Shown: piece by piece, positions 1 to 35,232 of the stretch
Numbering within the stretch: position 1 is the stretch's first letter
How the letters are laid out: the number at the start of each line of letters is the position of its first letter
NCBI GenBank assembly: GCA_027008645.1
Contig: JALVEE010000109.1
Location: forward strand, 1 to 35,232
DNA: 35,232 nt
DNA from: Saprospiraceae bacterium
Lineage (GTDB): Bacteria > Bacteroidota > Bacteroidia > Chitinophagales > Saprospiraceae
Direction of reading: 5' to 3'
Position numbers and translations under genes: made by a program
The notes under the pieces: generated by a model
Told to the model about the DNA's origin: nothing
Databases searched by the model: none
Seen by the model: the letters and a program-made list of their open reading frames with translations, nothing else

Positions 1-2
1 AA

Positions 3-50
3 TGGATAAAACAGCCTTTAGCACAAGGACACGAAAATAAATTTTTCTAA
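3..50 (+). CDS. Possible C-terminal end of an upstream gene (partial)
   Basis: One reading frame is open from the window edge to a TAA at 48-50 and reads WIKQPLAQGHENKFF. This looks like an ordinary protein tail, but it is too short to assign to a family. Its last bases overlap the first unit of the tandem repeat that precedes the next gene. It could also be chance. Confidence 0.3.
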   Translation, partial: WIKQPLAQGHENKFF

Positions 51-139
51 AAAAGTGGCGAGTATTTTAGAAAAATTTCTAAAAAAGAGGCGATATTTTT
101 GGAAAAATGTAAAAAAAGTAATATTTTTGATAAAAAAAT
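44..139 (+). repeat. Tandem ~32-bp promoter-like repeats upstream of the DUF4143 ATPase
   Basis: Two close copies start at 44 and 76, each opening TTTCTAAAAAAG, followed by a GGCGA core, a TATTTT box and an A-run. A third, more degenerate copy starts near 110. The TATTTT boxes begin at 63, 94 and 122. The second and third read TATTTTTG, a match to the Bacteroidota -7 box TAnnTTTG. The array directly abuts the next start codon, so a regulatory role is likely. Confidence 0.7.
98..129 (+). promoter_or_regulatory. Bacteroidota-type promoter of the DUF4143 ATPase gene
   Basis: TTTG at 98-101 and TATTTTTG at 122-129 are separated by 20 nt, matching the lineage consensus. Transcription would start near 133, only about 7 nt before the ATG at 140. 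The -33 element is the end of the preceding repeat unit's own TATTTTTG box. Confidence 0.6.
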
Positions 140-1393
140 ATGGAACTAATTCCAAGATATGAATATTTAGAAAAGATTAAAAAATCTTTAGAAAAAGTAC
201 CTATTACCGTTTTGATTGGAGCGCGACAGGTTGGGAAGACTTCTTTAATCAATAGTTTTGATTTTAAAGGGAGCAAAGTACAAGTTGACGGGCAACTTCC
301 TGAAATAAATGAAATTTTTTCTAAAAGTGATCAAGCTGTAGAATTTTTGAAAATTTATTTAAATGATTCGATAAATGGACTTTTGATTATAGATGAATTT
401 CAAATGATAAACAATATTTCTCCTGTGCTGAAAATATTGGTTGATAATTTTCCGAAGTTGAAAATTCTATGTAGCGGTAGCAGTAGTTTGGAAATCGTTC
501 AAAAAGTCAAAGAGTCATTAGCCGGTAGGGTTAGATTTATAAATATTAATTCTTTATCATTTAGTGAAAGTATTTTGTTTAAATATGATGATATATTATT
601 TGATGAGTATAAAAGTAAATATACTTTAAATACCGGATTTTTTATAATTAATAATAAAATCAAAACTTTGTTGGATTATCATTTGATATATGGCGGTATG
701 CCAAGAGTGTGGTTGGAAAATGAACCTGAAGAAAAAAGGCAAATACTTTATGATATTTATCAAACATATTTATTGCGTGATATAAGAAACTATGTAAAAA
801 ATGAGGATAGCGTTGGATTTAATAGATTGCTTCAAATATTAGCTCTTCAAATTGGCAATTTAGTCAACATAAACGAACTATCCAGGTCAACGAAATTAAG
901 TTATTACAAATGTGAGGAGTATTTATATTTTCTGGAACAAATGTTTATTATAAAAATGATAAAACCGTCTGAAACAAACAAAAGGAATGCCTTAAAAAAG
1001 ATGAAAAAAGTGTATTTTTTAGATTTAGGAATTAGAAATATTTTAATCAAAGATTTCAATACTCTTGATATTCGTTTGGATTCAGGTGCTTTGTTTGAAA
1101 ACTTTATTTTTCTTGAAATTATTAAAAATACAAAACCTTATAGTGATATTGAATTTTTTAGAACTAAAGATGGAGCGGAAATTGATTTTATTATAAATGA
1201 TATGTCTAATACTTACTCAATTGAAGCAAAATACAAATATTTTAAAAAACCTACATATATTAAAACGTTGAAAAATTTTAATGAAATAAAAAATATTAAG
1301 AAATCATTTTTAATAAATTTGAATTTAAACACTGTTATTGACAATATTCATTTTCTTCCTGTTTATTTGACGGAAAAAATTTTTAACGGCTAA
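140..1393 (+). CDS. AAA-family ATPase with C-terminal DUF4143 domain
   Basis: This is a 417-residue protein of the common 'ATP-binding protein/DUF4143' family. Visible motifs are a Walker A loop GARQVGKTS at residues 27-35, a Walker B strand LLIIDEF at 81-87, a winged-helix-like middle part around residues 220-300, and a C-terminal DUF4143 region. The C-terminus keeps a PD-(D/E)XK-like signature, AEID at 346-349 and EAK at 362-364, so nuclease ancestry is plausible. Family members are widespread in anaerobes and Bacteroidota, often in many copies, and their cellular role is poorly known. The ATG at 140 lies just after a consensus promoter. The gene stands alone, with a 113-nt gap before the polysaccharide genes. 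The family call is firm. Any defence or mobile-element role would be inference. Confidence 0.9.
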   Translation: MELIPRYEYLEKIKKSLEKVPITVLIGARQVGKTSLINSFDFKGSKVQVDGQLPEINEIFSKSDQAVEFLKIYLNDSINGLLIIDEFQMINNISPVLKILVDNFPKLKILCSGSSSLEIVQKVKESLAGRVRFININSLSFSESILFKYDDILFDEYKSKYTLNTGFFIINNKIKTLLDYHLIYGGMPRVWLENEPEEKRQILYDIYQTYLLRDIRNYVKNEDSVGFNRLLQILALQIGNLVNINELSRSTKLSYYKCEEYLYFLEQMFIIKMIKPSETNKRNALKKMKKVYFLDLGIRNILIKDFNTLDIRLDSGALFENFIFLEIIKNTKPYSDIEFFRTKDGAEIDFIINDMSNTYSIEAKYKYFKKPTYIKTLKNFNEIKNIKKSFLINLNLNTVIDNIHFLPVYLTEKIFNG

Positions 1394-1416
1394 ATCAAAT
1401 TAATCATCACTTCATC

Positions 1417-1432
1417 ACAATTTAAAAGCTAA
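1417..1432 (+). other. 16-nt exact match to the CRISPR anti-repeat
   Basis: ACAATTTAAAAGCTAA is the exact reverse complement of repeat positions 8-23 of the array at 10904-12024. It is the part of the repeat that pairs with the tracrRNA. It lies in the gap between the DUF4143 gene and wecB. No nexus hairpin or terminator like those of the tracrRNA at 17540 follows, so it is not a second tracrRNA. AT-rich coincidence remains possible. Confidence 0.5.
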
Positions 1433-1506
1433 AACCGTGAATATCTACTAAAATAAATTATTTTCACAGTATTATATCGCAATGAAATCAAAAAAAATAA
1501 TCAAAT

Positions 1507-2601
1507 ATGCTAATAGACATTATAGCGGGTGCAAGACCCAATTTTATGAAAATCGCTCCGATTATTGAGGCGATTAATAAAGCGAAAAGCCAAGGAGAGG
1601 ATATCGAATATCGCCTGATTCACACAGGGCAACACTATGACAGGAATATGAGCGGTAGTTTTTTTGAGGAACTAAATATTCCCGACCCTGATATCAATTT
1701 GGAAATTGGTTCGGGTACACAGGCAACACAAGCGGGACGTATTATGATGGCTTATGAAGCCGTATTGCTGGACAAACCCTCTGATATATGTATGGTAGTC
1801 GGTGATGTAACATCTACAATGGCTTGTTCAATAGCTGCAAAAAAATTGGGAATTAAAATAGCACATATCGAAGGTGGAATCCGGTCTTGGGATTTGACAA
1901 TGCCGGAAGAGATCAACAGGATGGTTACGGATGCCATCACAGATTATTTCTTTACAACATCAGAAGTTGCAAATAGCAATTTGAAGAAAGAAGGTCACGG
2001 AGAGGAAAAGATTTTTTATGTTGGCAATACAATGATTGATACCTTGCTTAAAAATCAAGCGCGATTGAAAAAACCCACTATTTGGAATGATTTGGGTCTT
2101 GAGAAAAAAGGCTATATAGTGATGACTCTTCATCGTCCAGCAAATGTGGATGAAGAGCAACAATTAAAGTCCTTAATGGACGAAATAATAGCAAATAGTC
2201 ACGATATGCCCATAATCTTTCCGGTTCATCCCCGTACAGCTAAAATGTTGAAAAATCTTAATATTGAAGCTTCCAATCTTCATTATGCCGATCCTATGGG
2301 TTATCTTGAATTTAATTATCTTGTCAGAGATGCTTTTGCCGTTATCACTGATTCAGGGGGTATTACCGAAGAAACAACAGTGATGGGAGTACCTTGTATG
2401 ACACTGAGAGATAATACCGAAAGACCTGAAACTATTACTCTTGGGACTAATGAACTTGTGGGAACGAATCCTGATAATATCAAACCGTTTATGGATAAAC
2501 TTTTTTCAGGAAATTGGAAAAAAGGAGATATTCCGTATCTTTGGGACGGTAAAACAGCAGGAAGAATAATAGAAAAAACATTAGTTTTGATGAAAAAATA
2601 A
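1507..2601 (+). CDS. wecB: UDP-N-acetylglucosamine 2-epimerase (non-hydrolysing)
   Basis: This 364-residue cytoplasmic enzyme interconverts UDP-GlcNAc and UDP-ManNAc, which feeds ManNAc-containing surface polysaccharides. The length is normal for WecB/MnaA. Family signatures are all present: ARPNFMKIAPII near the N-terminus, VVGDVTST with the catalytic-site Asp, HIEGGIRSWDLTMPEEINR with the two conserved Glu residues, TLHRPANVD with the conserved His, and DSGGITEE in the C-terminal UDP-binding half. The next gene starts 4 nt after the stop and is a membrane protein of the O-antigen ligase type, so the pair is probably co-transcribed for surface glycan synthesis. No consensus promoter is obvious in the 113-nt upstream gap. 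NeuC-like hydrolysing epimerases are a less likely alternative. Confidence 0.95.
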   Translation: MLIDIIAGARPNFMKIAPIIEAINKAKSQGEDIEYRLIHTGQHYDRNMSGSFFEELNIPDPDINLEIGSGTQATQAGRIMMAYEAVLLDKPSDICMVVGDVTSTMACSIAAKKLGIKIAHIEGGIRSWDLTMPEEINRMVTDAITDYFFTTSEVANSNLKKEGHGEEKIFYVGNTMIDTLLKNQARLKKPTIWNDLGLEKKGYIVMTLHRPANVDEEQQLKSLMDEIIANSHDMPIIFPVHPRTAKMLKNLNIEASNLHYADPMGYLEFNYLVRDAFAVITDSGGITEETTVMGVPCMTLRDNTERPETITLGTNELVGTNPDNIKPFMDKLFSGNWKKGDIPYLWDGKTAGRIIEKTLVLMKK

Positions 2602-2605
2602 TATT

Positions 2606-3826
2606 TTGGTTCGTGATAAATTAGATCTGAAGCAAATACTTGTAATATTGTTGATAGTATCATCAATATTTTCACATCTATTGTTTCTTCCAAAGTTAGC
2701 TTACAAATTACAATTAACAGAGATAGTATTTTTGATACTTTCTCTGTTTTTTGTTTATAAAACCCGTTTTGATTCAATAAGAATTACGGGAATGGATAAA
2801 AGTTTTATTTTCTTTATTTTGATTCTTATTTTGAACCTTACTATGCATTTTGAGAAGAGCGTTTTAACTGATATAATCGGTTTTCTTTACCTTGTTGTAC
2901 TTTATTTCTTATTATCAAAAGTTCTTAATAGTTTTAATAAAGAAATAAAAGCTTTAATCTTAAAATACACAGCTGATATAGGCTTTTGGATTTTAATAGG
3001 AATCGGCATACTCGGATTTTTGCTTTACTATTTCTTAGGCTATTCAAAATTTGTATTGATTTATCACGATTACCCCTACTTTGGGGATGTTTTCAGAATA
3101 AAAGGTTTTAGTTATTCTCCCAATTTATATATTAGTTTATTAAGTTTTTTTACTATACTTAAATACAGTTTTTCAAGATTGAATTTTTATCATATTTTCG
3201 CGGTTTTCACTATTGCGTTTATGTCATTGACAAAGGAAGCTTTGATACTAATATCGATATTATTTGCTATTGAACTGTATAGAAAATTAGCTTATAAAAA
3301 ATTAGCACTCGCTTTAGTGATTTTATCAGGGCTTATTTATGTTATTTTAAGCTTTTTTATCTTTACTACAAAAACGGTCAAGAATAATATTGAAAGTAGA
3401 AAAGTATTCACAGATAACCCGGTTTATCAATATAATAAATTAAAGATTTATCCCACTACTTATTTTGAAGTAATAAAATCAGGGGTGAAAATGACAAAAG
3501 AAAATGCATTGGCCGGTGTAGGTCTTGGAAACTTTAGAAAAGAACTGAAAATTTACAAGCAAAATGGTATTTATCCACAATATTTTCAGACATATGATGC
3601 TTTGGATTCATATACGGGCTTGGCTTCACAGTTAGGCATTATCTATTTTGTTTTTTTACTCTCACTTATAGCAAACATCCGCAAAGTAGTTAATCAGGTA
3701 CCCACCAATTTGCGGTTTCCCCTAATCTTATTTTTAATTTACATTTTTTTTGAATCATTTGCCTTAGGCAATTACCATTTTCGTCACTACTATATCTTTC
3801 TTGCAATACTCAATAGCTATGATTAA
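2606..3826 (+). CDS. O-antigen ligase/polymerase-like membrane protein
   Basis: This is a 406-residue inner-membrane protein with about ten hydrophobic segments and one large loop at roughly residues 255-335. The loop contains GVGLGNFRKEL followed by DALDSYTGLASQLG. That layout is typical of the Wzy_C/O-antigen ligase superfamily, whose loop GVG.GNF and later His/Asp-rich motif handle lipid-linked glycans. The start is uncertain. A TTG at 2606 lies 4 nt after the wecB stop and gives a sensible lysine-containing N-terminus before the first membrane segment, and no ATG is near. Coupling to wecB suggests it polymerises or ligates a ManNAc-containing polysaccharide. Whether it is a polymerase (Wzy) or a ligase (WaaL) cannot be decided from sequence. 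Confidence 0.8.
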   Translation: MVRDKLDLKQILVILLIVSSIFSHLLFLPKLAYKLQLTEIVFLILSLFFVYKTRFDSIRITGMDKSFIFFILILILNLTMHFEKSVLTDIIGFLYLVVLYFLLSKVLNSFNKEIKALILKYTADIGFWILIGIGILGFLLYYFLGYSKFVLIYHDYPYFGDVFRIKGFSYSPNLYISLLSFFTILKYSFSRLNFYHIFAVFTIAFMSLTKEALILISILFAIELYRKLAYKKLALALVILSGLIYVILSFFIFTTKTVKNNIESRKVFTDNPVYQYNKLKIYPTTYFEVIKSGVKMTKENALAGVGLGNFRKELKIYKQNGIYPQYFQTYDALDSYTGLASQLGIIYFVFLLSLIANIRKVVNQVPTNLRFPLILFLIYIFFESFALGNYHFRHYYIFLAILNSYD

Positions 3827-3887
3827 CCCATACATTAATTATTTTTAGTGTATTTCAGTAAAATAAATATTGTATTTTTTTATAATA

Positions 3888-3919
3888 TTTGGATTTTTTA
3901 ATTTTTGTTTTTACCTTTG
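3888..3919 (+). promoter_or_regulatory. Consensus promoter of the giant T9SS protein gene
   Basis: TTTG at 3888-3891 and TACCTTTG at 3912-3919 are separated by 20 nt, an excellent Bacteroidota promoter. Transcription would begin near 3923, leaving a leader of about 150 nt before the ATG at 4071. No riboswitch-like structure was recognised in the leader. Confidence 0.7.
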
Positions 3920-4070
3920 CGCCTAAGAGAATTATGCCAATACATGATTTTCTTACATCCCCTTAAAAAACAGTAGAATTAACAGTAAAATATTGTATTG
4001 TGACTTAGTCACTTGTGATATTATACTCTTTAAAATGATTTGTTAATTTTATAATTTAACCCCCCTTACA

Positions 4071-7000
4071 ATGAAAACATTAACTATAAGTGTTTTGCAA
4101 TTTGCTTTTGTAAATTTACTATTATTTGCAAAAAACATTAAAAAAGAATACGTATTTTTAATTGTATTTTTAAGCTATATTTCTGTACTGTTTGGTAATA
4201 CTTCCATAAATAATACTATGGATTTTTTTCCGCCGAACAATGTTCCTACCGATATAAAGCTTGATGGTGGTGACACAGACTTCATCAATGAGAATAGACC
4301 TGTAGGTAGTTTGGTCTCAATATTGAGTTCCAATGATACGGATCCCGGTGACACACTGACTTTTTCGCTGGTTTCTGGTATTGGAGATACCGATAATTCA
4401 AGTTTTTATATAGAAAGGCACAATAAATTGATGTTGAATACCGTGCCTGACTTTGAAACAAAAAATTCTTATTCTATCAGGTTAAGGGTTGATGATGGCA
4501 ATGGTGGTGTTTATGAAGAAGCATTTACCATTTCTGTTGTTGATATCATTACAGAAACAACAGATGCATCACAGGGTATTAAGGTTTGGGATTTTAATAA
4601 TCAAAATGATTATAATGTCCCGGACATGGATAAACTTAAGGTAGATCAAGGTGTTGCTCAATTGATTTCCGTATCCGAATTTCAGGTAAATGATGCGGTT
4701 AATAATTGGCAAGCACATTCAGCAAGCGCATTAATGAACAATGGTAATATCATCATAGTATGGCAATCAAATGATGATAATCACACGACAAATGCAGCGG
4801 GTCAAACCAATGACAATGACCATTCACATATCGCCGCAAAAATAATAGACCAAAGAGGCAACGTTGTGATTCCGGAATTTCAAGTAAATGACGAAATTGA
4901 AAGTTGGCAGGATTATCCTGATGTTACAATTTTGCAAAATGGGAAAATTTTCATCTCTTGGTACACAAAAGACTTAAACCATTCTACTAATGCAGCCGGC
5001 CAAACCAATGACGATGACGAGGAACATGTTGCGGCCAAAATTTATAATCCCGACGGAACTGTTGCTGTTTCTGAGTTTCAGGTAAATGATGAAATCGAAC
5101 TTAGGGAATACTTTCCAAATGCTTCCGTATTAAATAATGGCCAGATTTTTATTACTTGGGCTTCAAGTGATACTCTACATACAACAAATGCTGTAGGGCA
5201 AGACAATGATGGCTCAATCAGACATATTGCAGCAAAAATATTGAATTCTGACGGAACTACAGCTGTATCGGAGTTTCAAATAAATGATGAAGTTGAGGAT
5301 TTACAAACACACCCTAAAGCTGTAATACTGAATGATGGAAGAATTTTTATAGTTTGGGCGTCCAAAGACCACAATCATACAACAAATGCTGTTGGTCAAG
5401 CTAATGATGACGATCATTATCATATAGCGGCAAAAATATATAATCCGGATGGAACTACAAACGTTCCTGAATTTCAAGTAAATGATGAAATTGACGATAT
5501 TCAAGATTTACCGGTTCCGGCAGTTCTAAAAAACGGTAAAATAATTATTACTTGGGAGACTAAAGACTATAACCACTCTACTAACTCTACAGGACAAGAT
5601 AATGACGATAGTGGATTTCATATAGCTGCCAAAATATATAATCCGGATGCTACAGTAGCAAAAGCTGAATTTCAGGTGAACGATCAGATATATTCAGATG
5701 AAAAAGAGCCGGGATTGGTAGTTTTAGAAAACGGAAAAGTATTTATCACTTGGCAATCCAAAGATCATATTCACGGTACAAATCCAGCCTTATTCCCAAA
5801 GGATGGTGACAATTATCATATCGCAGCAAAAATACTTAATGCTGATGGAACAACTTCATTGGAAGAATTTCAAGTCAACTACGAAATAGAATTGTGGCAA
5901 ATCAATCCTGATATTTTGCTATTGGCAAATGGAAATGTTTTGATTACCTGGTATTCAAAAGACAATTACCACAGTACTTCGGTAGCCGGACAAACATATG
6001 ACAATGACGTAAATCATATCGCCGGTATTATATTGAGCAAAGATGGAGTCGCTGAAGAGTTTCCAGCATCTTATGCGACTACAAAACCGTATGTTTCATT
6101 TAATTCTCCATTGACTTTTAAAACAACTGTCAATTCTTTCGAAGCAATATTATCTAATAATAATGATGGTTCTATCAAATACCAAGTGTCAGATGACGGT
6201 GGAGCAACTTGGAAATATTTCGATGGGTCGTCTTGGCAAATGACCTCATCTAACGATGGTTCGATGACAAATACAGAAGCAGTAATAAATAACAATATAG
6301 TTAGCTTAGCAGATGATGGTGGTAGCTTTAATTGTAGAGCATATCTTATTTCCGATGGTTCTCAAAAAGTGGAGTTAGATCAAATTAATATTACTTATAC
6401 TCTAAGTTACGATGTTTCAGGTACTGCTTGGTATGACGAAAATGGAGATGGCACTATGGATGTAGCAGAAGTTATAGGACTTCAGGATATCACTGTGAAA
6501 CTCATAAATGATACCAATCACAATGGTGTCTATGATCTGGGTGAAACGGTATTCAAACAAACAACAACATCTGCAAACGGAACATATAAATTTGAAAAAG
6601 TATTTGACGGAGATTATATAATTGTTATCGATTATTTTGACTCTGCTTTAAACAATGACCCCGTCAATAATTCACTAACATATGGATTGACTACTCCGGA
6701 AGAAATCGCTGTGACAGTAAATGGTTTTGATATTAGTGATATGAATTTTGGTTTTGATGATGCTAAGGTTTCTCTTTCAATCGACCAAGAATCAATACCT
6801 GAAAATGGCGGAATAGCTGTAGTTGAAGTATCAATTAATCCGACTACCGGTTTTAATACGACCGTTACACTATCAACTTCAGGCGTTGCAATTGATGGTT
6901 CTGATTATGTAGATCAGGCTGACAACGGACTTTTGAACAATAAAAGTATTATCATCCCATTTGGAAATGATAGAGAAACTTTAAATATCCTTGCGGTGGA

Positions 7001-10000
7001 TGATGCTATAGTTGAAAACGATGAATCAGTTATTGTCGATATAAACACAGTAACTAATGCAACCGAAGATGGTATCCAAAGAGATTCAACAAAGATATTG
7101 GATGACGATGCCAACCCGGCAATAGAAGTAACAAAAACCTCTGTTATCACCGATAATAATCCGGCTGGAATAGGTGTTGGGGATATGATTACTTATACTA
7201 TCACGGTTGAAAATACAGGAAATGTTGAATTATTCGATATAGCCTTGACGGATTATTTCAGAGATTATAATAATATAGCTATAGCTTTGGATTCCGGTCC
7301 TACATTTGTCAGTTCTGATGGTGGTAGTCCTGAAGGACAGTTGGAAATAGGGGAAATAGCCACATATACTGCAACACATATCATAACTCAATCAGATGTT
7401 GATGCAAATGGAGTAAGGAATAATGCCACTGCTATTGGTCATGATTCAAATGGTACTCAGGTATCTGATATCAGTGATGACGGGGATGATCTGGATGGCA
7501 ATACAACTGATGATCCTACAGAAAATCCGATATTAGATATAGAGATTGTCGATATTTGTAATTGTGATGACCAACTAAATTACAGGGCTGCTAATACTTA
7601 CTTTTTCCACGAACATGTCATTGTGAAGGGCAAAGATGGTTTAACAGTGACTATTGACTTCAATACTTCTAATAATATCTATGATAATAATGGAAATTTG
7701 TTAAATGGAAATATCGCATTAAACGAAAGCTCTCCGGGAAAATATGAATATGATTTTTGGTCAAAATATTCAGAACCATATACATTTGGTGCAAAAGCAA
7801 ATAATGATGCTACAACCCAAATAAGCGCTGAGTGTAACGAGATTTGCAATAAAACTTTTGCTAAAAATGATGTAAATATTACTCAAAAAGACATGCCCGT
7901 ATCCGGCAATGTTCTTAGTAATGATACAGACCCCGAAGGAGATAACCAAATAGTAAGTACTAACCCGGTAATCAGCCCATTAAACGGAACTTTGGTATTG
8001 AATCAGGATGGCTCATATACGTATTCACCTAATCCGGGATTTGTAGGAACAGATATATTCAGATACAGTGTTTGTGATGATGCACCGATAAGTGTATGTG
8101 ATATGGCTGATGTTTACATTGAAGTATTTGAGAAAGATAATTCCGGTAATAACCCTCCGGTTGGAGTACCTGATTTTAATCAAACAACTAAGAATACAAC
8201 TACATTTGGTAATGTTTTGGTCAATGACAGTGACCCTGACTTCGATAATATTTTTGCAACTGAAACTCCTGTAATAAATACAAATAATGGAAGCCTTATT
8301 TTTCAATCTAACGGTAATTATCAATACTCTCCAAATAATAATTTTACAGGTAGAGATACATTTTATTATCGTTTATGCGATGATGGAAATCCAAGTTTAT
8401 GCGATGTGACTATTGCGGTAATAGAAGTAATTGATAGAAGTATTTCCAATACGACTTTTGCAAATGACGATGCATATATTATGATGCAAAATGAATCAAT
8501 GACAGGAAATGTTTCAGACAACGATTTCGATCCCGAAGGAGATAATACAGTGGTAAATACAATACCGGTTACTGTTCCGGCTCATGGTACTTTAACATTA
8601 CAACAAGACGGATCTTTTATTTATACTCCTGTTCAAGACTTTTTTGGAAATGATCAGTTTGTATATGAAGTTTGTGACGATGGAAACCCAACAGCTTGCA
8701 ATAGAGCTACTGTATATATTTCTGTTCTCGAAGAACCCTTTGCTGTTATAGGGGACTATGTTTGGCATGATTTAGATGGAGATGGTATTCAAGATGCAAA
8801 TGAACCCGGTATAAGCGGAGCAAAAGTCTTGCTTTATAGCGTGAATAGAACATTAGTAAAAACTGTTACAACAGATAACCAAGGAAAATATTTATTTGAT
8901 GAAATCGAACCCGGTGAATATTACTTAAAGTTTAGTTTGCCTGATGGTTATACTGATGCGACAGATGACAATATTGGATCTGATGATTCAATAGATAGTG
9001 ATGTTGATGATACCAATGGGTATTTGACAACAGATTATTTTATTGTCAATAAAAGAGATACTCTTAATACACTTGATGCTGGTTTTTACAAATGCGCAAT
9101 TATTGGTGATTTGGTATGGCTTGATTATCACGAAAACAATGTTTATGATTCTGACGAAAACGGTATTAATGGTCTTCAAGTTAATCTTTATAGACTATTT
9201 AAAGGGAAATGGGTTCTTTGGGATTTTAAATATACAGGTATCAACTCAAATAGTATTTGTGGAGATGGATATTTCTCATTCTGTACCAATCCGGGAACTT
9301 ATTACTTAAAGTTTGTTACGCCTCCAAACGGACTGGTTCCGGCTCAAGCTTTTTATGGCAATGATAGAACAAAAGATAGTGACATTACCAATGGTAACGG
9401 TAAAGGAACCACTTATTCATTCAAAATATATTCAGGCGAAAGTAAGAATACAATAGATGCCGGTTACTACGGTATGTCAACCATAAAAAACAGTTTGGTT
9501 TGGTTAGATGATAATTTTGATGGAATTAGAGAGCCGGAAGAATCAGGAATACCAAATACACAGGTTGAAATATACAATGCCTACGGTGATTTGTATAGTA
9601 CAACTTATACCGATGAAAATGGAGAATACAATCTCGATTATTTGCAAGCAGAGGATTACTATCTAAAGTTTAATATATCAAATCAATATTCTTCTTATAC
9701 ATTTACTCTAAATAACCAAGGAGATGAAGATCACGATAGTGATGTAACAGGAGATTTTGGCTACGGAACAACAGAATTATTCGGGTTGGCTCCAAAGGAG
9801 AATAAAGAACATCAAGATGCCGGATTGGCACTTGGAACATTGCCTCTCAATTATCTGTCCTTAGGAGCAAAATGGATAAATGATGAGGTAAAAGTGTATT
9901 GGACTACTGCAAATGAAGTAAATGTAGATAAATTCATAGTACAAAGAGCATTTGATAATAATCAAATATTTGAAAAAGTAGGAGAAGTAAAAGCAAAAGG

Positions 10001-10406
10001 GAAAAAAGCAAATTCTTATCATTTATTTGATACCGGAGAATTCAAAGAGGGAGTTTACTACTATAGAATTATTGAAGTGGACAATGACGGAAACTCACAA
10101 ATAAGCAAAGCAGTAGCGGTATTTGTCGGAGGTAAAACGGAAAAAGACTTGTTTAATATCTATCCAAATCCGGCAACAACCCAAACATCCGTTCATCTGA
10201 ATCTGGTCAATGATTCCGAAATAGAAATTGACCTCTTTGATATAGATGGAAAGATTATTAGAAAAGATATTGTCAATGACAAAATGACTAAGGGAGTTTA
10301 TAATATTGATGTAAATACAAGCGATCTAAAACCGGCAACATATTTCTTTAGAATAAAATCGAACAACAAGACCATATTTGAAAAATTAATATTGCTCGGT
10401 AGATAA
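4071..10406 (+). CDS. Giant modular secreted protein with T9SS type A sorting domain
   Basis: This 2111-residue cell-surface or secreted protein has modules in this order. A hydrophobic export region lies at 5-42, with two hydrophobic stretches, the second the more signal-like. A cadherin-like domain spans about 55-160 (DTDPGDTLTFSL, DFETKNSYSIRLRVDDGNGG). Seven 66-residue EFQVND repeats cover 203-664. An SdrD B-like domain is at about 780-897 (DENGDGTMDVAE), Calx-beta at 898-1015, and a DUF11-like domain at 1017-1155 (GDMITYTITVENTGN). A Cys-containing linker spans 1156-1263. Three tandem-95 type cadherin-like domains lie at 1264-1557 (GNVLSNDTDPEGD). Three more SdrD B-like domains begin at 1558, 1676 and 1803. 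An FN3-like domain is at about 1925-2025, and a T9SS sorting domain at 2027-2111 (NIYPNPATT). Many Asp-rich loops suggest calcium binding. An adhesin or matrix role is likely, and no catalytic domain was recognised. It is monocistronic, with a promoter before it and a terminator after it. Confidence 0.9.
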   Translation: MKTLTISVLQFAFVNLLLFAKNIKKEYVFLIVFLSYISVLFGNTSINNTMDFFPPNNVPTDIKLDGGDTDFINENRPVGSLVSILSSNDTDPGDTLTFSLVSGIGDTDNSSFYIERHNKLMLNTVPDFETKNSYSIRLRVDDGNGGVYEEAFTISVVDIITETTDASQGIKVWDFNNQNDYNVPDMDKLKVDQGVAQLISVSEFQVNDAVNNWQAHSASALMNNGNIIIVWQSNDDNHTTNAAGQTNDNDHSHIAAKIIDQRGNVVIPEFQVNDEIESWQDYPDVTILQNGKIFISWYTKDLNHSTNAAGQTNDDDEEHVAAKIYNPDGTVAVSEFQVNDEIELREYFPNASVLNNGQIFITWASSDTLHTTNAVGQDNDGSIRHIAAKILNSDGTTAVSEFQINDEVEDLQTHPKAVILNDGRIFIVWASKDHNHTTNAVGQANDDDHYHIAAKIYNPDGTTNVPEFQVNDEIDDIQDLPVPAVLKNGKIIITWETKDYNHSTNSTGQDNDDSGFHIAAKIYNPDATVAKAEFQVNDQIYSDEKEPGLVVLENGKVFITWQSKDHIHGTNPALFPKDGDNYHIAAKILNADGTTSLEEFQVNYEIELWQINPDILLLANGNVLITWYSKDNYHSTSVAGQTYDNDVNHIAGIILSKDGVAEEFPASYATTKPYVSFNSPLTFKTTVNSFEAILSNNNDGSIKYQVSDDGGATWKYFDGSSWQMTSSNDGSMTNTEAVINNNIVSLADDGGSFNCRAYLISDGSQKVELDQINITYTLSYDVSGTAWYDENGDGTMDVAEVIGLQDITVKLINDTNHNGVYDLGETVFKQTTTSANGTYKFEKVFDGDYIIVIDYFDSALNNDPVNNSLTYGLTTPEEIAVTVNGFDISDMNFGFDDAKVSLSIDQESIPENGGIAVVEVSINPTTGFNTTVTLSTSGVAIDGSDYVDQADNGLLNNKSIIIPFGNDRETLNILAVDDAIVENDESVIVDINTVTNATEDGIQRDSTKILDDDANPAIEVTKTSVITDNNPAGIGVGDMITYTITVENTGNVELFDIALTDYFRDYNNIAIALDSGPTFVSSDGGSPEGQLEIGEIATYTATHIITQSDVDANGVRNNATAIGHDSNGTQVSDISDDGDDLDGNTTDDPTENPILDIEIVDICNCDDQLNYRAANTYFFHEHVIVKGKDGLTVTIDFNTSNNIYDNNGNLLNGNIALNESSPGKYEYDFWSKYSEPYTFGAKANNDATTQISAECNEICNKTFAKNDVNITQKDMPVSGNVLSNDTDPEGDNQIVSTNPVISPLNGTLVLNQDGSYTYSPNPGFVGTDIFRYSVCDDAPISVCDMADVYIEVFEKDNSGNNPPVGVPDFNQTTKNTTTFGNVLVNDSDPDFDNIFATETPVINTNNGSLIFQSNGNYQYSPNNNFTGRDTFYYRLCDDGNPSLCDVTIAVIEVIDRSISNTTFANDDAYIMMQNESMTGNVSDNDFDPEGDNTVVNTIPVTVPAHGTLTLQQDGSFIYTPVQDFFGNDQFVYEVCDDGNPTACNRATVYISVLEEPFAVIGDYVWHDLDGDGIQDANEPGISGAKVLLYSVNRTLVKTVTTDNQGKYLFDEIEPGEYYLKFSLPDGYTDATDDNIGSDDSIDSDVDDTNGYLTTDYFIVNKRDTLNTLDAGFYKCAIIGDLVWLDYHENNVYDSDENGINGLQVNLYRLFKGKWVLWDFKYTGINSNSICGDGYFSFCTNPGTYYLKFVTPPNGLVPAQAFYGNDRTKDSDITNGNGKGTTYSFKIYSGESKNTIDAGYYGMSTIKNSLVWLDDNFDGIREPEESGIPNTQVEIYNAYGDLYSTTYTDENGEYNLDYLQAEDYYLKFNISNQYSSYTFTLNNQGDEDHDSDVTGDFGYGTTELFGLAPKENKEHQDAGLALGTLPLNYLSLGAKWINDEVKVYWTTANEVNVDKFIVQRAFDNNQIFEKVGEVKAKGKKANSYHLFDTGEFKEGVYYYRIIEVDNDGNSQISKAVAVFVGGKTEKDLFNIYPNPATTQTSVHLNLVNDSEIEIDLFDIDGKIIRKDIVNDKMTKGVYNIDVNTSDLKPATYFFRIKSNNKTIFEKLILLGR
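4677..6061 (+). repeat. Seven in-frame 198-bp (66-residue) repeats
   Basis: Units begin at 4677, 4875, 5073, 5271, 5469, 5667 and 5865, exactly 198 bp apart without a single indel. Each encodes EFQVND-like start, a hydrophobic strand with NG(K/R/N), an I.(W)-type strand, then H..T/S, a D-rich loop, H.AAKI and a DGT turn. The units have clearly diverged at DNA level, so this is old duplication under tight length constraint. Related repeats occur in other bacterial surface giants. Seven units fit a seven-bladed beta-propeller. Confidence 0.9.
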
Positions 10407-10422
10407 GTTTTATAATAAATAA

Positions 10423-10468
10423 GGACTACTCACTTCCGCGGGTCTTTTCATGACCCGCGAGGTAGTCC
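10423..10468 (+). terminator. Hairpin terminator after the giant T9SS gene
   Basis: The outer stem GGACTAC/GTAGTCC and inner stem CGCGGGTC/GACCCGCG enclose a TTTTCAT loop, starting 17 nt after the stop codon. A short asymmetric internal loop separates the two stems. There is no strong T-tract after it, so it may act mainly as an mRNA 3' end structure. Confidence 0.6.
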
Positions 10469-10474
10469 CTAGCA

Positions 10475-10624
10475 TACTCTTTCACGCCAAGTATTCGTTC
10501 TTTTTGCCGATAACTGCATTAATAATTTTCACCATGGCTACAGCTATGTGCCATTAGGCACAAAACATGGGTAAAAAAATCTATACTAACTAAAATGCGT
10601 GCTTCAAGTACGCTATAATAATTC
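10475..10624. other. Noncoding stretch with short dyads
   Basis: No convincing gene is present. It contains a near-palindrome CATGGCTACAGCTATG at about 10532 and a perfect hairpin GTGCC-ATTA-GGCAC just after it. The core resembles the 'GCTAC.GCTATG' centre of the palindromic element that follows, so it may be a relic of a related dispersed repeat. Confidence 0.35.
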
Positions 10625-10786
10625 ATACCAATTTAACTCTCAAATGACGCATATATTCCATTTTAATTTTCCAATATTTTCGTTAAAAATACTCGACGTA
10701 GCTACGGCTATGCCTGCGTTTTTTAACTCAATCTTGAAAAATTAATTCTATAATATTTATACGACATATGAAAGTTAATTTGGTAT
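10625..10786. repeat. 162-bp palindromic (MITE-like) element
   Basis: The ends are imperfect inverted repeats. The left end reads ATACCAATTTAACTCTCA and the reverse complement of the right end reads ATACCAAATTAACTTTCA. The similarity continues inward for about 60 bp to a GC-richer centre that holds the palindrome CGTAGCTACG. It has no coding capacity. The shape suggests a non-autonomous mobile repeat or REP-like element, but no target duplication was identified. Confidence 0.6.
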
Positions 10787-10808
10787 CAGTTCGCTATTTT
10801 CGAAGATG

Positions 10809-10838
10809 ACAAAAGGCTTTCCGAAGAAAACCTTTTGT
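10809..10838. other. Stem-loop upstream of the array
   Basis: ACAAAAGG at 10809-10816 pairs with CCTTTTGT at 10831-10838, with a 14-nt loop. A second small bulged stem (GGTGCGAG with CTCACC) follows at about 10842-10863. Their role is unknown. They could be a leader structure, or the end of whatever transcript enters from the left. Confidence 0.35.
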
Positions 10839-10861
10839 GGCGGTGCGAGTGTTTGCCCTCA

Positions 10862-10896
10862 CCTGAACCACAAAGATATACATTTTTATAACTAAA
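10862..10896 (-). repeat. Degenerate inverted copy of the CRISPR repeat (5' flank)
   Basis: Read on the + strand, this segment opens CCTG, AACCAC, AAAGAT, ACA, TTT and CTAA in the same order as the reverse complement of the 47-bp repeat, with two internal gaps. It ends 8 nt before repeat 1. It could pair with repeat 1 to form an imperfect long hairpin. Its CAAAGATA at 10871-10878 also reads as a minus-strand -7 box TATCTTTG. Confidence 0.55.
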
Positions 10897-10903
10897 TAAA
10901 ATA

Positions 10904-12024
10904 ATTGTGATTAGCTTTTAAATTGTATCTTTGTTGTGGTTATTCACAGGTTCAAGGGGGATAGTAACAATCGGAGCCCCGTTGTGATTAGCTTTTAAAT
11001 TGTATCTTTGTTGTGGTTATTCACAGGGGTAACTGCAACAGTAAAAAAGGTTGATGTGTTGTGATTAGCTTTTAAATTGTATCTTTGTTGTGGTTATTCA
11101 CAGGATCGCTACTGTCGAAGACGTGGATCACAGGTTGTGATTAGCTTTTAAATTGTATCTTTGTTGTGGTTATTCACAGGTTGAAGATGCCCGGGAGAAT
11201 TGGAGAATGCGTTGTGATTAGCTTTTAAATTGTATCTTTGTTGTGGTTATTCACAGGAAAGTTTGGAAAGAAATGCTAACATTGCATGTTGTGATTAGCT
11301 TTTAAATTGTATCTTTGTTGTGGTTATTCACAGGTTGGTTGTTCGCCAATGTTGGCGAATTGTGGTTGTGATTAGCTTTTAAATTGTATCTTTGTTGTGG
11401 TTATTCACAGGAAACTTCATGAGTACTCAACTTCATCAGAGTTGTGATTAGCTTTTAAATTGTATCTTTGTTGTGGTTATTCACAGGCATTTTGATAACA
11501 CCCACTCCAACCAGGGGTTGTGATTAGCTTTTAAATTGTATCTTTGTTGTGGTTATTCACAGGTTACAACAACCCACTTTACTATTATACTGCGTTGTGA
11601 TTAGCTTTTAAATTGTATCTTTGTTGTGGTTATTCACAGGTTCAATCATTTAGATGATTTTATTGAATACGTTGTGATTAGCTTTTAAATTGTATCTTTG
11701 TTGTGGTTATTCACAGGTTATTAGAGTTTGGTAACTCTTTAGCTAATGTTGTGATTAGCTTTTAAATTGTATCTTTGTTGTGGTTATTCACAGGCTTATG
11801 TACAAAATACAATGTACGTTTCAGTTGTGATTAGCTTTTAAATTGTATCTTTGTTGTGGTTATTCACAGGAGGGTTCAGGTGGAGGTGGTACAGATGACC
11901 GTTGTGATTAGCTTTTAAATTGTATCTTTGTTGTGGTTATTCACAGGATTCCTTATATTCCAACACCACGGGCTACGGTTGTGATTAGCTTTTAAATTGT
12001 ATCTTTGTTGTGGTTATTCACAGG
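10904..12024 (+). CRISPR. Type II-C CRISPR array, 15 repeats of 47 bp and 14 spacers
   Basis: Repeats start at 10904, 10981, 11058, 11134, 11211, 11288, 11365, 11441, 11517, 11594, 11671, 11748, 11824, 11901 and 11978. All are identical, except that repeat 1 has A instead of G at position 1. Repeats open GTTGTGATTAGC and close TTATTCACAGG, with short terminal inverted repeats TGTGA/TCACA. Spacers are 29 or 30 nt and all unique. Orientation is rightward, because repeat positions 2-23 pair with the tracrRNA anti-repeat and the repeat-internal promoter points right. The array is therefore convergent with cas2-cas1-cas9. The 46-47-bp repeat length is usual for Bacteroidota II-C systems. Confidence 0.98.
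10905..10933 (+). promoter_or_regulatory. Promoter inside the CRISPR repeat (shown for repeat 1, present in all 15)
   Basis: TTG at repeat positions 2-4 and TATCTTTG at positions 23-30 are 18 nt apart, matching TTG/TAnnTTTG. Predicted initiation is near repeat position 34, so each transcript would carry about 14 nt of repeat, then the spacer, then the next repeat. Neisseria II-C arrays are known to carry a promoter in each repeat. Here the same logic would use the Bacteroidota sigma consensus. Confidence 0.6.
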
Positions 12025-12054
12025 GTATATCTTACAATATCCTGTGAATCAACC
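12012..12054. other. Hairpin formed by the last repeat and an inverted repeat fragment (3' flank)
   Basis: GGTTATTCACAGG at the end of repeat 15 (12012-12024) pairs with CCTGTGAATCAACC at 12041-12054, with one bulged C. The stem extends through ATAT/ATAT (12027-12030 with 12037-12040) around a 6-nt loop. The 3' arm plus the following ATATAACAA resembles an inverted, degenerate repeat start. It sits 29 nt from the cas2 stop, between convergent transcription units, so a boundary or terminator role is plausible. Confidence 0.7.
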
Positions 12055-12083
12055 ATATAACAAGTGTGTTAGGAATGGTATTT

Positions 12084-12425
12084 TTAGAATAATTCCAATT
12101 GAACTACATTTTGAGGATTCCTTTTTGGTTTCCTGCTATAGAATATATCCATCATACCAAATTGTTTATCTGTAACTGTTAGTATCCCAACTTTACCCAA
12201 TCTTGGTAGATTGGCTTTAACTCTTTTTTCATGTACTTTTGCATTTTCTCTGCTGGAACAATGCCTGAGATATATTGAGAATTGAAACATGGTAAATCCA
12301 TCATTCAGAAGATATTTTCTAAAATCTCCGGCTGCTTTTCTTTCTTGTCTTGTATTGGTAGGTAAATCAAAGAATACGTATAGCCACATAATTTTATATT
12401 TATTGTATCGGTTTCGGGTAATCAT
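12084..12425 (-). CDS. cas2: CRISPR-associated protein Cas2
   Basis: This small ferredoxin-fold subunit of the Cas1-Cas2 spacer integrase is 113 residues as read. The family hallmark strand [16 protein letters not shown] with the conserved Asp is at residues 15-30. [22 protein letters not shown] follows, as is typical for type II Cas2. Cas2 dimers bridge two Cas1 dimers and measure spacer length. Two starts are possible: the ATG at 12425, 6 nt after the cas1 stop, or the internal ATG at 12389, which gives the more usual N-terminus [10 protein letters not shown]. It is last in the leftward operon cas9-cas1-cas2 and is followed by the array in convergent orientation. Confidence 0.97.
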
Positions 12426-12431
12426 ATTTAA

Positions 12432-13325
12432 TCATATTAAAAGCGGATAATTTATTTTTCTTTTTTTTCCTCTATAGCAAGCAGCAAGTGATGCTGTCGT
12501 CATTATCATCCCAACCATTAAAGGGCTTTTCCTTTTACCAAACTGTGCATCCATTGTTGAAACAGCAAGCAAGCTACTTTTAGTTTCCTTGTCCAAAAAT
12601 GATGCCAAACCTTGATTTTCAAAGGCATCATAAACAATTAAATCAATAAAAGGTCTATAAGGTTCCATAATATCGTCCGCAAGACAAAATGGATTGTATT
12701 TATTTCGATGATGAATTCCCAATCCCGGCAATAGCCCCGAAGAAACCAATGACCTTGCAATCATAGCCCGGATAACAGCATAACCATAGTTCAAAAGATT
12801 ATTTGGTGGCTCTCCATATCTATCCCTTACAAAATCATCAAAAAGTGTTTTCCAATAGTAGGATGCTGCTTGTCCTTCTATATTGTTTGGATCACCGCTT
12901 TCAACTCGTGAAGACAAATAATCTAATTTTTTATGGGATTTACCAACTTTAATCAACACTCTACTTTGGTTTTTGATTTTTGCAATCACCGTCTGTTGCC
13001 AAAGATTCTTTTTCAAAGGTAAAGAGGCCTCAATTTGATATCGTTGTTTTTCTGTTTGTTCTGAATGACCTACCATTGGCAGCATCAAACTGGTAGGCAT
13101 ATGTCTATCGTCACAGCTGATTAAAGCTACTTTGTTATTTTGTAATGCAATTATAGCTTTATGTGTAATTGTAATCTGACCATGATCAAGAATAACAACT
13201 CCTATATCTTCTATCGGACGTGTAATTAATTTTTCCCCTTCTATTGTATTCTTCCGTATCTGAAGTTGCTTGTGTTTTAAACTTATATATGCCTGACTAC
13301 CAAAATACAAAGTTTGTTTTATCAT
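12432..13325 (-). CDS. cas1: CRISPR-associated endonuclease Cas1
   Basis: This 297-residue integrase inserts new spacers into the array, acting with Cas2. The metal-binding catalytic residues are visible as E150 (NIEGQAA), H205 (LGIHHRNKYNPF) and E221 (ADDIMEPYRP), spaced as in type II Cas1 proteins. The beta-rich N-terminal domain (residues 1-80) and the helical catalytic domain are complete. It lies 24 nt after the cas9 stop and 6 nt before cas2, so all three are one operon. No csn2 or cas4 is present, which places the locus in subtype II-C. In this subtype Cas9 and tracrRNA are expected to help choose PAM-flanked spacers. Confidence 0.97.
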   Translation of the reverse strand: MIKQTLYFGSQAYISLKHKQLQIRKNTIEGEKLITRPIEDIGVVILDHGQITITHKAIIALQNNKVALISCDDRHMPTSLMLPMVGHSEQTEKQRYQIEASLPLKKNLWQQTVIAKIKNQSRVLIKVGKSHKKLDYLSSRVESGDPNNIEGQAASYYWKTLFDDFVRDRYGEPPNNLLNYGYAVIRAMIARSLVSSGLLPGLGIHHRNKYNPFCLADDIMEPYRPFIDLIVYDAFENQGLASFLDKETKSSLLAVSTMDAQFGKRKSPLMVGMIMTTASLAACYRGKKRKINYPLLI

Positions 13326-13349
13326 TAATTATTGATTTATTAACAATTA

Positions 13350-16300
13350 TTAATACTCTCCTACACTTACTATTTTACCCAAATGATTCATTCTCACTTT
13401 AACAACATTTAGTAAACCTGACAACCCTAGTCTTTTCCAAGTTGTTGATTTTAATAAATTTATATTATCGACATTTGTTTCAAAATGATGTCTGAAAAAA
13501 TAATCACGTATTGTGAATTTTTGTACTCTAAATAAATTCGGACTGATTTGGTCATAATTATTTTCGTCCATAAGATCTATTTCCTTAGGGTCAAATCCTG
13601 TTTCTTCATTCGGAAAAACAAACATTTCATTTTGTTTCATTGAAAATAGAAATTCCCATCCTTTTTCATGATTTTTATTTATTATTGGAGTACCGGTTTT
13701 TGCTCTAGCTACAGCTTCGAAAAAAGAAACAACTTCTTCTTGCAAATTGCCATTCTCATCCCTATATATAGCAACATGATGATTATTGCCTAAACTTACA
13801 TAATCAGCAGGAAAAGGTTTACCGTTTTTATCAAGAATCTCTTTGCCTTTATTATTTCGTTTGTGATGTAGTGGTACAGCGTTACTAACACCGGAAATGG
13901 AAACGCTCTTTAGTTTGATTCCCTTTTCTTTACTAAGCCAAATAGGATTTTCTTCAAGATTAGAAAATGCTTTTTTAGAATCATTATTATTCTCTTCAAA
14001 TCTTTCCAACATTTTTTTCCTTGCACCTGTATCAATTACTTTTTCTATGTTTTTCCGTGTTTTAAAATTGTCCGGTGTAATTTCCTTTCTTATTGTAAAT
14101 CTATTTTCCAACCATACCAATTTTACTTTATCAGGAACTTTTTCTGATTGTTCTTCATCTAAAAAGATTGGGTTTTTTGAAATGGAATTCTTTCCACCAA
14201 ATGCTTTTTTAGGATTATTTTCAAACTCACGAAGCCTTTTTAAAAGAGCATTTCGGTATTCTTTTTTTGCAACCATAAATATCTTTTCTTCATCAAATTT
14301 AGTCCCTATTTTCTCATATTTTGTCACATAATATTTGGAAGTACCATATATTGTTTCTTTGTGTAATTGTCCTCTTGGAGTAAGTTCTGTTTTAATATTA
14401 TATCCTCCTTTCTTTTTAGTTTTATTTTTGTTTTTAGTAACAACTTTGTTTTTCGCTTTGAATGAAATAAGTGTTTTATCGAGGTGTTCTTTTACTTCAT
14501 TTCTAAGCTTATTTAGCGGCATAGGTGGTTTTATGACTCTTTTCCCTCTTTCATTTACTTCTGTTTCTTTTTGTTCTATGCCATATACAGAATGGAATTT
14601 CTCATTTTTTTTATCTTTTCTGGCATTTAGATTATTCAGATATTGTATATGACTATGTTTTGTAAATGCAATAGTAATAGCATCCATAGCATGATGCCTG
14701 TGATCATTTCTTTTGGTCCAATCTTTGATTTTAGGTATCTTTTTTCCGCCTTTATCTACTTCATAATAAGTAAGTCCTAATTTATTATATTTATCCCAGT
14801 TAAGTTCTTGCAATACATTTATAAGTTGCCAATCTTCTCTTAATTTACTAGTTACCTTACCGGAAGTTGTTATAACACGTCTTGAAATACTTTCTAACAT
14901 TTCTTTAGCTTTTTTTGCGATGTACTGGCTATTTCTTAAATCCCTTTCTATAAACCCATCAGGTATTTCTGATTGTTTCATTTTTAGTTTCAAATATTTT
15001 GCTCTACTTATTGCTTTATTTTTATATAAATTTTCTATCCCATCAATATAATTTTTATATCCATCTGAATCTTTTCCATACTTCTCTATAATAGCATCTA
15101 TACCCGTCAAACTACTTTTTACCCTATTGAATTCTCTTACAGCCAACGTTTTATTTGAAAACGAATCATCAAATAATAAAGCTTTAGGAATTATATGCTC
15201 GATATCAAATTCTTTGGTATATAGCTTTTCCAATGGTATATAAGTTTTTGTATATATAGTTTTATATCCATTATTTGTCAATTCTTGATACAAACGATAC
15301 TTAATAATATCATTTCGGGTAATTCTAACGCCTGAGTTAAAAGGGGGAATCTCTTTTAAAACATTTCTTATTCTTTCATATTCCTTATTAGCTTTAGATA
15401 TGTTTTCTGTCATTTCTTTTCTTTCCTTTGCAGATTTTTTCAATTCACGTGCAAGTTCTATTCTTATCTCATCCGGTCTTCCGTATTCATCAATTATAGC
15501 GTTAACCAAATTAACCATTTGGTTTAATATTTTTTCTACAACAGGATTTCTTAAGCTATTTTTAGGCAATAGTTCCAGTCTGTCTAACAAAACTTTACTT
15601 TTTATTTCTTCTTTTGTTAGTGATTTTTTAGAATGTCTATATCCGGCTAAACTGGCTGCCTCTGAATATTCATGCCCTTCTTTCATATATGGCAATATCT
15701 TTTTTATTGCTTTCGCCCCTAAATTCCCATAATCATCTTGAAAAACAACACTTACTAGAAACTTAGCATATTCTCTTTTAAAACCAAATTTTTCTTTTAA
15801 TTTTTTATAAAGTCTTTCATTTCCTGTAAGAGAATTATCTCCCTCATAAGAATATAATAAGTGCCAAAGCTGATATGCAGGTTGTTTTATGAATTCTTTT
15901 CCCTTTAAATCAGAATCAAAATTCAAAATGTCGGTATTAATTCCTAATGATTCAAAAACAACTTTAATAGCTTCTTTAATCTTTTTTGTTTTCATTTTAG
16001 AAATATCAATATTATGACCTGATGCTATTAAAATATTTTGATACGCTTTATATAATGTTTGATTTGTTTTATTTCCTTCAATTCCATCTTTATAATTAAG
16101 TTGCCATTCTTTCGGTTTATCAACAATTAAATTCAAAACCTGAGTATCGGTTAATTTTCCTTTTAAATTCAGTTCTTCAAATAGTATTTTCTTGTTTTCA
16201 TCATCCAAATAATATTGTTCATTTGTTTCATAATTCCTGATTATTATGTTGTTCAATATCTGCCAAATTTTGTATTCTTGAAATAGAGGTGATGATTTTG

Positions 16301-17510
16301 GTATCACTCTGGGGCCAATTATTTTTTTCTTTTTTTCTCCACCTATCATTATTTCAACTTCTTTACCTTCCAATTCGCAAATACTCAATAATCCTTTTTG
16401 GGATTTTAATCTACGCTGATAAAATATTATTTTATTTCGTATCTCATCCTTTAGCTTATCTGTTAAGACATCATAATATTGTGATTGCTTTTCCCAAATT
16501 TTGTCAAATTCATCCATATAGTCTTGTCTGTAAAAGACTTGATTTTTAAGTCTTGAATGAGGGTTAGCTTTGATTTGATTGTAGAGATACTGTCCTACTG
16601 TAATTTTTTTAAAGTATAATTCTTTGCTTCTATCACTTATTTCACCCAAATAACCACTAGAACTATTTATTTGACCATTAATTTCTTGCAATACAATTAA
16701 TAAATGTTCAAGATCTAATTGATTTTTTAATCCTTTTACCCTTAATTCATATTGTTGCAATTTTATTTCATCCCTCTTTCCTTTAAGTTTTATCCCTTCA
16801 ATATTAAACCCCTCTTTACAAATAGACCAAGTTTTACCTTTATTTTTTCCAATTATTTCATTTTTAAGTTTATCTATGAGAATATCGGGGTAATATTGTT
16901 TTTGATTATTCCAAATTTTATCGAATTCTTCAATTAGATCAGATCTATAAAACTCCGGAATATTTTTCTTTCCTTTTTTTAATCTTTGATATACATACTC
17001 TCCGGGAGTAATATTATTCATATATAGATATTTTGCAACATCCATTCCATCAATAGATTGTCCATCCCCTTCATCTTTTGCTTTCCTGTTGCTTTTATAT
17101 CCTCTTTTTTTATTGATAGCCAATAAAATACGGGCAAATTCTTCTAATGTCACTTTATTATCAACAGCTTTTGATCTTATTTCCCATGTTTGATGTGTAG
17201 TTTTTGCCCCATATTCAGTCAAAACAGTTTCGCTATTAATTATTTTATTATCTTTTAAAACTTTAATTAAATTCTCTCTCCTTAGTTGATACCTGTCGAT
17301 ATTTCTTCTCATTCCCCTTTTTAATGTCCTATCTGCATTAACAGACATAGATTTCCCTTTTTGAAAATCATCATTTTCATCTGTGGTAATAGGTATAACT
17401 CTGACACCTGTTTTAATAATTTTAGATATCTCATTTTTGTCCTCAGCTTCATGAACATAAGCCCACCCCAAAGATGTTGTTCCTAAATCTAAACCTAATA
17501 TTTTTTTCAT
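13350..17510 (-). CDS. cas9: CRISPR-associated endonuclease Cas9 (type II-C, large form)
   Basis: This is the 1386-residue RNA-guided DNA nuclease of the locus. RuvC-I is at the N-terminus (GLDLGTTSLGWA, D8), followed by the Arg-rich bridge helix at about 58-86 (NADRTLKRGMRRN). The REC lobe contains two related segments at 167-219 and 303-358. RuvC-II is IRIELARELK with E685. HNH is FDIEHIIPKAL with H772 and N795, and RuvC-III is HRHHAMDA with H940 and D943. The 443 residues after D943 form the PAM-interacting end. All nuclease residues are present, so cleavage activity is expected. The protein is longer than the compact ~1000-1100-residue II-C enzymes, but similar to other Bacteroidota ones. 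The ATG at 17510 overlaps the region where the -33 element of the tracrRNA promoter would lie. Its own predicted promoter is about 150 nt further upstream. Confidence 0.98.
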   Translation of the reverse strand: MKKILGLDLGTTSLGWAYVHEAEDKNEISKIIKTGVRVIPITTDENDDFQKGKSMSVNADRTLKRGMRRNIDRYQLRRENLIKVLKDNKIINSETVLTEYGAKTTHQTWEIRSKAVDNKVTLEEFARILLAINKKRGYKSNRKAKDEGDGQSIDGMDVAKYLYMNNITPGEYVYQRLKKGKKNIPEFYRSDLIEEFDKIWNNQKQYYPDILIDKLKNEIIGKNKGKTWSICKEGFNIEGIKLKGKRDEIKLQQYELRVKGLKNQLDLEHLLIVLQEINGQINSSSGYLGEISDRSKELYFKKITVGQYLYNQIKANPHSRLKNQVFYRQDYMDEFDKIWEKQSQYYDVLTDKLKDEIRNKIIFYQRRLKSQKGLLSICELEGKEVEIMIGGEKKKKIIGPRVIPKSSPLFQEYKIWQILNNIIIRNYETNEQYYLDDENKKILFEELNLKGKLTDTQVLNLIVDKPKEWQLNYKDGIEGNKTNQTLYKAYQNILIASGHNIDISKMKTKKIKEAIKVVFESLGINTDILNFDSDLKGKEFIKQPAYQLWHLLYSYEGDNSLTGNERLYKKLKEKFGFKREYAKFLVSVVFQDDYGNLGAKAIKKILPYMKEGHEYSEAASLAGYRHSKKSLTKEEIKSKVLLDRLELLPKNSLRNPVVEKILNQMVNLVNAIIDEYGRPDEIRIELARELKKSAKERKEMTENISKANKEYERIRNVLKEIPPFNSGVRITRNDIIKYRLYQELTNNGYKTIYTKTYIPLEKLYTKEFDIEHIIPKALLFDDSFSNKTLAVREFNRVKSSLTGIDAIIEKYGKDSDGYKNYIDGIENLYKNKAISRAKYLKLKMKQSEIPDGFIERDLRNSQYIAKKAKEMLESISRRVITTSGKVTSKLREDWQLINVLQELNWDKYNKLGLTYYEVDKGGKKIPKIKDWTKRNDHRHHAMDAITIAFTKHSHIQYLNNLNARKDKKNEKFHSVYGIEQKETEVNERGKRVIKPPMPLNKLRNEVKEHLDKTLISFKAKNKVVTKNKNKTKKKGGYNIKTELTPRGQLHKETIYGTSKYYVTKYEKIGTKFDEEKIFMVAKKEYRNALLKRLREFENNPKKAFGGKNSISKNPIFLDEEQSEKVPDKVKLVWLENRFTIRKEITPDNFKTRKNIEKVIDTGARKKMLERFEENNNDSKKAFSNLEENPIWLSKEKGIKLKSVSISGVSNAVPLHHKRNNKGKEILDKNGKPFPADYVSLGNNHHVAIYRDENGNLQEEVVSFFEAVARAKTGTPIINKNHEKGWEFLFSMKQNEMFVFPNEETGFDPKEIDLMDENNYDQISPNLFRVQKFTIRDYFFRHHFETNVDNINLLKSTTWKRLGLSGLLNVVKVRMNHLGKIVSVGEY

Positions 17511-17527
17511 AATTAAAATTTTTTGTT

Positions 17528-17535
17528 TATATTTG
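17528..17535 (+). promoter_or_regulatory. -7 box of the tracrRNA promoter
   Basis: TATATTTG matches TAnnTTTG and ends about 4 nt before the expected RNA start, which falls right at the anti-repeat. No good TTG is seen 19-20 nt upstream, where the sequence is the beginning of cas9 (a T-run). The promoter may be weak or activator-dependent. Confidence 0.55.
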
Positions 17536-17539
17536 CATT

Positions 17540-17622
17540 ACAATTTAAAGCTAATCACAATAAGGATTATTCCGTTGTGAAAACATTTAGTTTGCCCTCA
17601 ACTATAAATCGGGGGCATTTTT
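17540..17622 (+). ncRNA. tracrRNA, divergent from cas9
   Basis: The anti-repeat at 17540-17560 (ACAATTTAAAGCTAATCACAA) pairs with repeat positions 2-23 over 21 bp, leaving one bulged U in the repeat's U-run. It is followed by a short nexus hairpin GGA-TTAT-TCC (17564-17573), a linker containing CCGTTGTGAAAACA, and an intrinsic terminator. The predicted RNA is about 83 nt. It lies on the strand opposite cas9, starting 30 nt from its ATG. It would pair with each crRNA and load Cas9. Confidence 0.92.
17593..17622 (+). terminator. Intrinsic terminator of the tracrRNA
   Basis: TGCCCTC at 17593-17599 pairs with GGGGGCA at 17611-17617 (one G-U pair), with an 11-nt loop and a T-tract at 17618-17622. 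Confidence 0.85.
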
Positions 17623-17664
17623 ATAATCAGAAGTTAATAATTTGAATAGTGCTAAGTATTAACA

Positions 17665-17696
17665 CAAATTTACGCAATTATATCAGATTGAACAAA
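17665..17696 (-). promoter_or_regulatory. Consensus promoter of the cas9-cas1-cas2 operon
   Basis: On the minus strand this reads TTTG (17696-17693), 20 nt, then TAAATTTG (17672-17665), a full consensus match. Initiation would be near 17661, giving a leader of about 150 nt that is antisense to the entire tracrRNA gene before reaching the cas9 ATG at 17510. Confidence 0.65.
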
Positions 17697-17834
17697 TTGT
17701 ACTCAGAATTTTTTTAATTTTTGTTTTTTTTACATTTTTCATTCATTTCCTGGATAAATATCGAATCCTTTGCAACGTTTTTTTCTGTTATCACAAATTA
17801 ACTTCAATGCAGATTAAATTTTGAAATTTTAACT

Positions 17835-18239
17835 ATGATAAAATATTTATTAACAATATTCTTGTTGGCTGCTTTATTCTCTTGCTCTTGCAAGAAGAGA
17901 ATAAGCAATTCTTCTAACGATGATAAAAATACGATTGAAAACACAAATTCTATCGATAAATCAGCTGTTTACAATTCTACTAAAGAGTATGCGATTGTGA
18001 TAAAAAAGACAAATTTAAGCAAAAACAATCCTTTTCCAACTATATCTTTTTCGATAATCGACCTAAACAATAGTAATAGAAGCATTTTCAATGATACTGT
18101 TCCGGGTGGAAAAGTCAAATGGATTTCGGATTATGCTATAGAAGTAAAATCCATGATAGGAAGGCCTAAAGATATACACTCAAAAGTAAAAAAACCATTG
18201 TATAAGCTAAATGTGAAAAGCCTTACAAAATTCAAATAA
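17835..18239 (+). CDS. Small predicted lipoprotein
   Basis: This 134-residue protein of unrecognised family has an N-terminus MIKYLLTIFLLAALFSC that is a lipoprotein signal, with the lipobox cysteine at residue 17. A short Asn/Ser/Asp-rich tether (about 22-45) and a small beta-rich C-terminal part follow (EYAIVIKKTNL, KWISDYAIEVK). It would be anchored in the outer or inner membrane. It ends 24 nt before the Asp-box T9SS protein gene and points the same way, so the two may be co-transcribed. No function is suggested by sequence. Confidence 0.75.
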   Translation: MIKYLLTIFLLAALFSCSCKKRISNSSNDDKNTIENTNSIDKSAVYNSTKEYAIVIKKTNLSKNNPFPTISFSIIDLNNSNRSIFNDTVPGGKVKWISDYAIEVKSMIGRPKDIHSKVKKPLYKLNVKSLTKFK

Positions 18240-18263
18240 AATTATTAAAATAAATAAAATATT

Positions 18264-21200
18264 ATGTTCAGTATAAAAAAACCAATACTTATTGCTTTAA
18301 GCTTAATAGTACTTTTCTCTATCAAAGGACTCTATTTTTTGGATAACAAAAATATATCCTTGAAAGAATTTTCGGAAGAATTTATTAAGAACCATCTACA
18401 TTTTGACGGTCCTGCTCAATTCGCTAAAATTCACAACCATATAAGGGTGAGAAATGACAATGAATTGCCTAAATATAAAATGGGCTATATTATGAAAGAA
18501 TACCAAAAAGCAAAGGAATCACTACAATATAGAGACTCAAAAAAGCTAAATTGGATTGAAAGAGGTCCATCTAACATAGGGGGGCGAACAAGAGGGTTAA
18601 TTGTTGATCCGGATGATACGACGCACCATACTTTCTATGCAGGTTCAGTTGGAGGTGGAGTATGGAAAACTACCGATGGAGCTGAAACTTGGGAAAATCT
18701 CACAGAGGATTTGCCCAATCTTGCCACATCAACTCTGGCAATGTCTAAGCATAATACCGATGTTATCTATGCAGGGACAGGTGAGGGATTTGATGGTCTT
18801 ATGGTAAATGGTAGCGGAGTATGGAAGTCTGTAGATAAGGGCAAAACTTGGAAAGCATTGAGTTCGACTACCGGTGACGACAGGTTTTTAAACGTACTTA
18901 GATTGCTTGTAAACCCTGATGATGAGAATGAGATATTAGCTTGCACAAGGGGAAGAAAAGGTTTTAAATCATTCGTACTTAAATCAAAAGACGGTGGTAA
19001 AACTTGGAAACAAAAATACCTTTCTCAGGAGGGTACTATCCAACAATTGGTTTATACACCCGGAAATTTTTCTGTGATGTATGCTACCATTCTAAACGAT
19101 GGCGTGATCAAATCAACTGATGGTGGAGAAACTTGGGATAAAGTTTTTGATTCGAGAGCCGAGGGCGTTGGAAGAATAGAGATGGCTGTTTCTCCGGTAA
19201 AACACGGCAATGTATTTTTATCTTGTGACCATGATTCAGGAGCGCAGTTGTACTTTTCTGAAGATTCGATGAGAACAGTAAAGAAAGTATTACTGCAAGG
19301 TTCAGCAAATTGGCTGGGTGGACAAGGTTGGTATGATAATGCTATCGCTGCACATCCCTATGATGCAAACAAAGTGTGGGTGGCAGGTTCAGGTTCTATT
19401 TTGGAAATAAGTATCAGCAATAGTGAGGGTGATGTAAAAACTCTTAAGGAATTTCAAAACAATACTAATTTCTTAGTAGAAGTAAATTCAAATATTCCTT
19501 TTGACGGAGACGGACTTGCAAGTGATTTTGCGAGTCAATTTCAAGTAAATCCCAATACATCTGATGAAGATTTAGTTGATGTAGAGATAAGATTTGGTAA
19601 AGACAAAAAACAAAATGCCCATTTGCTCAATATGGATTTTTCTACATTTCAACTTTCTTATGATACGATTATCGAGGTTCCTTTTGAAGCTTGGGACTTA
19701 AAAAACAATAGGCAAATCAGTTTGACAATAGTAGATTTGGATAAAGACGGACAGTGGACATTTAAGGATTATACCGGAAACAATTCAACATATCCGGATA
19801 TAGTCTTAGTGAATATGTTTGATTATACTGAAGAACCAAATGATGTGATTTCAAGTGGTGAAAATGTTGTCAATAAAGCTCAATATTATTTTTACAAAGG
19901 AAAAAGACCGGGTTTCCAAGGCTCGGTTGATAGTTTACCGGAGGGTAGTCTGTTTTTCAAAACCGGTTTTGAACAAGGGTTTTTGGCTGAGTTTGATCCC
20001 GTCACAGATGGATACGGAGAATATAGTGGAATTAGCTCGGTTGGCACTAAGGGAGTCCACGTTGATCATCACAATTTGATTTTTATTCCGGTAGATACAG
20101 TTGCAAAATCCTTTTATGTACTGAATGCAAATGATGGTGGTGTTGCCTTTTCTAAAGACAATGGAACTTCATTTAAGCAAACCGGGGATACATTTGCTGC
20201 ATGGGATGGTATTGATTACAATACATCAGATGGCTATAATGTATCTCAATTTTATGGTGTTGACAAGATGAATGGTGCTGACAGATATGTGGGAGGAACA
20301 CAAGATAACGGGTCGTGGGTATCACCAAAAGATCCGGACAGTAAATCAAAGTGGAATTATGCCCCGAGTGGAGATGGTTTTGAAGCTGCATGGAATTATT
20401 CTAATCCCAATCTCGTATTGGAATCTTCTCAAGGCAATTTCATATACAGAAGTACCGATGGAGGAAAGACTTGGAATTATGTCGATCTCCCAGATTCTGA
20501 AGGTCCCTTTATCACCAGAATAGCCTCCTCTCAAATCGATCCTGATTTGATATTTGTATGTAGTGACGAGGGATTGATTAAATCGACAGATTTTGGAAGT
20601 ACTTGGTCTATTAAGACTATGCCTGACAGTTGGGAATTTTCATTTTTCGGACCGCCTACCAAAATTTCTCTTGCTGATGCCAATATTGTTTGGTCGGGTT
20701 CAGCAATTACAAATTATTCAAGAATTGCACTTTCGAGAGACAAAGGAGAAACATGGGAAGAAACCTCCACCTATGATAAAGCTAATATGGGAAATGTCAC
20801 AGGATTGGCAACTCACCCTGTTAATAGTAGTACTGCCTATGTATTGTTTTCGCAAGCAAATGGTCCAAAAATATTAAGAACGAATGATTTTGGGAATTCC
20901 TGGACTGATATTTCCGGGTTTGAGAAAAATGGAGTGGAAAAAAGCAAAAACGGTTTTCCAAATGTTGCAACTTATAGCTTGCTTGTAATGCCTTTTGATA
21001 CCAATATTATCTGGGCAGGTACTGAAATTGGATTATTTGAGTCAATAGACAATGGTCTTTCTTGGCATTATGCCGATAATGGACTACCGGCTGTAGGAAT
21101 TTGGCAAATGAAAATTGTTAATAATCAAATAGTCCTCGCTACACATGGTAGAGGTATTTGGACTCTTGATGTAGAAGAAATTGTCGCTACAAATAATCCG

Positions 21201-21461
21201 GAAGAAAATAGTATAGGATTTAATATCTATCCAAATCCGGTAAGTAAGAAGTCATTTATTGATTTCAATGTTAATTCAAAAACAAGAGTAGATATATCTC
21301 TTTATTCATTGGATGGAAAAAAGCTTAAAAATATCGTTAACCGAAATATGCAAGGGAAACAAAAAATAGCATTTGATAGAGATAATTTATTGCCGGGCAT
21401 GTATATATTGACTTTAAAAACTATGCATAGCACTTCTTCTAAAAAAATAATAGTGCAATAA
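18264..21461 (+). CDS. Asp-box (VPS10/BNR-like) beta-propeller protein with T9SS sorting domain
   Basis: This 1065-residue exported protein has an N-terminal signal (hydrophobic core about residues 8-24). At least nine Asp-box motifs of the form S.D.G.TW are spread along it, for example KTTDGAETW, KSVDKGKTW, KSTDGGETW, RSTDGGKTW, KSTDFGSTW and LSRDKGETW. Such motifs mark sortilin/VPS10-like or sialidase-like beta-propellers. The opening WIERGPSNIGGRTRGL is typical of the Bacteroidota 'glycosyl hydrolase'-named group of these proteins, in which catalysis is usually unproven. Residues 985-1065 form a T9SS type A sorting domain (NIYPNPVSKKS, LLPGMYILTLKT). It is therefore secreted or surface-bound. 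It is followed by a strong terminator. Confidence 0.9.
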   Translation: MFSIKKPILIALSLIVLFSIKGLYFLDNKNISLKEFSEEFIKNHLHFDGPAQFAKIHNHIRVRNDNELPKYKMGYIMKEYQKAKESLQYRDSKKLNWIERGPSNIGGRTRGLIVDPDDTTHHTFYAGSVGGGVWKTTDGAETWENLTEDLPNLATSTLAMSKHNTDVIYAGTGEGFDGLMVNGSGVWKSVDKGKTWKALSSTTGDDRFLNVLRLLVNPDDENEILACTRGRKGFKSFVLKSKDGGKTWKQKYLSQEGTIQQLVYTPGNFSVMYATILNDGVIKSTDGGETWDKVFDSRAEGVGRIEMAVSPVKHGNVFLSCDHDSGAQLYFSEDSMRTVKKVLLQGSANWLGGQGWYDNAIAAHPYDANKVWVAGSGSILEISISNSEGDVKTLKEFQNNTNFLVEVNSNIPFDGDGLASDFASQFQVNPNTSDEDLVDVEIRFGKDKKQNAHLLNMDFSTFQLSYDTIIEVPFEAWDLKNNRQISLTIVDLDKDGQWTFKDYTGNNSTYPDIVLVNMFDYTEEPNDVISSGENVVNKAQYYFYKGKRPGFQGSVDSLPEGSLFFKTGFEQGFLAEFDPVTDGYGEYSGISSVGTKGVHVDHHNLIFIPVDTVAKSFYVLNANDGGVAFSKDNGTSFKQTGDTFAAWDGIDYNTSDGYNVSQFYGVDKMNGADRYVGGTQDNGSWVSPKDPDSKSKWNYAPSGDGFEAAWNYSNPNLVLESSQGNFIYRSTDGGKTWNYVDLPDSEGPFITRIASSQIDPDLIFVCSDEGLIKSTDFGSTWSIKTMPDSWEFSFFGPPTKISLADANIVWSGSAITNYSRIALSRDKGETWEETSTYDKANMGNVTGLATHPVNSSTAYVLFSQANGPKILRTNDFGNSWTDISGFEKNGVEKSKNGFPNVATYSLLVMPFDTNIIWAGTEIGLFESIDNGLSWHYADNGLPAVGIWQMKIVNNQIVLATHGRGIWTLDVEEIVATNNPEENSIGFNIYPNPVSKKSFIDFNVNSKTRVDISLYSLDGKKLKNIVNRNMQGKQKIAFDRDNLLPGMYILTLKTMHSTSSKKIIVQ

Positions 21462-21486
21462 TGTTGTTTGGTTTTGTTAACAAAGA

Positions 21487-21516
21487 GTAGTCCGGTAATT
21501 GCCGGATTACTTTTTT
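21487..21516 (+). terminator. Intrinsic terminator
   Basis: GTAGTCCGG pairs with CCGGATTAC (one G-T pair) around a 6-nt loop and is followed by six T residues at 21511-21516. It ends the Asp-box T9SS gene. Confidence 0.9.
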
Positions 21517-21572
21517 GTTTAAAAAATGTTACCTTTTGATATTAAGACGTCAAACTATAAAATATAAACAAA

Positions 21573-22385
21573 ATGGAAAAATACTTTAGTTTTGAAAAAT
21601 TGGTTGAGCTAATCACACTATATACTCCAAAAGTAATCGGAGCTGTTTTAACGTTGATTATCGGTTTTTGGTTAGCCGGATTTATAACTAAAATCGTGAA
21701 AAGGGTTTTGGCAAAAAGAAATGTAGATGAATCTGTTAGACCTTTTTTAGCATCTTTGGTCAATGTTGCTATCAAAATTATGGTTCTCATAGCTGTAGCG
21801 GGAATGTTTGGTGTTGAGACAACTTCATTCGTTGCAATTTTCGGGGCTTTGGCTTTTGCAATCGGTATGGCATTACAAGGTAGTTTGGCTCATTTTGCAA
21901 GCGGTATTTTATTACTTACTTTCAAGCCCTATAGAGTTGGAGACCTTGTTGAAATTGGTGGAGGAAAAACCGGAAAAGTTGAAGAAATACAAATATTTAA
22001 CACTGTATTGTCAACTTTGGATAATAAGAGAATTATAGTCCCTAATAGTGTTGTTACCAATAATGTGATTACCAATATATCCGGACAAGACACAATTGGG
22101 GTCGAATTGACTTTCGGAATCGGCTACAACGATGACATTGACAAAGCGAGAAATATCATACTCAATGTGGGAAAAGAATGCAAATATATTTTGGATGAAC
22201 CTGCTCAAGCTGTTGTGGTATCAGAGCTTGGAGATAGTTCCGTTAATCTCGCAACAAGACCATTTGTGAAAAGTGAACATTATTGGGATACTTACTTTTT
22301 TATGCAAGAAAATGTCAAAAAAGCATTCGACAGAGAGGGGATCAGCATACCTTTTCCACAAATGGATGTACATATGGATAAGTAG
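21573..22385 (+). CDS. Small-conductance mechanosensitive channel, MscS family
   Basis: This 270-residue inner-membrane channel would release solutes on hypo-osmotic shock. Membrane segments lie at about residues 17-37 and 63-85. The pore-lining third segment carries the family signature GALAFAIGMALQGSLAHFASGILLL, followed by FKPYRVGDLVEIGGGKTGKVEEI at the start of the beta domain, and it ends with the alpha/beta C-terminal vestibule. Length and order match the minimal three-segment MscS. It is monocistronic, with a terminator upstream. A near-consensus TACCTTTTG lies about 35 nt before the ATG, with one base too many for a clean -7 box. Confidence 0.95.
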   Translation: MEKYFSFEKLVELITLYTPKVIGAVLTLIIGFWLAGFITKIVKRVLAKRNVDESVRPFLASLVNVAIKIMVLIAVAGMFGVETTSFVAIFGALAFAIGMALQGSLAHFASGILLLTFKPYRVGDLVEIGGGKTGKVEEIQIFNTVLSTLDNKRIIVPNSVVTNNVITNISGQDTIGVELTFGIGYNDDIDKARNIILNVGKECKYILDEPAQAVVVSELGDSSVNLATRPFVKSEHYWDTYFFMQENVKKAFDREGISIPFPQMDVHMDK

Positions 22386-22483
22386 TGTCTTAATACGAAT
22401 TTCGAGATTTTGTTTAAGTAAAATCAAATACGTTAAAACTCCATATTTGTGTAATAATATTTGCATGCTTTTTTATTTAGAAC

Positions 22484-22745
22484 CCACCTCAATCCTCCCT
22501 TACAAGGGAGGAAGCTACAACCCCCAGTGAAATAAATTTTCAATTTAGGCTAAGCCTATTTCACGGGGTAAACCGCAATAGCAACGCTTTTTTCACAAAA
22601 AAAATACCATTTAGTTATAAAACAAGATGATTCTCAAATAGCTATTTTTAGTAATCAAGCACCTCCACTTCTCCCTTCCCTTTGTGAGGGCTGGTTTACC
22701 CCGTGAAACAAATGAAATGTTTCACTGGGGGGATGGGTGCTAAAA
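22484..22745. repeat. Cluster of nested inverted repeats in a noncoding region
   Basis: The 579-nt gap between the MscS and hydrolase genes has no convincing coding frame. It contains three hairpins: CCTCCCTT/AAGGGAGG at 22494-22511, CCCCCAGTGAAAT with ATTTCACGGGG at 22521-22568, and CCCCGTGAAAC with GTTTCACTGGGG at 22699-22730. The second and third are inverted copies of each other, including GGGGTAAACC and GGTTTACCCC. The rest of the gap (to 22964) is GC-richer than its surroundings, with more GGGG-rich remnants near 22880-22940. It looks like a nest of dispersed intergenic repeats. Confidence 0.65.
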
Positions 22746-22964
22746 CCGGAATCAATTCTCTCCTGAGAAAGCTTTTGTTATTACACTTATTAAAAGATGT
22801 GTCATAACGTAAGCTCCTAAAGGAGGTGCATCAACCCGCATTTTATCAATGCCTTGAAATTGCGTGTGGATTTCACCTTTAAGGGATTAAGGGGCAAGTG
22901 TTGCAGAACTGTCCAGCCCTGAGGGGCGGGGATGGGTTTTTACATCCGGATTAAAGAAAGCTTA

Positions 22965-23804
22965 TCAAATTAAAAATTGAGCAATTTCATCAATGACTTC
23001 TTCATCCCATAATATGCGGTAATGCCCCCTGCCTTTTGTAGAAAAAATATTACTCTTGGGGTTTGAATGATGTATCGATTTTGTATTGCCAAAAGGTAAT
23101 ATTTTGTCATCGATATCATGTACCAAGAGCAATTGTTGGTATTTTGCGTCATTCAGAACTTTAGATATCTGCATTTTATCAAAGCTTCTGCCAAAACGCT
23201 TTTCTGTTTTTTTTATCATTAGCTTAAATGCCGTATCATTGAGCCCTATCATATCGGCATAATCCTTGAAAATATCCCAAAGTTTATCAGGAGATGTTAC
23301 AAATGCAAGTTTATCTACTTCTATCCCGGATTTTTGCAGTGCCAAACTTACAGCCCCCGAACCAAATGAATGTGTTACAAACGACACTTCTTCTTTTCTA
23401 TCTATCCATTTTAATACCTTGATGATGATATCCGAGGTATCAAACATATTTGTTGATTTTCTCTTTGATATACCGTGAGCAGGAACATTCAGGCTGAATA
23501 TGTGAAATCCCGATTTAGCAAGCTTGTTTGTTATTCCCGACATACTACCCGGATTGGAATCCCAACCGTGTACTGCAATTATTGGTTTTCCCGATTTATC
23601 GCCTGTTTCGTACAAGATGATATCCTCTTCATCATTTTTAATCCTGACAATTTTGGCAGTATTCAAAAACTCTTTTTCTCTTTCCCTGATTTTATTAAAA
23701 TGTGGTTTTTGAAATATTTTTAAGGCTAAATCTGCTGCTTTTTTAGGACCAAATATAGACAAAAACTTAAATCTCAATTTCATTATATCCAACATTATCT
23801 TCAT
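22965..23804 (-). CDS. Alpha/beta hydrolase family protein
   Basis: This 279-residue cytoplasmic hydrolase has no evident signal. The oxyanion-hole strand IIAVHGWDSNPGSM is at residues 75-88. The nucleophile elbow is THSFGSG with S146, a slight variant of G.S.G. The acid is probably D233 (LLVHDIDDKILPF) and the base is H261 (GRGHYRILW). These give a complete triad. The substrate is unknown, and the nearest general class is esterase/lipase-like or serine aminopeptidase-like. The gene is convergent with MscS across the repeat cluster and divergent from the M42 peptidase gene, with 121 nt between the two starts. Confidence 0.88.
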   Translation of the reverse strand: MKIMLDIMKLRFKFLSIFGPKKAADLALKIFQKPHFNKIREREKEFLNTAKIVRIKNDEEDIILYETGDKSGKPIIAVHGWDSNPGSMSGITNKLAKSGFHIFSLNVPAHGISKRKSTNMFDTSDIIIKVLKWIDRKEEVSFVTHSFGSGAVSLALQKSGIEVDKLAFVTSPDKLWDIFKDYADMIGLNDTAFKLMIKKTEKRFGRSFDKMQISKVLNDAKYQQLLLVHDIDDKILPFGNTKSIHHSNPKSNIFSTKGRGHYRILWDEEVIDEIAQFLI

Positions 23805-23899
23805 AGTATATCATTTTGCAGCAACTGATATTGTTAACAATAAAATATGATATCTGTTCAGAAAATCTGGGCGCATTTCTTTATTTCATTCTAAATAAT

Positions 23900-23907
23900 T
23901 ACCTTTG
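23900..23907 (+). promoter_or_regulatory. -7 box of the M42 peptidase promoter
   Basis: TACCTTTG matches TAnnTTTG. Initiation would be near 23911, about 15 nt before the ATG at 23926. No clear TTG lies 19-20 nt upstream. The box rules out the in-frame TTG at 23905 as the start codon. Confidence 0.55.
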
Positions 23908-23925
23908 TGGGCAAAATTTTACCAG

Positions 23926-24990
23926 ATGATTAATATTGATTTACTTTCACGGGTATGCAAGATACCCGGAGCACCGGGATTTGAACAACCGATTAGAGTA
24001 TTTATAATGGATCATATCAAGCCGTATGTTGACAGGGTTTATACGGATAATATGGGAAATGTGATAGCTCTTAAAAAAGGTGTTTTGTCCGGACAGGAAG
24101 AGTGCAAGAAAGTAATGATTGCAGCTCATATGGATGAAATAAGCTTTATTGTTACATATATCGATGATGACGGATTTATAAGATTTCAGCCTCTCGGTGG
24201 TTTTGACCCAAAAACATTGACTGCTCAAAGAGTAATTGTTCACGGAACAAAAGATATAATAGGAGTTATGGCGTCCAAGCCTATACATATAATGAAACCG
24301 GAGGAAAAAACGAAAATGCCGGAGCTAACTGATTATTTCATCGATACAGGATTGAAAGTTGAGGAAGTGAAAAAGTTGATACAGCCCGGTGATGTTATCA
24401 CAAGAGAACGCGAATTAATCCAAATGGGAGAATGTGTAAATTCAAAGTCATTGGATAATAGAGTTTCCGTTTTCGCTCTTATTGAGGCACTAAAAGAATT
24501 AAAAGATACCGATGTTCCCTATGATGTATATGGAGTGTTTACAGTTCAGGAAGAAGTTGGAGTTAGGGGGGCAACAATCGCCAGTTCCGGTATAAATCCT
24601 GATTTTGGTTTAGCTCTTGATACTACCATAGCCTATGATTTGCCGGGTGCTAATCCTCAGGAAGTCGTTACAAAATTAGGAAAAGGTACAGCAATTAAAA
24701 TATTGGACGGAATGACTATTGCCGATTACCGTATGGTCAATTTTTTAAAGGAAGTAGCAAGTGAAAACAAAATTGATTTTCAGATGGAAATTTTGCCGAA
24801 AGGAGGAACTGATACTGCAAGTCTTCAAAGATCGGGCAAAGGAGGATCTATTGCAGGAGCTATATCCATTCCAACAAGACATTTGCACCAAGTAATCGAA
24901 ATGGCACATACCAAAGATATCAGAGATTCTATAGAATTACTAAAAGCGGCTTTGGTGAAAATTGCCGATTTTGACTGGAGCTTTAGATAA
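23926..24990 (+). CDS. M42 family metallopeptidase (glutamyl aminopeptidase/endoglucanase-type)
   Basis: This 354-residue cytosolic dinuclear zinc aminopeptidase is expected to form the large TET-type dodecamers known for the family and to trim peptides. Metal and catalytic motifs are in order: AAHMDE (His ligand), SKSLDNR (bridging Asp), VQEEVG (catalytic Glu and ligand Glu), LALDTT (Asp ligand) and TRHLHQ (final His ligand). The N-terminus LLSRVCKIPGAPGFEQPIR is typical for M42. The ATG at 23926 was chosen over an in-frame TTG at 23905 because the TTG lies inside the promoter's -7 box. The older 'endoglucanase' label for this family is misleading. Confidence 0.95.
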   Translation: MINIDLLSRVCKIPGAPGFEQPIRVFIMDHIKPYVDRVYTDNMGNVIALKKGVLSGQEECKKVMIAAHMDEISFIVTYIDDDGFIRFQPLGGFDPKTLTAQRVIVHGTKDIIGVMASKPIHIMKPEEKTKMPELTDYFIDTGLKVEEVKKLIQPGDVITRERELIQMGECVNSKSLDNRVSVFALIEALKELKDTDVPYDVYGVFTVQEEVGVRGATIASSGINPDFGLALDTTIAYDLPGANPQEVVTKLGKGTAIKILDGMTIADYRMVNFLKEVASENKIDFQMEILPKGGTDTASLQRSGKGGSIAGAISIPTRHLHQVIEMAHTKDIRDSIELLKAALVKIADFDWSFR

Positions 24991-25144
24991 CTAAAAAAAA
25001 TAATACTCCAAAAATTAGGGTAACCTTTGCTTCTGTTGCGTTACGAAGACCTTGAAATATAATAATATATCTGCGTATTTGCATGTCTTATATCTTCTTA
25101 AAGCTAAAAGCATGAATAATCCGGGTTAGTATTTTTCCAAAAAC
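24991..25144. other. Intergenic gap between convergent genes
   Basis: The gap lies between the M42 peptidase and the GHMP kinase, which converge. No gene or clean terminator is seen, only AT-rich sequence with a short 'TTGCGTTACGAAG' patch that may be a repeat relic. Confidence 0.3.
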
Positions 25145-26170
25145 TTACTTCACTGTAAAGGTATATAATCCTTCGTCTTCAAACACAAAATTATATGCTC
25201 GCCCACCAAATTTTTCCAAGGCTTCAATCACTTTATGCTTTGTGTTTCCGGGACAATAAAACATCATAAAACCTCCTCCTCCTGCACCTGATATTTTTCC
25301 TCCGCTTGCACCGGCAGCAATCGCAGAATTATATACATTATCCAGGATATTATTAGTTATTGCCGTGGACATTTTCTTTTTTTCTTGCCAACTTTGGTCA
25401 AGCAATGCACCTATTTGATGTACTTCTCCTTTTAGAAGAGCTTCTTTCATTTTATAAGCTATGGATTTTATCGAATGAGCAGCCTTAATGGCATTACCTT
25501 CTTTTTGCTTAAATTCCTTGGTTTGACTGTCTATGATATCTGCAGAATCCCTGCTTGTGCCGGTATAATACAATACCAAATTCCATTCTAATTGATACTT
25601 GTACTTGCTTTTCACCCTCAAGGGGTTTACAATTACTTGATCATTGCTATGAAACTCAATAAAATTAAAACCACCGAAAGTAGCTGCATACTGATCTTGT
25701 TTTCCTCCTGAAAGTTTTAGGTCTTCTCTTTCGATTTCATATGCCAATTTGGCAATGTCATAATCACCCAAAGGTAGGTTCAGCCATTCTACAAAAGCAC
25801 CAATGATTGCTACCGTTAAGGTCGATGATGTACCTAAACCTGATCCCTTAGGCACGTCCACTATTGTGGTTAGTTTAAATGATAAAGGGGTCTTGGTATA
25901 ATCTTTTACGATTCTGTTGTACACTCCTTTAAGTAATGGTAATTTTTCATTGATATCCAATTCCAATGAACTTTCCATTTCCTGATACTCTCCCAAATCC
26001 TGGGATTCAAGTACAATCATATCATTATCCAGCGGTTCTATTATAGCTCTTGCAAACAGGCTTATCGTGGTATTTAGTACAGCTCCGCCAAATTCATCTG
26101 AATAAGGACTTACGTCTGTGCCTCCTCCTGCCAAACCCAATCTAAGTGGGGCTTTTGATTTGATTATCAT
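25145..26170 (-). CDS. GHMP-family sugar kinase, D-glycero-D-manno-heptose 7-phosphate kinase-like
   Basis: This 341-residue cytoplasmic kinase has the opening KAPLRLGLAGGGTDVSPYSDEFGG, characteristic of the HddA-like branch of GHMP kinases. The ATP-binding loop is PKGSGLGTSSTLTVA and the C-terminal motif is GGKISGAGGGGFMMF. HddA phosphorylates heptose 7-phosphate at the 1-position on the way to GDP-heptose for surface glycans. Related enzymes phosphorylate other sugars such as fucose, so the substrate is not certain. It sits 10 nt downstream of a glycosyltransferase gene on the same strand, and the two form a surface-glycan operon. Confidence 0.88.
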   Translation of the reverse strand: MIIKSKAPLRLGLAGGGTDVSPYSDEFGGAVLNTTISLFARAIIEPLDNDMIVLESQDLGEYQEMESSLELDINEKLPLLKGVYNRIVKDYTKTPLSFKLTTIVDVPKGSGLGTSSTLTVAIIGAFVEWLNLPLGDYDIAKLAYEIEREDLKLSGGKQDQYAATFGGFNFIEFHSNDQVIVNPLRVKSKYKYQLEWNLVLYYTGTSRDSADIIDSQTKEFKQKEGNAIKAAHSIKSIAYKMKEALLKGEVHQIGALLDQSWQEKKKMSTAITNNILDNVYNSAIAAGASGGKISGAGGGGFMMFYCPGNTKHKVIEALEKFGGRAYNFVFEDEGLYTFTVK

Positions 26171-26180
26171 AGGTTATTGT

Positions 26181-27293
26181 TTATTCCAATATCTTTTGAA
26201 CGAAATTTCTCCACGAAAATTCTTTTTTCTTTCTTTTTACCGCTTCTTCAAAATCATTAATCCTTTTCCCTTCAAAGAAGTCCAAAATGGATTTGCTTAT
26301 TTCCGGAGCTTCGGGTTCTACAACATATCCCGCTTTTCCGTGTTCCACAATTTCAGGCAATCCACCTACATTGGTCACTATCATAGGTTTTTCAAAATGA
26401 TAGGCAATTTGCGAAATTCCGCTTTGTGTCGCTGTTTTATATGGCTGTACTATCAAATCAGCTGCACAGAAATAATATTTCACATCTTCATTGGAAATAA
26501 AATCAGTTCGCAAAATCAATTGGTCTTTTATATCCAATTCCTCAATTTGTTTGTCGTATTTCTCCTTATTGCCATAATACTCCCCCGCAACTATACATTT
26601 GATTCCGGATTCCTTAATTCTTTTGTCTGACATTGCTTCCAAAAGTAAATCAAGTCCCTTGTAATCTCTTATAAATCCGAAAAACATTACATACTTACCC
26701 TCTGTATCCAAATTGAGATATTCCCTAGCTTTTTTAGCACTCATTATCTCACCATAATTGTCGTAAATAGGATGTGCTTTATAGATAACGGGTTTTGTTT
26801 TGGTAAACTGCTTCATATCCTCTTTGACAGAAAGGGACATCACGATAAATTTGTCTATTGCCCTAACAAAATAACCGGATAATAGCTTATCCCCAATTCG
26901 TTTTTCATGAGGAATAATATTATCGATAATCGAAATTGCTTTAGTGTTTTTAGATTTTGCCAACCGGATGACAGTTCCAAGGGACGGTCCCATAAACGGA
27001 ATCCAAAACTTTGATACTATCAAATCCGGTTTTTCTTTCTTTATTTTCAATCCTGAACTTATCCAATTTAAAGGATTCACGGAATTGAGTATAGGTATTA
27101 TTTTAAGGTGTTTTGGTTTTGGATCATCGGAAAATTGAGTTTTCCCCGGAAATAAAAAATTGGGATACTGCAAAGTAAAAGTGTAAATTACTACTTCATG
27201 CCCCATAGCGATAAGTTCCTCCGCCAGTCTTTCATTAAATGAAGCTATTCCTCCTCTGAATGGATATGCAGTACCTATTATTATAATTTTCAA
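26181..27293 (-). CDS. Glycosyltransferase family 4 (GT-B) protein
   Basis: This is a 370-residue cytoplasmic or membrane-associated transferase. The N-terminal half has the donor-fold opening IIIGTAYPFRGGIASFNERLAEEL. The C-terminal half has VMFFGFIRDYKGLDLLLEAM and the nucleotide-sugar site EKPMIVTNVGGLPEIVEHGKAGYVV, which includes the E-x7-E arrangement. These features fit CAZy GT4 (retaining, GT-B). The sugar and acceptor are unknown. It is the first gene of a two-gene leftward operon with the GHMP kinase. A minus-strand -7 box lies about 35 nt upstream of the ATG. Confidence 0.9.
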   Translation of the reverse strand: MKIIIIGTAYPFRGGIASFNERLAEELIAMGHEVVIYTFTLQYPNFLFPGKTQFSDDPKPKHLKIIPILNSVNPLNWISSGLKIKKEKPDLIVSKFWIPFMGPSLGTVIRLAKSKNTKAISIIDNIIPHEKRIGDKLLSGYFVRAIDKFIVMSLSVKEDMKQFTKTKPVIYKAHPIYDNYGEIMSAKKAREYLNLDTEGKYVMFFGFIRDYKGLDLLLEAMSDKRIKESGIKCIVAGEYYGNKEKYDKQIEELDIKDQLILRTDFISNEDVKYYFCAADLIVQPYKTATQSGISQIAYHFEKPMIVTNVGGLPEIVEHGKAGYVVEPEAPEISKSILDFFEGKRINDFEEAVKRKKKEFSWRNFVQKILE

Positions 27294-27327
27294 AGCCTAT
27301 TAATTCACTATTTATGATAAAATATCA

Positions 27328-27335
27328 CAAAGTTA
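27328..27335 (-). promoter_or_regulatory. -7 box of the glycosyltransferase-kinase operon
   Basis: On the minus strand this reads TAACTTTG, a TAnnTTTG match. Initiation near 27324 would give a leader of about 30 nt. No clear -33 TTG is present. Confidence 0.5.
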
Positions 27336-27505
27336 AAGAAAAAAAGGATATGATATGACTAAATTATAATTTGAAAGTATAATAATTTCAATAACAATAA
27401 AGTCAAAAAGGATTATATTTGTTTGAAATACAGAATAATTTATATCTATGTTACGTAAATAACATAGGTTTTCTGCATTAAAAAAGAATAAAAAACGCTT
27501 CAAAA

Positions 27506-27537
27506 TTTGGATAAAGTTATCTTTTAAGTTAACTTTG
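27506..27537 (+). promoter_or_regulatory. Consensus promoter of the toxin-antitoxin pair
   Basis: TTTG at 27506-27509 and TAACTTTG at 27530-27537 are 20 nt apart. The expected start, about 4 nt after the box, coincides with the toxin's GTG codon at 27542, implying a leaderless or nearly leaderless mRNA. Confidence 0.65.
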
Positions 27538-27541
27538 TCAT

Positions 27542-27889
27542 GTGGTTAGAAAAATAATATTCTTTGAAAATCATTTTATTGAGTTTTATCAAAAACAAAA
27601 CGTTAAAGTAAAAGGGAAAATTCAATACGTATTCGAATTAATTCAACAAGTAGAACGTGTGCCTGAAAAATTCCTTAAACATTTGGTTGGAACAAATGGA
27701 CTTTACGCAATCCGAATTGAATACCAATCAAACATATATCGAATATTTTGCTGTTTTGATAAAGATAAATTAGTGGTGCTTTTCAATGGATTCCACAAGA
27801 AAACTCAAAAAACACCGAAAAAGGAAATTGAAAAGGCGGAAAAATTAATGAAATTGTATTTTGAACAAAAAGACTCAAGAAATGAATAA
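27542..27889 (+). CDS. RelE/HigB-like toxin of a type II toxin-antitoxin pair
   Basis: This 115-residue protein of the RelE/HigB (phage Gp49-like) superfamily consists of ribosome-dependent mRNA interferases. The pattern KHLVGTNGLYAIRIEYQSNIYRIFCCFDKDKLVVLFNGFHKKTQKTP is diagnostic: the beta-sheet core with Arg and Tyr residues, then the 'NGF.KK..KTP' segment. The start is GTG at 27542, because no ATG is available upstream of the conserved region and the promoter's -7 box ends 4 nt before it. The antitoxin gene overlaps its last 8 bp. The toxin-first order is typical of higBA-type modules. Confidence 0.85.
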   Translation: MVRKIIFFENHFIEFYQKQNVKVKGKIQYVFELIQQVERVPEKFLKHLVGTNGLYAIRIEYQSNIYRIFCCFDKDKLVVLFNGFHKKTQKTPKKEIEKAEKLMKLYFEQKDSRNE

Positions 27890-28199
27890 AACAAAAGAGA
27901 TGAATAAATATAAAAACATAACGGATTTTGAGCAACTAATTGAAGTTGAACACGGAAAAATAGGAACTGAAAGCAGAAATAAATATGAGGAAAATGCTCA
28001 AATGTTCATTATTTCCGAAATGCTAAAAGAAGCTCGAAAAGAGGCTAAAATGACTCAAGAACAATTAGCCGAAAAAGCTGGGACGAAAAAAAGTTATATC
28101 TCTAAATTAGAGAATGCGAAAGGGAATATTCAACTTTCGACTTTAATCCGAATCTTTGAACAAGGATTGAACAGACGAATTGGATTGACTTTTCTCTAA
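27882..28199 (+). CDS. XRE-family antitoxin (HigA-like)
   Basis: This 105-residue protein has an N-terminal segment for toxin contact and a C-terminal helix-turn-helix MTQEQLAEKAGTKKSYISKLENAKGNIQLSTLIRIFEQ, of the Cro/CI type. It would neutralise the preceding toxin and repress the shared promoter. The ATG at 27882 overlaps the toxin stop, giving translational coupling. A second ATG at 27900 is an alternative, and a TTG at 27861 deep inside the toxin gene is unlikely. The pair looks intact. Confidence 0.85.
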   Translation: MNKTKEMNKYKNITDFEQLIEVEHGKIGTESRNKYEENAQMFIISEMLKEARKEAKMTQEQLAEKAGTKKSYISKLENAKGNIQLSTLIRIFEQGLNRRIGLTFL

Positions 28200-28470
28200 A
28201 AATAATGACACGCTAACAAGCAGTAAAACATCATAGCCGCCTAACGTCAGGCTACGCTTCATATCATTATCCGTTATCCATTAGCAGATATTACTAAAAG
28301 ATTTAAAAAACTGTAATATTTAATTATAAATTCTTACAGGTAATTTATAATTTAATATAGACAAAGTAGTCTTGTAAAATTAGATTTTTCATTTTTTTTA
28401 GAAGACAAAGTAAAATATTAAAAGAATAGTATTAAATTTATGGTTTATTAGCTAATCTTTAATTTGGAAT
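28200..28470. other. Noncoding gap with a weak dyad
   Basis: No gene is seen. At 28211-28290 there is GCTAA with TTAGC enclosing a small hairpin TAGCC/GGCTA around 'GCCTAACGTCA'. It is reminiscent of a degraded cassette-end (attC-like) site but lacks clear core sites. The remainder is AT-rich, probably promoter territory for the next, broken gene. Confidence 0.3.
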
Positions 28471-28847
28471 ATGCCAAAGAATAAGAAAATTAATATACAG
28501 GGTGTTGAAATATCAGTGATTTCTCAAAAAGAAAATGATTCTATTTCTTTAATGGATATAGCAAAAAGTCAATTGCAAAATGTTATCATTATTAAGTGTG
28601 TTTAAGTTTAAAAAGCACAATTGAGTATTGGGGTGAATGGGAAGCATTGTATAACCCAGGTTTTAATTTTACCGAATTCGGTACAATTAAAAATACATCA
28701 GGAAGAAATAATTTTGTTTTGTCTGTAAAGCAGTGGATTGAAGCAACACAAGCAATTGGAATAAAAGCAAAAGCTGGAAGGTATGGGGTAATAGAGATTC
28801 TATCTTTTCTTTCTAATCGTAAAAACCCAAGTATCTTAAAATTATAA
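28471..28847 (+). pseudogene. KilA-N domain protein, frameshifted and truncated
   Basis: The reading frame from the ATG at 28471 gives MPKNKKINIQGVEISVISQK...SISLMDIAKSQ, the start of a KilA-N domain DNA-binding protein of phage and mobile-element type. It stops at a TAA shortly after 28600. The homologous continuation (STIEYWGEWEALYNPGFNF...FVLSVKQWIEATQAIGIKAKAGRYG) is in another frame from about 28596. One missing base near 28596 would rejoin them. After GRYG the homology decays and a stop follows at 28847, so the C-terminal half is lost. Intact relatives are usually about twice this length. Function is presumably abolished. Confidence 0.75.
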
Positions 28848-28878
28848 TTTTTGATTTTTTTTCGATATTAACACAAAT

Positions 28879-29430
28879 ATGAGAAAAGCATTTTTAATAA
28901 TAATCTTTTTTAGCCTAAATCTTTGTTTTTCACAAACAGAGATTAATCTTTCTGATAGTGCTCTTGAATTGACAAAACAAAATGTAACTTATGATCCAAG
29001 TTACTTCTCAATTGATTATCCAAATGGAGACATACCAAGTGATAAAGGAGTTTGTACAGATGTTGTAATTCGTGCTTATAGAAAAATTGGAATTGACTTA
29101 CAGAAAGAAATTCACGAAGATATGGTGGTTAACTTCGATGCTTATCCTAAAACATGGGGACTTAAAACAACAGATAAAAATATTGACCATCGTAGAGTTC
29201 TTAATTTAATGACTTACTTTAAGCGTAAAGGTGCTGAGAAACCAATCTCCGATAAAGCAGAAGATTATTTACCCGGAGACATTGTTTGTTGGAATCTAGG
29301 TGGAGCGATAACTCATATTGGAATTGTAGTCGACATAAAGTCACAAGACAAGAAAAGGAATTTAATTGTACATAATATTGGTGGAGGGCAAGTTTTAGCA
29401 GACTGCCTTTTTGATTATAAAATCATTTGA
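28879..29430 (+). CDS. DUF1287 family exported protein, probably cut short by an internal TGA
   Basis: This is 183 residues as read, with an export signal of about 19 residues (MRKAFLIIIFFSLNLCFSQ). Family hallmarks are GVCTDVVIRAYRKIGIDLQKEIHEDM, DHRRVLNLMTYFKRKG, DYLPGDIVCWNLGGAITHIGIVVD and IVHNIGGG. DUF1287 belongs to the NlpC/P60-like fold (Cys of GVCTD, His of THIGIV), so a cell-wall-related hydrolase is plausible. After the TGA at 29428 the same frame continues HYRYEK to a TAA at 29449-29451. To my knowledge the family normally ends in GHYRY, so the TGA looks like a recent nonsense change of a Gly codon. The core domain is complete and may still work. Confidence 0.75.
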   Translation: MRKAFLIIIFFSLNLCFSQTEINLSDSALELTKQNVTYDPSYFSIDYPNGDIPSDKGVCTDVVIRAYRKIGIDLQKEIHEDMVVNFDAYPKTWGLKTTDKNIDHRRVLNLMTYFKRKGAEKPISDKAEDYLPGDIVCWNLGGAITHIGIVVDIKSQDKKRNLIVHNIGGGQVLADCLFDYKII

Positions 29431-29440
29431 CATTACCGGT

Positions 29441-30277
29441 ATGAAAAATAAAATTATAACTTTATCTATACTTTTTTTAAGCTTAAACATAGGCTGTTTA
29501 AACAAGGATGTTAATAAATCTGTATTTAGTCCAATAGAATGTACACCCGAAAAAATGCCTGAATTTGATGGTAATAAAGTAACAATTTTAGATGATAATG
29601 GAAATGCTGTTAAAGACACAATAATTAGTGTGATTAAAAAGAAGAGAACAGTATTTCGTCCTTGTAGAGAATTAATTTATCGAGCAAAATTTACTTCAAG
29701 CAAAAATGAATTAATATCAAATAGTCGAATAAAATTGATGGCAACAGGAAAACGATGGCAATTTCAACCAGAAAAACAAGACGAAATAATCGTTCAATAT
29801 GAGTTTACTGGAGAAGATTTTAAACGGAATGAGAAAAGTCAATTAAATAAAACATTTTTAACTAATTGGGCAAAAGAAGGAATTGAAGGCGTAATTGAAA
29901 ATGTTGAAAAAGTTTGGATGCATCCATTTAGGGGTAATCAATTTAATTTTACAGAAGTTGCTCCATTCCCTGAAGTAAGATTGCCGTTGAAAATAGGGAA
30001 ATTTTGGACCGGAAGTTTGGACATCTTAGAAGGTTGGGGAGATTGGGAAAACACACACGTATATTCTGAATATACAATAACCGCTAATGAGAATATCACA
30101 ACTATTTTTGGACAAATAGAAAACTGTTGGAAAGTAGAATCAAAATCAAAATGCAAGTTCGGTCAATCAAAATTCAACTATTGGTTTAGTGAACAATTGG
30201 GGTTTGTAAAGATGGAATATGTAAATTACGGTAATCAAACTCTCATAATAGAGTTAGAAGAAGCTAATGAAAAATAG
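29441..30277 (+). CDS. Predicted lipoprotein of unknown function
   Basis: This 278-residue protein starts at the ATG at 29441 with MKNKIITLSILFLSLNIGC, a lipoprotein signal with the lipobox Cys at residue 19. An in-frame TTG at 29411 would place the signal internally and was rejected. The mature part is beta-rich with several Trp residues (GKRWQF, KIGKFWTGSLDILEGWGDWENTHVYS, SKFNYWFSEQLGFVKMEYVNYG). The ending is typical of small periplasmic beta-sandwich proteins, but I do not recognise a named family. The start codon falls inside the ancestral tail of the DUF1287 gene (29431-29451), so the two were probably translationally coupled. Confidence 0.75.
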   Translation: MKNKIITLSILFLSLNIGCLNKDVNKSVFSPIECTPEKMPEFDGNKVTILDDNGNAVKDTIISVIKKKRTVFRPCRELIYRAKFTSSKNELISNSRIKLMATGKRWQFQPEKQDEIIVQYEFTGEDFKRNEKSQLNKTFLTNWAKEGIEGVIENVEKVWMHPFRGNQFNFTEVAPFPEVRLPLKIGKFWTGSLDILEGWGDWENTHVYSEYTITANENITTIFGQIENCWKVESKSKCKFGQSKFNYWFSEQLGFVKMEYVNYGNQTLIIELEEANEK

Positions 30278-30390
30278 AAAACAGTTTTAGAAATTATTAA
30301 CACTATCATAAAAGGTAATAGTAGATAAGAACGAAAACTTTAAATCGCTGCATCCTCCTTTTATCTTTATCATAGCAACAATTAAAAAAA

Positions 30391-30900
30391 ATGAAATATA
30401 TTATCACAATACTATTTGTACAATTAGGAATTTTTTATCTATCCGCACAAAACTCGTTAGAATTAGACTCAAATGTTGTTAAAACTATTGATGGAACAAT
30501 TAACGAGAGTTTAAAAATTATAACTGGTGAAAGGGGGAAAGAAAGAAATTGGGAATCATTTAGACAATTATTTACTCCAACCGCTCAAATATCGGTACTG
30601 AACCATGATTCAACAGGGAATGGAATAATAAGAACTTATGCTCTTGAAGAATTTGTACGCATAGGAATGAAATACTATGAAGGAGATGGATTCATTGAAT
30701 ATGAATTAAATAAAACCATTAATATGTACAATGGAATAGCACATGTGTTTCAAAGTTATTATGCAAAGGAGTCGAATATTGAAGAAAAGGGAATAAATAG
30801 TTTTCAACTAATATTTGATGGGAAAAGGTGGTGGATAACGAGCCTACTTTGGGTTAGTGATAGAAATGGAGTAAAACTACCAACAGAATATGACAAATAA
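30391..30900 (+). CDS. Exported NTF2/SnoaL-like small protein
   Basis: This 169-residue protein has a cleavable signal (MKYIITILFVQLGIFYLSAQ). The mature part follows the NTF2-like cone fold layout: a helix with ESLKIITGERGKERNWESFRQLFTPTAQISVL, then EEFVRIGMKYY, then strands GIAHVFQSYYA and GINSFQLIFDGKRWWITSLLWV. The last phrase is typical of SnoaL-like and 'nuclear transport factor 2' proteins, which bind or isomerise small ligands. No catalytic pair can be assigned. A near-consensus TATCTTTA lies about 25 nt before the ATG. Confidence 0.75.
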   Translation: MKYIITILFVQLGIFYLSAQNSLELDSNVVKTIDGTINESLKIITGERGKERNWESFRQLFTPTAQISVLNHDSTGNGIIRTYALEEFVRIGMKYYEGDGFIEYELNKTINMYNGIAHVFQSYYAKESNIEEKGINSFQLIFDGKRWWITSLLWVSDRNGVKLPTEYDK

Positions 30901-31047
30901 CTTTTCTTTTACAATACTTCTGTTAAAAAGAATAAGTGTTTAGAATAGTTGTCAATATATTAACTCAATTTTACGAAAAAAAGAATGCAAGATGCGCCAT
31001 ATTAAAACTGTTATTAATAAATACCAAAGCAAAATTGAATAAACTAA

Positions 31048-31954
31048 ATACTACGAGCAAAACATTTAATCAAGATAAATAATCCTAATAATCATTGGTC
31101 GGAATTAGATAATGAAGAGTTTTTGATTAAGGCAGGATTTTATAAAACAAATAAGAATAATATTTCTGGCTTTACATTAGCATCTGTTGTATTCTTTGGA
31201 ACAGATAAAACTATAGCAACAATTTTACCTTCTTATAAGTTTGAAGCATTATTAAGGAAAGAGAATGTAGATCGATATGATGATAGATTAAAGGACAAAT
31301 ATTCTTGATGCATATGATTTAATGATGTCTTTTATAGAAAAACACCTAAACAATCCATTTTATATTGAAGGAACTACAAGAATTAATCTTAGAACAACAA
31401 TATTTAGAGAACTTGTAGCAAATATTATTACTCATAGAGAATATTTGAGTCCTGTTCCAGGAATTATCAATTTATTTTCTGATAAAATTGAATTTACAAA
31501 TCCGAATAATCCAATTTTATTTGGAAAAATTGACCCAAAGAATTTTATGCCAATAGCAAAGAATCCAACTATAAGTAGATTAATGTTACAAATGGGAAGA
31601 GTCGAAGAAGTGGGTTCTGGAATGAGGAATATTTATAAGTATTTACCTCATTATGCTAAAAATTCAAAAGTAAAATTTATAGATGGTGAAATATTTAGTA
31701 CAATCATAGAACTTAAGGATGAAATCTTACTTGGAACAAAAGAAATAAATTTGTCGGGGAAAACGTCGGGGAAAACGTCGGGGAAAATTTTGGAATTAGT
31801 AAAAGCTAATAAACATATTACAATTCCAGAAATGGCATTAATTATTGGAATTACAGAAAGATCAATTGAAAGGAATATTCAAAAATTAAGTAAAAGAAAT
31901 ATTTTAAAACGAATTGGTCCGGCAAAAGGAGGTTTTTGGGAAATTATTAAATAA
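31048..31954 (+). pseudogene. AlbA_2/RecG-like ATP-binding regulator, N-terminally truncated with a frameshift
   Basis: The open frame from 31048 reads NPNNHWSELDNEEFLIKAGFYK...ATILPSYKFEALLRKENVDRYDDRL. It then breaks at 31290-31292 (A-run), where one extra A causes an early TGA. Dropping one A restores RTNILDAYDLMMSFIEKHL and continues through RINLRTTIFRELVANIITHREY, the GHKL-type ATP site GRVEEVGSGMRNIYKYLP, and a C-terminal winged helix (ITIPEMALIIGITERSIERNIQKL). This is the common 'putative DNA-binding domain/ATP-dependent helicase RecG-like' family. The AlbA_2 (Schlafen-like) N-terminus is missing. Three tandem copies of GTCGGGGAAAAC (31753-31788) encode the Ser-Gly-Lys-Thr linker. An internal ATG at 31322 could still give a 210-residue fragment. 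Confidence 0.8.
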
Positions 31955-31983
31955 AGTCTAAATTAATATAAAAGCCGGCGACT

Positions 31984-32110
31984 AACAAGCGATGATAACA
32001 GAATGGCGAAAAATACGAAATTCGTATTTTAAATAGCTTACTTGACATCGCAGTATTTTAAAAGATTCTAGTAGTTTCGCCACTCTGCATATCGCGAGAC
32101 CGTCATACTG
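31984..32110. repeat. attC-like imperfect inverted repeat
   Basis: The left arm at 31989-32011 (GCGAT, CAGA, TGGCGAAA with a few extra bases) matches the reverse complement of the right arm at 32075-32095 (GCGAT, CAGA, TGGCGAAA), with unpaired bases on one side as in integron attC sites. CTAACAAG precedes the left arm. Between the arms lies a perfect 10-bp palindrome AAAATACGAA-A-TTCGTATTTT (32010-32030). The 7-bp attC core consensus is only partly met, and no integron integrase is in the window. Confidence 0.4.
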
Positions 32111-32208
32111 CGCAAAAACCTAAGGACAAGCTAAAATTACATAATAATATATTTGGATATATGAGGATATATTTGTATCTTGTAGTCTAATACAAAAGAC
32201 AAAAAGAT

Positions 32209-32367
32209 ATGGAATTTATTCAAGGGATATGTCGAAATCAGTTGTTTCTGATGAATTTGGATGGTCATGTATCTCAAGATTCATGGGCAAGAATAATAGA
32301 TTTATTTGTAAATTTAATGGATTTGGAGAAACTTGGTTTTAAAGATGTTCTCAATAAAGAAGGTTAA
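32209..32367 (+). pseudogene. N-terminal fragment of an IS1182-like transposase
   Basis: The 52-codon frame reads MEFIQGICRNQLFLM and continues ...WARIIDLFVNLMDLEKLGFK. It resembles the first part of IS1182-family transposases (MKFIxGxxRxQ..L.P.sLdd.i..dn.vR.IDlFVdsLdL..LGFK). Everything after this is missing, so it is a remnant or possibly a deliberately short derivative. Two -7-like boxes TATATTTG lie at 32148-32155 and 32168-32175 upstream. Confidence 0.65.
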
Positions 32368-32383
32368 AAGACCTTTTTTAACC
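32362..32383. terminator. Hairpin at the end of the transposase fragment
   Basis: GGTTAAAA pairs with TTTTTAACC around a short GACC-containing loop and overlaps the TAA stop. It is AT-rich with a T-run in the 3' arm, so it could terminate transcription. The following gap (32384-32550) holds no gene, only a GC-richer patch with CCGTTGTGCGGCATGC near 32506. Confidence 0.45.
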
Positions 32384-32550
32384 CTGGGGTTCATAAATAG
32401 CTACCTCAATAGGTTAAATTTTACCAACTATCCGGCGCTTCATAGTCAATGTCAGAAAAGTATTTACTATTTTTGATTTTTAAAGGTGAGTTTATGCGCA
32501 GACTCCCGTTGTGCGGCATGCAAAGAAACGTTCTTCAAAACTAAAACTGA

Positions 32551-32937
32551 ATGAAAATGGATTTGAGTTTAATATTTTGGATTTACCTAATTAATTCCGT
32601 GATTCTAATAAATCATGAGATTGATTCAGCTTATTGGCAGGAATGGAAATTATTTAATCCGGATTACACAAGTGATGTAAAAGGATTCTTATTGATTCAT
32701 TTTCCAATATTATTTGCGATTCTTTTTGGATTAATACTAATTGAAAGGGAATTATTAGCAGGATATGTAATTTCTTTTTTCGTAGCATTGAGTGGGATTT
32801 TTGCTTTTTTCTTTCATTTTTATCACTTGAGAAAGGGATGTAAAGAATTTAATAATTGGCTTTCCAAATTAATACTGATTTTAACATTACCGCTTTCGAT
32901 TATTCAAATTGTATTAACAATTATGAATATAATTTAA
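32551..32937 (+). CDS. Small integral membrane protein, DUF6713-like
   Basis: This 128-residue protein has about four membrane segments (residues 6-20, 46-64, 69-88, 108-127). The first contains a conserved-looking polar signature INHEIDSAYWQEWKLF. A His-Glu-(Leu/Ile)-Asp...Glu-Trp pattern inside the first segment is what I recall for the DUF6713 family of unknown function. The start is ATG at 32551, with a second ATG two codons later. It stands alone in the accessory stretch, without a recognised promoter. Confidence 0.65.
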   Translation: MKMDLSLIFWIYLINSVILINHEIDSAYWQEWKLFNPDYTSDVKGFLLIHFPILFAILFGLILIERELLAGYVISFFVALSGIFAFFFHFYHLRKGCKEFNNWLSKLILILTLPLSIIQIVLTIMNII

Positions 32938-32995
32938 TATCACTGTGCCGTCGTGCTTAATGTAGGACAAATAGCACCTTAATTTTGACCTATAA

Positions 32996-33241
32996 ACTTA
33001 TTTTTGTGTTTTTGGGACATATAGAAAAACTGAAAAAATTACCCCTGAAAAAGAAAAGGTTGAAACGGTTAAAATACTTAGACAGTTGAGTAAAACACCT
33101 CAATCTCTTGGCGAATTAAAAGGAATAGCAAAGAGAATTCCAAATCAAGCAATTCAAAAAAATATTAAAATAATAGATACATCAAAATCAATGAAAGAAC
33201 AAACATTGGAATTATTAACCAAAAATATTTTATATTTGTAA
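32996..33241 (+). pseudogene. Open frame without a start codon, probable gene remnant
   Basis: A frame of about 81 codons runs from the end of a stop at 32995 to a TAA at 33241. It has no usable start near its beginning. It reads TEKITPEKEKVETVKILRQL, then SLGELKGIAKRI and KEQTLELLTKNILYL, a helical, Lys/Glu-rich composition like a real protein end. I do not recognise the family. It is likely the 3' remnant of a lost gene. Confidence 0.35.
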
Positions 33242-33289
33242 AAACAATTATTAAAATTCCTCAAAACCGATGTAAAAAATACGATTAAA

Positions 33290-33637
33290 ATGAAAATAAT
33301 ACTAACAATTATCGGATTGATTAACGCCATTTATATGTTGATTGACGGTGTTTATGTTATGATTAATGGGAAGTATATTGGACCGGAAAAACCAGGACCT
33401 TGGTCCAATATTTTTTCAAAATTAAATATTGATGTGTTTAAACTTGGACCAATGTTTATTTTTTTTGGCTTGTTATGGTTTCTGTTTATTTACGCATTGC
33501 AAACTTCACAAAATTGGACATATTGGTATGGAGTTGTATTATCGATTGCAACGCTATGGTACTTACCGGTTGGAACTTTGATTTCTGTTGGTGTTATCGT
33601 TTTATTAATTATTTATAAAAACAAATTTGGATTATAA
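33290..33637 (+). CDS. Small membrane protein of unknown function
   Basis: This 115-residue protein has three or four hydrophobic segments (about 3-25, 51-70, 78-90, 93-108) and a short polar loop NGKYIGPEKPGPWSNIFSKLNIDVFKLGP between the first two. The Pro/Gly/Trp loop is suggestive of a conserved family, but I do not recognise it. The ATG at 33290 is preceded by an A-rich leader typical of the lineage. There are no clear operon partners. Confidence 0.65.
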   Translation: MKIILTIIGLINAIYMLIDGVYVMINGKYIGPEKPGPWSNIFSKLNIDVFKLGPMFIFFGLLWFLFIYALQTSQNWTYWYGVVLSIATLWYLPVGTLISVGVIVLLIIYKNKFGL

Positions 33638-33752
33638 ATGTCTTTATAAATTTACTTAGTAAACCACAATAAATAAAAGAAAAGTCCTTTCTATAATTTG
33701 AACCAAATCTACCAAGAAAAATATTGACACTTGGAAATAATAGAATTGACAA

Positions 33753-33836
33753 ATGTTGTCTGCTGTATTGAGAAGCGAAACAGCTATTCAAGTAAGTATT
33801 AGAATAATAAAAGCGTTTGTAGAGATAAAAAAAATC
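33753..33836 (+). pseudogene. ORF6N domain protein fragment
   Basis: The frame from the ATG at 33753 reads MLSAVLRSETAIQVSIRII followed by KAFVEIKK. It closely resembles the middle of ORF6N-domain DNA-binding proteins, where it follows 'FTEQGVA'. Here the upstream bases GAATTGACAA give a stop instead. Only this piece of the gene survives, and it runs directly into the end of the oppositely oriented XRE gene. Together with the KilA-N remnant it suggests phage or mobile antirepressor-type genes once passed through. Confidence 0.65.
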
Positions 33837-34047
33837 ACTTCATATTCTTTTCAATCTTCATTATATCTCCTGGCTGGCAATCCAATGTCTCACAAATTTT
33901 TTCTAAAGTAGAAAATCTAATTGCCTTGGCTTTTCCTGTCTTTAAAATTGATAAATTTGCCGTTGTTATACCTATTTTCTTAGCCAATTCGTTGCTTCGC
34001 ATTTTTCTTTTAGCTAACATCACATCTAAATTAATAACTATTTTCAT
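33835..34047 (-). CDS. Small XRE-family transcriptional regulator
   Basis: This 70-residue protein consists of one Cro/CI helix-turn-helix: ELAKKIGITTANLSILKTGK at about residues 20-39, followed by the dimer helix FSTLEKICETLDCQPGDIM. It is of the short YozG-like type that is commonly encoded next to a DUF2975 membrane protein. It overlaps that gene by 4 nt (ATGA), so the two are translationally coupled. It probably regulates its own operon. Confidence 0.9.
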   Translation of the reverse strand: MKIVINLDVMLAKRKMRSNELAKKIGITTANLSILKTGKAKAIRFSTLEKICETLDCQPGDIMKIEKNMK

Positions 34048-34571
34048 ATCGTTAGAGCATTTTCCTCTTTCAAAATGGAACTTTCCTTTAATACTTTAGA
34101 CATGTATATAAATAAAAGACCAAGAGCAATTATGAAGTAAGTTGATTCGAATCCTTTGAAATTAAGAGAAAATAATGTGAGCCCTTTACCAAACACATAT
34201 GGCAAATAAACATTCATAAACATTTTTAAGATTCCTAGCATTATAGTACTTAGTCCCATATACTTTAAATTTTTCCTAGTAGATTCACCAAATATGTTCC
34301 CTACAACAAATTTCATTACCACTTTTCTAAAGAAAATGAGTATTGCAGAGAAAAGTAAAAAACGAGTAAGGTTCAATATCAATGTAAATAAGTTAATCTC
34401 TTGCCCGTTGATTGAATGTTTTTCAAGACCTGTTCTAGAAGTCGCTACTAAAAGAGTATATAACGACTCTCCAGGTATAATAAGGTGCATTAAAATTATA
34501 ATAATCACTGATGTGAAAAATCCATAGAAAAAAAAATTAATCAAATTTTGCAATAGTTTTAGTGAATTCAT
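34044..34571 (-). CDS. DUF2975 family membrane protein
   Basis: This 175-residue inner-membrane protein has four predicted segments (about 12-32, 64-82, 107-125, 147-163). The cytoplasmic loop VVMKFVVGNIFGESTRKNLKYMGLSTIMLGI matches the DUF2975 pattern. The partner XRE regulator overlaps its 3' end, the standard arrangement for this family. Function is unknown; membrane-linked control of the regulator is an inference from the conserved pairing. A full consensus promoter lies about 70 nt upstream on the same strand. Confidence 0.85.
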   Translation of the reverse strand: MNSLKLLQNLINFFFYGFFTSVIIIILMHLIIPGESLYTLLVATSRTGLEKHSINGQEINLFTLILNLTRFLLFSAILIFFRKVVMKFVVGNIFGESTRKNLKYMGLSTIMLGILKMFMNVYLPYVFGKGLTLFSLNFKGFESTYFIIALGLLFIYMSKVLKESSILKEENALTI

Positions 34572-34642
34572 AATACTTAAATTAGAAGTTATTTAAATAA
34601 AATATTATTGTAAAACAATTATTATTTATCGTTTAACAATAA

Positions 34643-34673
34643 CAAATGTAGTAAATTGTATTGAGAAAAACAA
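34643..34673 (-). promoter_or_regulatory. Consensus promoter of the DUF2975-XRE operon
   Basis: On the minus strand this reads TTG (34673-34671), 20 nt, then TACATTTG (34650-34643). The predicted start is near 34639, leaving a leader of about 67 nt before the ATG at 34571. Confidence 0.65.
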
Positions 34674-34776
34674 TGAATTCCTGTTTTTTTTTCAAAAACA
34701 CAATAGCTAAGTTCAACAGAAGTTTATGCAAAAAACAATAAAATAAAATGTGCCCTCTGAAATTATAAACTATATT

Positions 34777-34807
34777 TTTGTTAGTAAATTATAAAAATGT
34801 ACTTTTG
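34777..34807 (+). promoter_or_regulatory. Consensus promoter of meaB
   Basis: TTTG at 34777-34780 and TACTTTTG at 34800-34807 are 19 nt apart. The start would be near 34811, about 23 nt before the ATG at 34834. The -33 element is itself part of a second -7-like box TATTTTTG (34773-34780). Confidence 0.6.
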
Positions 34808-34833
34808 GCTTTAATTGTGTGAAAATATTATTG

Positions 34834-35232
34834 ATGAGCAATTTTAATCCAAATATTAAATTCAGAAAAAAAACATATTCTGATATAAGGAAACTGTTTA
34901 AGCAATTGGTTTCTAAGGATAGATTTGCCTTAAGTGAAGCTATTACTCTGATAGAAAGTGAAAAAGAAGAACATAAAAAAATTGCAAAAGAGCTCATAAA
35001 TAAATGTCTGGTAAAACCCCAAAATACACTTAGAATCGGTCTTACAGGATCTCCGGGTGTCGGCAAAAGCACATTGTTGGAAAGTCTTGGTTTGTATATT
35101 ATCAAACAGGATAAAAAACCGGCAATTCTCGCAATAGACCCTAGTAGCAACAAGACCAAAGGCAGTATTTTGGGGGACAAAACCCGGATGAATCTCCTCT
35201 CGGTTTCTGAAAAAGCATTTATCAGACCTTCA
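34834..35232 (+). CDS. meaB: MeaB/ArgK-type G-protein chaperone of methylmalonyl-CoA mutase (5' part)
   Basis: The first 133 codons are present and the gene runs off the window. The encoded GTPase protects and reloads the adenosylcobalamin cofactor of methylmalonyl-CoA mutase. Visible are the N-terminal helices (DRFALSEAITLIESEKEEHKKIAKELI), the Walker A loop GLTGSPGVGKSTLLESLG, the strand ILAIDPSSNKTKGSILGDKTRM, and the start of the switch region KAFIRP. The spacing is exactly that of the MeaB family. A consensus promoter lies 27 nt upstream of the ATG. Metabolically, it implies a B12-dependent methylmalonyl-CoA pathway in the organism. Confidence 0.95.
   Translation, partial: MSNFNPNIKFRKKTYSDIRKLFKQLVSKDRFALSEAITLIESEKEEHKKIAKELINKCLVKPQNTLRIGLTGSPGVGKSTLLESLGLYIIKQDKKPAILAIDPSSNKTKGSILGDKTRMNLLSVSEKAFIRPS

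Follow-up and report, generated by a model that had tools for sequence, protein, structure and literature searches.

In type II CRISPR-Cas systems, the tracrRNA is often encoded upstream of cas9 and antisense to it, and the tracrRNA of Streptococcus pyogenes is also placed antisense. The closest described parallel to the locus that we consider here is in Group B Streptococcus (S. agalactiae, a Firmicute with a type II-A system), where P2cas, a promoter at the 3' end of the tracrRNA gene, is reported to drive cas transcription; P2cas is repressed by CovR, and in other strains a constitutive promoter, P1cas, is found alongside it (PMC12216829). In the same species, an antisense RNA over the 3' end of the tracrRNA was described and was suggested to modulate the tracrRNA (PMC4448216). 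In S. pyogenes, Cas9 level and tracrRNA are reported to be coupled via the region upstream of cas9, by a long tracrRNA (tracr-L) that guides Cas9 to the cas promoter (PMC11417352).

Two type II-C loci from Bacteroidota are also relevant. For Fp2Cas9 of Flavobacterium psychrophilum CN46, the locus is inferred by its authors to have promoters within the repeats and, for cas9, a TAnnTTTG promoter that they place in an IS982 element inserted between the tracrRNA and cas9 (PMC10309648). CRISPR1 of Riemerella anatipestifer is arranged as cas9-cas1-cas2 with an anti-repeat upstream of cas9 (PMC5006608). In F. psychrophilum, the reported -7 consensus of sigma-A promoters is TAnnTTTG, a box that spans -12 to -5 relative to the start, and 7% of the high-confidence starts in that organism are reported to arise from non-sigma-A motifs (PMC9723704). 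Among the literature matches listed for us (titles and the starts of abstracts, with partial coverage), no publication described cas9 leaders antisense to the tracrRNA in Bacteroidota, and the inferred IS-borne promoter of Fp2Cas9 was the only description of what sets cas9 expression in their II-C systems.

We analyzed 35,232 nucleotides of DNA from a Saprospiraceae bacterium (the window), which contain a complete type II-C CRISPR-Cas locus whose control is compact and overlapping (Table 1). All three Cas proteins score above the cut-offs of their families (TIGR01865, TIGR03639, and TIGR01573), which is the gene content of type II-C. A scan for ORFs among cas9, cas1, cas2, and the array found no extra minus-strand ORF of at least 90 amino acids that might be csn2 or cas4. 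The anti-repeat of the predicted tracrRNA appears, by sequence and fold, to be complementary to the CRISPR repeat. Rfam models gave no matches in the window at their gathering thresholds. As in R. anatipestifer, the order is cas9-cas1-cas2 with the anti-repeat upstream of cas9, and as in S. agalactiae, a candidate promoter (17665-17696) lies at or beyond the 3' end of the tracrRNA and would be aimed at cas9. The window differs from the P2cas case in that the system is type II-C, the candidate is a Bacteroidota sigma-A promoter, we found no proximal promoter, and the -33 position of the tracrRNA promoter falls within cas9. A preliminary description of this DNA had presented an antisense cas9 leader as a different route to the control of Cas9. 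Given the precedent of P2cas, the route is not new (PMC12216829); what we add is its likely use in a type II-C system and its likely recurrence in loci with a similarly short spacing.

Table 1. Predicted and annotated features of the type II-C locus in the window.
Feature	Position	Strand	Basis or remark
CRISPR array, 15 repeats of 47 nt	10904..12024	crRNA sense +	TTG-N18-TATCTTTG in every repeat
cas2	12084..12425	-	TIGR01573; PADLOC Cas2_II
cas1	12432..13325	-	TIGR03639 type II Cas1; PADLOC Cas1_II
cas9, 1386 aa	13350..17510	-	TIGR01865, E 5e-147
Predicted cas9 mRNA leader, 150 nt, antisense to whole tracrRNA	17511..17660	-	promoter geometry
-7 box TATATTTG of tracrRNA promoter	17528..17535	+	sequence; 18 nt from cas9 ATG
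tracrRNA (predicted): anti-repeat, nexus hairpin, terminator hairpin	about 17540..17622	+	repeat match, fold, nexus conserved in relatives
tracrRNA anti-repeat	17540..17561	+	pairs with crRNA repeat
tracrRNA terminator hairpin (17594-17616) and U-run	17594..17622	+	fold; 11-nt loop
-7 box TAAATTTG of distal cas9 promoter candidate	17665..17672	-	sequence; GTAA[A/T]TTTGT kept in congener
-33 element TTTG of distal cas9 promoter candidate	17693..17696	-	sequence, pattern scan, N20 optimum
Divergent neighbour ORF, 134 aa	17835..18239	+	bounds intergenic region where cas9 promoter expected

The minus-strand promoter that the preliminary description had proposed at 17696-17665 is confirmed as a full match to the Bacteroidota sigma-A consensus (TTTG-N20-TAAATTTG). 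No strict TAnnTTTG other than its -7 box occurs on the minus strand from the cas9 ATG to 17835. With a degenerate weight matrix, the site scores 14.0, which is the highest cas9-strand value within 330 nt upstream of the ATG, and the best score in its 60-nt bin lies at percentile 0.9975 of 200 Markov shuffles. The spacing of 20 nt is the empirical optimum: in 205 regions upstream of other ORFs, TTG-N20-TAnnTTTG occurred 10 times in the sense direction and once in the antisense direction, and spacings of 15-19 and 21-25 combined gave 10 sense and 13 antisense occurrences in the same type of region. (These regions are from DNA that we fetched, leaving out array-like and tracrRNA-bearing regions and L171. 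Before array-like regions were removed, N20 gave 13 sense and 1 antisense occurrences in 218 regions.) On both strands of the window together, TTTG-N18-22-TAnnTTTG has 8 matches versus 2.5 expected, and none of 100 shuffles reached 8, so single matches elsewhere may be due to chance.

This promoter might yield only a short antisense RNA, akin to srn036 of Group B Streptococcus, that ends within the tracrRNA region, with the cas9 mRNA coming from elsewhere. We consider this very unlikely. Such an RNA was reported in S. agalactiae (PMC4448216), but its promoter was later reported to drive cas transcription (P2cas, PMC12216829). A simple scan for terminators found none within 17400-17900, although its loop limit means that it also misses the terminator of the tracrRNA, which has an 11-nt loop. 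Also, the upstream neighbour is divergent, which leaves little "elsewhere" for a cas9 promoter.

The tracrRNA gene lies on the plus strand, directly upstream of cas9 and antisense to it. Its start is predicted to coincide with the anti-repeat, at 30 nt from the ATG of cas9, which sets it apart from tracr-L. The preliminary description had put the -7 box of the tracrRNA 18 nt from the ATG and its -33 region inside the start of cas9. Both positions hold: at N20, the -33 position is at 17505-17507, within codon 2 of cas9. However, it reads TTT instead of TTG, so this -33 element is degenerate.

In the array, all 15 repeats contain TTG-N18-TATCTTTG, which matches the Bacteroidota sigma-A consensus in full and suggests a crRNA promoter in each repeat. 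Boxes of this kind are common in other repeats. Among 59 repeats of at least 44 nt from loci L002-L081, 33 have a strict TAnnTTTG in the crRNA sense, compared with 1 on the opposite strand, and in 27 it is accompanied by TTG at N16-20; the means from mononucleotide shuffles were 3.0 and 0.24, respectively. The repeat of R. anatipestifer (L076) has the TATCTTTG box as well, although the study of that system reported no repeat promoter (PMC5006608).

If the -7 box is at -12 to -5, then cas9 transcription from the distal promoter would start at 17660, one base from the 17661 of the preliminary description. The leader (17660-17511) would, as also anticipated there, be about 150 nt long and contain the complement of the complete tracrRNA, in which the anti-repeat is matched perfectly. 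Because the best promoter candidate for cas9 is beyond the tracrRNA gene, the cas9 message probably carries a full tracrRNA complement. In fold computations, the duplex of the anti-repeat with the cas9 leader has no bulge and an energy of -28.4 kcal/mol, versus -23.9 kcal/mol and one bulge for the anti-repeat with the crRNA repeat. The computed energy for the full leader-tracrRNA duplex is -141.9 kcal/mol, which follows from the complementarity and is no proof about the cell.

We then compared this arrangement with that of related loci, all of which are in Bacteroidota records. Among the best 80 of 171 loci, 78 carry, upstream of cas9 and on its strand, a repeat-like sequence complementary to the anti-repeat, so a tracrRNA that is antisense to cas9 and upstream of it is the rule. 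In the other two (L012 and L035), the tracrRNA is upstream of cas9 and in the same direction. A 30-base probe for the nexus, with up to 3 mismatches and with the centre genomes counted in its totals, matched 54 of 395 genomes sampled from the class, 13 of 87 genomes from one family, and 23 of 199 genomes sampled from the window's family.

The gap from the start of the repeat-like sequence to the cas9 ATG could be determined for 148 distinct loci, which are those with both a nexus and a cas9 start. (We examined 139 loci first. Six had no nexus at up to 4 mismatches: L006, L021, L031, and L037, which are short, and L085 and L086. Nine had no cas9 start by pattern: L012, L032, L035, L040, L097, L105, L126, L127, and L140; of these, L040 appears short and L032 appears long. 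The remaining 124 loci and the window form a first set of 125, with 54 short, 65 long, and 6 longer, that was used for counts of strict boxes. From 28 further loci, we removed four with no cas9 start, L148, L153, L154, and L156, and one duplicate. The two genome collections may overlap, as only exact duplicates were taken out.) The gaps are bimodal: with a limit of 80 nt that was chosen after the distribution was seen, 74 loci are short (40-79 nt), 68 are long (83-255 nt), and 6 are longer (308-620 nt). There are, then, two recurrent layouts in Bacteroidota II-C loci, and the window, with a gap of 50 nt, has the short one. R. anatipestifer differs in having the long layout (L076, 114 nt), and the cas9 promoter of Fp2Cas9 is proximal, as in the long layout (PMC10309648). 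The strict -7 box of the tracrRNA is present in 34 of 54 short loci and 47 of 65 long loci.

Some loci have further tracrRNA-like sequences. By eye, L050 appears to have a second, truncated copy of the cas9 start and, after it, another tracrRNA-like stretch, and L135 has an apparent truncated tracrRNA copy upstream. In 6 of the 148 loci (L008, L009, L042, L068, L094, and L095), a second element bounded by arms like AAATGTTT and AAACATTT lies on the cas9 strand shortly after the tracrRNA, at about 40-100 nt upstream of the nexus; the count for a control stretch is 1 of 139. It looks like the tail of a tracrRNA in which another sequence has taken the place of the nexus, and in 4 of the 6 folds it is followed by a terminator-like hairpin.

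To see where promoter-like signals lie in the two layouts, we scored the cas9 strand of each locus against that locus's own shuffles, with a weight matrix that we built manually on the published consensus, and computed z by class. As a positive control, the promoter of the tracrRNA on the other strand gave z = 12.4 in short loci and 11.3 in long loci. Between the tracrRNA and cas9, the cas9 strand gave z = 4.6 in long loci versus 0.9 in short loci. At 40-100 nt upstream of the nexus, just past the terminator, it gave z = 4.7 in short loci and 2.9 in long loci; five further bins, out to 400 nt, were flat in short loci (z = -1.2 to 0.9). The preliminary description's antisense-leader layout is therefore not general: in the 68 of 148 loci with gaps of 83-255 nt, there is as a class a promoter signal within the gap, and the cas9 leaders of long loci with this signal would miss the tracrRNA.

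We compared these signals to decoys made by permuting the motif, first 60 decoys and then 100 with empirical spacing (weights derived from the 218 regions, array-like regions included), using the 66-74 loci per bin that were long enough. The upstream bin of short loci scored 4.65 versus 1.98 +- 0.98 for decoys, a score that 0 of 60 reached; with empirical spacing, the values were 4.52 versus 1.66 +- 1.04 (2 of 100 as high). Since decoys were above zero in this bin (means of 1.7-2.0), part of the z is compositional. The proximal bin of long loci scored 4.27 versus 0.15 +- 1.65 (0 of 60), or 3.56 with empirical spacing (1 of 100), and their upstream bin scored 2.97 (4 of 60 as high) or 2.77 (8 of 100). 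The proximal bin of short loci scored just 0.83 (27 of 60) or 0.08 (43 of 100). Counts of strict boxes gave 31 in the proximal regions of 65 long loci versus 5.8 expected. Upstream of the tracrRNA in 54 short loci, strict TAnnTTTG boxes were not enriched (5 observed, 4.8 expected), and we rejected them as a mark of the short class. Overall, the class-wide signal is weak and is due to degenerate sites, and what makes the case strong is the site in the window itself.

By locus, the upstream signal exceeded the proximal signal in 49 of 72 short loci, versus 28 of 67 long ones (Fisher p = 0.002), and the proximal signal was high in 22 of 72 and 35 of 67 (p = 0.010), both uncorrected for relatedness. 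The upstream signal alone did not differ between layouts (37 of 72 and 27 of 67; p = 0.23, also uncorrected). Across 19 independent pairs on the Cas9 tree, the upstream-over-proximal comparison was not significant (6.6 pairs the same way and 4.8 the opposite way, median p = 0.75), nor was there a difference for the proximal signal on its own (4.5 versus 4.4 pairs, median p = 1) or for the upstream signal alone (median p = 0.75).

These data also bear on whether cas9 in the window has an unrecognized promoter inside the tracrRNA gene or right at the ATG, in which case the leader would have little or no tracrRNA complement. This is unlikely. As a class, short loci lack a proximal signal, and the tracrRNA core is depleted in promoter score on both strands, so we rejected a sigma-A promoter that reads towards cas9 from within the core. 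The window's best scores in this region are 8.2, at 17599-17606 in the terminator region of the tracrRNA (the next highest cas9-strand score), and 5.0, versus 14.0 for the distal site. On the other hand, 4 of 54 short loci (L060, L079, L106, and L112) do have a strict box between the tracrRNA and cas9, versus 0.8 expected (the largest of 200 resamplings was 4). A proximal promoter thus exists in some short loci, and overlapping divergent promoters can fit in even a small gap. Promoters with non-sigma-A motifs, such as those behind a few percent of F. psychrophilum starts (PMC9723704), would escape our scan.

The preliminary description had tied its case to the presence of the distal promoter in close homologues. 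Judged in this way, relatives speak in part against its exact sequence but not against its position. In an alignment of the window to a congener (G001), GTAA[A/T]TTTGT is kept at the place of the -7 box and the TTTG at -33 is not kept. The locus with the closest Cas9 among the best 80 of 171 (L002, 67% identity) has just 70 nt of sequence upstream of the nexus before its contig ends, and the next, L003 (64%), has the long layout (104 nt) and no strict box. The nearest short relative with enough sequence is L004 (61%, 51 nt), which has no strict box within 220 nt upstream. Since the congener lacks the -33 element and L004 lacks the box, we reject conservation of the exact promoter.

The tracrRNA of the congener appears to be a solo relic: the nexus, anti-repeat, and terminator are kept (L171, at about 4490-4590 of G001:C126; also L153), as is the flank, and we did not find Cas9, Cas1, Cas2, or CRISPR repeats in the 12 kb around it. 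At E <= 1e-100, the window's Cas9 has matches in 5 of 59 other sampled relatives from the genus, family, or order, at 40-44% identity, and in none of 4 congeners, versus 51-67% identity in the best 80 of 171 loci. This contrast hints that the window's locus may have been acquired by horizontal transfer.

Our best account of the window, towards which we lean, is that cas9 has a distal promoter and is read antisense through the tracrRNA; the promoter scores across relatives are in line with it. The cas9-cas1-cas2 operon would be transcribed from the sigma-A promoter at 17665-17696, just past the tracrRNA terminator, with a start near 17660, and the transcript would run through the whole tracrRNA gene. 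The tracrRNA would be transcribed in the opposite direction, from a promoter whose -33 position is in codon 2 of cas9, so the two units would overlap head-on over the full length of the tracrRNA. In the long layout, cas9 would tend to have its own promoter between the tracrRNA and the ATG; in the short layout, there is little room, and the promoter-like signal lies beyond the tracrRNA. Our data show the sequence elements, the bimodal gaps, and where promoter-like signals lie; we infer that the distal transcript exists and is the main cas9 mRNA. More tentatively, head-on transcription or an 83-bp RNA duplex may lower the amounts of free tracrRNA, of cas9 mRNA, or of both. The outcome could be less tracrRNA while cas9 is transcribed, cutting of the leader by RNase III where it pairs with the tracrRNA, or no net effect. 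We are much less confident in a regulatory consequence of the overlap than in the distal promoter.

The overlap could instead be a by-product of compaction with no regulatory effect, so that either place for the promoter works equally well. We give this a little less than an even chance, and, since the question here is what the overlap does and not where the promoter lies, it is compatible with the distal promoter. The layout is labile in a way that fits this explanation. On a FastTree tree of Cas9 N-termini (146 of the 148 loci, of which 139 carried both traits), there are 29 changes of layout among the 139 labelled loci versus 45-51 in 10 shuffles of the labels, so the layout is labile but not random. 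Even one genus-level group (g104) has both layouts, with gaps of 49-75 nt except for 148 nt in L093. Against a mere by-product, we have nothing direct, only the expectation that some effect might follow when an essential guide RNA is overlapped by an exact antisense sequence over 83 bp.

A stronger version of the antisense-leader proposal, which we regard as quite unlikely, is that the cas9 leader contains a perfect tracrRNA complement in roughly half of the II-C loci of Bacteroidota, and that the tracrRNA is a cis-encoded negative regulator of the cas9 mRNA, with RNase III as the executor and crRNA as the competitor. The leader would outpair the crRNA repeat for the tracrRNA, as the computed energies for the window suggest, and Cas9 would be made only once crRNA and existing Cas9 had taken up the free tracrRNA. 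If this is true, then Cas9 protein and its RNA would be balanced without a repressor.

More broadly, in about half of the loci that we examined, cas9 transcription may need to pass antisense through the tracrRNA gene. The existence of two spacing layouts makes the question of how cas9 is expressed directly testable. Deleting or relocating the tracrRNA in such loci may alter the cas9 mRNA, so these experiments call for caution. If the pairing matters, then these bacteria would have a way to match Cas9 to its guide RNA without a repressor.
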